Assembly (NCBI GenBank): GCA_030837965.1
Contig: JAUTXP010000013.1
Span: forward strand, 1 to 64,000
DNA: 64,000 nt
DNA from: Acidimicrobiaceae bacterium
GTDB taxonomy: Bacteria > Actinomycetota > Acidimicrobiia > Acidimicrobiales > JAUTXP01
Direction: 5' to 3'
Shown here piece by piece: positions 1-64,000 of this stretch (position 1 is the first letter of the stretch; every line of letters starts with the position of its first letter). The notes beneath the pieces were generated by a model. The model was not told where the DNA came from and did not search any database. It was given only the letters and a program-made list of their open reading frames with translations. The translations under genes were made by a program, and so were the position numbers.

Positions 1-1143
<1,143 letters not shown>

Positions 1144-1260
1144 GATCGTGCCGGGTGTTTCCACCCGAAGCGATCGGAGAGCCGGTGGTCGAGGGTCACT
1201 ACCCTCTTGCACCGACTGGCACCAAGACGGACCTGTTGTCCGTTTCAGTGCATTGACTTC

Positions 1261-1276
1261 GCGACCATTCGGTCGC
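1261..1276 (-). other. Hairpin in the rRNA leader
   Basis: GCGACC-ATTC-GGTCGC is a perfect 6-bp stem with a 4-base loop in the leader, about 120 bases upstream of the mature 16S 5' end. It may belong to rRNA precursor folding or processing; the function is inferred only from position. Confidence 0.4.
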
Positions 1277-1307
1277 GCCGCACTGGCTTTTGGCTTTCCT
1301 CTGTTCC

Positions 1308-1323
1308 GTTTTCAAGGAGCACC
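1308..1323 (-). promoter_or_regulatory. boxA-like antitermination site in the rRNA leader
   Basis: Read leftwards the sequence is GGTGCTCCTTGAAAAC, close to the bacterial boxA consensus TGCTCTTTAAAA that loads NusB/NusE on rRNA transcripts. It lies about 165 bases upstream of 16S and downstream of the promoter, where boxA is expected. A nusB gene is present at 47020-47424. Confidence 0.65.
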
Positions 1324-1473
1324 AGGGTCGGCAGGCACGCGTTTCCCCGAAACGAGGAATCCGTTGGTGCGGCTGGCCGCTCTGGGTCGAGGGCCACAGC
1401 CACACAACTTCGGCTGCACTACCTCGACTCCTGGCTCGGTGGCGGGGCGAACCCGTCGCCCGAGCGGCTTGTC

Positions 1474-1501
1474 ACTGTAGCACGTCTGCTTGGGCTGTCA
1501 A
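1474..1501 (-). promoter_or_regulatory. Putative rRNA operon promoter
   Basis: On the minus strand TTGACA (1496-1501) is followed after 16 bases by TACAGT (1474-1479). This is a near-ideal housekeeping promoter pointing at the 16S gene and would give a leader of about 320 bases containing the boxA-like site. The rest of 1144-1641 holds no gene; the promoter of the divergent penicillin-binding protein gene must lie between about 1502 and 1641 but I cannot place it. Confidence 0.7.
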
Positions 1502-1641
1502 ACGGCCGGCAGGCGGGCGAGAGAGCGACAACGGCATCGTACCAGTGATAGGCCCGGCCTCGTTCTCGGCGCCAGCAGCCAGGCCCCCACCGGAGCCGGG
1601 TATGCCACCGTTCGGGGAGGCGGGCGCGAGAGACTGGTCGG

Positions 1642-3909
1642 ATGCGCCGGCTCGCCATCGTGGTCGCGGGCTTGGCCCTGCTCGCCTCGTCGTGCGCGTG
1701 GCAGACCAAGCCGCTGGCCCTGGACACGCGTCCGCTGGCCCAGTCCTCGCGCCTCTACGCCTCCGACGGCACCCTGCTGGCCACCCTGCACGCCGAGGAG
1801 AACAGGGAGAACGTCGGCATCGAGGCCATCCCCAAGGCCTTGCAGGACGCGGTGGTGGCCATCGAGGACGCCCGCTTCTGGCAGCACCGGGGGGTGGACG
1901 CCAAGTCGGTCATCAGGGCGGCCTACGCCAACACCAGCGAGGGCAAGATCGTCGAGGGCGGGTCGACCATCACCCAGCAGTACGTCAAGAACGAGCTGGT
2001 GGGCAACGACCGCAACGTGCGCCGCAAGCTGCGCGAAGCCGCCCTCGCCTACCAACTCGAGCACAAGTACACCAAGGCGCGCATCCTCGAGCTGTACCTC
2101 AACACCATCTACTTCGGGAACGGGGCCTATGGCGTGCAGGCCGCGTCCCATACCTACTTCGGCGTCTCCGTGGACAAGCTCACGCTGGGCCAGGCGGCCA
2201 CCCTGGCCGGGCTGATCCGGGCCCCCAACACGACCGACCCCTACGAGCACGGGGACGTGGCCCTGGCCCGGCGCAACCAGGTGCTGGCCAAGATGGCCAA
2301 CCTCCACTTCATCGCCGACGACCAGCGGGCCGGGGCCCAGGCCGAGCCGCTGCTCCCCTCGGCCGCCCCGCCCGGCGAGCGCTACCCGGCGCCCTATTTC
2401 GTGGAGCGGGTCAAGCGCTTCATCCTCGACGATCCCCGCTTCGGCGACACGCCCGCCAGCAGGCGGCATCTGCTGTTCGAGGGCGGCCTGCGCATCGACA
2501 CCACACTCGACCTGCGGGCCCAGGCCGCGGCCGAGCAGGCCATGGCCAAGGTGCTGTCCAAGCCGGACAAGGACCCTGCGGGCGCGGTGGTGTCCATCGA
2601 GCCCAGGACCGGCTTCGTGCGGGCGCTCGTCGGGGGAAGGGACTTCTTCGGCGGCGGGCCCCAGGCCAAGTTCGACCTGGCCACCCAGGGCAGCAGGCCC
2701 GCGGGCTCGTCCTTCAAGCCCTTCGTGCTGGCCGCGGCGGTGGACAAGGGCGTGCCCCTCACCAAGGTCTACGACGCCCCGGCCCACCTCGACATCCCGC
2801 TGACCCGCTCGGTGTGGTCGGTCGACAACTACGAGGGCGAGGCGGGCGGGCGCATGAACCTGGTCGACGCCACCGTGCACTCGGTCAACACCGTCTACGC
2901 CCAGTTGATCCTCGAGGTGGGCCCGTCCGAGTCGGTGGCCATGGCGGCCCGGATGGGCGTGACCTCGCCCCTGCAGCCCTACCCGTCTGCCGTGCTCGGC
3001 ACCAACGACGTGACCCCGTTGGAGATGGCCTCGGCCTATGGCACGTTCGCCAACCGGGGTCTGGCCGTGCCGCCCACCATGGTCACGCGGGTGCTTGACG
3101 AGAACGGCTCCGTGATCTTCGAGCACGAGCACCAACAAAAGCGCGTGATGAAGCAGGAGACGTCCGACGCGGTCGTGGGCGTGCTGCGACAAGTGGTGGA
3201 GCGGGGCACCGGTGTGAACGCCCGGCTCGGCCGCCCGGTGGCGGGCAAGACGGGCACGGGCCAGCAGTGGCGCGACGCCTGGTTCGTGGGCTTCACGCCC
3301 GACCTGGTGACGTCCGTGTGGGTCGGCTTCCCCGACCGGCAGATCTCGATGGTGCCGCCCGCCACGCGCATCCGTGTCCTGGGCGGCACGTGGCCCGCCC
3401 AGATCTGGCAGCTCTACTCCGGCGCGGCGCTGGCCGACAGGCCGGTGAGCGACTTCCCCGTGCCGCCCCCGCTGGTGTTCGGCACCGACCAGCCGCCCGT
3501 CACCGTGGCCAGCGTGCTGGGCATGCCCATCGACCAGGCCGAGCAGGCCTTGGCCAGAGACGGCTTTCGGGCCGTGCGCGAGCTGCGGTCCAGCGACGAG
3601 TACCCGCCCGGCTACGTGCTGGGCCAGACGCCCGCCGCTGGGGACCAGGCGCCCGGCGGGTCGACCATCACCTTGGTGGTCAGCAACGGCCGGGCCAGCG
3701 CCACCGTGCCGGACGTGCTCGACCGGGCCGAGGCCGAGGCCAAGGTCGCGGTGGTCGACGCCGGGCTCAACGTCAAGGTCATCCGCCAACAAGAGCCCAA
3801 GAGCCCGGGCTCGGGCAGCCGCAAGGGCAAGGTGTGGAAGCAGACGCCCATCGGCGGCACCCGCACCGACTTGAAGGCGACGGTGACCGTCTACGTCAAC
3901 CCGGGCTGA
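1642..3909 (+). CDS. Class A penicillin-binding protein with C-terminal PASTA domains
   Basis: 755-residue bifunctional peptidoglycan synthase acting outside the membrane: glycan polymerisation plus peptide cross-linking. The GT51 transglycosylase part shows catalytic Glu75 in AIEDARFWQHRG and GGSTITQQ at 106-113. The transpeptidase part shows SSFK (Ser356 to Lys359), SVN at 414-416 and KTG at 536-538. Two PASTA repeats fill roughly 615-755. The N-terminus MRRLAIVVAGLALLASSC is short and ends in a Cys that fits the loose lipoprotein pattern (LASSC), where a plain membrane anchor is usual in this family. No strong ribosome-binding site is directly upstream of the ATG. Its 3' end overlaps the convergent glycosylase gene by 14 bases. 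Confidence 0.93.
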   Translation: MRRLAIVVAGLALLASSCAWQTKPLALDTRPLAQSSRLYASDGTLLATLHAEENRENVGIEAIPKALQDAVVAIEDARFWQHRGVDAKSVIRAAYANTSEGKIVEGGSTITQQYVKNELVGNDRNVRRKLREAALAYQLEHKYTKARILELYLNTIYFGNGAYGVQAASHTYFGVSVDKLTLGQAATLAGLIRAPNTTDPYEHGDVALARRNQVLAKMANLHFIADDQRAGAQAEPLLPSAAPPGERYPAPYFVERVKRFILDDPRFGDTPASRRHLLFEGGLRIDTTLDLRAQAAAEQAMAKVLSKPDKDPAGAVVSIEPRTGFVRALVGGRDFFGGGPQAKFDLATQGSRPAGSSFKPFVLAAAVDKGVPLTKVYDAPAHLDIPLTRSVWSVDNYEGEAGGRMNLVDATVHSVNTVYAQLILEVGPSESVAMAARMGVTSPLQPYPSAVLGTNDVTPLEMASAYGTFANRGLAVPPTMVTRVLDENGSVIFEHEHQQKRVMKQETSDAVVGVLRQVVERGTGVNARLGRPVAGKTGTGQQWRDAWFVGFTPDLVTSVWVGFPDRQISMVPPATRIRVLGGTWPAQIWQLYSGAALADRPVSDFPVPPPLVFGTDQPPVTVASVLGMPIDQAEQALARDGFRAVRELRSSDEYPPGYVLGQTPAAGDQAPGGSTITLVVSNGRASATVPDVLDRAEAEAKVAVVDAGLNVKVIRQQEPKSPGSGSRKGKVWKQTPIGGTRTDLKATVTVYVNPG

Positions 3910-4558
3910 CTCCGTCCTGGCCGCGGCCGGGACGGGTGCGCTTGGTCCGGTCCACCGGCTTGCCCGGGTTGACCCGCGACACGTTGGGGTCGCCCGCCAC
4001 GAACCAGCGCCACTCGTACTCGTCGCCGTGGCCCAGGCTCAGGCCGACGCGCCGTGACACGCCGGGCGAGGTGGGGGGCGGTGTGCCGTCGTCGCCGATG
4101 ACCACGCCGCGATCGCCCTTCACCACGTCGGCCCCGTCGAAGGCGCCGTCGATCCCAAAGGCCTGGCACAGCTTGGCGGGCCCGCTGCACAGGTCTCGAT
4201 CGCGCCCGGCCAGCGGGCCGCGGTTGGCGCGCATCTCCTCCTGCCCCGACAGCGGCGACGCGGCCCGCAACAACACGGCCAGGCCCACGCCCTCGTCGCC
4301 GCACACCGCGTTGGAGCACCAGTGCATGCCGTAGGTGAAGTACACGTACAGGTGCCCAGCCGGGCCGAACATGGTGGCGTTGCGATTGGTCATGCCCTTG
4401 AAGGCATGCGAGCCGGGGTCGATGGACCCGACGTAGGCCTCGGCCTCCACGATCCTGGCCACCCGATGGCCGCGGACGAGCAGCTTGTTGAGAAGCTCGG
4501 GCGCCACGTCGCGCGGATCGCGCCTGTAGAAGCGGCGGGGCACCGGCTTGACCGCCAT
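3896..4558 (-). CDS. mpg: DNA-3-methyladenine glycosylase (AAG/MPG family)
   Basis: 220-residue base-excision repair enzyme that removes alkylated purines such as 3-methyladenine. The family core is clear: a LLNKLLV segment, RIVEAEAYVG with the catalytic Glu, SHAFKGMTNRN, and GHLYVYFTYGMHWCSN, then a conserved SGPAKLCQAFGI segment. The reading frame stays open upstream to 4669, but the ATG at 4558 gives the start expected for the family (MAVKPVPRRFYRRDP) and avoids overlap with argH. It follows argH by 31 bases and is probably the last gene of the arg transcription unit. The function in this context is independent of arginine synthesis. Confidence 0.92.
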   Translation of the reverse strand: MAVKPVPRRFYRRDPRDVAPELLNKLLVRGHRVARIVEAEAYVGSIDPGSHAFKGMTNRNATMFGPAGHLYVYFTYGMHWCSNAVCGDEGVGLAVLLRAASPLSGQEEMRANRGPLAGRDRDLCSGPAKLCQAFGIDGAFDGADVVKGDRGVVIGDDGTPPPTSPGVSRRVGLSLGHGDEYEWRWFVAGDPNVSRVNPGKPVDRTKRTRPGRGQDGVSPG

Positions 4559-4589
4559 CAGCGGACCCAGCGCACCTCGGGCCCGGCCG

Positions 4590-5962
<1,373 letters not shown>

Positions 5963-5966
<4 letters not shown>

Positions 5967-7159
5967 CGGTCTCGACCCGGGCCCTGGCGGGCCGCCCACG
6001 TCTCCAGACCGAGTCCCCACAGCCGAACGAAGCCCTCGGCATCCTCGTGGCGGAAGGCGTCGGCCGCGTCGTAGGTGGCCAACCCGTAGTCGTACAGCGA
6101 CCAGTCGCTGCGTCTGCCGTTGACGATGCAGCGGCCGGGCCCGAGCAGCAGGCGGACCTCGCCGGTGACCGGCTTCTGGCTCTCTTGGATGAAGGCGTCG
6201 AGGCTGTTGCGCAACGGCGAGAACCACAGCCCGTCGTAGACCAGCTCGGCGTAGCGGATCTCCAAGCGCTGCTTCTCGCGGGCCAAGTCCCGTTCCAGGG
6301 TGACCGACTCCAGATCGGCGTGGGCCAGGATGAGGGCCAGCGAGGCCGGGCACTCGTACGTCTCGCGGCTCTTGATGCCGACCCTGCGGTTCTCGACCAT
6401 GTCGATGCGGCCCCAGCCGTAGGAGCCGACCACGGCGCCCACCTCTTCCACGATCTCGACCAGGCCCAGTTCCTTGCCGTCCACGGCCACGGGCACGCCC
6501 TGGTCGAAGGCGATCACCAGCTCGCGCTCGTCGGACTGGGTGGGCACGGTGAGGGACCAAACGCCCTGCGGCGGCGCGGCCCACGGGTCCTCCATCTCAC
6601 CGCACTCGATGGCCCGGCCCCACAGGTTGTCGTCGATCGAATAGAGCTTCTCCTTGCTGGCCGTGATGGGGATGTCGTGCGTGGCCGCGTACTCGATGGC
6701 GTCCTCGCGCGTCATGCCCCACACCCGCACGGGTGCCAGGACTTCGAGGTCGGGTGCCAGCGCCCGCGTCGACACTTCGAAGCGCACTTGGTCGTTGCCC
6801 TTGCCCGTGCAGCCATGGGCCACCGCGTCGGCGCCGAACTGGCGGGCCGCCTCGACCAGGTGCTTGACGATGACGGGCCGCGAGAGAGCGGACACCAACG
6901 GGTACTTGCCCTCGTAGAGGGCGTTCGCCTTGAGGGCGGGCACGCAGAAGTCGCGGGCGAACTCCTCGCGGCAGTCGACCACCACCGCGTCGGCCGCGCC
7001 TGCGGCCAAGGCCCGCTCCTTCACCGCGTCCCAGTCGCCGCCCTGGCCCACGTCGGCAGCCAAGGCGATCACCTCCACGCCCTGCTTCTCGATGAGCCAG
7101 CGCACGGCCACGGACGTGTCCAGGCCTCCGCTGTATGCCAACACCACTCGCTTCGCCAC
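5963..7159 (-). CDS. argG: Argininosuccinate synthase
   Basis: 398-residue ATP-dependent ligase joining citrulline and aspartate. The N-terminal ATP-pyrophosphatase loop AYSGGLDTS is at residues 8-16; GCTGKGNDQVRFE and the EYAATHDIPI segment are also present. It starts 15 bases after argR and overlaps argH by four bases, so the two last arginine steps are translationally coupled. Confidence 0.97.
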
Positions 7160-7174
7160 GTCGTCTCCCGTTCG

Positions 7175-7633
7175 TTACAAACCGGCCAGCGCGCCCAGGC
7201 GCTTGGCCACCTTCTGGCCGCCGACCTTCTCCGAGGCCACGATCAACACGGTGTCGTCACCCGCCACCGTCCCGATCACGTCGGCCAAGCCTGCCCGGTC
7301 GAGGGCCGACGCCACCACGTGGGCCGAGCCCGGCGGCGTGCGCAGGACGACCAGGTTGGCAGAGTGGCGGACCTCGACGACCCAGTCGCCCAGGACCCGG
7401 CGGAGATGGTCTTGAGGGGCGACACGGTCTTGGGGCAGTTCGGGAATGGCGTAGACGGTCTCGCCACCTGCGATGCGCACCTTGACCGCGCCCAACTCAT
7501 CCAGGTCACGCGACACGGTGGCCTGGGTGGCGACGATCCCGTCGTCCTTCAACAGGTCCACCAACCGGCTTTGGCTGGTGATCTGGTGCTCTTCGAGGAT
7601 CTTGGCGATCTTGTGCTGACGCTGTGTCTTCAT
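7175..7633 (-). CDS. argR: Arginine repressor
   Basis: 152-residue regulator with an N-terminal winged helix (about 1-70, SRLVDLLKDDGIVATQATVSRDL region) and a C-terminal arginine-binding oligomerisation domain (VGTVAGDDTVLIV region). Known ArgR proteins form arginine-bound hexamers that bind ARG boxes; two palindromes overlapping the argC promoter (12818-12845) are the obvious target, which would also make argR autoregulated because it sits inside the operon. It lies 45 bases after argF. Confidence 0.96.
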   Translation of the reverse strand: MKTQRQHKIAKILEEHQITSQSRLVDLLKDDGIVATQATVSRDLDELGAVKVRIAGGETVYAIPELPQDRVAPQDHLRRVLGDWVVEVRHSANLVVLRTPPGSAHVVASALDRAGLADVIGTVAGDDTVLIVASEKVGGQKVAKRLGALAGL

Positions 7634-7654
7634 CGGATGGGCGCCGCCACGCGC

Positions 7655-7688
7655 AGGCTGTTCATGAGAAGAGGCTGTTCATGAGAAG
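7655..7688. repeat. 17-bp perfect tandem duplication at the end of argF
   Basis: The 17-mer AGGCTGTTCATGAGAAG occurs twice head to tail (7655-7671, 7672-7688). The right copy covers the last codons and the stop of argF; the left copy lies in the argF-argR gap. It looks like a recent slip or duplication, and doubles a potential stop-codon context without altering argF. Confidence 0.9.
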
Positions 7689-8566
7689 AGCCAGAGCAGC
7701 AGGCCCCGGAAGGCGTGCATGCGGTTGTGGGCCTGGCGCCAGACGACGCTCTGCGGGCCGTCGACCACGCCCGCGGAGACCTCCTCGCCCCGGTGGGCGG
7801 GCAGGCAGTGGAGGAAGACGGCGTCGGGCGCGGCCCGGGCCATGAGGGCCTCGTCCACGGTGAAGCCTGCGAAGGCCTGGCGGCGGGCCTCGGCCTCGTC
7901 CTCCTTGCCCATCGACGCCCACACGTCCGTGTAGACGGCATCCGCGCCCTCGACCGCCACAGCCGGGTCGTCGACCACCACGCCGTTGGTGCGGGCCACG
8001 AGGACAGGGTCGGGCGCGAAGCCGGCCGGGCTGGCCACGCGCACCTCCATGCCGACCATCGCGCCGGCCACGAGCAGCGAGTTGCAGACGTTGTTGCCGT
8101 CGCCCACATAGGCGATCGAGCGTCCCTCCAACGTGCCCCACCGCTCCAACAAGGTGAGCAGGTCGGCCAAGGCCTGGCACGGATGGGCCGTGTCGGACAG
8201 CAGGTTGATGACGGGGACGTCGGCCACCTCGGCCATGTTGCGCAGCGTGCCGTGGTCGAAGACGCGGGCGCACATGGCCGCGTAGTAGCCCGACAGGACC
8301 CGGGCCACGTCCGCCGCGGGCTCTCTGCGGTCGAGGTCGATCTCGTCGGCCTTGAGGGTGACGGGGTGGCCGCCCAACTCGAACACGGCCATCTCGCTGG
8401 AGTTGCGGGTTCGCAGGCTCGGCTTTTCGAACAGCAAGGCCACGCCTCGGCCCAACAACACCTGCGGCCAGTCCCTGCGCTGGGCCAAGGCCAACACGGT
8501 GTTGAGGTCGTCCACGCTCAGGTCGTCCACTTCGAGGAAGTGGTGCACAGATGCGGATGCGCTCAT
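7679..8566 (-). CDS. argF: Ornithine carbamoyltransferase
   Basis: 295-residue enzyme making citrulline from ornithine and carbamoyl phosphate. The carbamoyl-phosphate motif is present as EKPSLRTRNSSE, and the ornithine-side HCLPAHRGEE motif is near the C-terminus. The start ATG at 8566 overlaps the argD stop as ATGA. The C-terminus (LLLWLFS) runs into the tandem 17-bp duplication. Confidence 0.96.
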   Translation of the reverse strand: MSASASVHHFLEVDDLSVDDLNTVLALAQRRDWPQVLLGRGVALLFEKPSLRTRNSSEMAVFELGGHPVTLKADEIDLDRREPAADVARVLSGYYAAMCARVFDHGTLRNMAEVADVPVINLLSDTAHPCQALADLLTLLERWGTLEGRSIAYVGDGNNVCNSLLVAGAMVGMEVRVASPAGFAPDPVLVARTNGVVVDDPAVAVEGADAVYTDVWASMGKEDEAEARRQAFAGFTVDEALMARAAPDAVFLHCLPAHRGEEVSAGVVDGPQSVVWRQAHNRMHAFRGLLLWLFS

Positions 8567-9735
8567 TGGTGCTCCTCGGCCAAGACGCCCGCCAGCATGG
8601 CCACGGCCTCGTCGATCTCGTAGTTGGATACCAGCAGGGGCGGGGCCAGCCGCAGCGTGCTGTCGTTGACGGCGTTCACCACCAGCCCTCTGGTCAGTGC
8701 AGTGGCGGCCACTTCCTTGGCGCTGATGCCGTCGGCCAACTCGACACCGAGCAGCAGGCCCAAGCCCCGCACGCTTGTTACCGCCGGTAACACTTCGACC
8801 ATCCGCGTCAGGTACGCGCCCGCGGCCGCGGCCCGGGCGGGCACGTCTTCGTCCTCCATGACTTGCAAGGTGGCGCGGGCCGCGGCCGCGGCCAGGGGCT
8901 GGCCGCCGAAGGTGGTGGCGTGGTCGCCGGGCACGAAGGCGTCGGCCACCTCCTCGCGGGCCCAGCACGCGCCGATGGGCACGCCGTTGCCCAACGCCTT
9001 GGCCATGGTCACCACGTCGGGCCGCACGCCCAGGTGCTCGAAGCCGAACCACTTCCCCGTGCGGCCCAAGCCGGTCTGCACCTCGTCCACGATGAAGAGC
9101 AGGCCCCGTTCGTCGCACAGCCTGCGCACGGCTTGGAAGTACTCCGGCGTGGCCGGGTTCACGCCCCCCTCCCCTTGCACCGGTTCGAGCAGGACGGCGG
9201 CCACAGACGGATCGATAGCCCGCTCCAATGCGGCCACATCGTCCCAGGCCACGTGGCGGAAGCCCTCGGGCATGGGCTGGAAGGGCTCGTGCTTGGTGGG
9301 CTGGCCGGTGGCGGCCAGCGTGACGAGCGTGCGTCCGTGAAAGGAGCCGTAGGCGGAGACGACGGCATGCTTGCCGTAGCCGCCCCACTTGCGGGCCAGC
9401 TTGATGGCGCACTCATTGGCCTCTGCCCCGGAGTTGGAGAAGAAGACCCGACCGCCGCCGCCCAGCAGCCGGTCGAGGGTCGTGGCCACGTCGCGCTGGG
9501 GCAGCGTGCCGAACAGGTTGGACACGTGCAGCAAGGTGTTGGCCTGGTCGCACACCGCTTTGGCCACGGCCGGGTGGGAGTGGCCCAGCGAGCACACGGC
9601 GATGCCGGACAGGAAGTCGAGATAGCGGCCGCCCTCGTCGTCGAAGAGCAGCGTGCCCTGCCCGCGCACGAAGGTGACGGGCGGCGGCGGATACGTCCGC
9701 ATGATGCGGTCTGCGGCGGAGTGCGACATGGTCAC
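8563..9735 (-). CDS. argD: Acetylornithine aminotransferase
   Basis: 390-residue class III pyridoxal-phosphate aminotransferase converting N-acetylglutamate semialdehyde to N-acetylornithine. The cofactor lysine lies in TMAKALGNGVPIGA, preceded by FIVDEVQTGLGRTGK. The GTG at 9735 overlaps the argB stop (GTGA); an ATG two codons later (9729) is an alternative start. Confidence 0.95.
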   Translation of the reverse strand: MTMSHSAADRIMRTYPPPPVTFVRGQGTLLFDDEGGRYLDFLSGIAVCSLGHSHPAVAKAVCDQANTLLHVSNLFGTLPQRDVATTLDRLLGGGGRVFFSNSGAEANECAIKLARKWGGYGKHAVVSAYGSFHGRTLVTLAATGQPTKHEPFQPMPEGFRHVAWDDVAALERAIDPSVAAVLLEPVQGEGGVNPATPEYFQAVRRLCDERGLLFIVDEVQTGLGRTGKWFGFEHLGVRPDVVTMAKALGNGVPIGACWAREEVADAFVPGDHATTFGGQPLAAAAARATLQVMEDEDVPARAAAAGAYLTRMVEVLPAVTSVRGLGLLLGVELADGISAKEVAATALTRGLVVNAVNDSTLRLAPPLLVSNYEIDEAVAMLAGVLAEEHQ

Positions 9736-10616
9736 GGCGCCACCATGGTCCCGACTCCTTCGTGGGTGAAGACCTCGAGCAACAAGGCGTGCGGAGTGCG
9801 GCCGTCGAGGATGTGGGCGTGGCCCACGCCATTGCGCACGGCCTCGATGCAGGCCCTGACCTTGGGGATCATGCCCTCGCTCACCGTGCCGTCGTCGATG
9901 AGGGCCTGCAGGTCCGACGTGCTCACCGTGGAGATGACCGATGCAGGGTCGTCCCTGTTCTTGCGGATGCCCTCCACGTTGGTGAGGTAGACGAGCTTCT
10001 CGGCCTTCACGGCCACGGCGATGGCCGCGGCCGCGGTGTCGGCGTTGATGTTGTAGGCCTGGCCCGCGATATCGGTGCCGATGGTGGCCACCACGGGGAT
10101 CAGGTCCTCGGCCAGCAGGCGGTCGAGGATGCCAGGGTCGACTTGGTCGACGTCGCCGACGAACCCGAGCTCCGGCGCCCGTTGCGTGGCCGTGATCAGC
10201 GTGGCGTCCTCGCCGGACAGGCCGACGGCCAACGGGCCATGGCGGTTGATGGCACTGACGATGTCGCGGTTGACCTGGCCGACCAACACCATGCGGGCGA
10301 TGTCGAGAGTCTCGGCGTCGGTGACCCGCAGGCCGTCGCGGAACTCGGGCACCTTGCCCAGCCGCTCCATGAGGAAGCCGATCTGCGGGCCGCCGCCGTG
10401 GACCACGACCGGGCGCATCCCGACGCTGCGCATCAACACGACGTCGCCCGCGAAGGCGGCCAAGGACTCGGCGTCGCCGATGGCGTTGCCGCCGTACTTG
10501 ACCACGACGACCTGGCCCCAGAACCGGCGGATGTAGGGCAGGGCCTCGGCCAGCACGGCCGCCTTGGCCTGCGGGGTGAGGGGCGCGGCGGTGCTGACAG
10601 GGTCGGCGGCAGTCAC
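9732..10616 (-). CDS. argB: N-acetylglutamate kinase
   Basis: 294-residue amino-acid kinase that phosphorylates N-acetylglutamate, usually the feedback-controlled step. VVVKYGGNAIGD near residue 35 and VVVHGGGPQIG are diagnostic. The GTG at 10616 lies in a GTGA overlap with the argJ stop and gives the family N-terminus VTAADPVSTA; there is no ATG at this point in the frame. Confidence 0.95.
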   Translation of the reverse strand: MTAADPVSTAAPLTPQAKAAVLAEALPYIRRFWGQVVVVKYGGNAIGDAESLAAFAGDVVLMRSVGMRPVVVHGGGPQIGFLMERLGKVPEFRDGLRVTDAETLDIARMVLVGQVNRDIVSAINRHGPLAVGLSGEDATLITATQRAPELGFVGDVDQVDPGILDRLLAEDLIPVVATIGTDIAGQAYNINADTAAAAIAVAVKAEKLVYLTNVEGIRKNRDDPASVISTVSTSDLQALIDDGTVSEGMIPKVRACIEAVRNGVGHAHILDGRTPHALLLEVFTHEGVGTMVAP

Positions 10617-11788
10617 GAAGTGCCCATGTTCTCGTCGATGTAGGCGTGGGTCAGGTCGTTGGTGAGGATGATCGCCGTCCCCTTGCCGCCGGGCAGGCCC
10701 AGGTCGGCGGTGAGGTCGATGTGGCGTTCGGCCATGTAGGCCTGGAGGGCGGCGGCGTCGTGATCTCGATGATGGATGCCGTCGCGGCACACGGTGTGGG
10801 CCCCGTAGGAGACGGTTACCGTTTCAGGGTCGAAGGCGATGCCCGCGCTGCCCAGTTCACTGACCACCCGGCCCCAGTAGGGGTCTTGGCCGTACAGCGA
10901 GCACTTCACCAATTGCGACTCGGCTACCTTGCGCGCGGCCCGCTGGGCCTCGTCGTCGGTGGCCGCGCCCGTGACGGTGATGCGCACCACCTTGGTCGCG
11001 CCTTCGGCATCGCCCGCCATCTGCGAGGCCAGGTCCTGGCACGCGGTGGTGAGGGCCTCTTGGAACTCGGCCAGGTCGACCGGGGCCGAGCTGCGGCCGC
11101 TCGCCAGCACGATCACGGTGTCGTTGGTGGACGTGCAGCCGTCCACCGACAAGGCGTTGAACGACCGGTCGACCGCGTGCTGGAGGGCCTGCTGCAAGTC
11201 GGCTTGGTCGATGCGGGCGTCGGTCGTGAGCACCGCCAGCATGGTCGCCATGTTGGGAGCGAGCATGGCCGCGCCCTTGGCCATGCCGCCGATGGCGAAT
11301 CCGTCACCTTCGACGAGCGTCTGCTTGGCATGGGTGTCGGTGGTCATGATGGCCGTGGCCGCGTCGTTGCCGCCGTCGGGCGTGCGGGCCTCGGCCAGCG
11401 CGGGGATGGCCGCGGCGATCACGTCGATCGGAAGGGGGATGCCGATCAGGCCGGTCGAGCAGACCAGGACGTCGTCGGGCCGACATCCGAGGTGCTCGGC
11501 CACCAGCGCGGTCATGCGCTCGGCGTCGTCGCGGCCTTGGGCGCCGGTGGCCGCGTTGGCGTTGCCGCTGTTGAGGATGACGGCCGCGGCCTGGTTCTGG
11601 GTCGCTTGCAGATGGCTTCGGGAGACCTGCACCGGTGCGGCCGTGGCCAGGTTGGACGTGAACACCGCGGCTGCGGTGACCGGCGTGCCGTCGTCGGTGG
11701 CGACCAAGGCCAGGTCGGAACTGCCGCTGGGCTTGATGCCCGCGGCGATACCCGCGGCCACGAACCCCTTCGGTGCGGTGACGCTCAC
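10613..11788 (-). CDS. argJ: Bifunctional ornithine acetyltransferase / N-acetylglutamate synthase
   Basis: 391-residue autoprocessing enzyme that recycles the acetyl group between acetylornithine and glutamate. The self-cleavage region KGAAMLAPNMATMLAVLTTD contains the conserved Thr that becomes the new N-terminus of the beta chain. The GTG at 11788 (VSVTAPKGFVAAG) is in a GTGA overlap with argC. No separate argA or argE is needed in this cyclic pathway. Confidence 0.96.
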   Translation of the reverse strand: MSVTAPKGFVAAGIAAGIKPSGSSDLALVATDDGTPVTAAAVFTSNLATAAPVQVSRSHLQATQNQAAAVILNSGNANAATGAQGRDDAERMTALVAEHLGCRPDDVLVCSTGLIGIPLPIDVIAAAIPALAEARTPDGGNDAATAIMTTDTHAKQTLVEGDGFAIGGMAKGAAMLAPNMATMLAVLTTDARIDQADLQQALQHAVDRSFNALSVDGCTSTNDTVIVLASGRSSAPVDLAEFQEALTTACQDLASQMAGDAEGATKVVRITVTGAATDDEAQRAARKVAESQLVKCSLYGQDPYWGRVVSELGSAGIAFDPETVTVSYGAHTVCRDGIHHRDHDAAALQAYMAERHIDLTADLGLPGGKGTAIILTNDLTHAYIDENMGTS

Positions 11789-12810
11789 GGGTACACCGCC
11801 ACCATGGGCAGGCCGGTGGCCTCGGGCAGGCCGAGGGTCAGGTTGGCGCACTGGACCGCTTGGCCGCTGGCCCCTTTCACCAGGTTGTCGAGGGCGCACA
11901 GGACGACGACGTAACCGGTGCGCTCGTCGTAGCGGGCCGTGATGTGGGCCGTGTTGGAGCCCAGGGTCGCCTTGGTCGACGGCGACGCCTCGCTGACCAC
12001 GACGAAGGGCTCATCCCTGTAGAAGTCGGCCAGCGTTGCAAGGGGGTCCGAATTCATCGGCTCGCTCGGGCGGGCGTAGCAGGTCGCCAAGATGCCTCTG
12101 GTCATGGGGGCGAGGTGGGGCGTGAAGAGGAGGTTGACGGCGCCGGTGGCCTGTTCGATCTCGGGAGTGTGCCGGTGGTTCAGCAGGCCGTAGGCAGTGA
12201 AATCCTCGTTGACCGTGCCGAATTGGGAGGTGTGGGCCAGCTTGCGGCCCGCCCCGCTCACGCCCGACGCCGCGTCCACGATGACGCCGGTGGGCTCGAT
12301 CACGTTGGCCCTGATGAGGGGCGCCAGCGCCAGGGCGGCGGCGGTGACGTAGCAGCCGGCAGCCGCGACCAGGTCGGCGTCGCGCAGGTCGTCGCGGAAC
12401 AACTCGGGGATGCCGAAGGCGAACTGGTCGAGCAGCTCAGGGTGGTGATGCTCCTCGCCGTACCACTCGGGGTAGAGGGCGGCGTCGTTGAGCCTGAAGT
12501 CGGCGGCCAGGTCCACGATCTTGCCCACCCGCTTGCGCAGGTCCGGCACCAGGTGCTGGCTGGCCCCGTGGGGCAGGGCCAAAAAGACCAGATCGATGTC
12601 GTTGGCGTCGGCCAAGGCCGGGTCGGGCTCGGCGAAGACGAGGTCCGGGTAGGCGGCGGCCAGGCTCGGATACAGATCGGCCGCCTTGGTGCCCGCCTGC
12701 GAGTCGGCCGTGGCCAGAACGACGTCAAGGTCGGGGTGGGCCGCGGCCAGGCGCAACAGCTCTGCCCCCGTGTAGCCCGACGCCCCATAGATCCCGACGC
12801 GATACGACAT
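11785..12810 (-). CDS. argC: N-acetyl-gamma-glutamyl-phosphate reductase
   Basis: 341-residue NADPH-dependent reductase. The Rossmann motif GIYGASGYTGAEL is at the N-terminus and the catalytic Cys is in AAGCYVTAAAL. The ATG at 12810 is only seven bases downstream of a TATGAT -10 box, so the operon mRNA may begin at or very near this codon. First gene of argCJBDFRGH. Confidence 0.96.
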   Translation of the reverse strand: MSYRVGIYGASGYTGAELLRLAAAHPDLDVVLATADSQAGTKAADLYPSLAAAYPDLVFAEPDPALADANDIDLVFLALPHGASQHLVPDLRKRVGKIVDLAADFRLNDAALYPEWYGEEHHHPELLDQFAFGIPELFRDDLRDADLVAAAGCYVTAAALALAPLIRANVIEPTGVIVDAASGVSGAGRKLAHTSQFGTVNEDFTAYGLLNHRHTPEIEQATGAVNLLFTPHLAPMTRGILATCYARPSEPMNSDPLATLADFYRDEPFVVVSEASPSTKATLGSNTAHITARYDERTGYVVVLCALDNLVKGASGQAVQCANLTLGLPEATGLPMVAVYP

Positions 12811-12817
12811 TCCGGCC

Positions 12818-12848
12818 ATCATACATGATGGTGCATAATCATGCACAA
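12818..12848 (-). promoter_or_regulatory. arg operon promoter with two ARG-box palindromes
   Basis: Two AT-rich palindromes stand out in GC-rich surroundings: TGCAT-AATC-ATGCA (12832-12845) and ATCAT-AC-ATGAT (12818-12829). They overlap a TATGAT -10 (12818-12823) and a TTGTGC -35-like hexamer (12843-12848, spacing 19). Paired ARG boxes covering a promoter are the classical ArgR operator; the assignment to ArgR is by similarity and by the presence of argR in the operon. Confidence 0.75.
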
Positions 12849-12873
12849 CGGCCCGGCGCGATGAGCCCCGCTC

Positions 12874-12908
12874 ATCTTTTCCACAGCACCTGCTGCTGTG
12901 GAAAAGAT
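12874..12908. repeat. Palindromic repeat element, copy 1
   Basis: 15-bp perfect stem (ATCTTTTCCACAGCA / TGCTGTGGAAAAGAT) around loop CCTGC. It lies 24 bases past the pheT stop and upstream of the arg promoter. One of six copies in the window. The U-rich side is 5' and the A-rich side 3', the reverse of a Rho-independent terminator. Confidence 0.9.
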
Positions 12909-12932
12909 CGGGGCGACGGGGCGTCTCGACCG

Positions 12933-15320
12933 TCAGCCCCGCAGGCTGGCCCCAAGCCCGGACTCGATGGCGTCGATCAGCCGGGCGCGCACGGCGGCCA
13001 CGTCCTCGTCGGTGAGCGTGCGGTCCTGGGACTGGAACCGCAGGCGGTAGGCCAGCGACCGCCGCCCCTCGCCCAGCCGCTCGGGGTCCCGGTAGACGTC
13101 GAACAGGGCAACCGACTGGAGCAGGTCGCCCGCAGCCGCATACAGCTCGTCCTGCACGGCCGCGGCGGGGACCGTGTCGGGGACGACGAAGGCGAGGTCG
13201 ATGTCACTGGACGGGAAGCGCGAGACGGGCCGAGCGGCCCGGTAGACCGGCGTGACGGGCAGGAAGGCGCCCAGGTCCAGGCCGATCCAGCCCACCCGCC
13301 CTTCGATCCCCCACCCGGCCAGCACGCCCGGGTCGACCTCGCCGACGTGCCCAACCACACCGACGCCGTCGATCGACACGGCCGCACTCCGAGTCGGGTG
13401 CAGGCCGGGCGCGTCGGCCACCGAGGCCAGCGACACGGAGGAATGGAAGGTCTGGCTCACCACGTCGAAGACCCGCTTGGCCGCCACGGCATCGGCCACC
13501 ACAGCGCCGAGCACCTCGCGCTCATCAGGCAGCGGCTGCGAGTCCTCGGCGGGCACCCCGAACACGTGGCCGATCTCGAACAGGGCCACGTCGGCCACCC
13601 GGTGCGACTGGTTGAAGGCCACGGCCCGCAACAGCCCAGGAAGCACCGACGTGCGCAGGACCGACTCCTCGCGCGCCAGCGGGTCGGGCGCCGACAATGC
13701 CTTCTCCGCCAGCCCGGCCTTGGCGTGCTCGCCGGGCGCCAACAGGGGCACGCCCAACGCCTCGCTCAGCCCCGCCCCCACCAACACCTCACGCAGTCTG
13801 CGCCGGGCCTTCTGGTACGGCGTCAGCGACCCCACGAACGGCCGGCGCGGAATGGTGCGCTCGATGTTCATGTAGCCGTGGTGTCGGGCCACCTCCTCGA
13901 TGACGTTCTCCTCGATGGACACGTCCGGTCGGAACGAGGGCGGCACCACGTCGAGGACGGCGGCAGCATCGACAGCGGCCGCATCGGCGGCGCCGTTCGC
14001 GCGTGCCACCTCGAACCCGATGGGCTCGAGGTACGACGCGATCTGCTCGGTCGACAGGGCCGTGCCCAACACCTTGTTCACCCGCTTGGTGCGGACTCGG
14101 ATGGCAGGCCGGTCGGCGGGCAGCGAGCGCACGTCGATGGCGCCCCCATCCACCTGGCCCACGCCGGCCACCTGGCAGAAGCGGGCCACCGACCGGTCGA
14201 TGCCGTCGGGGTCGCAGCCCCGCTCGAAGCGGGCCGACGCCTCGGAGCGCAGTCCGAGCCGCTTGGACGTGCGGGCGATGGCCATGGGCGCGAAGTAGGC
14301 GGCTTCCAACAACACCCGCGTCGTGGCCGCACTGATCTCGGACGACTCGCCGCCCATGATCCCTGCGATGCCGACGGGCACGTCCAACGCATCGCAGATC
14401 AGGCAGTCCTCGCCGACCGTGCCCAGCGTGCGCTCGACGCCGTCGAGGGTCACCAGCTTCTCGCCCGGGCGGGCCGCCCGCACGAGCAGGCCTTGGCCGC
14501 CGAGCTGATCGAGGTCGTACGGATGGGTCGGCTGGCCCAGCTCCAACATCACGTAGTTGGACGCGTCGACCACGTTGTTGATGGGCCGCATACCCGCCAA
14601 GGTCAGACGGCGCCGCACCCACTCGGGCGACTCCCCCACCACGACGTCAGTGACGACGGTGGCCGTGAAGCGCGGGCACAGGTCGGGCGACTCCACCCGG
14701 GCCGACGCCGACGCAGTGGGCGCGCCTCCAGGCAAGGAGCCCGATGGAAGCGTGAACGGCAGCTTCAACCGGGCCGCGGCGTCGCGGGCCACGCCCGCCA
14801 CCGAGTTGGCGTCGGGCCGATTGGTCTCGATGGCCAAGTCGAACACCACGTCGGCCTGGATGCCCATGGCGTCGGCGAAGGGCGTGCCCGGGTCGGCCAC
14901 GTCGTCGGCCAGGACCATGATCCCGGCGCCGTCCTCCCCCATCGACAGCTCGCGGGCCGAGCAGATCATCCCGTTCGACTCGACGCCTTTCATCTTGCGC
15001 CTGCCGATGGCGAAGTCGCCCGGGAGCACTGCCCCCACGCGGGCGAACGGGACCACTGCGCCCGCCTCGAAGTTCCACGCCCCGCACACGACCTGCACGG
15101 CGTCGCCCGTCCCGTCGTCCACCAGGACGCGGCGGATCTTGTCCGCCCCCTCGATGCGATGCACTTCGAGCACGCGCGCCACGACGACGCCGTCCAGCCC
15201 CTCGCCCACCCGCTCGATGCCCTCGACCACCATGCCCAGGTCGTCGAACGTCTCGCCCAGCGCGATGGGATCGCCCTCGAAGGGCGCGAAATCACGAAGC
15301 CAGGACAGCGGGACGCGCAT
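12933..15320 (-). CDS. pheT: Phenylalanine-tRNA ligase beta subunit
   Basis: 795-residue large subunit of the alpha2-beta2 synthetase. The N-terminal tRNA-binding (OB) domain is at about 40-150, followed by the B3/B4 editing region, B5 domain and a C-terminal ferredoxin-fold anticodon-binding domain (SRFPSSDIDLAFVVPD onward). The ATG at 15320 gives MRVPLSWLRDFAPFEG, the family N-terminus; the frame continues further upstream without similarity. It follows pheS by 11 bases. Confidence 0.96.
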   Translation of the reverse strand: MRVPLSWLRDFAPFEGDPIALGETFDDLGMVVEGIERVGEGLDGVVVARVLEVHRIEGADKIRRVLVDDGTGDAVQVVCGAWNFEAGAVVPFARVGAVLPGDFAIGRRKMKGVESNGMICSARELSMGEDGAGIMVLADDVADPGTPFADAMGIQADVVFDLAIETNRPDANSVAGVARDAAARLKLPFTLPSGSLPGGAPTASASARVESPDLCPRFTATVVTDVVVGESPEWVRRRLTLAGMRPINNVVDASNYVMLELGQPTHPYDLDQLGGQGLLVRAARPGEKLVTLDGVERTLGTVGEDCLICDALDVPVGIAGIMGGESSEISAATTRVLLEAAYFAPMAIARTSKRLGLRSEASARFERGCDPDGIDRSVARFCQVAGVGQVDGGAIDVRSLPADRPAIRVRTKRVNKVLGTALSTEQIASYLEPIGFEVARANGAADAAAVDAAAVLDVVPPSFRPDVSIEENVIEEVARHHGYMNIERTIPRRPFVGSLTPYQKARRRLREVLVGAGLSEALGVPLLAPGEHAKAGLAEKALSAPDPLAREESVLRTSVLPGLLRAVAFNQSHRVADVALFEIGHVFGVPAEDSQPLPDEREVLGAVVADAVAAKRVFDVVSQTFHSSVSLASVADAPGLHPTRSAAVSIDGVGVVGHVGEVDPGVLAGWGIEGRVGWIGLDLGAFLPVTPVYRAARPVSRFPSSDIDLAFVVPDTVPAAAVQDELYAAAGDLLQSVALFDVYRDPERLGEGRRSLAYRLRFQSQDRTLTDEDVAAVRARLIDAIESGLGASLRG

Positions 15321-15331
15321 GACCGATCCTC

Positions 15332-16339
15332 TTAGAACTGAGTGACGAAGCGAAGGTCGTTGTCGAGCAGGACGCGGATGTCCTCGATGCCATGGCGCAC
15401 GATGGCGATGCGGTCGATGCCGAAGCCGAAGGCGAAGCCCGTCCACTCCTCGGGGTCGATGCCGACGGCCTTGAACACATTGGGATGGACCATGCCGCAT
15501 CCGCCCAGCTCGATCCAGCCCACGCCCGAGCACGTGCGACAGCCCGCGCCCCCGCAGACCGCGCACGAGACCTCGAACTCGGCCGAGGGCTCGGTGAACG
15601 GGAAGGACGCAGGCCGCAGCCGGGTCTGGATGTCCGGGCCGAAGTAGGCATGGATGAACTCGTCGATGGTGCCCGCCAGGTCGCCGAAGGTGATGCCGTG
15701 GTCGACGACCAGACCCTCGATTTGGTGGAAGGTCGCGTTGTGGCTCGCGTCGGGCGTGTCCTTGCGGTACACCTTGCCCGGCATGACCGCGTAGATGGGC
15801 GGGGGCTGCGACTGCATGAGCCTGATCTGCACGGGCGAGGTGTGCGGTCGGAACAGCGTCGACTCCGGCTCGCCCCAGTCGAGATAGAGCGAGTCGAAAC
15901 CACTGCGGGCCGGATGGGCCTTGGGGATGTTGAGGGCCTCGAAGTTGTGCCAGTCGGTCTCCACCTCAGGGCCCTCGGCCACGGTGAAGCCCATGCCCAC
16001 GAACACGTCCTCGAGCTCGTCGCGGGTCTGGGTCACCAGGCTCAGGTGGCCGCGGGTGGGCGGGCCGGGCAGCACCTCGGTGAGGTCGAGGCGCTCGGCC
16101 TCCAACCGGGCGGCCCGCTCGGCCGACTCCTTGGCCGCGGCCAGCGCGTCGATGCGGGCCTGCACCGTCTGGCGCGCGTCCTTGAGCAGTTGCCCGAAGC
16201 GGGGCCGGTCCTCGGCCGCCAGCTCCTTGAGCCTGCTGTTGAGGTCGACCAGCGGCCCCCGTTTGAGCACGCCGAGGTCGCCCCCCTCGACGCGGGCCAG
16301 CGACTCCTCCATCGCGGTCTTGACGTCGGCCTCTTCCAC
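15332..16339 (-). CDS. pheS: Phenylalanine-tRNA ligase alpha subunit
   Basis: 335-residue catalytic subunit. The N-terminal coiled-coil arm is at about 1-90; class II motifs follow, with LFRPHTSPVQIR, KVYRKDTPDASHNATFHQ and FGFGIDRIAI at the C-terminus. A CxxC-type pair (CAVCGGAGCRTC) lies in the motif 2-3 region. It begins immediately after the histidine kinase stop codon, so the kinase and the synthetase share a transcript. Confidence 0.96.
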   Translation of the reverse strand: MEEADVKTAMEESLARVEGGDLGVLKRGPLVDLNSRLKELAAEDRPRFGQLLKDARQTVQARIDALAAAKESAERAARLEAERLDLTEVLPGPPTRGHLSLVTQTRDELEDVFVGMGFTVAEGPEVETDWHNFEALNIPKAHPARSGFDSLYLDWGEPESTLFRPHTSPVQIRLMQSQPPPIYAVMPGKVYRKDTPDASHNATFHQIEGLVVDHGITFGDLAGTIDEFIHAYFGPDIQTRLRPASFPFTEPSAEFEVSCAVCGGAGCRTCSGVGWIELGGCGMVHPNVFKAVGIDPEEWTGFAFGFGIDRIAIVRHGIEDIRVLLDNDLRFVTQF

Positions 16340-17413
16340 TTACGAATGCAGCTCCTCGAAGGCGAACAGCGGCAGAGTAAAGCGAAACGTCGTGCCCACG
16401 CCCGGATTTGAAGCCGCGGTGAGCTTGCCGCCATGGGCCTCGACCAGCCCCCTGCTGATCCACAGCCCCAGGCCCGAGCCGGTGGGCTTGGTCTCGGCCC
16501 GTCGGAAGAACTTGGTGAAGACCTTGGACAGGTCGGTCTCGGGCATGCCCTCGCCCCTGTCCTCCACGGCCACGGCCACCACCTCGGTGCCCAGGTCGGC
16601 CGACACCACGATGCCCTTGGGCGACGCGTACTTGCACGCGTTCTCGACCAGGTTGGTGAGGACCTGCACGATCTTGTCGGGGTCGGCGTAGACCGAGGGC
16701 AGCCCGTCGGGGAACTGCAACGAGCATTCGAGCTCGGGGTACTCCATCTTCACCTTCTCGACCACCGACGAGGCCAGGGCCACCAAGTCGATCATCTGCC
16801 TGCGCAGGACGAGCCGGCCCGATTCCAGCCTGCTGATGTCGAGCAGTTCGGTGATCAGGCGGGTGACGCGATCGGCGTCGTGGTTGACCTGCTCCAGCAT
16901 CATGCGCTTCTGGTCGTCCTTGAGCCGGTCCCACCGGTTGAGCAACAGGCTGGTGTAGCCCTTGACCGACGTGAGCGGCGAGCGCAGCTCATGGCTCACG
17001 GTCGACACGATCTCGATGCCCGTGGCCGACTGATGGCCGCGGATGCCCGCCGGGCGCAGGGCCAGGACGGCGCCGGTCAGGCCGCCGTCGCCGTTGCGCT
17101 GGTACGAGCCGGTGACATACGTGCGCACGTCCACGTCGTCGGCCCGCCGGATGGTGACCTCGTGCTCGGGCAGCCTGCGCACCGAGCGGATGGCGGTGGA
17201 GTGGTGCCAGCCGTCGACCAGCAGCGGCTTGCCGTCCTTGGACCTCGGGTCGAGGACGGCCGACACCTCCTGGCCCACCAACGTGCTCACCGCGAAGCCG
17301 GTCAACGCGGCCGCGGCCCGGTTGGCGGCCACGATCCTGCGCTGGCCGTCGAGGCGCAGGACGGCGTCAGGCAGCAGGTCGAGGTCGCCGTGGCTGTCGC
17401 GGTCGTCGCTCAT
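16340..17413 (-). CDS. Soluble PAS-domain sensor histidine kinase
   Basis: 357 residues with no membrane segment. A PAS-like domain (about 12-115) is followed by a HisKA dimerisation domain with His141 in STVSHELRSPLTSVKGY and a HATPase domain with N-box NLVEN (254-258), G1 DRGEGMP (285-291) and G2 GSGLGL (312-317). It overlaps the trmH-like gene as ATGA and abuts pheS. No response regulator gene is adjacent. A signalling kinase inside the rplT-pheS transcription unit is unusual; its signal is unknown. Confidence 0.9.
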   Translation of the reverse strand: MSDDRDSHGDLDLLPDAVLRLDGQRRIVAANRAAAALTGFAVSTLVGQEVSAVLDPRSKDGKPLLVDGWHHSTAIRSVRRLPEHEVTIRRADDVDVRTYVTGSYQRNGDGGLTGAVLALRPAGIRGHQSATGIEIVSTVSHELRSPLTSVKGYTSLLLNRWDRLKDDQKRMMLEQVNHDADRVTRLITELLDISRLESGRLVLRRQMIDLVALASSVVEKVKMEYPELECSLQFPDGLPSVYADPDKIVQVLTNLVENACKYASPKGIVVSADLGTEVVAVAVEDRGEGMPETDLSKVFTKFFRRAETKPTGSGLGLWISRGLVEAHGGKLTAASNPGVGTTFRFTLPLFAFEELHS

Positions 17414-18231
17414 GGCGTGGGCCCGCCCGCGCTCGGCATGCGACGACGCTGCCTGGCCACCTCGAAGCACACCACGGCTGCGGCCATCCCTACATTCAAC
17501 GACTCCGAACGGCCCGCCATGGGGATGGTGAGGGTCAGGTCCAGGCCGGCCTCGACGTGGGCGGGCAGGCCGTTGGCCTCGTTGCCCAGGACGAGCGCGG
17601 TGGGCCTGGTCAGGTCGGCCTCGGTGTAGTCCACGCCCGCGCGCGCCGCCGTGCCCGTACGGGCCAGCCCCCAGCCTGCGAGTCGATCGAGGACCTCCAC
17701 TGCGTCGCCTCCCACCACGACCGGGACGTGGAAGAGCGATCCGGCCGACGCCCTCACCGTCTTGGGGTTGTAGACGTCGACGGAACCGTCGCAAAACAGT
17801 AGCCCCTCGGCCCCCGCGGCCACGGCCGAGCGCATGACCGTGCCCGCATTGCCCGGGTCGCGCACTTCGACGCACACGACCAAGAACGTCGTGCCGCGCA
17901 GCCGTTCGACAGGCACGTCGAGAAAGGGGATGACGGCCAGAACGGGCTGCGGCGTCACGGTGTGGGCGACGCGCTCGACCACGCCTGCGGCCAACTCGTG
18001 CACGGCGATGCCCGCGGCCGCGGCGGCCCCGACAACGGCGTCGACAGCCGGGTCGTCCACCCCAGGCCCGACGAAGACAGCCTCGACCGGCGAGCCCGCA
18101 GCCAGGGCCTCGTGCAAGAGCTTGGGCCCCTCGATGACGAAGGCGCGCTCGTCCTGACGCGCACTGCGGCGCCCCAAGAGGCGCCGCAGCCGCTGAACCT
18201 GTGCGTGTCGGAAGGCGAGCGTGGCGCTCAG
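17410..18231 (-). CDS. TrmH/SpoU-family RNA 2'-O-methyltransferase
   Basis: About 273 residues. The SPOUT knot motifs are present: [30 protein letters not shown] and [20 protein letters not shown]. An N-terminal substrate-binding part ([16 protein letters not shown]) precedes them. It occupies the tsnR position between rplT and pheS. No ATG or GTG is available in frame; homologous sequence begins right at the rplT stop, where CTG sits in a CTGA overlap (18231). A TTG at 18177 is the fallback start but removes conserved N-terminal residues. The substrate (rRNA or tRNA) cannot be decided here. Confidence 0.88.
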
Positions 18232-18620
18232 GAGGCCTGGGCCCCTTGCTCCGACTGGGCGGCCTGGGCGTTGGCCTGCTCGGCCAGCTTGACCAGGGCG
18301 CCGAAGGCATTGGCGTCGGTGACGGCCAGGTCGGCCAGAACCTTGCGGTCGACCTCGACCTCGGCCAGTCGGAGCCCGGCGATCAGGCGGCTGTAGGACA
18401 TGCCGTGCAGCCGGGCGGCCGCGTTGATGCGCTGGATCCAGAGCTGGCGGAAGTCGCCCTTGCGGGCCCTGCGGTCGCGGAACGCGTACTGGAGCGAGTG
18501 CATGACCTGCTCGTTGGCGGCGCGGTAGCTCCGGCTCTTGTTGCCGTAATAGCCCTGCGCCTGCTCGAGGACCGCACGGCGGTGCTTCTTGCCGTGGACG
18601 GCGCGCTTGACCCTGGCCAT
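18228..18620 (-). CDS. rplT: 50S ribosomal protein L20
   Basis: 130-residue rRNA-binding assembly protein; typical opening [15 protein letters not shown] and core [16 protein letters not shown]. It has a short Ala/Gln-rich C-terminal tail ([16 protein letters not shown]) beyond the usual length of about 117. Start ATG at 18620 is preceded by a GGAG-type site. Third gene of the infC operon. Confidence 0.97.
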
Positions 18621-18669
18621 CGGGGGCTCCTTTCTTCGGGGGGACGGGGGTGCGAACGTTGGTGTCCGT

Positions 18670-18700
18670 CTTTTCCACAGCAACAGGTGCTGTGGAAAAG
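18670..18700. repeat. Palindromic repeat element, copy 2
   Basis: 13-bp perfect stem CTTTTCCACAGCA / TGCTGTGGAAAAG with loop ACAGG, five bases after the rpmI stop and inside the infC-rpmI-rplT operon. Its position between two co-transcribed ribosomal protein genes argues against a simple terminator. Confidence 0.9.
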
Positions 18701-18705
18701 CGCGG

Positions 18706-18900
18706 CTACATGCCGAGGAGGCGCTTGACCTGCTTGGCGTCGCCCGGGGCGAAGTCGGTCTCTTGACCCAGCCTGCGCTTGCGCTTGGGCGACTTCTTTT
18801 CGAGGATGTGGTTCAAGAAGGCATGGCGCCGGCGGAGCTTGCCGCTCCCCGTCACCTTGACGCGCTTGGCCGCGCCCTTGTCGGTCTTCATCTTCGGCAT
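18706..18900 (-). CDS. rpmI: 50S ribosomal protein L35
   Basis: 64 residues, very basic, with the family pattern [20 protein letters not shown] and a KRKRRLGQ segment. It follows infC by one base. Confidence 0.97.
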
Positions 18901-18901
18901 C

Positions 18902-19675
18902 TCAGGTCTCCTGCGGTTGGGGTGCGGCGGGCACCGGCTCTGCGCCGTTGGGCGCCGGTGTCTGTTCGGTGGCCGCCGGTGTCTCCAGTGGTGCGTCGGT
19001 GGGGGGATCGGGCTCGATGTCGGCGACGAGTTCTGGGACCGCGGCCGGCGCTTCGGGTGCGAGGGCCGCACTCGTCAAGTCGACAGCGCCTTCAGCGCCT
19101 TCGACGCCTGCCTCGGCCTCCTCTTCGGCCAGCTTGGCCGCCTGCTGGGCCCGCTTGTCCGGTGCCAGCACCATGATCATGTTGCGCCCGTCCAGCTTCG
19201 GCGCCGCCTCGACCTTCGCCAGGTTGACCACTTCTTCAGCCACCTTGTCGAGGATCTTCTTGCCCAGCTCGGGATGACTCATCTCCCGGCCCCGGAACAT
19301 GATCGTGACCTTGACCTTGTGGCCCTCACCGAGGAAGCGGGCGACCTGTCTCGTCTTGGTGTCGAAGTCGCCGGTCCCGATCTTGGGCCGGTACTTCATC
19401 TCCTTGATCGTGACGTTGGCGGTCTTGCGCCGTGACTCCTTGGCCCGTTGCTCGTTGTCGTACTTGAACCGGCCGTAGTCCATGATCCGGCACACCGGCG
19501 GGTTGGCCATCGGAGCCACTTCGACGAGGTCCAGGTCCGCCTCGCGGGCGATGCGCAACGCGTCGGGGAGGGCCTTGATGCCCAACTGCTTCCCGTCGGC
19601 GTCCACGAGGCGAACCTCGCGTGCCCTGATGCGGTCGTTGATCCTGGGCTCGTTGCTGGGCGGCGGTGCGGCGAT
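18902..19675 (-). CDS. infC: Translation initiation factor IF-3
   Basis: 257 residues if the start is the ATC at 19675. The IF-3 N-terminal signature [15 protein letters not shown] lies at residues 9-23 and [20 protein letters not shown] follows; the C-domain contains [14 protein letters not shown]. The first conventional start in frame is GTG at 19606, which would delete the signature; upstream of ATC the frame closes at a TGA. GGGAG lies nine bases before the ATC. Start codons AUU/AUC/AUA for infC are a known autoregulatory feature in other bacteria. The C-terminus carries a Pro/Ala/Glu-rich tail of about 70 residues, common in actinobacterial IF-3. Confidence 0.95.
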
Positions 19676-19723
19676 GAGGCATCACTCCCTTGTTCAGTTG
19701 GTCGGCGTCCGACTCGCCACGCG

Positions 19724-19754
19724 AAAAGGCGGACGTTGGGAAGCAACGTCCGCC
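19724..19754 (-). terminator. Attenuator-type hairpin in the infC leader
   Basis: In the leftward transcript GGCGGACGTT-GCTTCCC-AACGTCCGCC forms a perfect 10-bp stem followed directly by UUUU. It sits about 50 bases upstream of the infC start, where ribosomal-protein leaders of infC-rpmI-rplT operons carry L20- or IF3-responsive attenuators in other bacteria. Whether L20, IF3 or something else controls it is not visible. Confidence 0.65.
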
Positions 19755-19867
19755 TGTGCGGTCGATCAACCCGGGCGCACCTCGACATGACTGGTTGGTC
19801 GTGCCCGGTGGCCGGGTGGGGGCTGTGCCTCGCGGCGAGCCCCGCTTCCCGATTCAGTTGTGTCGCA

Positions 19868-19873
19868 TAGGGT
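19868..19873 (+). promoter_or_regulatory. TAGGGT -10 box giving a probably leaderless mRNA
   Basis: TAGGGT is followed after seven bases by the GTG at 19881, so transcription would start at that codon. The same arrangement occurs in front of mihF. No clear -35 hexamer is visible. Confidence 0.45.
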
Positions 19874-19880
19874 ACCAGCC

Positions 19881-20273
19881 GTGGGGACGATCTGGACACC
19901 TGGCGGGGAGCGCCCGGTCGGCACCGAGCCTGCCGGCGGCGTGCAGGCCCCCGGCCCTTCGCAAGACGGCGAGCCGACGGAGGCCGAGCTCGAGGCGCAG
20001 ATGGAGCAGTTGCGCCAGGAGCTGGCCGACACGCCCGCGGCCGCGGTCATCGCCAACCACTGCGTCGGCATGTTCCAGTTGGCGGCCCTGCACCTGTCCT
20101 TGCAGCCGCCCAGGCTGGACCAGGCCCAGTTGGCCATCGACGGCCTGGGCGCGTTGGTCGAGGGGCTGGCGGGCAGGCTCGGTCCCGACGAGCAGCAGTT
20201 GCGCGACGGCCTGGCCCAGTTGCGGCTGGCCTTCGTGCAGATCAAGGGCACGGTCGACAAGCCGGGTGCCTGA
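19881..20273 (+). CDS. DUF1844 family protein
   Basis: 130 residues (137 if the GTG at 19860 is used). It has an acidic, Gln/Glu-rich N-terminal part and the helical DUF1844 core (TPAAAVIANHCVGMFQLAALHL and IDGLGALVEGLAGRLG). No biochemical role is known for the family. It is divergent from infC, as often in actinobacteria, and overlaps the following methyltransferase gene by eight bases. I prefer the 19881 start because a TAGGGT box precedes it at leaderless spacing. Confidence 0.8.
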   Translation: MGTIWTPGGERPVGTEPAGGVQAPGPSQDGEPTEAELEAQMEQLRQELADTPAAAVIANHCVGMFQLAALHLSLQPPRLDQAQLAIDGLGALVEGLAGRLGPDEQQLRDGLAQLRLAFVQIKGTVDKPGA

Positions 20274-21012
20274 CCCCGACGGCCTGCTGGTCGTCTACGG
20301 GCGGCGGCCCGTGCTCGAAGCCCTGGCCGACCAGCGGGTCCCGGTCGACGAGGTCCTCGTGTCCAGAAAGCTGAAGGCCGACGACGTGGTCGCCGCGGCC
20401 AAGGCCCGAGGGGTGCCGCTGCGCTTCGTCACGCCCGACAAGGTCACGCGGGTTTCCGGCAACGGCCGCCACGACCAGGGGCTGGTGGCCTTGGTGCGAC
20501 CGGCGCCGGTCCCGACCTTGTCCGACTCCCTCCCAGCCGGAGCCGTGCTCGTGCTCGACGGTGTCACCAACCCGCAGAACGTGGGCATGATCGTGCGCAG
20601 CGCGGCGGCGTTCGGCCTCACCGTCGTGCTTCCTGACGCGGGGTCGCCCGGCGTGGGCCCGTTGGTGGTGAAGGCGTCCGCGGGCATCGCCCTGTTCGCG
20701 CCCATCCGCCGATGTGCCACGGCCGCGGAGGCCGTGCGCCTGCTGCGCCAAGGGGGCTTTCGGCTGCTCGGGCTGGCCGCGGAGGCACCGTTGACGTTGT
20801 GGGACGCGCCACTGACCGCGGACGAGCCGGTGGCGTTCGTGCTCGGCAGCGAGACGGCGGGCGTGTCCGTGGAGGTGGACGAGTGGGTGGCCATTCCGAT
20901 CGGCGGCGGCGTCGAGTCCCTCAACGTGTCCGTGGCGGCGGGCATCGTCTGCGCCGAGGTGGCCCGGCGGCGACGCAGCAATGGACCTGAACGGCCTCGG
21001 GGTCGGCGTTGA
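20266..21012 (+). CDS. TrmH/RlmB-family rRNA 2'-O-methyltransferase
   Basis: 248 residues beginning at GTG in an eight-base overlap with the DUF1844 gene. The N-terminal L30e-like substrate domain VVYGRRPVLEALADQ is followed by SPOUT motifs NPQNVGMIVRSAAAFG, LGSETAGVS and IPIGGGVESLNVSVAAGI. RlmB (23S Gm2251) is the closest functional guess; the exact site is not determinable from sequence alone. It is the second SpoU-type methylase in the window. Confidence 0.88.
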   Translation: MPDPDGLLVVYGRRPVLEALADQRVPVDEVLVSRKLKADDVVAAAKARGVPLRFVTPDKVTRVSGNGRHDQGLVALVRPAPVPTLSDSLPAGAVLVLDGVTNPQNVGMIVRSAAAFGLTVVLPDAGSPGVGPLVVKASAGIALFAPIRRCATAAEAVRLLRQGGFRLLGLAAEAPLTLWDAPLTADEPVAFVLGSETAGVSVEVDEWVAIPIGGGVESLNVSVAAGIVCAEVARRRRSNGPERPRGRR

Positions 21013-21015
21013 GGG

Positions 21016-21045
21016 TGGACGACGCCAGGGACATAGTGGTATACC
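21016..21045 (+). promoter_or_regulatory. Promoter of the small secreted-protein gene
   Basis: TGGACG (21016-21021), 18 bases, TATACC (21040-21045), then 36 bases to the ATG. The -10 lies in the palindrome TGGTATACCA, also found at nearly the same distance in front of the DUF1800 gene (24285-24294). Confidence 0.55.
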
Positions 21046-21081
21046 AAGCACGGTAACGCCGCTCACCGACTGGGGTCCGAC

Positions 21082-21504
21082 ATGCGCACGTCCTCGCTAG
21101 CCCTCGCCGCCGTCGCCGTTCTCGGCGCCGCTGCACTGCCCGAGCCCGCCCACGCGGCCGGAGCCGCCAGCGGGACGATCCACGTGATGAGCCCTGCGCC
21201 CAGCCTGGTGCTTTCGGCCATGCAGGACAAGGCCTGCAACGACCGGCCCGAGACCCAGGGGACCGACGGGTACGTCTTCTCCGTCAGCCCGGGGACGACC
21301 CGGATCACGATCACCGGCACGCCCGCCGTGCCCGGCACGGTCGTGGACCTCGACGCCTACTTCGTGGACTCGAACTGCCGAGTCATCGGCACGGCCTGGG
21401 ACGGTGCGTACGTCCTCAACGCCCCCGTGCCCGGCGGCACCACCTATGTGCTGGTCGACCTGACCCTGGGCGCCGAAGTCACCTTCCGCGCCTCCTGGAC
21501 CTAG
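21082..21504 (+). CDS. Small secreted protein of unknown function
   Basis: 140 residues with a clear Sec signal peptide (MRTSSLALAAVAVLGAAALP, cleavage likely after AHA near residue 25). The mature part is about 115 residues with two Cys (CNDRPETQG and SNCRVIG) that could form a disulfide, and beta-rich alternation (TRITITGTPAVPGTVVDLDAYF). I do not recognise a family. It shares a promoter-like motif with the neighbouring DUF1800/DUF1501 pair and converges on it. Confidence 0.75.
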   Translation: MRTSSLALAAVAVLGAAALPEPAHAAGAASGTIHVMSPAPSLVLSAMQDKACNDRPETQGTDGYVFSVSPGTTRITITGTPAVPGTVVDLDAYFVDSNCRVIGTAWDGAYVLNAPVPGGTTYVLVDLTLGAEVTFRASWT

Positions 21505-21527
21505 AGGCCGCGCGGACCCCCCTCGAA

Positions 21528-21558
21528 CTTTTCCACAGCACCTGCTGCTGTGGAAAAG
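21528..21558. repeat. Palindromic repeat element, copy 3
   Basis: 13-bp perfect stem CTTTTCCACAGCA / TGCTGTGGAAAAG with loop CCTGC, between two convergent genes: 23 bases after the secreted-protein stop and 11 bases from the DUF1501 stop. Confidence 0.9.
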
Positions 21559-21569
21559 CGCGGGGGTGT

Positions 21570-22871
21570 CTAGGCGGTGGGCGTGAACAGGCCGGCGAGC
21601 GGGGTCACTGCGTCGTAACGGGGATCGGGGTCGCCCAGCCAGTCGCGCAGCACCGAGGCGTACACCGAGCGCACGTCGGTCGTCATCTGCACGTTGTCGG
21701 CGGGCGCCAGCGGAGACCCGAGGGCGGGATGGTCGCCCTTCAAGCCACCCACGACTGACGGACCGATGAGGAAGACCGGCCCCGCCGCGCCATGGTCGGT
21801 GCCCGTCACCGTGCCCGCCCCGTTCTCGCCGATGCGACGCCCGAACTCGCTGTAGACGAGCACCAGCGTCTTGGCCGCGTCGTCGGCGCTCATCGGCCCG
21901 AGACCCAGGTCCTGGCCGCGGTAGGCGCCCGTGAAGAAGGCGCCGATGGATGCGTCGAGGTCGTCGAGCAACGGCTCGTGGTACTTCTTCTGCGCGTTGT
22001 GGGTGTCGAAGCCCGCGTGCTCGACGAACACCACTTCCAGGCCGAGTCCCTGCTCGAACAGCACGCGGGCGTTCATGAGCATCCGCGACAGGTTGGTGGG
22101 GCCGCCCGGCGGCACGGGCGTGGCCTCGAAGTCGTCGACCAGCCCAACGGTGGAGCGGGCCACCGCCCCTGCCGCCCGCCGCACCGGCTCCCCCGCGTTC
22201 GAACCGGCGAAGCGGGCCAAGGCCTGGTGCCGGACATCGGCATACGGATCGGTGCCGTCCGTGAAGCGGGTCTCGGCGATGCCGGTGACGAGCGCCCCGG
22301 TCTCGCGCTCCCCCGTCAGCAACAACGGCAGGTCGGTGCCGAACGCCAGCGCCCTGACCTCGCCGTCGGCGATGCCAACGCGGTCGATGTGCCTTCCGAG
22401 CCATCCCGAGTCCGGCGCCCGGTCCGGCTGGCCCGACTGCCAGATGTCCGACGAGGTGAAGTGCGAGTAGTTGTGGTTCGGGTAGTCGACGCCTTGGACG
22501 ATGGCGACCTGCCCGCTCTCGTACAGCCCGTGCAGCGTGGTCAGCTTGGGGTTGAGGCCCAAGGCCTGCTCGGCATCGCCCGGCCGGTCCAGCGGGAGCA
22601 GCACGCTGGTCGGATAGGCGAGCGTGGGACGGACCTTCTCGTAGACCGAGCGCCGATTGGCCCCGCCCACGTCGGCCATGGGCACGACGGTGTTGAGCCC
22701 GTCGTTCCCGCCGAACAGCGAGATGACCACGATGCGGTGACGGGCCGATGCGGCCGGGTCGACGAAGGAGGCGAGGGCCCGTCCGGTGCGCAAGACGGCC
22801 GGGCCGACGAGCTGCACCCCGACCAGCCCTCCGAGGCCGGCCAGGAAGTGACGGCGTGAGATGTCCTGCAC
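21570..22871 (-). CDS. DUF1501 family secreted protein (Tat substrate)
   Basis: 433 residues. A twin-arginine signal ISRRHFLAGLGG lies at residues 4-15, so the protein is probably exported folded. The DUF1501 core shows VISLFGGNDGLNTVVP, FVEHAGFDTHNAQ, LVLVYSEFGRRIGEN and TGTDHGAAGPVFLIG, resembling the sulfatase/alkaline-phosphatase fold. The GTG at 22871 starts two bases after the DUF1800 stop. DUF1501 and DUF1800 genes are usually paired; the activity is unknown. Confidence 0.88.
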   Translation of the reverse strand: MQDISRRHFLAGLGGLVGVQLVGPAVLRTGRALASFVDPAASARHRIVVISLFGGNDGLNTVVPMADVGGANRRSVYEKVRPTLAYPTSVLLPLDRPGDAEQALGLNPKLTTLHGLYESGQVAIVQGVDYPNHNYSHFTSSDIWQSGQPDRAPDSGWLGRHIDRVGIADGEVRALAFGTDLPLLLTGERETGALVTGIAETRFTDGTDPYADVRHQALARFAGSNAGEPVRRAAGAVARSTVGLVDDFEATPVPPGGPTNLSRMLMNARVLFEQGLGLEVVFVEHAGFDTHNAQKKYHEPLLDDLDASIGAFFTGAYRGQDLGLGPMSADDAAKTLVLVYSEFGRRIGENGAGTVTGTDHGAAGPVFLIGPSVVGGLKGDHPALGSPLAPADNVQMTTDVRSVYASVLRDWLGDPDPRYDAVTPLAGLFTPTA

Positions 22872-22873
22872 GG

Positions 22874-24250
22874 TCAGACCACCATCCAGTCGGGGCTCGT
22901 CAGCAACAGGGCCAGAACCCCGAGCTGTCGGACCTCCTCGCTCAGCGACGGGTCCTGTGCGTCGACGTGCTCGCGGATCACGCGCGCCGTGTTGGCGTCC
23001 AGTGAGGCCATGCCGAACCGGGCCGTCCACGCGTCGAGGTCGTTCGACGGCGGGAGCAGGACCCGTCCTGGTCCGGTCGTGTCGCGCGCATAGAAGAGGG
23101 TGAAGGCCAGGTCGTAGCGGGCCAGCAGCGTGGCCGGGGTCAGCCACCGCAGCCCCATGGGCCAGCCCCCGACGTTCGGCGGCTTGAAGGGCTGCTGCCC
23201 GAGGCGTCCGAGGAGGCGGATGACGACGGGCATCGCGCTTCCCGTCAACGGAATGCCGATGGCCTTGGCCGCCGACACGAGCACGTCGACCGGAGGCCGC
23301 ACGTGTTGGCGGCCGGCGGCGTGGTCGGGATGGCGGAACTCGTCGGCCAGGAGCATGGCGCGGACCGCGGCCTGCAGGTCGAAGTCGGTCGACCGCAGCG
23401 TGTCGGCGACCTTGGCCACCAGCGGATCGTCTCCGCTCGCCACATAGGCGAAGGCACACACCAGTTTCCGAGCCAGAAAGCGGGGGGCGACGGGCTGGGC
23501 CAGGGCGATGTCGGTGATGGCCTCGTGCTCGGCCGCGCCCAGGTTGGGGACGGTCCGGCCGAGGATGCGCTTCACCCCGTTGTCGTGAAGGGTCGGGTCG
23601 AACTGCACCGTCCGGGCGTAGATGTTCGTGCCCCATCCGGTGAAGGCGCGCGCCGCCTCCCGCACGTCCTGCTCGGTGTAGACTTGCGGGTCCTTGCCCA
23701 GGGTGAACAGCTCGAAGAACTCGCGGGCGTAGTTCTCGTTCGGATGGGGCGTGCGGTTGTCCTGGCCGCTGAGCCACCACAGCATGGCCGAGTCCACGTT
23801 CATGGCATTGGCCATGGCCCGGAAGCTGCCCAGCGCGTGGTCGCGGAGCAGTTGGTTCTGCACCAGCATCATCCCGGCATCGGGGAAGGGGCCGTAGGCG
23901 GTAGCCCAGTGGCCGTGCCAGAACAGCGTCAGCCGTTCGAGCAGCGGCCATGGCGTGGTGCGCATCCGCTCCAGCCACCACGTCTGGATCATGTCGAGCT
24001 TGGGGGTGGCGTTCTCGTCCACGACGCCGCCCCAGGCGTACAGCGCGTTGCGGGTGGCGTCGTCGGGCTGCGTGCGCAGCGGGCCGGGCGGGGGCACGGC
24101 CAGCAGGCTGTCGACCATGTCGACGTACGGACGGCCCGTCCACTGGTCGAGCTCCGCGGCGCTGGCGCCGAAGGCCACGCGGGCGAACAGGCGCGCCACA
24201 TCCTCGCGAGTGGTCAGCAATGTCGAAACAGCGGTGGTGCTCCCCAGCAC
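22874..24250 (-). CDS. DUF1800 family protein
   Basis: 458 residues. Family features include DVARLFARVAFGAS at the N-terminus, LFWHGHWAT, NYAREFFELFTLGKD and FLARKLVCAFAYVASGD. It is translated just before the DUF1501 protein and the two are commonly encoded together; a role outside the cytoplasm with the Tat-exported partner is likely but unproven. I see no clear signal peptide on this protein. Confidence 0.87.
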   Translation of the reverse strand: MLGSTTAVSTLLTTREDVARLFARVAFGASAAELDQWTGRPYVDMVDSLLAVPPPGPLRTQPDDATRNALYAWGGVVDENATPKLDMIQTWWLERMRTTPWPLLERLTLFWHGHWATAYGPFPDAGMMLVQNQLLRDHALGSFRAMANAMNVDSAMLWWLSGQDNRTPHPNENYAREFFELFTLGKDPQVYTEQDVREAARAFTGWGTNIYARTVQFDPTLHDNGVKRILGRTVPNLGAAEHEAITDIALAQPVAPRFLARKLVCAFAYVASGDDPLVAKVADTLRSTDFDLQAAVRAMLLADEFRHPDHAAGRQHVRPPVDVLVSAAKAIGIPLTGSAMPVVIRLLGRLGQQPFKPPNVGGWPMGLRWLTPATLLARYDLAFTLFYARDTTGPGRVLLPPSNDLDAWTARFGMASLDANTARVIREHVDAQDPSLSEEVRQLGVLALLLTSPDWMVV

Positions 24251-24285
24251 GGTCCTCGTATCCCCCTGACGGCGGTGCCCTCTTG

Positions 24286-24314
24286 GTATACCACGCCGCC
24301 GCTCGGCCCGTCAA
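24286..24314 (-). promoter_or_regulatory. Promoter of the DUF1800-DUF1501 operon
   Basis: On the minus strand TTGACG (24309-24314), 17 bases, TATACC (24286-24291), then 35 bases to the ATG. The -10 lies in TGGTATACCA, as at 21037-21046. Confidence 0.6.
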
Positions 24315-24364
24315 CGCGGCACTCCGCGGCCCTGTGCCCCCGGAAACACCGGGCTTGTGCGCGG

Positions 24365-24580
24365 CTACGGGCTGGTCGGTGGGGCGGAAGCGATCCGGGT
24401 CGCCTCCCACCGGCCCATGTGGCCGGCCACGACCTCGAACGTCACGGGCGTGTCCTGCTCGATGGTGCGGGTGCCGTCCGCGATCTGCGTGCAGTGGAAC
24501 GGGTACCGGGTGCCGTCGTCGGCCTCGATGTCCCCCAATCCGGCCGCGTCGTCGAAGCGCGCGACCCGGCCCGATTGCAT
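24365..24580 (-). CDS. Cold-shock-domain-like small protein
   Basis: 71 residues: GRVARFDDAAGLGDIEADDGTR resembles the CSD opening (G-V-K-F..GFG-I), then YPFHCTQIADGTRTIEQDTPVTFEVVAG. It lacks the canonical aromatic RNP1 (KGFGFI), so nucleic-acid binding may differ. It starts four bases after the hisG stop and is probably co-transcribed with it. Confidence 0.75.
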   Translation of the reverse strand: MQSGRVARFDDAAGLGDIEADDGTRYPFHCTQIADGTRTIEQDTPVTFEVVAGHMGRWEATRIASAPPTSP

Positions 24581-24584
24581 CGGC

Positions 24585-25475
24585 TCAGTGGACGATCTTG
24601 GCGAGGGGCAGTTCGATGATGTCGGTGGCGCCCGCGTCCTTGAGGGCCGGGATCAACACGTTGATGTCGGCCTTAGGGACCACCGTCTCCACCGCGTAGC
24701 CGTCCTCGCCGAACAGCTTCGACACGGTTGGCGACTTCATGGCGGGCAGCAGCTCGATGACCCGGTCCAAGTCGTCGCCCGCCACGTTCAGCTTGACCAG
24801 CACCTTGCCCCGCGCCTCCAGCGTGCCCTGCAACAGCGTGAGCACCTGCTGCATGGCGTGGCGCTTGTCCGAGTCCTCGCACGAGGCGGGGTTGGCGATC
24901 AGCTCGGTGAAGCTGATCAGCACGGTGTCCACGATGCGCAGGCCGTTGTTGCGCAAAGCCCGCCCGGTCTCGGTGATCTCCACCACCGCGTCGGCCACGC
25001 CCAAGGCGATCTTGGCCTCGGTCGCACCATGGGACAGCGTGATCTCGGCGTCGGTGATCCCGTGCTTCTCCAGGTACCTGCGCGTCAGCTCGCGGTACTC
25101 GGTGTTCACCCGTACGACGCCGCCGAGGGCGGCCAGGTCGTCCACCGACTGCACCGGGGACTCGTTGGCCACCGCGAGCACGACCCGGATGGGCAGGGCC
25201 GTGGCCTTCGAGTATTGGAGCTCGCCGAGGGACACGACCTCGCTGGCCGTCTCCTCGATCCAGTCCCGCCCGGTGATGCCCATGTCGAACAGGCCCGACG
25301 CCACATAGCGCGGGATCTCCTGGGGCCGCAGGACCGCGACCTCCGTGATGCGGGGGTCGGCGATGGTGGCCTGGTACTCGACCGACGAGGACCGGCGCAC
25401 GGGCAGGTCGGCGGCCTCGAACAGGTCGAGCGTGGCCCGCTCCAACGAGCCCTTCGGCAGCACCAGCTTCAGCAT
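24585..25475 (-). CDS. hisG: ATP phosphoribosyltransferase
   Basis: 296-residue first enzyme of histidine synthesis. It is the long (HisG_L) form with the C-terminal ACT-like regulatory domain (SPTVSKLFGEDGYAVETVVP onward). LVLPKGSLERATLDLFEAAD, GITGRDWIEE and DAVVEITETGRALRNNGL are family motifs. The start ATG shares one base with the ribH stop (TGATG). hisE, often its neighbour, is not in the window. Confidence 0.94.
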   Translation of the reverse strand: MLKLVLPKGSLERATLDLFEAADLPVRRSSSVEYQATIADPRITEVAVLRPQEIPRYVASGLFDMGITGRDWIEETASEVVSLGELQYSKATALPIRVVLAVANESPVQSVDDLAALGGVVRVNTEYRELTRRYLEKHGITDAEITLSHGATEAKIALGVADAVVEITETGRALRNNGLRIVDTVLISFTELIANPASCEDSDKRHAMQQVLTLLQGTLEARGKVLVKLNVAGDDLDRVIELLPAMKSPTVSKLFGEDGYAVETVVPKADINVLIPALKDAGATDIIELPLAKIVH

Positions 25476-26008
25476 CACCGCCCCCCTTCCGACTTTTCCA
25501 CAGCACCTGCTGCTGTGGAAAAGCGCGAGGGGGTGGGGAGGCTGCGGTGGAGGGCGGCCATCTCGATGGCCACTTCGGCCGACTCGAAGCCCTTGTCGAT
25601 GCGCTCCTCGGCCTGCTCGACGGTGTTGGTCGTGAGCACGCCGAACACGCAGGGCACGCCCGTGTCCAACTGCACCCGCATCAGTCCCGACGCGCACTCC
25701 CCCGCCACGAAGTCGAAGTGCGGCGTGTCTCCACGGATGACGGCTCCGAGCCCGATCACGGCGTCGACCGACGGGGCCAGCCAGGCCGCGGCCATCGGGA
25801 TCTCGAAGGCGCCAGGGACCCACACCACCTCGGGCTCGGGCGCTCCGTACTTCTCCAACGCGGCCTTGGCCCCGTCGAGCAACGGCCCGGTGATGAAGTC
25901 GTTGAAGCGGCCGCACACGATGGCGACGCGCACGCCCCGCCCGTCCGCCTCCGGGCGCTTGCCGCGCGTCTTCTCAGTTGCCGAGTCGGCGAAATCAGGT
26001 GAGGTCAT
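25475..26008 (-). CDS. ribH: 6,7-dimethyl-8-ribityllumazine synthase with repeat-encoded tail
   Basis: 177 residues. It condenses the pyrimidine and butanone-phosphate precursors to lumazine. The core is present: [50 protein letters not shown] and FGVLTTNT. The N-terminus (about 20 residues) is a hydrophilic extension overlapping ribBA by 14 bases. The C-terminal residues [11 protein letters not shown] (about 163-173) are translated from palindromic repeat copy 4, so the element extends the protein. Confidence 0.93.
25493..25523. repeat. Palindromic repeat element, copy 4 (inside the ribH frame)
   Basis: 13-bp perfect stem CTTTTCCACAGCA / TGCTGTGGAAAAG with loop CCTGC. Unlike most other copies it lies within a coding frame, at the 3' end of ribH, just upstream of the hisG ribosome-binding site (GGAAGGGGGG). 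Confidence 0.9.
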
Positions 26009-27212
26009 CCAGTCCGTCCAGCAGGTGGCCCATCCGCTCGCGCTTGGTGCGGAGGTAGTCGATGTTCTCCGGGTTGGGGACCGACTCCAGCGGCACCCGC
26101 TCGACGATGTCGATGCCGAACCCCTCGAGTCCACCGTACTTGGCCGGGTTATTGGTCAACACCCTCATCGTGGTCACGCCCACGTCGACGAGGATCTGGG
26201 CCCCGATGCCGTACTCGCGAGAGTCGACGGGCAGGCCCAGGTCGAGGTTGGCGTCGACCGTGTCCCGCCCTTGCTCTTGGAGGTTGTAGGCCCGCAGCTT
26301 GTGGCCGATGCCGATGCCGCGGCCCTCGTGGCCGCGCAGGTACACGATCACGCCCAAGCCCTCGTCGGCGATGCGCTTCAAGGCGGCATCGAGTTGCGGT
26401 CCGCAATCGCAGCGCAGCGAGCCGAACACGTCGCCGGTGAGGCACTCGCTGTGCACCCGCACCAACACGTTGTCCTCGCCTTGCACCGCGCCCTTGACGA
26501 AGGCCAGGTGCTGCTCGCCGTCGAGCACGGACTCGTAGACGTAACAGGTGAAGTCGCCGTACTGGGTGGGGATTCGAGCCTCCGCCACCCGCTTCACCAG
26601 CTTGTCGTTCTGGCGGCGGTAGCGGATGAGGTCGGCGATGGAGATGATCAGCAGGTCGTACTCCTGGGCGAAGTCCTGGAGCTCGGGCAGCCGGGCCATG
26701 TCCGTCTTCTTGTGGTCGACCACCTCGCACAGAACGCCCGCCGGGTACAGCCCGGCCATGCGGGCCAGGTCGACGGCGGCCTCAGTGTGGCCCGCCCGCT
26801 TCAGCACGCCGCCGTGGGCGTAGCGCAGCGGGAAGATGTGGCCGGGTCGGGCCAGGTCGTCGGGCCTGGTGGACGGGTCGATCAAGGCCTGGATGGTGGC
26901 GGTCCGGTCGAAGGCGGAGATGCCGGTGGACGTGCCGTGACGGAAGTCCACGCTCACCGTGAACGCGGTGCGGTGCGACTCCGTGTTGGTCGTGACCATC
27001 AAAGGCAGGTCCAACTCGTCCAAGCGCTCGGGGGTCATGGGCGCGCAGATGAGGCCCGACGTGTGCTGGAGGAAGAAGGCGATCTTCTCCGGCGTGGCCG
27101 CCTCCGCGGCCATGATCAGGTCGCCTTCGTTCTCGCGGTCCTCGTCGTCCACCACCACGACGATCTCGCCACGGCCGATGGCGGCCACTGCCTTCTCAAT
27201 GGAGGCGAACAT
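25995..27212 (-). CDS. ribBA: Bifunctional DHBP synthase / GTP cyclohydrolase II
   Basis: 405 residues. The N-terminal RibB domain (about 1-200) has [16 protein letters not shown] and the C-terminal RibA domain (about 205-400) has the zinc Cys set [17 protein letters not shown] and [10 protein letters not shown]. The two domains supply both branches of riboflavin synthesis. The start codon directly follows the ribE stop. Confidence 0.97.
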
Positions 27213-27794
27213 CTAGCTGGGTCCTTCCTCGTCGTCGCGGCCGAGCAGGCGCTCGACGTACTTGGCCACCACGTCGATCTCGATGTTGACCCGCTCGCCT
27301 GGGCGCTTGAAGCCAAGGGTCGTCACCTCGGCCGTGTGCGGGATGACGGCCACCGTGAACCCGTCGTCCAGCACGTCGACCACGGTCAGGCTGCACCCGT
27401 CCACCGTCACCGAGCCCTTCACCACGACATACCGCAACAGGTCTGAGGGGATGCGCACCCGGAGGTCGGGCGCGGCGGTGACGATGGTGCCGACGGCGTC
27501 GACGTGGCCTTGCACCAAGTGGCCGCCGAGGCGGTCGCCCAGCCGCATGGGGCGCTCGAGGTTGACCCGGTCGCCGGGGGCCAGGTCGGCCAGGACGGTT
27601 CGGCTCAAGGTCTCGTCCACCGCGGTGGCCGTCCACCAGCCCGGGCCGATGTCCGTCACCGTCACGCAGCAGCCGTTGACGGCGATGGAGTCGCCCAGCT
27701 TGGCGTCCTCGATCACGGTCTGGGCGCCAAAGCGGAAGTCCCCGCCGTCGCGCTCGATGACCACGCCCAGCTCCTCGACTATGCCAGTGAACAC
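27213..27794 (-). CDS. ribE: Riboflavin synthase alpha subunit
   Basis: 193 residues in two similar lumazine-binding barrels: FTGIVEELG at the start, LGDSIAVNGCCVTVTDI and its repeat VVKGSVTVDGCSLTVVDV. The GTG at 27794 lies inside the ribD 3' end (16-base overlap). Dismutation of two lumazines gives riboflavin. Confidence 0.96.
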   Translation of the reverse strand: MFTGIVEELGVVIERDGGDFRFGAQTVIEDAKLGDSIAVNGCCVTVTDIGPGWWTATAVDETLSRTVLADLAPGDRVNLERPMRLGDRLGGHLVQGHVDAVGTIVTAAPDLRVRIPSDLLRYVVVKGSVTVDGCSLTVVDVLDDGFTVAVIPHTAEVTTLGFKRPGERVNIEIDVVAKYVERLLGRDDEEGPS

Positions 27795-28783
27795 AGCTCC
27801 ACCTTCAGGTCTGGGCCCAGGCGCTCCACGCTGGCGATGCGGCCCCGCCACACGTCGTCCATGGTGGGCGCGCCGGGACCGGCGAACAAAGCGCGGGCGT
27901 CGTCGCCGCCGAACAGGACCGGGGCTAGGTACAGGACGTAGCGGTCGACGAGCCCGGCTCGGTGAAAGGCGTGGGCCACCGACGCGCCGCCTTCGACCAG
28001 CAGTTGCAACACGCCTCTGCGGCCGAGGTCGGCCAGCACGTCGGCCAGGTCGCCCGACATGCGCAGGGCCGGGTTGACCTTGGCCTCTTCGGGCACGTCG
28101 TCGTGGGCGAGAACGACCCGAAGGGGGTCGGGCCGCTGCGTAGCGGGGTCGGAATCGACGTGGCGGACAGTGAGGCTGGGGTCGTCGTGGCGCACGGTTC
28201 CTGCGCCCACGAGCACGGCGTCGGACTCGGCCCTCAGCCGGTGGGCGTCGGTGCGGGCGGGCTGGCCCGTGATCCACTGGCTGGACCCGTCGGGCGCGGC
28301 GGTGCGGCCGTCCAGGGTCGCGGCCAGCTTGAGCACCACCCAGGGCGTGCCCGTGCGCCGGTGCTTGAGGTAGGGGGCGAGCTGGTCGGTCACCTCGTCG
28401 GCACCGATGCCCACGTCGACGGCGATGCCCGCTCCTTGGAGGGCGGCGATCCCCTGGCCCGCGACCTGCGGGTCCGGGTCCTCGATGCCGATCACGACAC
28501 GGGCGATGCCCGCGGCGACGACGGCATCGGTGCACGGCGGCGTGCGGCCGTGGTGGGAACAGGGCTCCAGCGTGGAGTAGAGCGTGGCGCCGCGGGCCGC
28601 GTCGCCCGCGGCGTCAAGGGCGACGATCTCGGCGTGCGGACCGCCCGGCGGCCTCGTCGCGCCCTCATACGTGCGGCCGTCCGCGGTGACGACGAGCGCC
28701 CCCACCCAGGGGTTGGGCGAGGTGGTGGCGCGCACGGACGCGGCCACTTCCACCGCCCTGCGCATGGCCTCCTCGTCGGTCAC
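27779..28783 (-). CDS. ribD: Bifunctional riboflavin deaminase/reductase
   Basis: 334 residues. The N-terminal deaminase has the zinc set PHAEIVALDAAG and EPCSHHGRTPPCTDA; the C-terminal reductase has VVLKLAATLDGRTA and LVEGGASVAHAF. First gene of ribD-ribE-ribBA-ribH-hisG. Only 78 bases separate it from mog, too few for an FMN riboswitch. Confidence 0.96.
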   Translation of the reverse strand: MTDEEAMRRAVEVAASVRATTSPNPWVGALVVTADGRTYEGATRPPGGPHAEIVALDAAGDAARGATLYSTLEPCSHHGRTPPCTDAVVAAGIARVVIGIEDPDPQVAGQGIAALQGAGIAVDVGIGADEVTDQLAPYLKHRRTGTPWVVLKLAATLDGRTAAPDGSSQWITGQPARTDAHRLRAESDAVLVGAGTVRHDDPSLTVRHVDSDPATQRPDPLRVVLAHDDVPEEAKVNPALRMSGDLADVLADLGRRGVLQLLVEGGASVAHAFHRAGLVDRYVLYLAPVLFGGDDARALFAGPGAPTMDDVWRGRIASVERLGPDLKVELCSLA

Positions 28784-28816
28784 GGCCCCGATTGTAAGGC
28801 GCGCCTAACATTTCCT

Positions 28817-28853
28817 CATCTTTTCCACAGCACCTGCTGCTGTGGAAAAGATG
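28817..28853. repeat. Palindromic repeat element, copy 5
   Basis: 16-bp perfect stem (CATCTTTTCCACAGCA / TGCTGTGGAAAAGATG) with loop CCTGC, eight bases after the mog stop and 33 bases before the ribD start. Longest stem of the family here. Confidence 0.9.
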
Positions 28854-28861
28854 GCGGGGGG

Positions 28862-29365
28862 TCAGTGGGGGTGGTCGCCGGCGAGGAGGGACAGGGCGTG
28901 GGGCAGCACGTCGAGCACCGCCTCCAGGCACTCGACGGCCCCATTGGTCGACCCCGGCGTGTTCAGCACCAGGGCCTGGCCGATGGTGCCCGCCGCGGCC
29001 CGAGACAGCCTGCCCAGCGGGCTGGCCAGGCGCATGGCCTCGGCCAGGCCGGGCGCCTCCCTGTCCAGCACCAGCCTGGTCCCCTCCGGCGTCTGGTCCC
29101 GCGGGCCGAAACCGGTCCCGCCCGTGGTGACGATCAGGCCCGCGAACCCGGCAGCCATGCCCCGCAACGCCCCGGCGACAGCGCTGGTGCCGTCGGCGGT
29201 CACAGCCCGGTCGACCACGTCGAAGCCCGCCTCGGCGAGCCGTTGCAGCAGGGCCTCTCCCGACGCGTCCTGGCGCGTCCCTTCGGCCACGCCGTCCGAC
29301 ACGGTGAGCACCTTGGCCAAGAGGGTCTTGGCCGAGACCGTCTTAGTTTTGGATGGGCTGGTCAC
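28862..29365 (-). CDS. MogA/MoaB-type molybdopterin adenylyltransferase-like protein
   Basis: 167 residues. The MoCF-binding fold is shown by LTVSDGVAEGTRQDASG, IVTTGGTGFGPRDQTPEGT and LNTPGSTNGAVECLEAVL. The known role is adenylylation of molybdopterin before metal insertion. It overlaps rpe by four bases; no other molybdenum-cofactor gene is in the window. Confidence 0.87.
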   Translation of the reverse strand: MTSPSKTKTVSAKTLLAKVLTVSDGVAEGTRQDASGEALLQRLAEAGFDVVDRAVTADGTSAVAGALRGMAAGFAGLIVTTGGTGFGPRDQTPEGTRLVLDREAPGLAEAMRLASPLGRLSRAAAGTIGQALVLNTPGSTNGAVECLEAVLDVLPHALSLLAGDHPH

Positions 29366-30030
29366 GCGGCCACTGCCGCGTCGGCGGCCACGCGGATGCG
29401 GCGGGCCGCGGCGGCCGGGTCGAGCCCGGTGCCGAAGATGGCGTTGCCGGCCACGAACACGTCCGCCCCTGCCGCGGCGGCGACGGGCGCGGTGGCCACG
29501 TCGATCCCGCCGTCGACCTGCACGGCCACGGCCAAGCCGCGGCGGGTGATCTCGGCCCGCGTGCGCTCGAGCTTGGGCATGACCTCGGCCATGAACTGCT
29601 GGCCTCCGAAGCCGGGGAAGACGGTCATCAGCAGCACCAGGTCGATGTCCCCCAGCCAGCGGCCGTAGGCCTCATACGGCGTGTCCGGGTTGACGGCCAG
29701 GCCCACGTCCAGCCCCAGGTCGCGCATCTGCCCGATGAGGTCCGCCGTGCCGCCGATCTCCACGTGCACGCTGCACCCGTCCGCCCCTGCCTTCTTGAAC
29801 GCCTCCAGGTAGGACCCCGGGTTGGTCATCATCAGGTGGCAGTCCAGATACAGGTCCGTGTGCTTGCGCAGCGACCGCACCACGGGCGGGCCGATGGTGA
29901 GGTTGGGCACGAAGTGCCCGTCCATCACATCCACGTGGAGCATGTCGGCCTCAGGGGCCACCGCGTCCACGGCCTGGGCCAGGGCCGCGAAGTCGGCCGA
30001 CAGGATGGAGGGGGCGATGCGCACGGCCAT
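29362..30030 (-). CDS. rpe: Ribulose-phosphate 3-epimerase
   Basis: 222-residue TIM-barrel metal enzyme interconverting ribulose-5-P and xylulose-5-P. IAPSILSADFAAL, HVDVMDGHFVPNLTIGP, HLMMTNP, MTVFPGFGGQQF and VQVDGGID are all present with metal-ligand His/Asp residues. It follows rsmB by 12 bases. Confidence 0.96.
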   Translation of the reverse strand: MAVRIAPSILSADFAALAQAVDAVAPEADMLHVDVMDGHFVPNLTIGPPVVRSLRKHTDLYLDCHLMMTNPGSYLEAFKKAGADGCSVHVEIGGTADLIGQMRDLGLDVGLAVNPDTPYEAYGRWLGDIDLVLLMTVFPGFGGQQFMAEVMPKLERTRAEITRRGLAVAVQVDGGIDVATAPVAAAAGADVFVAGNAIFGTGLDPAAAARRIRVAADAAVAA

Positions 30031-30042
30031 GTGCGGGCGAGG

Positions 30043-31209
30043 TTACCGGGGCGGGGTGCGCAGCCTGAGGACGTACATGCCGTCGGTCCCCGCCGTCTGC
30101 GGCAGCAGCCGGGCGCCCCGGCCGAGCGGGGTCCACGGCGGGCCGGGCGGGGGCAGGGCCACCAGGTCGGGATGGGCCTCGGCCAGCCACTTGTCGATGC
30201 CCACCGACTCGGCCAGCGTCATGGTGCACACGCTGTAGACGACCACGCCGCCCGGCTTGAGGAGGGCCACGGCGTTGTCCACCAAGGCCTTTTGCAGGTC
30301 GACCAGCCGGGGCACGTCCGCGGCCTGGATGCGCCAACGGGCGTCCGGCCTGCGGCGCAGCACGCCCAGCCCCGAACAGGGCGCGTCGAGCAGGACCCGG
30401 TCGAACGCGTGGGGCCGATACGGCGGCATGCGGCCGTCGGCGACCAGGGGGACCACGTTGGACGCACGCAGTCGGCGCACGTTCGACTCGATGAGGCCCA
30501 CCCGAGTGGGGTTGACGTCCGACGCCGCCACCATCCCGCTGCCGCCCGCGGCCGCCATGGCGGCAGCCATGGCCGTGGCCTTGCCCCCGGGCGCGGCGCA
30601 CAGGTCGGCCACGACGTCGCCCGGCCGCACGTCGACGGCCGCGGCCACCAGTTGCGACCCCTCGTCCTGGATGTAGCCGTCGGGCCGTTCGGTTACCGGC
30701 GGCGCCTCGTTCATCGTCTTCAGCGCGGCCAGCGCGTCGTCGGCGCCCAGCTCGCGGGCCATGCGCTCCACGATCCAGTCGGGGTAGCTCAACTCGGTGG
30801 GCGGGTTGGGCCAGCGGGGGGGCAGTGAGCCCGCCACCTTGCGCAGCACGGCGTTGACCAGACCGGCCGAGCGCACGGGCGCGGCGTCGACGGTGGCCGC
30901 CACCGCGGCGTGAGGCGGCACCCCGAGGAACGCCAGTTGATAGGCGCCCAGTCGCAAGACGTTGCGCGTCTCGGCGTCGAGGGGCCGGTTGATGAAACGG
31001 TCGACCAGCCAGTCGCAGGCTCGGCGCATGCGCGTCGTCCCGTACGACAGCTCCGTGACGAAGGCCCGGTCGCGCTGGTCGAGGTCGCAGTCGTCCAAGA
31101 GACGGGGCACGGCCAGGTTGGCGTACGCCCCCTCCTCGATCTCGAGCAAGGCCCGGAGGGCCAACGCCCGGGCGCCGACGCCGGGGCCTGAGTGGGGCCT
31201 AGTCGCCAA
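30043..31209 (-). CDS. rsmB: 16S rRNA (cytosine-5) methyltransferase RsmB
   Basis: About 388 residues. The N-terminal NusB-like domain (about 20-150, EGAYANLAVPRLL) is followed by a Rossmann methyltransferase domain with VVADLCAAPGGKATAMA, the DAPCSGLGVLRRRPD motif and the catalytic YSVCTM Cys. There is no ATG/GTG near the start; TTG at 31209 overlaps the fmt stop by 11 bases and is the best candidate, with TTG at 31164 as a fallback. Confidence 0.92.
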   Translation of the reverse strand: MATRPHSGPGVGARALALRALLEIEEGAYANLAVPRLLDDCDLDQRDRAFVTELSYGTTRMRRACDWLVDRFINRPLDAETRNVLRLGAYQLAFLGVPPHAAVAATVDAAPVRSAGLVNAVLRKVAGSLPPRWPNPPTELSYPDWIVERMARELGADDALAALKTMNEAPPVTERPDGYIQDEGSQLVAAAVDVRPGDVVADLCAAPGGKATAMAAAMAAAGGSGMVAASDVNPTRVGLIESNVRRLRASNVVPLVADGRMPPYRPHAFDRVLLDAPCSGLGVLRRRPDARWRIQAADVPRLVDLQKALVDNAVALLKPGGVVVYSVCTMTLAESVGIDKWLAEAHPDLVALPPPGPPWTPLGRGARLLPQTAGTDGMYVLRLRTPPR

Positions 31210-32035
31210 AGCGCTCGTCGGGGCCGGGGCGGGCGCCGTTGGCCCACGCGTTGGCCGCCATCGGCCCCTTGCCCTCGGGCTGCACCTCGGTGACCACCAG
31301 GTCGCCGATGCGGTGGCCCGCGGCATCGAGGTCGAGGGTCGCCCGCAGGATGCGCAGGCGCCTGCCTCGGAACGTGGTCCAGGCCCGGCCCAGGCGGACG
31401 AGGCGGTGGATCTCGGCCGCGGGCTTGGACCAGTCGATGCAGAACTCCTCGGGCTCCAGCTTGGCCGCGTAGGTCGGCTCGCCCTGCTGCTCGCTCGGTT
31501 CTCCCAAGCCGGTGCGGAGACGGTCGACCAACAGGCCGGTGCCGATCTCCACCAGTCTGCTGCGCAGGTCGTCGGCCGTCTCCTCCGCCCCGATAGGGGT
31601 CGACTCGCACGTGTAGACGGGGCCGGTGTCGAGGCCCTCGTCCAGGGCCATGATGCACACGCCCGTCTCGGCGTCGCCCGCCAGGATGGCCCGCTCGACC
31701 GGCGCCGCGCCCCGCCACCTCGGCAGCAGCGAGAAGTGGACGTTGACCATGGGAAGGCGGTCGAGGACGTGGGGCTTGATGAGCTTGCCGAAGGCCACGA
31801 CCACACCGAGTTCGGCGTCGACCCCGTCCTCCAGCACGGCGTCGACCTGATAGGCGACGGGGATGCCCAACTCCTCGGCCGCCTGTTTCACCGGACTCGG
31901 GACGAGGGCCGATCCCCGGCCCCGCTTCTTGTCGGGCTGGGTCACGGCGATGGCGATGTCGTGGCCGTCTGCGGCCAGGGCCCGCAAGGTGGGCACGGCC
32001 GCCTCGGGGGTGCCGAGGAAGGCGATCCTGGTCAT
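31199..32035 (-). CDS. fmt: Methionyl-tRNA formyltransferase
   Basis: 278 residues, somewhat shorter than the usual 310. It has VTQPDKKRGRG, VVVAFGKLIKPHVL and the active-site HFSLLPRWRGAAPVERAIL, then a short C-terminal OB-like domain. It formylates initiator Met-tRNA and sits beside def, which removes the formyl group. Confidence 0.95.
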   Translation of the reverse strand: MTRIAFLGTPEAAVPTLRALAADGHDIAIAVTQPDKKRGRGSALVPSPVKQAAEELGIPVAYQVDAVLEDGVDAELGVVVAFGKLIKPHVLDRLPMVNVHFSLLPRWRGAAPVERAILAGDAETGVCIMALDEGLDTGPVYTCESTPIGAEETADDLRSRLVEIGTGLLVDRLRTGLGEPSEQQGEPTYAAKLEPEEFCIDWSKPAAEIHRLVRLGRAWTTFRGRRLRILRATLDLDAAGHRIGDLVVTEVQPEGKGPMAANAWANGARPGPDERFGD

Positions 32036-32048
32036 GCCCGCTCCGGCC

Positions 32049-32579
32049 CTAGCGGGGTCGGACGTCGCCGTCGGCGTCGAGCAGGGCCAGGTCCCGGTTG
32101 CGCAGCGTGCGCAGGGCCTGCTTGCGGGTGTCCGGGTCCAGCCGCTCGATTAGCAGCGTGCCGTTGAGATGGTCCATCTCGTGCTGGAAGACCCGAGCCT
32201 CGAACTCGTCGGCCTCGATGGACACCTCGTTCCCCTCCAGGTCGAACCCGGTCAGGTGGACCACCTTGGGCCGAGTGATGTGCCAGTACAGGCCGGGCAC
32301 CGACAGGCACCCCTCCTCGTACGTCCACTCCCCGTCCGACTCGACGATGGCCGGGTTCACGATCACCCGCGCCCCCGCGCCCGCGTCGTACACGAAGATG
32401 CGCTTCTGCACGCCGACCTGGGGCGCAGCCAGGCCCGCGCCGGGGGCGCCGTACATGGTGTCGATCATGTCCTGGGCCAGCTTGGCCAGCTTGCCGTCCA
32501 AGTCCGTGACCTCGGCGGCGCGCTGCTTGAGCACAGGGTCGCCAAAGACGCGAATGGGATGGGTGGCCACGGCCTTCAA
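32049..32579 (-). CDS. def: Peptide deformylase
   Basis: 176 residues with all three metal-site motifs: GAGLAAPQVG, EEGCLSVPG and HEMDHLNG. It removes N-formyl groups from nascent proteins. It follows priA by 41 bases and precedes fmt by 13. Confidence 0.97.
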   Translation of the reverse strand: MKAVATHPIRVFGDPVLKQRAAEVTDLDGKLAKLAQDMIDTMYGAPGAGLAAPQVGVQKRIFVYDAGAGARVIVNPAIVESDGEWTYEEGCLSVPGLYWHITRPKVVHLTGFDLEGNEVSIEADEFEARVFQHEMDHLNGTLLIERLDPDTRKQALRTLRNRDLALLDADGDVRPR

Positions 32580-32620
32580 GGCTATCGGACGACCCTCCCA
32601 ACCCGAACCGCTCGACGGGC

Positions 32621-34294
32621 TCAGAAGCGCAGCGGGTCGACCTCGACTCGGAGCCGGCCCGCCGGACGGGCCGTGCGGGACAGGGCGTCGGCCAGAGCGG
32701 CGTGGTCGGGAGCGCGCACCAGCCAGCGGCCGTCGTCGGGTCCGAGCACCTCGACGGCAGTGTCGGCCGAAAGGGCGTCCACGAAGACAGGTGCAGCCTC
32801 GCCCGACACCAGGGCCAGGGCCGCGAACGGAGGCAGGCCCAGGGCCTGCCTGCGCTCGCCCTCCACCGCGGCCAGGCGTCCGGGGTCGGCGTGCAAGGCC
32901 GCGTCGAGCACCTCATGCGCGGGGGCGCGCGTCTGCACCAGAACCCGCCCGCTCCCCCGTCCGCCAACCAGCCTGCTGGCCCGGGCCAGCAAGGCCAGGG
33001 CCTGCTCGCCCGCCCGGTACCGCGGCGCCAACAGCTCCTGGTCGAAGTCGAGGAAGGCCACCACGTCGACGGCATCGAGCCGGTGCAGCAGGGCCTCGGT
33101 GCCGACCAACACCCGGTTGGCCGGCAGGTCGGCCGTGTCAGCCGTGACCTCGGCCACGGGCTCGCCCGCCAGCGCGGCCAGCTCCTCGGCCACGCGGGAC
33201 ACGCCGAGGCGCAGCAGCTTCAGCCGTTGCGACCCGCAGGCCTGGCACACGACGGGCCGGTCGAGCCCGCAGCGTCGGCAGTGAAGTCGGGCCGCTTCCA
33301 CCGACTCGACCGACGCGTCGCAGCGTTCGCAGCGGGCCAGCTCGCCGCACGCGGCGCAGGCCAACAGCTTGGCCCTGCCCTTGCGGTTGAGGATGCACGC
33401 CACCCGCCCCCCGCCGCGCAGCAGCGTCACCAAGCGGTCGCTGAACAGGCCCGAGCGCGGGTCTTCCTTGCGCCGGTCCACCACTTCCAGCGCGGCCCAC
33501 CCGGCCCGCTCCTGCGCACGCGAGGGCACGACGACGTCCGCAGCCCACCGCTCCTGCTCCAACGTCGGGCACGGTGTCACCAACACGCACGGCACCGCCG
33601 CCCGGCGGGCTCGCTCAGCCGCGACCTGCCACGCGTTCCACGTCGGCGTGCGCTCCTCTTGGTACACCTCGTCGTGGGCGTCGAGGACGATCACGGCCGA
33701 CAGGCCCGGCGCAGGCGCCCACGCCGCGGCCCGCGCCCCGACCACCACGGACCCGCCCGCAGCGGCCCTGGCCCAGTCGCGCGGCACCAGCGCGACCGGG
33801 ACGCGCGCCCGGCGCAGCCGCATGGCGAGCAGGCCGGCCTGGTCGACCGACGGAGCCAGCACCAGCGCGTCCCCCGTGGCCGCGGCAGCCAGCACGACCG
33901 GATACACGTCGGCCGCGGGCGCGAGTCGCAACACCGTCCGGCCGCCCGCGGGCAAGGCCGGCGCAGTCACCGGCAGCCGTTCCGCCGCGGCCGGCGGAGG
34001 CAGGCCGCGCACGACCACCGCAGGCGAGGCCGACCGCAACAAGGACGTGAGCCTCCCCGCCCATCGCCACGCGGCCCACTCGGCCACCTCGATCACGTCG
34101 GCCGCAGGCCCAAGCCCGGAGACCTTGTTGACCTGACGCAAGGCCACGTCCGCGGGCGGGTCCACGTCCACGTCCACCACCCACGCCCCCACCCGCCGCC
34201 CGTTCAAGGTGACGCGCACAAGGGCGCCGACGGGCGTGTCGGGCGGGGCCAGATAGTCGAAGCGCTTGTCGATGCCGGCCACGTCCGGCACCAC
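32621..34294 (-). CDS. priA: Probable primosomal protein N' (PriA), helicase-inactive type
   Basis: 557 residues. The N-terminal 3'-DNA-binding domain is recognisable (RFDYLAPPDTPVGALVRVTLNGRRVGAWVV) and eight Cys of the zinc region are intact (CAACGELARCERC and CRRCGLDRPVVCQACG). The Walker A loop is absent and the DEXH box reads VIVLDAHDEVYQEE, so ATP-driven unwinding is unlikely. Actinobacterial PriA proteins are known to be shortened this way. GTG at 34294 or 34291 gives the start, six bases after the metK stop. Confidence 0.88.
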   Translation of the reverse strand: MVPDVAGIDKRFDYLAPPDTPVGALVRVTLNGRRVGAWVVDVDVDPPADVALRQVNKVSGLGPAADVIEVAEWAAWRWAGRLTSLLRSASPAVVVRGLPPPAAAERLPVTAPALPAGGRTVLRLAPAADVYPVVLAAAATGDALVLAPSVDQAGLLAMRLRRARVPVALVPRDWARAAAGGSVVVGARAAAWAPAPGLSAVIVLDAHDEVYQEERTPTWNAWQVAAERARRAAVPCVLVTPCPTLEQERWAADVVVPSRAQERAGWAALEVVDRRKEDPRSGLFSDRLVTLLRGGGRVACILNRKGRAKLLACAACGELARCERCDASVESVEAARLHCRRCGLDRPVVCQACGSQRLKLLRLGVSRVAEELAALAGEPVAEVTADTADLPANRVLVGTEALLHRLDAVDVVAFLDFDQELLAPRYRAGEQALALLARASRLVGGRGSGRVLVQTRAPAHEVLDAALHADPGRLAAVEGERRQALGLPPFAALALVSGEAAPVFVDALSADTAVEVLGPDDGRWLVRAPDHAALADALSRTARPAGRLRVEVDPLRF

Positions 34295-34299
34295 GCGGA

Positions 34300-35493
34300 C
34301 TACACGTTCAGCGCCCGCTTCAATTCCTCCAGCTTCGACAGCGCCTCCCACGTGAACTCCTTGTCGGAGCGGCCGAAGTGGCCGTAGGCCGCGGTGCGAC
34401 GGTAGATGGGCCGGCGCAGGTCGAGGTCGCGCACGATGGCCGCCGGGCGCAGATCGAAGACCTCGTCGATGGCCTTGGCGATGGCCAGCGGGTCGACCTG
34501 CTCGGTGCCGAACGTCTCGACCATGACCGACACGGGCCGGGCCACGCCGATGGCGTAGGCCACTTGGATCTCGCAGCGCCGGGCCGCACCGGATGCGACC
34601 ACGTGCTTGGCCACCCACCGGGCCGCGTACGCGCCCGACCGGTCCACCTTGGACGGGTCCTTGCCCGAGAAGGCGCCGCCGCCGTGGCGGGCCGAGCCTC
34701 CATAGGTGTCCACGATGATCTTGCGACCGGTGAGCCCGGTGTCGGCGTGGGGCCCGCCCAACTCGAAGCGCCCGGTCGGGTTGGCCAGGAGCTGGTACGA
34801 GTCCTGGGCGAACTGGGCCGGGAGCATGGGGTGGACCACGTGCTCGTTCAGGTCCGGCTTGAGCATGGTCTCGATGTCGAGGTTGGGCGCGTGCTGGGTG
34901 GAGATGAGCACCGTCTTCAGCGCCACAGGCCTGCCGTCCTCGTACTCGAACGTCACCTGCGTCTTGCCGTCGGGCCGCAGGTAGGGCAGCACGCCCGCCT
35001 TGCGCACTTCGGACAGGCGTTGGGCCAAGCGGTGGGCCAGCCAGATCGGGAGCGGCATGAGGTCGTCGGTCTCGTCGCAGGCGAACCCGAACATCATCCC
35101 CTGGTCGCCCGCGCCCTGGGCGTTGAGCTCGTCCTCCCCGGCCTTGCCGGTGCGCACCTCGAAGGCGGTGGACACGCCTTGGCCGATGTCGGGCGACTGC
35201 TCGTCGATGGCGGTGATGACGCCGCACGTGTTGCCGTCGAAGCCGAACGACTCGCGGTCGTAGCCGATGTCGCACACGGTCTGGCGCACCAGCTTCGGGA
35301 TGTCGACGTAGGCCGACGTGGTGATCTCGCCCGCCACCACCACCAACCCGGTGGTGAGCAGCGTCTCGCAGGCCACCCGGCCGGTGGCGTCCTCGTGCAG
35401 GATGGCGTCGAGGACGGTGTCGGAGATCTGGTCGGCCATCTTGTCGGGATGGCCCTCGGTGACGGACTCGGAGGTGAAGGTGTAGCGGCTCAT
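34300..35493 (-). CDS. metK: S-adenosylmethionine synthetase
   Basis: 397 residues. [35 protein letters not shown] and [19 protein letters not shown] are the family signatures. It makes SAM from methionine and ATP, the donor for the three methyltransferases in the window. ATGA overlap with coaBC, so no SAM riboswitch is possible here. Confidence 0.97.
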
Positions 35494-36692
35494 GGCCGGG
35501 CTCCTAGGCGGCTGACGGCGGCGTCGAGGACGATGCGGGCGACACTGCGCTTGTCGGTGAGTGGGACATTCTGCTCGCTGCCGTCTGCTCCCAACACATC
35601 GACGCGGTTGGTCTCGTGCTCGAACCCGGCGCCCGGCGCGGTGACGTCGTTGACCACGATCAGGTCGAGGTTCTTGCGGGCCAGCTTGCGCCTGGCCTCT
35701 TCCTTGGGGTTGTTGGTCTCGGCCGCGAAGCCGACCAGCACCTGCCCCGCCCGCTTGCGCTCCCCGAGCGCGGCCAGCACGTCGGTCGTGGGCTCGAGGA
35801 CGATGTCGGGCACGCCCTCGCCCTTCTTGATCTTCTTTTCGGCCGGGGCCTTGGGCCGAAAGTCGGCCACCGCCGCGGCCATCACGACCACGTCGGCGTC
35901 GGCCGCCGCGCCCAGCACCGCGTCCTCCATCTGGGCCGCGGTATCCACCTTCACCCGCTCGACGGGCCCGGGGGCCCACCGGTCGGTGGTGGTCACGAGG
36001 GTGACGCGTGCGCCGCGGGTCGCGGCCTCGTGGGCGAAGGCGTGGCCCTGCTTGCCGGACGACCGGTTGCCGATGAAGCGCACGGGGTCGATGGGCTCGC
36101 GCGTGCCGCCCGCGCTGACGACGAGGTGTCGGCCCGCCAGGTCCTGCGGGGCCAACGCCCGCTCCACCGCGAAGAGGATGTCGTCGGGCTCGGCCAGCCG
36201 CCCGGCGCCTTCGTCGCCCCCCGCCAGGCGGCCCACGGCCGGGTCGACCACGTGCACGCCGCGGCGCCGCAACGTGGCGATGTTGTCCTGCACGGCCGGG
36301 TGCTCCCACATCTCGGTGTGCATGGCCGGGCAGACGACGACTGGGGCGCGGGTGGCCAGCAGCGTGGCGATGAGCAGGTCGTCGGAGATGCCCGCCGTGT
36401 ACTTGCCAATGACTCGCGCCGTGGCGGGCGCCACCACGATGACGTCCGCGCTGCGGCCCAGTTGGGTGTGCGGGATGGCCTCGACCTCGTCCCACAACGA
36501 CGTGCGGGCCTTCTCCGAGCCCAGCGCGTCGAAGGTGACCTGGCCCACGAAACGGGTGGCGTCCTCGGTGAGCACGGGGCTGACGAAGGCGCCCGCGTCG
36601 ACCATGCGCCTGCACAGCTCGACTGCCTTGTAGGCGGCGATGCCGCCGGAGACGCCGAGCACCACCCGGCGCCCGGCCAGCCACGTGGTCAT
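35490..36692 (-). CDS. coaBC: Bifunctional phosphopantothenoylcysteine decarboxylase/synthetase
   Basis: 400 residues. The N-terminal CoaC flavoprotein shows [11 protein letters not shown], the catalytic His in [11 protein letters not shown] and [10 protein letters not shown]; the C-terminal CoaB ligase shows [21 protein letters not shown]. It makes 4'-phosphopantetheine from phosphopantothenate and cysteine. It follows rpoZ by 13 bases. Confidence 0.96.
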
Positions 36693-36705
36693 GGCTGGTG
36701 GGCCT

Positions 36706-36990
36706 TTAGCCCTCGGCGGGGGCCTCTTCGCCCTCGGCGTCCTCTTCGACCCGGTGGAACACGATCTTGGCCGCGGCCACCTCTTCCAAGGCGATGGAGA
36801 GCGGCTTGCGGGACACGGACGTGACCTGGGGCGGCACGATGGCGCCCAGCCCCTCGCCCAACTGGTTGAAGTAGGAGTTGATCTGACGGCCTCGCTTGGC
36901 GGCCAGGGTGACCAGGGTGAACTTGGAGTCGACCTTGTCGAGCAGGCTCTCGATAGGCGGGTCCATCATGGTCGGGCGGCGCGTGGCCAT
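36706..36990 (-). CDS. rpoZ: RNA polymerase omega subunit
   Basis: 94 residues with DPPIESLLDKVDSKFTLVTLAAKRGRQIN and a SRKPLSIALEEVAAAKI segment, then an acidic tail. Typical position between gmk and coaBC. The ATG shares one base with the gmk stop (TGATG). Confidence 0.95.
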   Translation of the reverse strand: MATRRPTMMDPPIESLLDKVDSKFTLVTLAAKRGRQINSYFNQLGEGLGAIVPPQVTSVSRKPLSIALEEVAAAKIVFHRVEEDAEGEEAPAEG

Positions 36991-37547
36991 CAGGTGGTTC
37001 CTCCGGGATTGCGGTGCCTGGCAAGTATACCGGCGACCTCGTCCACAGCCCGGGTCAGGTCGTCGTTGATGACCACGTGGTCGGCGATCTCGCGGCCCCG
37101 GGCCTCCTCGTGCTCGGCCAGGGCCAGCCGCTTGGCGATCTGCTCGTCGGTGTCGCCCCGCTTGCGCAGACGCTCCTCCTGCACGGCGCGCGACGGCGGC
37201 TGGATGAGGATCACCAACGGGTCGGGGAAGCGGGCGCGCACCTGCTCGGCGCCCTGCACGTCGATCTCCAGCACGATGTCCTTGCCGTCCAGCCCGTGAG
37301 GCGGGTCGGGGGTGGGCGTGCCGTACAGGTGCCCGAGGAACTCGGCCCATTCGAGGAAGCCCGCGTCAGCGATGCGCTTTTCGAACGTGGGCCTGTCCAC
37401 GAAGTTGTAGGCGTCGGCCGACTCGCCTGGGCGGCGGGGGCGTGTGGTCCACGACCGGCTCAGCCAGAGCCGCTCGTCGCGCTCAAGGAGGCGGGCCACC
37501 AGCGTGCCCTTGCCCACCCCCCCGGGTCCGAAGACGACGACGATCAG
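36990..37547 (-). CDS. gmk: Guanylate kinase, probably starting with CTG
   Basis: 185 residues. The P-loop VVFGPGGVGKGTLVARLL begins at residue 4 and LSRSWTTRPRRPGE plus AYNFVDRPTF follow; the enzyme phosphorylates GMP. The only conventional start in frame (GTG 37517) cuts the P-loop in half. The CTG at 37547 overlaps the mihF stop as CTGA and gives the expected N-terminus with initiating Met followed by IVVVFGPGG. The P-loop GPGGVGKGT differs from the usual GPSGVGKGT. Confidence 0.92.
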   Translation of the reverse strand: MIVVVFGPGGVGKGTLVARLLERDERLWLSRSWTTRPRRPGESADAYNFVDRPTFEKRIADAGFLEWAEFLGHLYGTPTPDPPHGLDGKDIVLEIDVQGAEQVRARFPDPLVILIQPPSRAVQEERLRKRGDTDEQIAKRLALAEHEEARGREIADHVVINDDLTRAVDEVAGILARHRNPGGTT

Positions 37548-37864
37548 GGCTGCCCGAGCTCCTTGAGCAGATTGTCGCGCTGCTGCTTGCCCAGCCCTTG
37601 GATGCGGCGGGACTCGCTGATGTGGACCGTCTCCATGAGCCGGCGGGCCTTGACCTTGCCCAGGCCGGGCAGCGACTCGAGGACGGCGAGCACCTTCATC
37701 TTGCCCACCACGTCGTCGCGGGTTCCTTGGTCGAGCAGCTCCTGAAAGCTGATCGAGCCCATCTTGAGCTTCTCTTTCAACTCGGCGCGTTGACGACGGG
37801 CGGCGGCGGCTTTGTCGAGCGCAGCCAGTCGTTGCTCAGGCGAAAGCGAGGGCGGCAGCGGCAT
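37544..37864 (-). CDS. mihF: Actinobacterial integration host factor
   Basis: 106 residues: a long N-terminal basic/alanine helix (KAAAARRQRAELKEKLK), then the helix-two-turn-helix region LESLPGLGKVKARRLMETVHISESRRIQGLG. A small basic nucleoid protein known from mycobacteria and Streptomyces; location next to gmk-rpoZ is the standard actinobacterial arrangement. A TAGGGT box six bases before the ATG suggests a leaderless mRNA. Confidence 0.93.
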   Translation of the reverse strand: MPLPPSLSPEQRLAALDKAAAARRQRAELKEKLKMGSISFQELLDQGTRDDVVGKMKVLAVLESLPGLGKVKARRLMETVHISESRRIQGLGKQQRDNLLKELGQP

Positions 37865-37870
37865 GTGGGC

Positions 37871-37898
37871 ACCCTAGCGCGGCCGTCATCCTGTCCAA
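37871..37898 (-). promoter_or_regulatory. Promoter of mihF-gmk-rpoZ and downstream genes
   Basis: On the minus strand TTGGAC (37893-37898), 16 bases, TAGGGT (37871-37876), six bases, ATG. Transcription would start at or beside the start codon. Confidence 0.6.
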
Positions 37899-37951
37899 TC
37901 TGGGGGCACGCGGCCCGACGTTCGCTCGGCGTCGGCGCTGGCCGGGCCGGG

Positions 37952-38653
37952 CTAGATCGAGATGGACTCGACCAGCTTGGCCGCGGCCGCGGCCCGGTCC
38001 TCGGCCGCGGTGACGGCCCGGCCGATCACCAGCAGGTCGGCGCCCGCGTCCAGCGCGGCCTGCGGCGTGGACGTTCGGGCCTGGTCGTCGGCGTCCGCGC
38101 CCGCGGGGCGGATGCCCGGCACCACGGCAACGAGGCGGGGGGCGAGCTGCTTGGCCTCCTTGACGTCGCCCGCCGCGCACACCACGCCGCCGCAGCCCGC
38201 CTCCACCGCGCTTCGCACCCGGTTGCCGAGGACGTGGGGCGGCGCGCCCGCGTCGCTGGTGAGGATGGTGACGGCCAAGGCGCAGGGCGAGTCCAGGCCC
38301 GCGGCCGCGGCTCCGTCGCGCAGGCCCTCGACGCCGCCCCGCAGCATGCTGACGCCGCCGAAGGCGTGGAGCGTGAGGTAGGACGCGCCCACCGCGCCCA
38401 GCACCCGGGCCGTCTTGCGGACCGTCGTGGGAATGTCGTGCAGCTTGAGGTCGAGGAAGACCTTGTAGCCCAACTCGGTCATGGTGACGACGGCGTCGGT
38501 GCCCGCGGCGCTGAACAGCTCGAGCCCGACCTTGGCCACGCCGAAGTACGGATGGAGCTCGCGGGCCATCCGGGTGGCCTCGACCAGGTCGTCCACGTCG
38601 AGGGCCAGGGCCAGCCTGCTGCGGACGTCGGGCGGGGTGGTGATGGCGGTCAT
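37952..38653 (-). CDS. pyrF: Orotidine 5'-phosphate decarboxylase
   Basis: 233 residues. The active-site segment FLDLKLHDIPTTV, the N-terminal ALDVDDL and the phosphate-binding VVPGIRP are present. Last step to UMP. ATGA overlap with pyrD; last gene of the pyr operon. Confidence 0.96.
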   Translation of the reverse strand: MTAITTPPDVRSRLALALDVDDLVEATRMARELHPYFGVAKVGLELFSAAGTDAVVTMTELGYKVFLDLKLHDIPTTVRKTARVLGAVGASYLTLHAFGGVSMLRGGVEGLRDGAAAAGLDSPCALAVTILTSDAGAPPHVLGNRVRSAVEAGCGGVVCAAGDVKEAKQLAPRLVAVVPGIRPAGADADDQARTSTPQAALDAGADLLVIGRAVTAAEDRAAAAAKLVESISI

Positions 38654-39570
38654 TGCGCGGCTCCGATCAAGTCGTTCACGTCCGATACTCCGTTGTGTTG
38701 GCACCACTTCGCCAACTCGCGCTGCACCCGGACCGGGGCGCGCGGGTCGGCGAACGTGGCCGTGCCCACCTGCACGGCGTTGGCCCCGGCCAACAGGAAC
38801 TCGACCGCGTCCTCGCCGGTGGCGATGCCGCCCACGCCGACGATGGCCGCGTCGGGGAAGGCGGCCCGGCAGTCGAACACGGCCCGCACGGCCACGGGCT
38901 TGATGGCCGGCCCGGACAGGCCGCCGCCGCGCGCCCCGCTGCCCAACCGCGGCCTGCGGGTGGCCGGGTTGATGGCCAGGCCCATCACCGTGTTCACCAG
39001 GGTCAGGGCCTCGGCACCCGCGTCGAGCACCGCCCCTGCGATCTCCACCACGTCGGTGACGTTCGGGCTGAGCTTGGCCCACCGCGGCCGCCCGCAGCCC
39101 GCGGTGGCGCCCACAGCCTCGGCCGCGGCCGACGCCGAGTGGGCGAACATGTGCCGCCTGTCCTCCACGTTGGGACAACTGAGGTTGACCTCCACGGCCA
39201 CCACCTCGGCGGGCGCGTCGGCCAGCATCGACGCGGCCTTGGCGTAGTCCTCCACGGTGAAGCCCCAGATGGACGCCACGACCCGCGGCGTGGCCGCCAG
39301 CAGGTCGGGCAGCTCCTCCTCCAGCCACGCCTCTACACCCGGGCCTTGCAGGCCGACGCTGTTGAGCATCCCGCCGCCTGTCGTGGCATGGACCCGCGGC
39401 GCCGGATTGCCCGCCCAGGGCGCCGCGCTCAACGACTTCACCACCACCGCGCCCAACTCGGCCAGGTCCATGTAGCGGGCCAGCTCGGCCCCGTGCCCCG
39501 CGGTGCCCGACGCCGTCATCACCGGCCCCGGCAACACCACCGAACTTCCCACTCTGGAGGACATGGCCAT
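38650..39570 (-). CDS. pyrD: Dihydroorotate dehydrogenase, class 1 type
   Basis: 306 residues (304 if the ATG at 39564 is used). It has PVMTASGTAGHG, VVKSLSAAPWAGNPAPRV, VEVNLSCPNVED and GVGGIATGEDAVEFLLAGA. It lacks an N-terminal membrane segment, so it is a soluble class 1 enzyme; the NLSCPN segment resembles class 1B, which normally works with PyrK, but no pyrK is next to it. The ribosome-binding site is about 19 bases from the first ATG and lies in a hairpin with the start region. Confidence 0.93.
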   Translation of the reverse strand: MAMSSRVGSSVVLPGPVMTASGTAGHGAELARYMDLAELGAVVVKSLSAAPWAGNPAPRVHATTGGGMLNSVGLQGPGVEAWLEEELPDLLAATPRVVASIWGFTVEDYAKAASMLADAPAEVVAVEVNLSCPNVEDRRHMFAHSASAAAEAVGATAGCGRPRWAKLSPNVTDVVEIAGAVLDAGAEALTLVNTVMGLAINPATRRPRLGSGARGGGLSGPAIKPVAVRAVFDCRAAFPDAAIVGVGGIATGEDAVEFLLAGANAVQVGTATFADPRAPVRVQRELAKWCQHNGVSDVNDLIGAAQ

Positions 39571-39596
39571 ACCCAGCGGGTACCTATGTCCTCCAG
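39554..39596 (-). promoter_or_regulatory. Hairpin masking the pyrD ribosome-binding site and start
   Basis: In the leftward mRNA CTGGAGGACAT (39586-39596) and ATGTCCTCCAG (39554-39564) are perfect complements, 11 bp, with a 21-base loop. The 5' arm contains the only GGAGG upstream of pyrD; the 3' arm begins with the second candidate ATG, and the first ATG lies in the loop. Folding would hide ribosome-binding site and start together. Confidence 0.7.
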
Positions 39597-39614
39597 ACCG
39601 GAAGGGGTGGGGGG

Positions 39615-44150
<4,536 letters not shown>

Positions 44151-44154
<4 letters not shown>

Positions 44155-45441
44155 CGTTGGGCCTCGGCGTCGAGCACGACCGGCTCGCCCCGCAGGATGG
44201 TGTGGCGCACCTTGCCCGTCAGCTTGCGGCCCGCGTAGGGCGTGTTGCGGCTGCGACTGGCCAGATGCTCGGGCTCGACCACCCATGTGGCCGCCGGGTC
44301 GATCACGGTCAGGTTGGCCGACGCGCCCTCCACGATGGGCCCGCCATGCTCGCCGCTGATGCCCGCGATGCGCGCGGGCTGCCACGACAGCAGGGCCAAG
44401 AGCCTTTGGTGGTCGAGGCCGAGTTCGGTGAGGCCCAAGGCCAGCGCCGTCTCCAGGCCCAACATCCCGGGCGGGGCCTGGTCGAACGGCTGCTCCTTGG
44501 CCTCCAGCGCATGGGGGGCGTGGTCGGTGGCAATGGCGTCGATGGTGCCGTCGGCCAGTGCGGCCCGCACCGCGGCCACGTCTGCTTCACCGCGCAGCGG
44601 CGGGTTCACCTTGAACACGGTGTCGTAGCCCGCGCACTCGGCGTCAGTGAGGGTGAAGTGGTGCGGCGCGGCCTCGGCCGTGACCCGCAACCCTTGGGCC
44701 TTGGCCGCGCCGACCATGGCCACCGAGCCCGCGGTCGACAGGTGCAGGAAATGCACAGGCGTGCCGGTCAGTCGGGACAAGGCGATGTCTCGCAGGACCA
44801 TCAGCTCCTCGGCCTCGGCCGGGATGCCGGGGACGCCCAGCCTGCTCGACCACGCCCCTTCGTTCATGTGCCCGCCCGACGCCAAGGCCTCGTCCTCGCA
44901 GTGCTGGGCCAGCGTCACGCCGAGGGCGCCCGCGTACTCCAAGGCCCTGCGCATCAGACGCGAGTCCTGCACGCCGTTGCCGTCGTCGGTGAAGAGGCGC
45001 ACGCCGAGGGCGGCCATCTCCCCCAGCGGGGCCAACTGCTCGCCCCGCCTGCCCACCGTGATCGCACCCGCGACGCGCACGTCGCACAATGCAGTCGCCC
45101 CCAGGTCCAGCACTTGGCGCACGGCGGCCGCGTTGTCGAGGGCGGGCTCGGTGTTGGGCATGGCCACCACCGCGGTGTAGCCGCCCAGGGCCGCGGCCCG
45201 CGAGCCCGACTCCACCGTCTCCGCCTCCTCGCGGCCTGGCTCCCGCAAGTGGGTGTGGAGGTCGACCAGGCCTGGGGCGACGATGCAGCCAGCGGCGTCG
45301 ATCACGTGCTTGTGGTCGAGGGCCTTGTCGACGGCCGCAATCCGGCCCTTTTTCACCAGCACGTCGGCCTGGCGCGACCCGGTGGCGTCGACCACCGTGC
45401 CGCCCTTGATCACATAGGCGCTGTCGATCGCAAACGGTTGG

Positions 45442-45452
<11 letters not shown>
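44151..45452 (-). CDS. pyrC: Dihydroorotase
   Basis: 433-residue metal-dependent amidohydrolase (class I). [20 protein letters not shown] carries the metal His pair, and ATDHAPH carries the catalytic Asp. TTG at 45452 overlaps the pyrB stop by 11 bases, the same geometry as fmt-rsmB; GTG at 45413 is possible but would remove the first strand. Confidence 0.95.
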
Positions 45453-46984
<1,532 letters not shown>

Positions 46985-46994
46985 TCAGACCAAG

Positions 46995-47023
46995 ACCCTA
47001 GCACCCACCCGCCCTCGGGTCAG
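46995..47023 (-). promoter_or_regulatory. Promoter of the pyr operon
   Basis: On the minus strand CTGACC (47018-47023), 17 bases, TAGGGT (46995-47000), overlapping the nusB stop. The start near 46988 would place the PyrR-binding loop at the very 5' end of the mRNA. Confidence 0.6.
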
Positions 47024-47424
47024 GTGGACTGGCGGACGGCGGCGGCCACGCTGGCCAGCAGGCCGTTCACGAAACGGCCCGACTCGTCCGTCGAGAACTG
47101 CTTGGCCAACTCCACCGCCTCGGAGATGACTGCGCCGATGGGCACGTCGGCCCGCTCGCACAGCTCGTACACCGACATGCGCAAGATGTTGCGGTCCACC
47201 GCGGGCATGCGCTCCAACGGCCAGTCGATGGCGAACTGGCGGATGAGCCCGTCGATGCGCTCGCCGTGCTCGGCCACGCCCTTGACCACCGCCACCACGA
47301 AGGGGTCGGGCTCGACCGGCAGTTCGTCCAGCACGGCCGCGGGCGACACGCCCTTCACCTCGGCCTCGTAGAGCAGCGACATGGCCCGCTCCCTGGCCTC
47401 GCGCCGGGTGGCCGGAAGGCTCAC
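47020..47424 (-). CDS. nusB: Transcription antitermination factor NusB
   Basis: 134-residue helical protein; RREARERAMSLLYEAEV and NRILRM-like segment DRNILRMSVYELCERADVP with AVELAKQFSTDESGRFVNGLL. It binds boxA RNA with NusE; a boxA-like site is in the 16S leader of this window. GTGA overlap with efp. Confidence 0.96.
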   Translation of the reverse strand: MSLPATRREARERAMSLLYEAEVKGVSPAAVLDELPVEPDPFVVAVVKGVAEHGERIDGLIRQFAIDWPLERMPAVDRNILRMSVYELCERADVPIGAVISEAVELAKQFSTDESGRFVNGLLASVAAAVRQST

Positions 47425-47984
47425 CCTGCTCGGGTGATGTACTCGCCGCTGCGGGTGTCGACCTTGATGCGGTCGCCGATGTTGACGAACAGGGGCACCT
47501 GGACGACGTGTCCTGTCTCCAACGTGGCGGGCTTGCGGGCGCCGGACACCCGGTCGCCCTGCACACCGGGCTCGGTCTCGGCCACGGTCAACTCGACCGC
47601 GGCAGGCATGTCCACGGCCACGATCTCGGACTTGTACATCTGGAGCACGGCCGAGTCGCCCTCCTTGATGTACTTGGCCGCGTCGCCCAACGACGACTCG
47701 TCCACGTGCAACTGGTCGTACGACACGTTGTCCATGAACACGTACTGCTCGCCGTCGCGGTAGAGGTACTGCATCTCGCGCTTGTCGACGATGGCCTGCT
47801 CCAACTTCTCGTCGGCCCGATAGGTGCGCTCGATGACGGCGCCGGAGCGCACGTTCTTCAGCTTGGTGCGCACGAAGGCGCCGCCCTTGCCCGGCTTCAC
47901 GTGCTGGAACTCGACCACGCTGAACAGGCCCTCGGGCAGGTCCAGGGTCATCCCGTTCTTCAGGTCATTGGTGCTGACGCTCAT
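47421..47984 (-). CDS. efp: Elongation factor P
   Basis: 187 residues. The KOW-like N-domain loop carries VKPGKGGAFVRTKLKN, whose Lys (PGKGGA) is the usual modification site, followed by two OB domains (MDNVSYDQLHVDE, DTRSGEYITRAG). It relieves ribosomes stalled at polyproline. ATG at 47984 is in an ATGA overlap with the peptidase gene. Confidence 0.97.
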   Translation of the reverse strand: MSVSTNDLKNGMTLDLPEGLFSVVEFQHVKPGKGGAFVRTKLKNVRSGAVIERTYRADEKLEQAIVDKREMQYLYRDGEQYVFMDNVSYDQLHVDESSLGDAAKYIKEGDSAVLQMYKSEIVAVDMPAAVELTVAETEPGVQGDRVSGARKPATLETGHVVQVPLFVNIGDRIKVDTRSGEYITRAG

Positions 47985-49099
47985 GCGACGAGTTCCTTTG
48001 GCGACGAGGTGAGGATGCGGCAACCGTCGGCGGTGACCACCACCGTGTCCTCGATGCGGACGCCGCCGTGCTCAGGGAGGTACACGCCCGGCTCCACGGT
48101 GACGACGTTGCCGGCGGCGAGCGTATCAGCCGACGTGGAGCCCACCGCCGGGGCCTCGTGGATGTCGAGGCCCACGCCGTGGCCGGTGCCGTGCACGAAG
48201 GCCGAGCCCCATCCGGCCGCGCCGATCACCTCCCGGCAGGCCGTGTCCACGTCGAGCGCTCCCCGCCCTGACGCCACTGCCGCCACGCCCGCGGCCTGCG
48301 ACTGGCGCACGACCTCGTACATGCGCAGGGCCATCGGGTCGGTGGGCTCGCCCACGCTGACCGTGCGGGTCATGTCCGAGCAGTAGCCGTCGAACAGGGC
48401 GCCGAAGTCGAGCACGACCAACTCGCCCCTCTCGATGCGACGGGCCGTGGGCCGATGATGGGGCTTGGCCCCGTTCGGCCCCGACGCCACGATGGTCTCG
48501 AAGCTCGGCCCCGTGGCCCCTCGACGCCGCATCTCGGAGTCCAGGGCCAGGGCGAACTCGGCCTCGGTGGGGCCTTCGTAGAGCAGGGCGCGCAAGTGGG
48601 CCAAGGCCCCGTCGGCGCAGTCGGCCGCGGCCTGGATGCGGGCCACCTCGCCCTCGTCCTTCACCTCTCGGAGCCGCTCGACCAGGCCGAGGGTCGGCAC
48701 GAGCGTGGCCGACGCGAACCACTCGGCTGCCATCGAACGCTGCTGGGCCCACGTCACGCTGGCCGCCTCCAACCCGACCCGTTGAAAGCGCTTGGCGTGG
48801 GCGACCACCGCATCGCGCTGGGCGCCGGGGAGGCCGATCTCGACTTGGGCGGGCAGCCGCACCTGCTCCGCGATCTGGGTGCCATAGCGGCCGTCGGAGG
48901 TGAGCAGCAGGTCGTCCGCCGTCACCAGCAACATCCCCGCGGAGCCGGTGAAGCCGGTCAGGTAGCGCACGTTCTTCAAGTTGGTGACCAGCAGGGCGTC
49001 GCACTCCGACGCCATGGCCGCCCGCAGCCGTTCGACCCGGCCCGCGTGGTCCATGGCCGGCAACGCGTTTGCATTTGCCGTCGGGGCAGGCCGATTCAC
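47981..49099 (-). CDS. pepQ: Xaa-Pro aminopeptidase (M24 family)
   Basis: 372 residues. The C-terminal pita-bread domain supplies metal ligands: LDFGALFDGYCSDMTRT (two Asp), GTGHGVGLDIHEAP (His), TVEPGVYLPEHGGVRIED (two Glu). A creatinase-like N-domain precedes it. Next to efp in many actinobacteria. GTG start in GTGA overlap with aroQ. Confidence 0.93.
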   Translation of the reverse strand: MNRPAPTANANALPAMDHAGRVERLRAAMASECDALLVTNLKNVRYLTGFTGSAGMLLVTADDLLLTSDGRYGTQIAEQVRLPAQVEIGLPGAQRDAVVAHAKRFQRVGLEAASVTWAQQRSMAAEWFASATLVPTLGLVERLREVKDEGEVARIQAAADCADGALAHLRALLYEGPTEAEFALALDSEMRRRGATGPSFETIVASGPNGAKPHHRPTARRIERGELVVLDFGALFDGYCSDMTRTVSVGEPTDPMALRMYEVVRQSQAAGVAAVASGRGALDVDTACREVIGAAGWGSAFVHGTGHGVGLDIHEAPAVGSTSADTLAAGNVVTVEPGVYLPEHGGVRIEDTVVVTADGCRILTSSPKELVA

Positions 49100-49536
49100 A
49101 GCAGCCCCGCCACCGCGTCGATGGCCAAGCGGTAGCCCGCCCCGCCGAAGCCCATGATGGACCCGTTGGCCACCGGTGCCACCACCGACGTGTGCCGCCA
49201 CGGCTCGCGGGCGTTGGGGTTGGAGATGTGCAGCTCCACGACCACGCCGTCGAAGGAGGCCAGCGCGTCGTGGATGGCCCAGGCGTAGTGGGTGAAGGCG
49301 CCCGCGTTGATGACGATGGCCGCGCACCGGCCCCGCGCCCCGTGAATGGCGTCGACCAGCTCGTGCTCGGCGTTGGACTGGACGTGTTCGAGGTCCAATC
49401 CATGCGACTCGGCCGCGGCCTGGGCCGTCTTCACGTGGTCGTCCAGCGTGGCCGTGCCGTAGACCTCAGGCTGGCGTTGCCCCAGCAAATTGAGGTTGGG
49501 GCCCGAGAGCAGCAGCACCGTCCGCCCATCGCCCAT
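49096..49536 (-). CDS. aroQ: 3-dehydroquinate dehydratase, type II
   Basis: 146 residues; LSGPNLNLLGQRQPEVYG carries the catalytic Tyr, NAGAFTHYAWAIHDAL and ELHISNPNAREPWRHTS follow. The ATG at 49536 has GGGAGG eight bases upstream; the ATG two codons earlier is only two bases from that site. Confidence 0.96.
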   Translation of the reverse strand: MGDGRTVLLLSGPNLNLLGQRQPEVYGTATLDDHVKTAQAAAESHGLDLEHVQSNAEHELVDAIHGARGRCAAIVINAGAFTHYAWAIHDALASFDGVVVELHISNPNAREPWRHTSVVAPVANGSIMGFGGAGYRLAIDAVAGLL

Positions 49537-49608
49537 GGTCATCGCCTCCCGAACGCGCGCACGCCGCACACGATAAGAGGCCCCGCCGACCCGTGCATCG
49601 GTGTCATG

Positions 49609-49628
49609 GCTGCACCGACCGGTGCAGC
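49609..49628. terminator. GC hairpin between aroB and aroQ
   Basis: GCTGCACC-GACC-GGTGCAGC, a perfect 8-bp stem immediately after the aroB stop, flanked by two copies of CGGTGTCATG. No U-run follows, so termination is only suggested. Confidence 0.4.
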
Positions 49629-49632
49629 GGTG

Positions 49633-50673
49633 TCATGCCGCGCCCATGGCGTGGAGGGTGTCGCGGACCACGGCCTCGGACACGCCCGCCACCACCTCCA
49701 CGCCCCGAAGCCCGTCGAGCACGAACGTCAGCCCGGCCACCGCCTTTTTGTCCCTGCCCATCAGGGCCATAAGCAGTTGCGCCTCTGCACCGGACGGGAG
49801 TTCGGCGGGGAGGCCGTAGCCCCGCACCACGGCCTCGTGATACGCGACGCGCTCCTCGTCCACCCGCTCCATCCGACAGGCCAGCCGGGCCGCGAACACC
49901 AGGCCGATGGCCACGGCCTCGCCATGGCGCAGGTCGTAGTGCCCCGCCGTCTCCAGCGCGTGGGCCAACGTGTGGCCGTAGTTCAACAGGGCGCGGCGGC
50001 CCGACTCCCGCTCATCGGATGCGACCACGTCGGCCTTGATGCGCACGCACGCGGCCACCCGCTCGTCCAGGGGCAGGTCCTCCAGACCCACGCCACCGCC
50101 GCTGCTGCCACCAAGACCACTGCCGCCGCCGAGGAAGTGGTACTTGGCCATCTCGCCGCACCCGCTCAGGTACTCCCGAGGCGGCAAGGTCGACAGCACC
50201 TCGGTGTCGCACAGCACGGCCGCGGGCTGCCAGAAGGCGCCGATCAGGTTCTTGCCCTCGGGCACGTTCACGCCCGTCTTGCCGCCGATGGCCGCGTCGA
50301 CCTGGCCCAGCAACGTGGTGGCCACATGCACAACGGGCACGCCCCGGTGATAGACCGCGGCCGCGAAGCCCGCGGTGTCGGTGACCACGCCGCCGCCCAC
50401 GGCCACCACCGCGTCACGACGCGTCAGCCCCCATCGGGCGAAGCGCCGGCACAGGTCCTCCACCGTCTCCATGCACTTGGCCTCTTCGCCGTCGTCCATG
50501 AGGAACGTCTGGTGCTCCACGCCAGGATCGACGGGGACACCCACCGACTCCTGCGTGACCACCGCGGCCCGCTTGACCCCGACGGGCAGGACTTCGAGCA
50601 GGCGGTGCCTGGCCCCGTGGCCGACGAGCACGTCGTAGCCCCGCTCCCCCAGGTCGACCTTGACCGTGATCAC
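49633..50673 (-). CDS. aroB: 3-dehydroquinate synthase with a glycine-rich insertion
   Basis: 346 residues. NAD site and catalytic regions are present: VGGGVVTDTAGFAAAVYHRG, TTLLGQVDAAIGGKTGVN, CGEMAKYHFL and NYGHTLAHALE. Between GEMAKYHFL and LEDLPLDE is a Gly/Ser stretch (about residues 182-197) not usual for the family, next to the substrate-binding Lys region. GTG start in GTGA overlap with aroK. Confidence 0.94.
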   Translation of the reverse strand: MITVKVDLGERGYDVLVGHGARHRLLEVLPVGVKRAAVVTQESVGVPVDPGVEHQTFLMDDGEEAKCMETVEDLCRRFARWGLTRRDAVVAVGGGVVTDTAGFAAAVYHRGVPVVHVATTLLGQVDAAIGGKTGVNVPEGKNLIGAFWQPAAVLCDTEVLSTLPPREYLSGCGEMAKYHFLGGGSGLGGSSGGGVGLEDLPLDERVAACVRIKADVVASDERESGRRALLNYGHTLAHALETAGHYDLRHGEAVAIGLVFAARLACRMERVDEERVAYHEAVVRGYGLPAELPSGAEAQLLMALMGRDKKAVAGLTFVLDGLRGVEVVAGVSEAVVRDTLHAMGAA

Positions 50674-51164
50674 AGGGCGGCCATGATCTGCTCCACCACC
50701 TGCTCGGGCTCGACCGCGTCGACGTCCACCACCACGTCGGCCAGTTCCTCGTACAGGGGTCGACGCTGCGGGTACAGCCGGGCCAGGGCGGCGGCGGGAT
50801 CGTCCCCCAACAGCGGCCTGCCCTCGCCCCGGCCCACGCGCTCGGCCAGCGTGTCGACGCCGGCGCGCAGCCACACCACGGTGCCGCTGTTGCGCAGCAG
50901 CACGCGGTTCTCGGGGTCGAGCACGGCCCCACCCGCGACGGACACCACGCTCGGCTTGCCTCGCTCGACCGCCTCCACCAACGCCTTGCGCTCCTCGACC
51001 CGGAACGCGGGCTCGCCGTCCGACGCGAAGATCTCGGGCACGGTGCGACCGGTGTTGGCCATCACCTGCTCGTCGCTGTCGAGGTAGGGCCGGCCCAGGC
51101 GCTCGGCCAACAACCGGCCCACGGTCGTCTTGCCCACGCCCATCATCCCGATCAGGAAGATCAC
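50670..51164 (-). CDS. aroK: Shikimate kinase
   Basis: 164 residues: P-loop GMMGVGKTTVGRLLAERLG at 6-24, shikimate-binding DSDE and FRVEER, lid RPLLGDDP. GTG start in GTGA overlap with aroC. The pil-aroC-aroK-aroB order echoes the pilMNOPQ-aroK-aroB order of proteobacteria. Confidence 0.96.
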   Translation of the reverse strand: MIFLIGMMGVGKTTVGRLLAERLGRPYLDSDEQVMANTGRTVPEIFASDGEPAFRVEERKALVEAVERGKPSVVSVAGGAVLDPENRVLLRNSGTVVWLRAGVDTLAERVGRGEGRPLLGDDPAAALARLYPQRRPLYEELADVVVDVDAVEPEQVVEQIMAAL

Positions 51165-52321
51165 AGGCCCGCGACGAAGGCAGCGTGGTTGCGCTCGAAC
51201 TCGACCACCGAGTCGCCGCCGAACTTGCGCAGGGCCTCCCCTGCCAGCACCAGCGCCATCATCGTCTCGGCCACCACGCCCATGGCGGGCACCGCGGTCA
51301 CGTCGGTGCGCTCCTTGAACGAAACCGTCTCTTCCTTGGTGACGGTGTCGACCGTCTTCAGCGTGGGCTTGTTCAAGGTGGCCAGCGGCTTCATGGCCGC
51401 CCGGGCGACGAGCAGCTCGCCCGACGAGATGCCGCCCTCGATCCCGCCCGCCAACGACGACTCCCGCCGATAGGCGGAAGCGGCCGCGTCCCAGGTGATG
51501 GGGTCATGGGCATCAGACCCCCGACGCCCGGCCACGTCCCAGCCCTCGCCCAACTCCACCGCCTTCACCGCTTGGATGCTCATGAGGGCTTGGGCCAACA
51601 AGGCATCGAGCTTGCGGTCCCAGTGGACATGGCTGCCCAGCCCGACGGGCACGCCATAGGCCAGCACCTCGCACACGCCGCCCAGGGAGTCGCCCGCCTT
51701 GGCTGCGGCCTTGATCTCATCGACCATGGCCTGCTCGGCATCCGGGTCGAAGCAGCGCACCTCGGAGTCGTCCACTGCGGCCAGGTCGGCGGGCCCGGGC
51801 CGGGCCGTGGACTTGGTGGTCACCGGCCCGAGCTGAACGACGTGGCTGAGCACGTCGATCCCGATACGCGCCAGCAAGGCCTTGGCGCACGTGCCCGCCG
51901 CGACCCGCGCCGCCGTCTCGCGCGCCGACGCCCGTTCCAGCACGTCGCGCGCGTCGTCGAAGCCGTACTTCTGCATGCCCGCCAGGTCGGCGTGGCCGGG
52001 CCGGGGCTGGGTGAGGGGGGCCTTGGTCTGGCCCGGCGCGGGCGACATCTCCTCGTGCCACTTGTCGGACTTCACCCACTCGCTGTTGCCCACCTCGATG
52101 GCCACCGGCGAGCCGAGCGTGCGGCCGTGCCTGACCCCGCCCAGCAGGGTGACCTCGTCCTGCTCGAAGCGCATCCGCGGCCCGCGGCCGAAGCCCAGCC
52201 TGCGTCGGGCCAGCTCGCCCTGCACCTCCGCGACGGTGAGGGGCAGGCCCGCGGGGAGGCCCTCGACGATGACGACCAGGCCTTTGCCATGCGACTCGCC
52301 CGCGGTCAGGAAGCGCAACAC
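51161..52321 (-). CDS. aroC: Chorismate synthase
   Basis: 386 residues; FMN enzyme completing the shikimate pathway. FLTAGESHGKGLVVIVEGLPAG, GKTLGSP-like HGRTLGSPVAIEVGN and RASARETAARVAAG are conserved. GTG at 52321 or TTG at 52318 starts the protein. Confidence 0.96.
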   Translation of the reverse strand: MLRFLTAGESHGKGLVVIVEGLPAGLPLTVAEVQGELARRRLGFGRGPRMRFEQDEVTLLGGVRHGRTLGSPVAIEVGNSEWVKSDKWHEEMSPAPGQTKAPLTQPRPGHADLAGMQKYGFDDARDVLERASARETAARVAAGTCAKALLARIGIDVLSHVVQLGPVTTKSTARPGPADLAAVDDSEVRCFDPDAEQAMVDEIKAAAKAGDSLGGVCEVLAYGVPVGLGSHVHWDRKLDALLAQALMSIQAVKAVELGEGWDVAGRRGSDAHDPITWDAAASAYRRESSLAGGIEGGISSGELLVARAAMKPLATLNKPTLKTVDTVTKEETVSFKERTDVTAVPAMGVVAETMMALVLAGEALRKFGGDSVVEFERNHAAFVAGL

Positions 52322-52335
52322 ACGCTCAATCTACC

Positions 52336-52353
52336 GGGCGGTGCTTGCCGCCC
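52336..52353. terminator. Hairpin between the minor-pilin operon and aroC
   Basis: GGGCGG-TGCTTG-CCGCCC, perfect 6-bp stem, 26 bases after the stop of the last minor-pilin gene. No U-run follows, and a TAGATT box for aroC lies just beyond. Confidence 0.4.
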
Positions 52354-52379
52354 AGCGGGTTGGCCTTTGGCCGCGACGA

Positions 52380-53537
52380 TCAGCCGATGAGGGTGGTGGC
52401 CCGCGACGACGGGATCTCGGTGTAGTCCTTGATCTTCCAGTTCTGGAGGACCAGGCTCTCGACCCGCTGGTCGTAGCGCATCTCGAAGTTCGGGTTGCCG
52501 TTCATGCGGAACGACCCCACCACCAGTGCGCCGGTCCACGTGACGTGGCCGCCGTTGACGGTCATGTCCGCACCAGGCGCATACAGGATGCCCGCCACGC
52601 TTCCCGCGTGCGACCCGTTGCCGGGCTCGATGACGCCCGCGCCGATCTTGTAGATCTGGAGGTCGACGGGGTTGCCGCCCATGTTCACGAGCGAGTCGGA
52701 GATGTCCAACGTGGTGCCCGCGGTATTGCTCGCCGCGTTGGTCATGTAGATCTTGACCGGGCCGCCCAGCGTCACCGTGCCCGAGAAGCGGACGTTGGTG
52801 CTGCATACGTACGTGCCTGCGGACAGCACGCCGGAGACCACGCCGGCCGCGCCCGGGCAGCCGCCCGGCGCCGGGCTGGTGGGAAGGGCCGGGTCAGGCG
52901 TCTGGTACGGGCCGGTCGGGTTGCTGGGCGCAGAGCACCCGCTGCAGGAGCCTTCGTTCGTGTAGAAGTACTGGCCGTCGCCGCCGCCGCCGCCGTTGAC
53001 GTCGATGGCGTGGTTGGAGCCGATGTTGGCCCTGCGGTTCGGATCGATGCTGCCGTCCGGCCTGGTGGCGTGGATGTTGTCGCCGCCGTTGCCGTTGAGG
53101 CGGATGCCGTTGACGCCGAACAAGGCGAACGGGAACTGGAGCTGGCGGTAGGCGGTGGCCTGCACGCCGTGGGGCCTGCCGTTGACCGTGCCCATGGCCG
53201 TGATGGTGTACGTCTGGTCGTCCACCATGGCGGCCTTGTACTTGAAGGTCCCTGCGGCCACCGAGCCGGTCACCGGGCCAATGGTGGCCACCGAGCCCAA
53301 CTGGTCGATCTTGAACAGGGCGTCGCTCACGCCCGCGTCGGCGCTGGCCAAGGCGGCGTTGAAGTCCTGGCCCTGGCGGACGCTGTGGATGCCGGCGAGG
53401 GTGCGGGCCAGCACCGCGGTCGAGAGCATGGTCAACACCATGAGGACGGCGACGGCGACAGCCATGCTGCCGCGTTCGTCGCGCTGGTCGCGCTTGTCGT
53501 TCTCAATTCGCGGGGTTTGGGGACGCGTCAGCCGCAT
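52380..53537 (-). CDS. PilX-like minor pilin / pilus assembly protein
   Basis: 385 residues. The N-terminus has a basic head, then ERGSMAVAVAVLMVLTMLSTAV, a hydrophobic helix typical of PilX-type proteins without a standard FTLIEL site. The large C-terminal part is Gly/Asn-rich with a CSGCS pair and a repetitive beta-rich region (VRFSGTVTLGGPVKIYM). Last gene of a three-gene minor-pilin operon. Function beyond pilus assembly is unknown. Confidence 0.78.
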   Translation of the reverse strand: MRLTRPQTPRIENDKRDQRDERGSMAVAVAVLMVLTMLSTAVLARTLAGIHSVRQGQDFNAALASADAGVSDALFKIDQLGSVATIGPVTGSVAAGTFKYKAAMVDDQTYTITAMGTVNGRPHGVQATAYRQLQFPFALFGVNGIRLNGNGGDNIHATRPDGSIDPNRRANIGSNHAIDVNGGGGGDGQYFYTNEGSCSGCSAPSNPTGPYQTPDPALPTSPAPGGCPGAAGVVSGVLSAGTYVCSTNVRFSGTVTLGGPVKIYMTNAASNTAGTTLDISDSLVNMGGNPVDLQIYKIGAGVIEPGNGSHAGSVAGILYAPGADMTVNGGHVTWTGALVVGSFRMNGNPNFEMRYDQRVESLVLQNWKIKDYTEIPSSRATTLIG

Positions 53538-54199
53538 CCGATTCCTCCTGGCAGTCGGTTGCGCAGCTCGACGTCGACGTTCTCGGTGAACGGCTGCGGC
53601 CCTGGGTTCGAGTCGGAGATGACGGTGACGTGCACGCGGATGGCGCAGTTGGCCACGTCGTCGGGGATGGCCAGGCCCACCAGGTCCTGGTTGTGCTGGT
53701 TGTAGTACCGAAGGAAGGGCGTGCCCGACTCGTTGTTGCGGACTCGGGTCAGCTTGGCCGTGGTCCGCACGATGGCGCCGCCGGGGCCGGTGAGCTCCTT
53801 GCGGGTGATGATCTGGGTGGCCGGGTCGTAGACCCAGCGCACGTAGGTCTGGGGCCCGGCCGACGGGCCGAGGGCCAGTTCGAGCGAGTTGGTGTAGTCA
53901 GCGGCGGTGGCCGTCACCAGGCGCTGCATGGGGTTGGCCGAGCGGATGTCGCGGGCCATCTCCTGCAGGAAGAAGCGCACGTTCTGCTCGTTCGACACCA
54001 ACGCCTGCGTGCGCCGCTCGTGCTTGGTCAGCACCTCGAGGATGCTGAAGAACATGGCCAGGACACCCAGCAGGATGCCGCACACGACCACGACCTCGAC
54101 CATGGTGTAGCCGCCTTGGCGCTTGCCTTCGGTCTTGGCTTCGCGCTCAGTCTCGTGCTCGGTCTCGTGCTCGGCGTGGCGCTCGTTTTGAATCAGCAT
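53528..54199 (-). CDS. PilW-like minor prepilin
   Basis: 223 residues. An unusually long charged leader of 30 residues (His/Glu-rich) precedes the prepilin site GG/YTMVEVVVVCGILL, with Glu at +5. The mature part resembles PilW/GspJ-type minor pilins (RFFLQEMARDIRSANP). It overlaps the FN3-pilin gene by seven bases and the PilX-like gene by ten. Confidence 0.82.
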   Translation of the reverse strand: MLIQNERHAEHETEHETEREAKTEGKRQGGYTMVEVVVVCGILLGVLAMFFSILEVLTKHERRTQALVSNEQNVRFFLQEMARDIRSANPMQRLVTATAADYTNSLELALGPSAGPQTYVRWVYDPATQIITRKELTGPGGAIVRTTAKLTRVRNNESGTPFLRYYNQHNQDLVGLAIPDDVANCAIRVHVTVISDSNPGPQPFTENVDVELRNRLPGGIGCG

Positions 54200-55428
54200 G
54201 TCGTCGCTCCGCTGGCCTTGACGCACACGTTGCCGATGGACGCCGTCTGGGTCGACCCGATGTAGACGGTGATGGTGTGGTTGCCCGTGCTCCACTGGGT
54301 GTTGCCGTCGAGGGTCGCCTTGTAGGACGAGCCCGACTGGAGCGTCAGGGTGGCCGTGGTCGGGCTGCTGCTGGTGGGGCTGTACCGGACGGTCAGCACG
54401 CTCGACGAGCAGTTGCCGTTCATGTTGACGGTCACGTTGACGTCGCTCAGCAGCTTGCCGCTGGAGTTCTTCTGCTCGGCCGTGGCCGGGGTGACGTTCA
54501 TCGTCCCTGCCGCACAGGCCGCCGAGCTGGTGGAGGTGTTGGTGGTGGCCGACACGATGCTGGTCGGCGTCGAGCTCAAGCCGTTGGAGGCCTGGGCCCT
54601 GACCCGGAAGTAGTACGTGGTGCCGGGAGAAAGGCCCGCCACCGCGTAGCTCGTGTTGGCCGCGGGCAGCGAGCCGTTGGCCGTGGCCGCGCTGGCCATC
54701 GTGCTGTCAGGGGCGACCGAGTACTCGACGATCCAGTTGTTGACCGGAGGGTTGGAGGAGGACGGGGCCGTCCACGTGAGGTTCACCGTGGTCTCGCCGG
54801 GGACACCGGAAGGAACCGAGGCGGCCAGGTTGGTGGGGGCCGAGGGGGGGAAGGCGGCGGGCGCAGTGGTCGTCGTGGTGGACGACGCCGTAGCGCCGCG
54901 AGGACCGCCGTACGTGCCTTGGCCGCCGGGATACACGACTGAGTCCTGGCGCAGGTTGTGGCTGCCGCCGTCGTCGGTGTAGGTGACGACCACCGTGGTC
55001 CGCTTGTAGGCCTCGGTGTGGGTTGCGTCGGCGTCCATCCACACGATGTAGCGGGCCAGGTTGTAGGTGATGCCCTGCTGGACGTCCGAGCCGTTGGGTG
55101 CGACCTGGGGCGAGGTGATGGTGGACGAGGCCACGAAGTCGACGGTGGCGTGGCCCTCGTACTGCGACACGTAGCCCGCCTGGGTGGTGGCGAAGCCGAG
55201 CTGGCCGTAGGGGACGGCGTGCATGGCCTCGGTCTCGCGGATGGCCAGGCCCACGGCCGCGGTGCGACGCCCGCCCACGCCTGCGGTGCGCATGGCCCCG
55301 TAGAACACGCCCGCCACGGCCAGCATGACGATGGCCATGACCGTGAGCGCGGCCAGCAGCTCGACGAGGGTGAACCCGTCCTCGTCTCGCGTCATGGCCC
55401 GCGGACGCCGGCGCAGCAGGGACTGCAT
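54193..55428 (-). CDS. Minor prepilin with a fibronectin type III domain
   Basis: 411 residues. Prepilin cleavage site DEDG/FTLVELLAALTVMAI at 15-30 with Glu23 at +5, a pilin head to about 175, a Ser/Thr/Pro linker (SSTTTTTAPAAFPPSAP), an FN3 domain (about 193-292: PTNLAASVPSG ... TTVNLTWTAPSS ... AGLSPGTTYYFRVRAQ) and a Thr/Ser-rich tail with two Cys. It heads the minor-pilin operon behind a sigma-28-like promoter and may be leaderless. FN3 suggests adhesion at the pilus tip; inference. Confidence 0.85.
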   Translation of the reverse strand: MQSLLRRRPRAMTRDEDGFTLVELLAALTVMAIVMLAVAGVFYGAMRTAGVGGRRTAAVGLAIRETEAMHAVPYGQLGFATTQAGYVSQYEGHATVDFVASSTITSPQVAPNGSDVQQGITYNLARYIVWMDADATHTEAYKRTTVVVTYTDDGGSHNLRQDSVVYPGGQGTYGGPRGATASSTTTTTAPAAFPPSAPTNLAASVPSGVPGETTVNLTWTAPSSSNPPVNNWIVEYSVAPDSTMASAATANGSLPAANTSYAVAGLSPGTTYYFRVRAQASNGLSSTPTSIVSATTNTSTSSAACAAGTMNVTPATAEQKNSSGKLLSDVNVTVNMNGNCSSSVLTVRYSPTSSSPTTATLTLQSGSSYKATLDGNTQWSTGNHTITVYIGSTQTASIGNVCVKASGATTC

Positions 55429-55434
55429 AGAGGA

Positions 55435-55464
55435 GGTATCGCCTCACCGGGCATCGACCTTGAG
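55435..55464 (-). promoter_or_regulatory. Sigma-28/WhiG-like promoter of the minor-pilin operon
   Basis: On the minus strand CTCAAG (55459-55464), 15 bases, GGCGATACC (55435-55443), then six bases to the ATG at 55428. The same motif and spacing precede pilA1 and pilA2, and pilA3 with one base more. No riboswitch follows here. Confidence 0.75.
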
Positions 55465-55619
55465 GGCCGTTTGCGCCCTTACGCGGCCATCCTCGCCCGC
55501 CCCTTCGCCTCGCATCCCTTTCTCGGCATGACAGTCACGCCTGTGAGGCGAACTGAGCCTGACGAGAACGAGAGGGGCAAATGCATCCCGGTGCGTGGGC
55601 ACCGAGCCCCGGACGCGGC

Positions 55620-55643
55620 GAGGGCGCCCGTGCGGGCGCCCTC
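55620..55643. terminator. GC hairpin downstream of the pilP-like gene
   Basis: GAGGGCGCCC-GTGC-GGGCGCCCTC, perfect 10-bp stem, 22 bases after the stop of the pilMN-pilO-pilP operon. It lacks a U-run, like the hairpins after the pilin genes. Confidence 0.6.
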
Positions 55644-55664
55644 CAGAGCCGCAGGTCCGCCCGC

Positions 55665-56372
55665 CTACTTGACGACCTGCTCCCCCTTGCAGAGTCGGAA
55701 CTGGTCGTCGCCGAACAAGAAGCGCCCACACCCGTCCGCCTGGGACAGCGACACGGCCTTGAAGCTGGTGGCGAAGACCTGGCCACCAGCCACCTTGTAG
55801 ACGGTGTCGTTGACCTTGACGTTGGCCACGACCTTGCCGCCCTCGCTGAACACGTCGAGCAGCGACACCCGCTGGCCCCGGCTGGGCTCAGAGCTGCCGC
55901 CCGAGCCGGTCCCGGTCGAGCCCGTGCCGGTAGAGCCGGTGGACCCAGTGCCGGTCGACCCAGTGCCGGTTGAGCCCGTGCCCGTCGTGCCGGTGCCAGT
56001 GCGGCTGGTGGTGACCCCGGTACCCGTCCCGGTCCCGGTCGAGCCCGTGCCGGTGGTGCCGGTGCCCGTCGAGCCCGTGCTGCCCGAGGTGGACGACCCG
56101 GTGGCGCCCCGCAGCGGGACGAACGGATTCTTGGTGTTGAACACCTCGAACGTCTCCGCCGCAGCCACGGGGGCAGTCGTCGCCGTCGGCGAGCGCACCG
56201 TGGTGGGCGTGCCCGACAACGTGGTGGGCGTGGTCGTGTCGTTGCTGCTGTCGCTGCCCAGCAGGGTGAAGGCCAAGAACCCGACGATGATCACGCCCAG
56301 CACGGCGACCAGGATGCCCAGGGCGCGTCGGTTGCCAGCGGAGCCCGGCGGTGCGGGCATGGGCTCGGTCAC
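55665..56372 (-). CDS. PilP-like pilus assembly protein with Ser/Thr/Gly repeats
   Basis: 235 residues: cytoplasmic start, membrane helix (about 17-39), a Thr-rich stretch, NPFVPLRG near residue 82 (NPF is typical of PilP/GspC-like linkers), a long TGTGSTG-type low-complexity region (about 90-160) and a small C-terminal domain with two Cys (VSLLDVFSEGGKVVANVKVND ... GDDQFRLCKGEQ). The position after pilO and the domain order support a PilP role; sequence similarity is weak. GTGA overlap with pilO. Confidence 0.7.
   Translation of the reverse strand: MTEPMPAPPGSAGNRRALGILVAVLGVIIVGFLAFTLLGSDSSNDTTTPTTLSGTPTTVRSPTATTAPVAAAETFEVFNTKNPFVPLRGATGSSTSGSTGSTGTGTTGTGSTGTGTGTGVTTSRTGTGTTGTGSTGTGSTGTGSTGSTGTGSTGTGSGGSSEPSRGQRVSLLDVFSEGGKVVANVKVNDTVYKVAGGQVFATSFKAVSLSQADGCGRFLFGDDQFRLCKGEQVVK
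55890..56090. repeat. Degenerate short tandem repeats in the pilP-like gene
   Basis: About 200 bases of imperfect units built from CCGGTCGAGCCCGTG-like 12-15-mers, encoding (S)TGTGSTG repeats. Such tracts can vary in length by slippage while staying in frame. Confidence 0.85.
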
Positions 56373-57142
56373 GGTCGGGCTCCGGTCGTCGAGGTGGTGG
56401 CGCCCGGTGCGGTCGTCGTGGTGGCGCCCGCCGCGCCCGGCGCCGTGGTGGTCGTGGCCCCGCCCGCGGCCGTGGTGCTGGTGGTCGATGGCGTGGCCGT
56501 GGCCCCTGCAAACCCGGCAGGGATGGACCGCACGAACATGCGGGCGTTGATGCTCGCCGTCAGCGCGCCGGTGTTCGGGTCGGCGTTGACGTTGAGGGCG
56601 TCGGTGACCACCAGTCGGGGCAGGCGGTCGAGCCGGTTGAGGAAGTCCATCACCTGGAAGTACCCGCCCTGCACCTGGATCACCAGGGTGACCTCAGCAG
56701 GTGGGGTCGCCACCGCCGCGGGCGGGGTCGCAGTCGTCGCCGCCGTAGTGGGGGTCGTGCCCGACGCGGGGGCGGTGGTCGGCGTGGGCGTCACCACCGC
56801 GGTGGCCGGGGCCTTGGGCTCGCTCGGTGCAATGGACATGAAGTTGATGCCCGACTTGGTGGCCGCGTCGTTGACGTCGACCAAGAACTGACCGAGGTTG
56901 GGCGTGTCAGGGATGGCCGTGCGCAGCGTCTCCAACTGCGCCCGGCGCAACGGTTCGGATGCCCGCACGTCGCGCAGCCGCCTGACCTGAGCCTGGAGCT
57001 GCTGCTCCTGGGCCTGGGCTGCGGCCGTTCGCTTCTTGGCCTTGTCCAGATCGCTCTTGGCCGGGCTCCACAACAGGAGGTACCAGCCCAGGAGGATCAC
57101 CACCGCGGCGATGGCGGCGAAGAGGATGACGCGCCGACTCAC
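56369..57142 (-). CDS. pilO: Type IV pilus assembly protein PilO
   Basis: 257 residues: RRVILFAAIAAVVILLGWYLLLW membrane helix at the N-terminus, a coiled coil (DLDKAKKRTAAAQAQEQQLQ), then the ferredoxin-like fold (QFLVDVNDAATKSGINF, FQVMDFLNRLDRLPRLVVTD) interrupted by a Thr/Pro/Ala linker and followed by a Thr-rich tail. GTG start in GTGA overlap with pilMN. Confidence 0.87.
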   Translation of the reverse strand: MSRRVILFAAIAAVVILLGWYLLLWSPAKSDLDKAKKRTAAAQAQEQQLQAQVRRLRDVRASEPLRRAQLETLRTAIPDTPNLGQFLVDVNDAATKSGINFMSIAPSEPKAPATAVVTPTPTTAPASGTTPTTAATTATPPAAVATPPAEVTLVIQVQGGYFQVMDFLNRLDRLPRLVVTDALNVNADPNTGALTASINARMFVRSIPAGFAGATATPSTTSTTAAGGATTTTAPGAAGATTTTAPGATTSTTGARP

Positions 57143-58851
57143 TGCGGGCTCCCATTCGTGTAGCGGTCGATGCGTCGGGACACGGCCTGGCTGGTGAGCC
57201 TGGCCGTCGACTGGAAGGTGACGATCTGGCTCGCCCCCTCGCCGCTCTTGGTCGAGTTGGGCACCCACAGTCCGGTGAACTCGGTGAGGTCGCCGATGCG
57301 GAACAGCCAGCGGGCCGTCGACGTCTGGTCGAAGCCCTTGCCCTGGAACGTGATCTGGCCGATGCCCGCGGCCGCAGTCGGCGTGCCCGCGGCCACCGGC
57401 GTCCCTGGTGCCGTCTCGGCCGCCTTTTGGCCTTGGAAGCTGACCAGCCACACGTCGGCCGGGATGACGGTGGCGATGTCGTTGAACACCCGCGTCCAGG
57501 CCACGTCGTTGCGCAGCACGCCGGTGACTTGGGCTTGACGCTGCTGGAGGTCGGTCTGGAGGGTGGTCACGTCCTGGAGCCGGGCCAGTTCGGCCTGGCG
57601 CTGGGCCGCGACCTGCTCGGCCTCCCGGGCCTTGCCCTTCTCCGTTTTCACCTTGCCCTGCTGGGCCAGCCAAAGGGCCAGGAGGAGGGCGGCCACGCCG
57701 CCCACGCCCACGAACGCGGCCGCGGCCTGGCGGCGCTGCTCGCGCACCACGGCCACTTCCTGGGGCAGCAGCGAGATGCGGCGCACGCCCTTGGTCGGCT
57801 CACCGGCCAAGGCCAGGCCGATGGGCACCGTCATCAACGGCTCGTACTCGGCGAGCTGGGCCTGCGACAGGCGCACGGCACCGATCTTCAATCCGGCCAG
57901 CGGATGAGCGGGCTCGACCCGTCCACCCAGTTGCGACTGGAGCCGCTCCATGAGACCGGGGAGGCGGCTGCCGCCGCCGGTCACCAGCACCCGCCCGATG
58001 GGCGACGACTGCGACTGGGCCAGGTAGTAGTCGAGCGAGCCGCGGATCTCCTCGACCAGCGGGCTCAGCCGATCGGACACGACCTGGCCGGCGCGGGCCA
58101 AGGACGCGTCGCCCGAGCCGATGTCGGCTCTGCGCTTGAGGTCTTCAGCGCTGTCCAGGTCGACGTCGAGGTCGCGGGCGATGGCCTCGGTCACGTCGTC
58201 GCCCCCGACCAGCAGGACGCGCACGAAGCGGGGGATGCCCTGCTCGTGCACGACCACGTTGGTGACGCCGCCGCCGATGCACACGATGGCCTCGGCGCTG
58301 CCGTCGGTCGTGAAGGACTGGGTGGTGCGGTCGAACAAGGACCGGACCAAGGCGAAGGGGATGACGTCGACCGCGGTGGCCGACAGGCCCGCGCCCTGCA
58401 CCGCGGCCAGATGGGTCCTGACCATGTCCCGCTGGGCCGCGGCCAGCAGGATGCGCATGCGGGGCTCGCCGTCCGGGCTCACCAGCTCCTCGAGGATCTG
58501 GGAGTCGAGGATGGCGTCCTCCACCGGGATGGGGATGAGTTCTTGGGCCTCGAACTGGAGGGCGGCGCGCAGGTCCTGCTCGGTCATCTGCGGCAGCTCG
58601 GCCTGGCGCACGATGACGCGCTGGTTGGCCACGCCGACCACGACCCGCTTGGTCTTGAAGCCGCCCTCGCTCCACAGCCGCTTGATGGCGGCGGACACGG
58701 CGCCGACATCGGCCACCTCGCCGTCGCGAATGGCGCCGGGGGGCAGCGTCACCTGGGCGAAGCGCACGAGGGTGGGCTGCCCGCCGACCTGGAGCTCGAC
58801 GGCCCGCACTGCGTAGGTGCCGAGATCGAGTCCAACGACCCTGGTCGGCAT
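57139..58851 (-). CDS. PilM-PilN fusion protein
   Basis: 570 residues. Residues 1-350 are the actin-like cytosolic PilM (GLDLGTYAVRAVELQ, VTGGGSRLPGL). Residues 359-363 read ISLLP, the counterpart of the INLLP motif by which separate PilN proteins bind PilM; a membrane helix follows at 378-396, then a coiled coil and the PilN periplasmic-type domain to 570. In most bacteria these are two genes. The single chain fixes their 1:1 ratio. It starts one base into the stop of the helix-turn-helix gene (TGATG). Confidence 0.92.
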   Translation of the reverse strand: MPTRVVGLDLGTYAVRAVELQVGGQPTLVRFAQVTLPPGAIRDGEVADVGAVSAAIKRLWSEGGFKTKRVVVGVANQRVIVRQAELPQMTEQDLRAALQFEAQELIPIPVEDAILDSQILEELVSPDGEPRMRILLAAAQRDMVRTHLAAVQGAGLSATAVDVIPFALVRSLFDRTTQSFTTDGSAEAIVCIGGGVTNVVVHEQGIPRFVRVLLVGGDDVTEAIARDLDVDLDSAEDLKRRADIGSGDASLARAGQVVSDRLSPLVEEIRGSLDYYLAQSQSSPIGRVLVTGGGSRLPGLMERLQSQLGGRVEPAHPLAGLKIGAVRLSQAQLAEYEPLMTVPIGLALAGEPTKGVRRISLLPQEVAVVREQRRQAAAAFVGVGGVAALLLALWLAQQGKVKTEKGKAREAEQVAAQRQAELARLQDVTTLQTDLQQRQAQVTGVLRNDVAWTRVFNDIATVIPADVWLVSFQGQKAAETAPGTPVAAGTPTAAAGIGQITFQGKGFDQTSTARWLFRIGDLTEFTGLWVPNSTKSGEGASQIVTFQSTARLTSQAVSRRIDRYTNGSPQ

Positions 58852-59057
58852 CAGGAGTTGCCTCGCTTCAAGTAGGCGTTCACGTCTTCCTCGGTGAGCC
58901 GGTAGCTGCGGCCCACGCGGGCCGAGCGAAGCTCGCCGGAGGTGATGAGTCGGTAGACCGTCATCTTGGAGACCCGCAGCAGGTGCGCGACCTCAGCAAC
59001 CTTCAGCCAGCGCTGCTCGGAGTTGGTGGGCACGTGGGTGGACACGTGGGTGGACAT
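58851..59057 (-). CDS. Excisionase-family helix-turn-helix DNA-binding protein
   Basis: 68 residues: WLKVAEVAHLLRVSKMTVYRL is the helix-turn-helix and VGRSYRLTEEDVNAYLKRG the wing, as in HTH_17/MerR-like actinobacterial regulators. The ATG at 59057 fits a promoter at 59098-59126; a longer GTG start at 59108 would overlap the -10 box. It is co-transcribed with pilMN and could regulate pilus genes, but no target is evident. The N-terminus contains a duplicated STHV from a 12-bp tandem repeat. Confidence 0.85.
   Translation of the reverse strand: MSTHVSTHVPTNSEQRWLKVAEVAHLLRVSKMTVYRLITSGELRSARVGRSYRLTEEDVNAYLKRGNS
59033..59056. repeat. 12-bp tandem duplication in the helix-turn-helix gene
   Basis: CACGTGGGTGGA occurs twice in tandem (about 59033-59056) and encodes STHVSTHV at the N-terminus of the regulator. 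Confidence 0.8.
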
Positions 59058-59097
59058 GTCGGCCTCGATCTGGGCGAGCGCCGCCCGCTTTTCGGGA

Positions 59098-59126
59098 ACT
59101 CTACGCACTCCTCGCTACATCGTCAA
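59098..59126 (-). promoter_or_regulatory. Housekeeping-type promoter of the HTH-pilMN-pilO-pilP operon
   Basis: On the minus strand TTGACG (59121-59126), 17 bases, TAGAGT (59098-59103). The start near 59091 would leave a leader of about 33 bases before the ATG at 59057. This operon therefore appears not to use the sigma-28-like promoter of the pilins. Confidence 0.6.
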
Positions 59127-59209
59127 CAAATTGCACGCCTTGAACATCTTTCACTGCGGTGCACATTGGCCCCAGCACCCCCACCACCCCCTCCCCCGAC
59201 CCCCCTTTC

Positions 59210-59244
59210 ATCTTTTCCACAGCAGCAGGTGCTGTGGAAAAGAT
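59210..59244. repeat. Palindromic repeat element, copy 6
   Basis: 15-bp perfect stem (ATCTTTTCCACAGCA / TGCTGTGGAAAAGAT) with loop GCAGG. Its right end coincides with the first base of the prepilin peptidase stop codon (59244-59246). Confidence 0.9.
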
Positions 59245-60014
59245 CAGAGGCCGTACCAGCGGAGGATGGGGCCGCCCGCGAACACGGCCAGCACGGCGCC
59301 CGCGGCCAGGAACGGGCCGAACGGGATGCGGTCCTTGCGGCTCCTGACCTTGGCTGCGATGAGGGCCAGGCCGATCACGCTCGACGTCAAGAAGGCGAGG
59401 AACAGCCCCACGAGGACGTAGCCGACGCCGAGCCAGCCCAGGGCCACCCCGTTCAGCCCGGACAGGCGCACGTCGCCGAAGGCCATGCCCTTGGGGACGG
59501 CGAAGTGGACGAGGAACAGCAGCACGAACCCGAGGGCGCCCCCGGCCCCGGCCCGGGCCAAGTCGTCCCACCGGCCGGTCAGGGCGGCGGCGCCGACCAG
59601 CAGCACAGCCAGCCCGGCCAGCGTGGGGTACACGACGCGGATGGGCAGGAGCTGGTGATCGAGGTCGATGGCGCTCAACACGACGAGGCCGGCCACCCAC
59701 ACGAGGAAGGCGGGCAGGGCCCAGTCGGCGCCGAAGCGGGCCGCGACCGCCGCGAACAAAGCGCCGGTGAGCAATTCGACCAGCGGGTAGCGGGCCGAGA
59801 TCGGATTGGCGCAGAAGTGGCACTTGCCCCGCAGGGCCAGCCACGAGACGACCGGGATGTTGTCGATGCTGCGCAACTGGTTCCCGCAGTTGGGACAGTG
59901 CGAGCGCGGGTGCACGATCGACTCCCGGCGCGGCACCCGCCAGATGACCACGTTGAGGAACGATCCGACCAGCAGGCCGAACACCGCGCATCCGGCCACG
60001 AGGAACGCGGTCAT
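59244..60014 (-). CDS. pilD: Prepilin peptidase / N-methyltransferase
   Basis: 256 residues, about seven or eight membrane helices. The zinc-binding cytoplasmic loop has two Cys pairs (HCPNCGNQ and KCHFCANP). The two catalytic Asp are in VLSAIDLDHQLLP and GMAFGDVRL; the latter has two extra residues compared with the common GMGDVKL. It cleaves and N-methylates the prepilins encoded on both sides. Confidence 0.95.
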   Translation of the reverse strand: MTAFLVAGCAVFGLLVGSFLNVVIWRVPRRESIVHPRSHCPNCGNQLRSIDNIPVVSWLALRGKCHFCANPISARYPLVELLTGALFAAVAARFGADWALPAFLVWVAGLVVLSAIDLDHQLLPIRVVYPTLAGLAVLLVGAAALTGRWDDLARAGAGGALGFVLLFLVHFAVPKGMAFGDVRLSGLNGVALGWLGVGYVLVGLFLAFLTSSVIGLALIAAKVRSRKDRIPFGPFLAAGAVLAVFAGGPILRWYGL

Positions 60015-60097
60015 GCGCGATTCCTAACAGTCGGCGGCGTGGCCGACGCGGACCGGTTTGAAGCGCAGGCCTCGGACCTCAGAGTCTCGGACGCGAG

Positions 60098-60125
60098 AGC
60101 GGGCGGACCCGAAGGCCCGCCCGCT
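60098..60125 (-). terminator. Hairpin after pilA1
   Basis: 12-bp stem AGCGGGCGGACC / GGCCCGCCCGCT (one G-U in the transcript) with a UUCG tetraloop in the mRNA, 20 bases after the stop. Strong GC hairpin without a U-run, followed only by CUCUC. Confidence 0.65.
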
Positions 60126-60145
60126 TCGAACTGACTGCCGGTTGC

Positions 60146-60643
60146 CTACCAGCCGGTCTTCACTCCGGTGATGGTCGCCGACGTGCCGTCCTCGCCGTTG
60201 CAGGTGAGGTCGGCCTTGTAGAAGTAGGTCCCCGCGGCGCCGCCGATGGCCACTTCGAGGACGCTGAAGCTGGTACCCGACTTCGACACCTTGCCGATGC
60301 AGACGCCGTTGTTGTCGCCCGCGGTGACCGCCGGCTTCAGGGCCACGCCCACGGCCGCGGTGGTGCCGCTGCCCGCCACGTAGGTGAGGGCCGACTCGAT
60401 GCCGGTCAGAGTGCCGACGGTGGCCGTGTAGGCCTGGTTGTCGGTGTAGAAGGTCTTCTCCGCGGTCAGCGCGTTGCGGATGTCGGATTGCGCGGCCCGG
60501 TCCTGGGCCCGCTGGCGGGCGCCGAGGAAGGTCGGGATGGCAATGGCCAACAAGATGGCGATGATCAGCACCACGACCATGAGCTCGATGAGGGTGAAGC
60601 CGTCCTCGTCGCGCTCCAGCCGCTTGCGCAGGGTGTGAAGCAT
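60146..60643 (-). CDS. pilA1: Type IV major-type pilin 1
   Basis: 165 residues. Prepilin site RDEDG/FTLIELMVVVLIIAILLAIA with Glu20 at +5; the helix continues to a variable head with two Cys (GVCIGKVSK, LTCNGEDG) that probably form the C-terminal disulfide loop. The first 80 residues are nearly identical in pilA1-3; heads differ mainly at surface-like positions. Own promoter, riboswitch and 3' hairpin. Confidence 0.94.
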   Translation of the reverse strand: MLHTLRKRLERDEDGFTLIELMVVVLIIAILLAIAIPTFLGARQRAQDRAAQSDIRNALTAEKTFYTDNQAYTATVGTLTGIESALTYVAGSGTTAAVGVALKPAVTAGDNNGVCIGKVSKSGTSFSVLEVAIGGAAGTYFYKADLTCNGEDGTSATITGVKTGW

Positions 60644-60658
60644 GTGGGTCTTCCTTTC

Positions 60659-60838
60659 GTGACTGCTGTGCAATTGACGGGGATACGAGCCCTGCTCCCC
60701 ACCCTCTCGGGTCCCCGCAGTCACGGGGCGGTCCTCCAGGCGGCTCGGCCGGCCTTCCGTCGTCGTTGACGGTGTGGGCCCCGGAGCTTTGCGTCCCCGC
60801 CTTCCGACGGGTTTGCCATTGACAAGAGCGACTGCTCG
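60659..60838 (-). promoter_or_regulatory. Cyclic-di-GMP-I (GEMM) riboswitch of pilA1
   Basis: The transcript has the class signature: GGCAAACC (60810-60817), a hairpin CCCGUC-GGAA-GGCGGG with GNRA loop, GGGACGCAAAGC (GCAAAGC at 60786-60792), a P3 arm ending in a CCGUC/GACGG hairpin, and GGCCGAGCCGCCUGGAGG. The base at the G20 position is G, as for c-di-GMP. GUGACUGC (60717-60724) can pair with GCAGUCGC at the 5' side (60828-60835) or with GCAGUCAC (60659-60666) next to the AAAGGA ribosome-binding site. Confidence 0.9.
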
Positions 60839-60845
60839 CAAGACA

Positions 60846-60875
60846 GGTATCGCCCCTGGCGCGCGTTGACTTGAG
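60846..60875 (-). promoter_or_regulatory. Sigma-28/WhiG-like promoter of pilA1
   Basis: On the minus strand CTCAAG (60870-60875), 15 bases, GGCGATACC (60846-60854). Transcription would begin near 60838, just before the riboswitch. Confidence 0.75.
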
Positions 60876-60944
60876 TGCTTTTCGCGCCCAACGCGGCCGA
60901 ATGACTAGGTGCTTCGAAAGCGCCTGCGCCTCGCCCCGGGACGC

Positions 60945-60978
60945 GAAGAGGGCGGGCCCCGAAGGGCCCGCCCTCTTC
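60945..60978 (-). terminator. Hairpin after pilA2
   Basis: Perfect 15-bp stem GAAGAGGGCGGGCCC / GGGCCCGCCCTCTTC with a C(UUCG)G tetraloop in the mRNA, 16 bases after the stop; very stable. No U-run. Confidence 0.75.
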
Positions 60979-60994
60979 ATCAAGCAGGTGTGGC

Positions 60995-61492
60995 TTACCA
61001 GCCGGTCTTCACACCGGTGATGGTGGCCGACGTGCCGTCCTCACCGTTGCAGGTCAGGTTGGCCTTGTAGTAGTAGGTCCCGGCTGCGGTGCCGGTCGCG
61101 ACCTCGAGCATGCTGAAGTTCGTGCCCGACTTGGACACCTTGCCGATGCAGACGGCGTTGTTGTCAGCGGCAACCATGGCCGGCTTCAGGACGACGCCGA
61201 CCGCGGCCGTGGTGCCGTTGCCTGCGGCATAGGTCAGCGAGGACTCGATGCCGGTCAGGGTGGCGACGGTGGCCGTATAGGCCTGGTTGTCGGTGTAGTA
61301 CGTCTTCTCAGCCGTGAGGGTGTTGCGGATGTCGCTCTGGGCCGCACGGTCCTGGGCCCGCTGACGGGCGCCGAGGAAGGTGGGGATGGCGATCGCCAAC
61401 AGGATGGCAATGATCAGCACGACGACCATGAGCTCGATGAGGGTGAAGCCGTCCTCATCCCGCTCCAGCCGCTTGCGCAGGGTATGAAGCAT
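60995..61492 (-). CDS. pilA2: Type IV major-type pilin 2
   Basis: 165 residues, same architecture as pilA1: site RDEDG/FTLIELMVV with Glu20 at +5, DIRNTLTAEKTYYTDNQ in place of DIRNALTAEKTFYTDNQ, and a head ending ATITGVKTGW as in pilA1. Two Cys (AVCIGKVSK, LTCNGEDG). Separate promoter, riboswitch and 3' hairpin. Confidence 0.94.
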   Translation of the reverse strand: MLHTLRKRLERDEDGFTLIELMVVVLIIAILLAIAIPTFLGARQRAQDRAAQSDIRNTLTAEKTYYTDNQAYTATVATLTGIESSLTYAAGNGTTAAVGVVLKPAMVAADNNAVCIGKVSKSGTNFSMLEVATGTAAGTYYYKANLTCNGEDGTSATITGVKTGW

Positions 61493-61510
61493 TTGGATTG
61501 TTGTCCTTTC

Positions 61511-61680
61511 GTGACTGCAATTGACGGGTTGCGAGTCCTGCTCCCACCCTCTCGGGCTCCCCGCAGTCACGGGGCGGTCCTCCAGGCAGCTCGGCCGGCC
61601 TTCCTCTCCGCCGAGAGGGATGGGCTCCGTGGCTTTGCGTCCCCGCCTTCCAACGGGTTTGCCTTTGTCAGAGCGACTGC
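61511..61680 (-). promoter_or_regulatory. Cyclic-di-GMP-I (GEMM) riboswitch of pilA2
   Basis: GGCAAACC, hairpin CCCGUU-GGAA-GGCGGG, GGGACGCAAAGCC, and a P3 arm whose terminal hairpin is CCUCUC/GAGAGG instead of CCGUC/GACGG: compensatory change that supports the structure. GUGACUGC (61563-61570) can pair with GCAGUCGC (61673-61680) or with GCAGUCAC (61511-61518) beside the ribosome-binding site AAAGGA. Confidence 0.9.
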
Positions 61681-61690
61681 TCGCAAGACA

Positions 61691-61720
61691 GGTATCGCCA
61701 CCGCCATGGCCCGCCTTGAG
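61691..61720 (-). promoter_or_regulatory. Sigma-28/WhiG-like promoter of pilA2
   Basis: On the minus strand CTCAAG (61715-61720), 15 bases, GGCGATACC (61691-61699). Confidence 0.75.
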
Positions 61721-61745
61721 CGAATTCTCTCGATAGGGCATGACA

Positions 61746-61777
61746 GAGCGGCGGACCCCCGAGGGGGCCCGCCGCTC
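61746..61777 (-). terminator. Hairpin after pilA3
   Basis: GAGCGGCGG and CCGCCGCTC arms enclosing a C-rich/G-rich inner stem (46-60 against 63-77 of this hundred), about 35 bases after the pilA3 stop. Strong GC hairpin. Confidence 0.65.
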
Positions 61778-61812
61778 GTGCACGACAAAAGCTGTGCAGT
61801 AAGGAGTGCTGC

Positions 61813-62310
61813 CTACCAGCCGGTCTTGACGCCGACCGTCGGGGCGGCCGCGCCGTCCTCGCCGGAGCAGCTCAAGCTGGCCTTGTAGTAGTAGGTGCCT
61901 GCATTGGTTCCGGAGGCCACGTCGAGGACGCTGAAGTTGGCGCCCGACTTCGAAGCCTTCGAGATGCAGATGCCGTTGTTGTCACCAGCGACGGTGCCCG
62001 CCTTGAGGGCGACGCCGACCGCAGCCGTGGTGCCGTTGCCGGCCACATAGGTGAGGGCGGCCTCGATGCCGGACAGGGTGGCCGTGGTGGCCGTGTAGAC
62101 CTGATTGTCGGTGTAGAAGGTCTTCTCGGCAGTCAGGGCATTGCGGATGTCGCTTTGGGCCGCACGGTCCTGGGCCCGCTGGCGGGCGCCGAGGAAGGTC
62201 GGGATGGCGATCGCCAAGAGGATGGCGATGATGAGCACGACGACCATGAGCTCGATGAGGGTGAAGCCGTCCTCATCCCGCTCCAGCCGCTTGCGCAAGG
62301 TGTGAAGCAT
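61813..62310 (-). CDS. pilA3: Type IV major-type pilin 3
   Basis: 165 residues: site RDEDG/FTLIELMVV with Glu20 at +5. The head is the most divergent of the three riboswitch-controlled pilins (GICISKASKSGANFSVLD, LSCSGEDGAAAPTVGVKTGW) but keeps the two Cys and the GW C-terminus. Separate promoter and riboswitch. Confidence 0.94.
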   Translation of the reverse strand: MLHTLRKRLERDEDGFTLIELMVVVLIIAILLAIAIPTFLGARQRAQDRAAQSDIRNALTAEKTFYTDNQVYTATTATLSGIEAALTYVAGNGTTAAVGVALKAGTVAGDNNGICISKASKSGANFSVLDVASGTNAGTYYYKASLSCSGEDGAAAPTVGVKTGW

Positions 62311-62323
62311 CTGGGTTCCTTTC

Positions 62324-62493
62324 GTGACTGCAATGGATGTGCGAGTCGCTGGCCCCTTGCCCTCTCGGGTCCCCGCAGTCACGGGGCGGTCCTCCAGGCA
62401 GCTCGGCCGGCCTTCCGTCGCCGTTGACGGTGTGGGCCCCGGTGCTTTGCGTCCCCGTCTCCCAACGGGTTTGCCCTTGTTCGAAGCACTGCT
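62324..62493 (-). promoter_or_regulatory. Cyclic-di-GMP-I (GEMM) riboswitch of pilA3
   Basis: GGGCAAACC, hairpin CCCGUU-GGGA-GACGGG (GNRA loop), GGGACGCAAAGC, P3 arm with CCGUC/GACGG, and GGCCGAGCUGCCUGGAGG. GUGACUGC (62375-62382) again matches GCAGUCAC (62324-62331) near the ribosome-binding site. The 5' partner is shorter here (GCAGUGC, 62486-62492), so the switch balance may differ. Confidence 0.88.
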
Positions 62494-62502
62494 CGCATGC
62501 CT

Positions 62503-62533
62503 GGTATCGGACGGTTCGCGACCACCCCTTGAG
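62503..62533 (-). promoter_or_regulatory. Sigma-28/WhiG-like promoter of pilA3
   Basis: On the minus strand CTCAAG (62528-62533), 16 bases, TCCGATACC (62503-62511). Spacing is one base longer than in the other three copies. Confidence 0.7.
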
Positions 62534-62678
62534 CGGCGAGATGTCGAATGACTCGTTGGGACTAGCCGGTCCATAGTCAGGCCCGGTCGACAGCCCGGGC
62601 GCGCCAGTGGCCGCCCCGGAGGCGGCCAAATGAGCAAGCGAGGTACAAGCGACGTGCAAGCCACATGCGCGCCCTCGC

Positions 62679-62728
62679 CTTCTTGTCGGGACGCGCCGGC
62701 TGGGGGTTGAACTGAGCCTGACAAGAAG
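62679..62728. repeat. Inverted repeat after pilA4
   Basis: CTTCTTGTCGGG (62679-62690) and CCTGACAAGAAG (62717-62728) pair over 12 bp with one G-U, loop 26 bases, 38 bases after the pilA4 stop. It may terminate the pilC-pilA4 transcript. The loop side contains GAACTGAGCCTGAC, also found at 55550-55563. Confidence 0.55.
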
Positions 62729-62766
62729 CGGGGCTCGGCGGGGCTCGGCGGGGTCGGCGCGGCGGG

Positions 62767-63264
62767 CTAGTTGGGCCAGGCGCTCTGCCAGCCGGGGTCG
62801 GTGATCAACGGGACCGAGCAGGTGGCGCCGCTGGGCACGACGGCCTGATAGTGGGTGCCGGTCGACGAGCCCGACATGATGTCGCGCAGGTAGTAGCAGC
62901 GTCCGGCCTTGCTGCGGCCCACCACAACCACGGTCTGGGCCGTGCTCGGGTAGTCCTGCACCTCGATGTAGACGACGCCGGGCGCCTCGGACCCGTCGAG
63001 CGCGGAGTTGGTCCACTGGAGCGCGGGCTCCAACGTCCGCATGGCTACAGGGTCCGCCGTGTAGCTCTGCTTCTCGTTGTAGTAGACGCGCGCCGCGGTG
63101 AAGGCGTTGCGCACGTTGGACGCCACCGCCCTGTCGTTGGCCGTCTTCTTGGCCCCCATAAAGGTCGGGATGGCCACGCCCAACAGCACGGCGATGATCA
63201 GCACCACCACCATGAGCTCGATCAGGCTGAAGCCGTCCTCGGTCCCCTGCCCCCCTGCGTGCAC
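62767..63264 (-). CDS. pilA4: Type IV pilin 4 (without riboswitch)
   Basis: 165 residues from GTG 63264. Prepilin site TEDG/FSLIELMVVVLIIAVLLGVA with Glu16 at +5; the helix matches pilA1-3 but the head is different (YYNEKQSYTADPVAMRTLEP, RCYYLRDIMSGSSTGTHY, ATCSVPLITDPGWQSAWPN). It follows pilC by 14 bases and has no leader of its own, so it is expressed with the pilus machinery instead of through the c-di-GMP switch. Confidence 0.9.
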   Translation of the reverse strand: MHAGGQGTEDGFSLIELMVVVLIIAVLLGVAIPTFMGAKKTANDRAVASNVRNAFTAARVYYNEKQSYTADPVAMRTLEPALQWTNSALDGSEAPGVVYIEVQDYPSTAQTVVVVGRSKAGRCYYLRDIMSGSSTGTHYQAVVPSGATCSVPLITDPGWQSAWPN

Positions 63265-63278
63265 CGGTTTCCGCCCGT

Positions 63279-64000
63279 CTACTTGATGAGCTTGATGATG
63301 TTGAACATCGGCATGTAGAGCGACACGACCATGCCGCCGACGGCGCCGCCGAGGACGACGATGAGGGCAGGCTCGAGCAGCGACGTCAACGCGGCCACGG
63401 TGGCCTCGACCTCTTGCTCGTAGAACTCGCCGATCTTGTCGAGCATGGTGTCGACCGCGCCCGTCTCTTCGCCCACGGCCAGCATCTGCGTGACCATGGC
63501 CGGGAAGATGGCGTGCTCGGCCATGCGCTTGGCGATGGGCTCGCCCTGCTTCACGCCGTCCTGCACGTCGTGCACGGCGCGCGAGGCCACGGTGTTGCCC
63601 ACCGTGTCGGCCGTGATCTCCAACGACTCGAGGATGGGGACGCCGGAGCGCAGCAGCGAGGCCAGCGTGCGGGCGAAGCGGGTGAGCGCCGTCTTGTGCA
63701 CGAGCTTGCCGAAGACCGGCACCTTCAGCTTGAAGGCGTCGAACACGGCCCGGCCCTTGTCGGTCTCGATCCACCGCTTGAACAAAAAGACGGACACGGC
63801 CATGAGCACCAGCACGATGGGGAAGGCGGTGACCAGCACAGAGGACACCAGCAGCAGCAACCGGGTCGGCAGCGGCAGCGTCCCGCCCAAGTCGTGGTAG
63901 AGGCCCTTGAACATCGGGACGATGAACAACAGCATGGCCGTGACGATGCACAGCACCAGGGCCAGCACCGCGACCGGGTAGGTCATGGCCGACTTGATCT
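63279..64000 (-). CDS. pilC: Type IV pilus inner-membrane platform protein PilC (3' part)
   Basis: C-terminal 240 residues of a GspF/PilC-family protein; the gene continues past the right edge in frame (IKSAMTYPVAVLALVLC). Membrane helices and the second T2SF domain are visible: FARTLASLLRSGVPILESLEIT, QMLAVGEETGAVDTMLDKIGEFYE, EPALIVVLGGAVGGMVVSLYMPMF. It recruits the extension/retraction ATPases to the pilus base. Confidence 0.95.
   Translation of the reverse strand, partial: IKSAMTYPVAVLALVLCIVTAMLLFIVPMFKGLYHDLGGTLPLPTRLLLLVSSVLVTAFPIVLVLMAVSVFLFKRWIETDKGRAVFDAFKLKVPVFGKLVHKTALTRFARTLASLLRSGVPILESLEITADTVGNTVASRAVHDVQDGVKQGEPIAKRMAEHAIFPAMVTQMLAVGEETGAVDTMLDKIGEFYEQEVEATVAALTSLLEPALIVVLGGAVGGMVVSLYMPMFNIIKLIK

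Follow-up and report, generated by a model that had tools for sequence, protein, structure and literature searches.

The window analysed here, a stretch of 64,000 nucleotides from an uncultured actinobacterium, contains three type IV pilin genes, pilA1, pilA2 and pilA3, arranged in tandem on the minus strand, and the prepilin signature was found above the cut-off in all three (Table 1). A fourth pilin-like gene (62767-63278, minus strand) is situated upstream of pilA3 in transcription order and is not preceded by an aptamer; a pilC-like gene is found at 63279-63986 (minus strand).

Each of the three leaders carries an aptamer with the core GGCAAACC and GACGCAAAGC. The Rfam scores lie above the gathering cut-offs in all three leaders, which upholds the original prediction of a c-di-GMP aptamer in front of the pilA genes. 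We assign these aptamers to the c-di-GMP-I riboswitch class with predicted ligand selectivity. The likeness to the families RF01051 and RF03167 (c-di-GMP-I and c-di-GMP-I-GGC) consists in aptamer sequence and structure above the gathering score. Both models stop at the aptamer, and the platform of pilA1-3, i.e., the helices masking the Shine–Dalgarno sequence (SD) and engaging the RNA 5' end, lies outside them. No description of a platform of this type was found in the literature searched.

Six c-di-GMP-I aptamers were detected in the genome, all above the cut-off of RF01051. The other three are located upstream of a minor pilin gene (leader L027), a gene for a small secreted protein and a glycoside-hydrolase-like gene, the genes having been called by eye. 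In L027 (G000:C6:50748-50835) the SD GGAGGU is part of the 3' strand of P1; this leader is possibly a simple OFF switch.

Table 1. Positions in the window of the pilin genes, aptamers, pairing strands and predicted promoters
Feature	Gene	Position	Strand	Basis or remark
Type IV pilin	pilA1	60146..60643	minus	TIGR02532 prepilin domain 32.4 bits, cut-off 16.3
Type IV pilin	pilA2	60995..61492	minus	TIGR02532 31.1 bits
Type IV pilin	pilA3	61813..62310	minus	TIGR02532 31.9 bits
AUG	pilA1	60641-60643	minus	sequence
Shine–Dalgarno AAAGGA	pilA1	60652..60657	minus	sequence
Strand b', GCAGUCAC, adjoining SD	pilA1	60659..60666	minus	pairs with b
Strand b' (61511-61518) and SD AAAGGA (61504-61509)	pilA2	61504..61518	minus	
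Strand b' (62324-62331) and SD AAAGGA	pilA3	62317..62331	minus	
Anti-SD strand b, GUGACUGC	pilA1	60717..60724	minus	pairs with b'
Anti-SD strand b, GUGACUGC	pilA2	61563..61570	minus	
Anti-SD strand b, GUGACUGC	pilA3	62375..62382	minus	
Strand a', GGCUCGUA, between strand b and SD	pilA1	60684..60691	minus	aligned without reference to strand a
Strand a', GGACUCGCAA	pilA2	61529..61538	minus	
Strand a', CGACUCGCA	pilA3	62340..62348	minus	
c-di-GMP-I aptamer	pilA1	60735..60826	minus	RF03167 60.4 bits, gathering score 59
c-di-GMP-I aptamer	pilA2	61581..61672	minus	RF03167 60.2 bits, cut-off 59
c-di-GMP-I aptamer	pilA3	62394..62485	minus	RF01051 54.4 bits, gathering score 35
5' strand GCAGUCGC	pilA1	60828-60835	minus	sequence; pairing with 60717-60724 at chance
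5' strand GCAGUCGC	pilA2	61673-61680	minus	sequence
Strand a, UUGCGAGC, predicted RNA 5' end	pilA1	60834..60841	minus	pairs with a'; covariation, cross-class recurrence
Strand a, UUGCGAGC	pilA2	61679..61686	minus	
Strand a, AUGCGAGC	pilA3	62491..62498	minus	
WhiG/FliA-type promoter, -10 element GGCGATAC	pilA1	60847..60854	minus	
WhiG/FliA-type promoter, -35 element CTCAAG	pilA1	60870..60875	minus	pattern T[CA]A[AG]-N-CGAT
WhiG/FliA-type promoter, CTCAAG ... GGCGATAC	pilA2	61692..61720	minus	
WhiG/FliA-type promoter, CTCAAG ... TCCGATAC	pilA3	62504..62533	minus	

Relatives were searched with the Rfam models and then with a covariance model (R1) built from 25 pilin-type leaders. The comparison set consists of 32 platform-bearing leaders, pilA1-3 included, every one upstream of a pilin gene; they were sorted by hand into 18 lineages. 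Aptamers matching R1 were present at each rank searched (class, 35 of 395 genomes; order, 38 of 397; phylum, 151 of 396), some of them before non-pilin genes. A pilin signature follows 19 of the 54 aptamers that were read in the search of the phylum, and the aptamer lies directly 5' of type IV pilin genes in other classes as well, beyond the 32 leaders of the own class.

Upstream of the aptamers the three leaders fit, in relaxed form, the promoter of the WhiG regulon, TAAA-N15-GCCGATAA, and we regard these sites as predicted promoters. From the position of CTCAAG and GGCGATAC the RNA of pilA1 is predicted to start near strand a. The relaxed WhiG/FliA-type pattern was found upstream of 27 of the 32 pilin leaders, with 0.28 expected from shuffled sequences, and also upstream of 20 of 62 leaders in which this aptamer precedes a gene of another kind (0.54 expected). 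WhiG is encoded in the genome (G000:C41; NF004935, 388 bits, cut-off 343), its gene adjoining, as judged by eye, a dprA-like gene. DNA patterns for the RsiG motif gave no real match; a protein search identified an RsiG-like protein (G000:C83:29541-29624) with an E-value of 5.6e-14 and 55.6 bits to chain T of 6pfj, which aligns over nearly its full length with Streptomyces RsiG. By eye this candidate keeps about seven of the ten residues of the two E(X)3S(X)2R(X)3Q(X)3D motifs, short of the complete motif, and c-di-GMP binding by it is uncertain because three of the ten residues differ.

The anti-SD strand b (GUGACUGC) is complementary to strand b' (GCAGUCAC). The 8-bp core of this pairing belongs to a helix b:b' of 9 bp in pilA1 and of 11 bp in pilA2 and pilA3. 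Since a single G intervenes between GCAGUCAC and AAAGGA in pilA1-3, the helix flanks the SD there but does not cover it; in several relatives it covers the SD itself. When the longest stem was compared with shuffled sequences, p values of 0.002 for pilA1, <0.0004 for pilA2 and 0.0003 for pilA3 were obtained, which are not independent tests because the leaders are tandem paralogues. For the duplex energy the corresponding values were 0.015, 0.005 and 0.005.

The relatives carry the same helix in other spellings (UUCCGGUGA:UCACCGGAA, CUCCUGCG:CGCAGGAG, CCUCCUG:CAGGAGG and CGUGAUGGGG:CCCCAUCACG), and in most lineages a strand following the aptamer is complementary to a sequence on the SD or just 5' of it. 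Taken singly, 12 of the 32 leaders reached p<0.05 against shuffles. Across the 18 lineages a strand paired with its own partner was better by 3.8 kcal/mol than with permuted partners, and none of 20,000 permutations was as good. The pairing of GUGACUGC with GCAGUCAC beside the ribosome-binding site, as originally proposed, is thus beyond chance in the three leaders and backed by covariation across the family. Judged by comparative evidence, b:b' is a real RNA helix, predicted to mask the SD region.

A second helix involves the RNA 5' end. In a platform alignment that was built without the 5' strand, a conserved block, GGCUCGCA, stood out downstream of strand b and ahead of the SD, and this block is complementary to UGCGAGC of strand a. 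The block, strand a', is spelled GCUCGUA or CUCGCA; in pilA1 UGCGAGC (60834-60840) pairs with GCUCGUA (60684-60690) 5' of the SD. On a joint alignment of the 32 sequences (A2), 79% of the cells of a:a' were paired, compared with 19-44% for a slid helix. Changes on both sides occurred at 6 pairs as against 3.1 after shuffling (1 of 500), and the covariation score was 0.231 as against 0.162 (0 of 500 shuffles). The rows of L060 and L135 were kept as placed by MAFFT, which counts against a:a'.

Outside the own class, pilin leaders of actinobacteria have the same two places connected by helices of 9-12 bp and unrelated sequence, for instance CUGCAAGCCGG:CCGGCUUGCAG and the 12-bp helix GUGACGAGCCGC:GCGGUUCGUCAC of L198, in which a' forms the loop of a 9-bp hairpin. 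Own pairings were better than permuted ones at 0.00055 in nine lineages of other classes and at 0.0001 in all 27 lineages. Within the own class, conservation of the sequence itself kept the difference from reaching significance (0.075). By this comparison the conserved partner of the predicted RNA 5' end is a' (GCUCGUA/CUCGCA), a segment that the original prediction overlooked, and not GUGACUGC. Two further elements were rejected. Continuing a:a' into the strand of P1 seemed plausible on visual inspection of most leaders, yet permuted pairings were as good as own ones (0.72), and the 5' hairpin GAGC:GCUC was present in about half of the leaders with weak statistics (0.096).

Variants of this arrangement were seen in other leaders. 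L220 has a 5'-end helix of 10 bp (GCAGGUCCGC:GCGGACUUGC). In L177, L188, L190, L192 and L223, which precede pilin genes of another class, a GUCCCUG:CAGGGAC hairpin presents a' in its apical loop; several of these leaders contain an extra CAGGGAC-like strand right 3' of the aptamer, which amounts to a different three-strand arrangement.

The order of the elements in the RNA is, from 5' to 3', a, aptamer, b, a', b' and SD. The helices a:a' and b:b' cross and are thus mutually exclusive unless a pseudoknot forms; a pseudoknot holding both together is possible. We propose that the leaders are c-di-GMP-I riboswitches acting on translation through a platform whose two helices, one at the RNA 5' end and one masking the SD, are mutually exclusive, and that ligand is slightly more likely to turn translation ON than OFF; to this proposal as a whole we would give about an even chance. 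In one state, strand b, right 3' of the aptamer, would pair with b' beside the SD and hinder the ribosome. In the other, the RNA 5' end (UGCGAGC) would pair with a', which is part of the loop closed by b:b'.

The 5' strand is the sole connection between P1 and the platform. In pilA1 and pilA2 its GCUC can pair either with GAGC of strand a, forming a local hairpin of -5.2 kcal/mol, or with GGAG of P1. Ligand would stabilise P1 (GCUCUUG:CUGGAG) and draw GCUC from the local 5' hairpin (GAGC:GCUC); with P1 closed, strand a would be free for a:a', and the SD hairpin would be opened. This coupling of P1 to strand a through the 5' hairpin is weakly supported by the sequences. The aptamer, b:b', a:a' and the promoter type are evident from sequence comparison, whereas mutual exclusion in vivo, the coupling to P1 and the direction of the switch are inferred.

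As to direction, ON is slightly favoured over OFF. An OFF switch would use the same competing helices: ligand-bound P1 would take the distal 5' strand from the a:a' side, the SD would be masked and pilin synthesis would fall. This reading, which we consider rather less probable than not, draws on nearest-neighbour folding. When P1 was forced and all pairings were allowed, b:b' was favoured more strongly in 21 of 30 leaders, the median shift being +2.9 kcal/mol. This lean toward OFF is due to the extension of a:a' that lacks comparative support. Once pairings without such support were forbidden, the median was +1.0 and the sign was mixed in the three leaders (pilA1 -0.6, pilA2 +0.9, pilA3 -0.3). 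As the outcome varies with the pairings allowed, we rejected the sign of these energies as a guide to direction. Accessibility of the SD was nearly unchanged with P1 forced, and the folding gave no clean two-state switch.

Two further points speak for OFF. The SD in the P1 3' strand of L027 represents a simple OFF design within the same genome, but overlap of SD and P1 is no rule among simple relatives, where it was not significant. An OFF switch would also agree with WhiG being held by RsiG at high c-di-GMP, both WhiG and an RsiG-like protein being encoded; here the three differing motif residues of the candidate weigh against the argument.

The original prediction shared the ON direction of the proposal preferred here but assigned a double role to GUGACUGC, which would pair either with GCAGUCGC at the 5' end, closing the aptamer and freeing the ribosome-binding site, or with GCAGUCAC, masking it, the set point being different for pilA3. 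The strands it named were all located correctly on the minus strand of pilA1, pilA2 and pilA3, and pilA3 indeed keeps GUGACUGC and GCAGUCAC while its 5' end reads GCAGUGC (62486-62492), with a pairing to GUGACUGC shortened to 5 bp. In pilA1 and pilA2 GCAGUCGC and GUGACUGC are complementary over 8 bp with one G-U, and the pairing could stack there on a:a' as an inner extension.

Against shuffled sequences, however, stems of this length are at chance level (p = 0.21 for pilA1, 0.23 for pilA2 and 0.90 for pilA3; duplex energy 0.08, 0.11 and 0.96). Relatives carry GAGCAGGUGCUC, GAGCAGCGCUC or GAGCAGUGCUC at this place, unmatched to their own anti-SD strands, the 32 related leaders lend the pairing no support, and in the permutation test used for b:b' the 5' strand paired no better with its own first 34 nt 3' of the aptamer than with permuted ones (fraction 0.77). 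We discarded GCAGUCGC:GUGACUGC as the aptamer-closing helix on account of the chance-level stems and the lack of retention in relatives. The different set point of pilA3 depended on this pairing and has lost its basis. The proposal is partly supported, its half at the ribosome-binding site being sound and its aptamer-closing half not; as a whole it seems improbable to us. The pairing to be targeted by mutation is a:a' instead of GCAGUCGC:GUGACUGC.

That the platform acts mainly on transcription, through Rho access or termination, with the helices before the SD being secondary, would suit the terminator-like hairpin and U-run seen by eye 5' of a' in some distant relatives (the L201 group), but it is unlikely for pilA1-3, whose leaders contain no hairpin followed by a U-run, the strongest covariation being found on and beside the SD.

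A c-di-GMP riboswitch before a major type IV pilin gene is known from Clostridioides difficile, where Cdi-2-4 controls pilA1 with a class II aptamer and acts as an ON switch by transcription read-through (PMC6200980). The leaders of pilA1-3 share the position with Cdi-2-4 but differ from it in having a class I aptamer with a platform at the SD. In the literature searched nothing was found on control of actinobacterial pilin genes by c-di-GMP-I riboswitches, though the aptamers are well known. At the level of transcription, WhiG promoters (TAAA / GCCGATAA) drive type IV pilus genes in Rubrobacter, and in Streptomyces and Rubrobacter WhiG is held by c-di-GMP-bound RsiG (PMC8325347). The locus described here resembles that system in the flagellar-type promoters before pilus genes and in encoding WhiG and an RsiG homologue. 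In contrast to it, the promoters of pilA1-3 precede a c-di-GMP aptamer, and two c-di-GMP-responsive layers would act per gene; a riboswitch is not mentioned in the Rubrobacter paper (PMC8325347).

Given the WhiG-type promoters together with the encoded WhiG and RsiG-like protein, c-di-GMP may act at two levels. Should the RsiG-like protein function like its Rubrobacter counterpart, the riboswitch would work against the transcriptional control if it is ON, giving a band-pass, and would strengthen that control if it is OFF. Tentatively, with chances somewhat below even, we extend this to a pilin design used throughout the phylum, in which WhiG/RsiG start the transcript and its first 7-12 nt pair with the region before the SD under control of a c-di-GMP-I aptamer. 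A single messenger would then gate both transcription and translation of pilin, coherently or as a band-pass. The analysis yields a platform backed by covariation, with two competing helices whose strands are located, and links it to the WhiG/RsiG switch known to control pilus genes in Rubrobacter.

Some further features of the leaders were noted. GGAGG at the 3' end of the aptamer is followed 8 nt later by a GUG (60717-60740, 61563-61586 and 62375-62398, minus strand), and the frame is open into all three pilins; a leader reading frame starting at this GUG was rejected, since GUG and frame are lost in relatives such as L068. In L201, L202, L209 and L226 the terminator-like hairpin with its U-run is followed by a strand a' (AAAAGAUCG) pairing with the 5' strand CGGUCUUUU, which suggests that this lineage is a transcriptional variant. 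Finally, a box AUCCAUUG placed after a' and before the SD, at 62331-62338 in the window and also in L001, L013, L016, L025, L066, L067, L068, L073, L132 and L135, is conserved in many leaders of the order and altered in pilA1 and pilA2.
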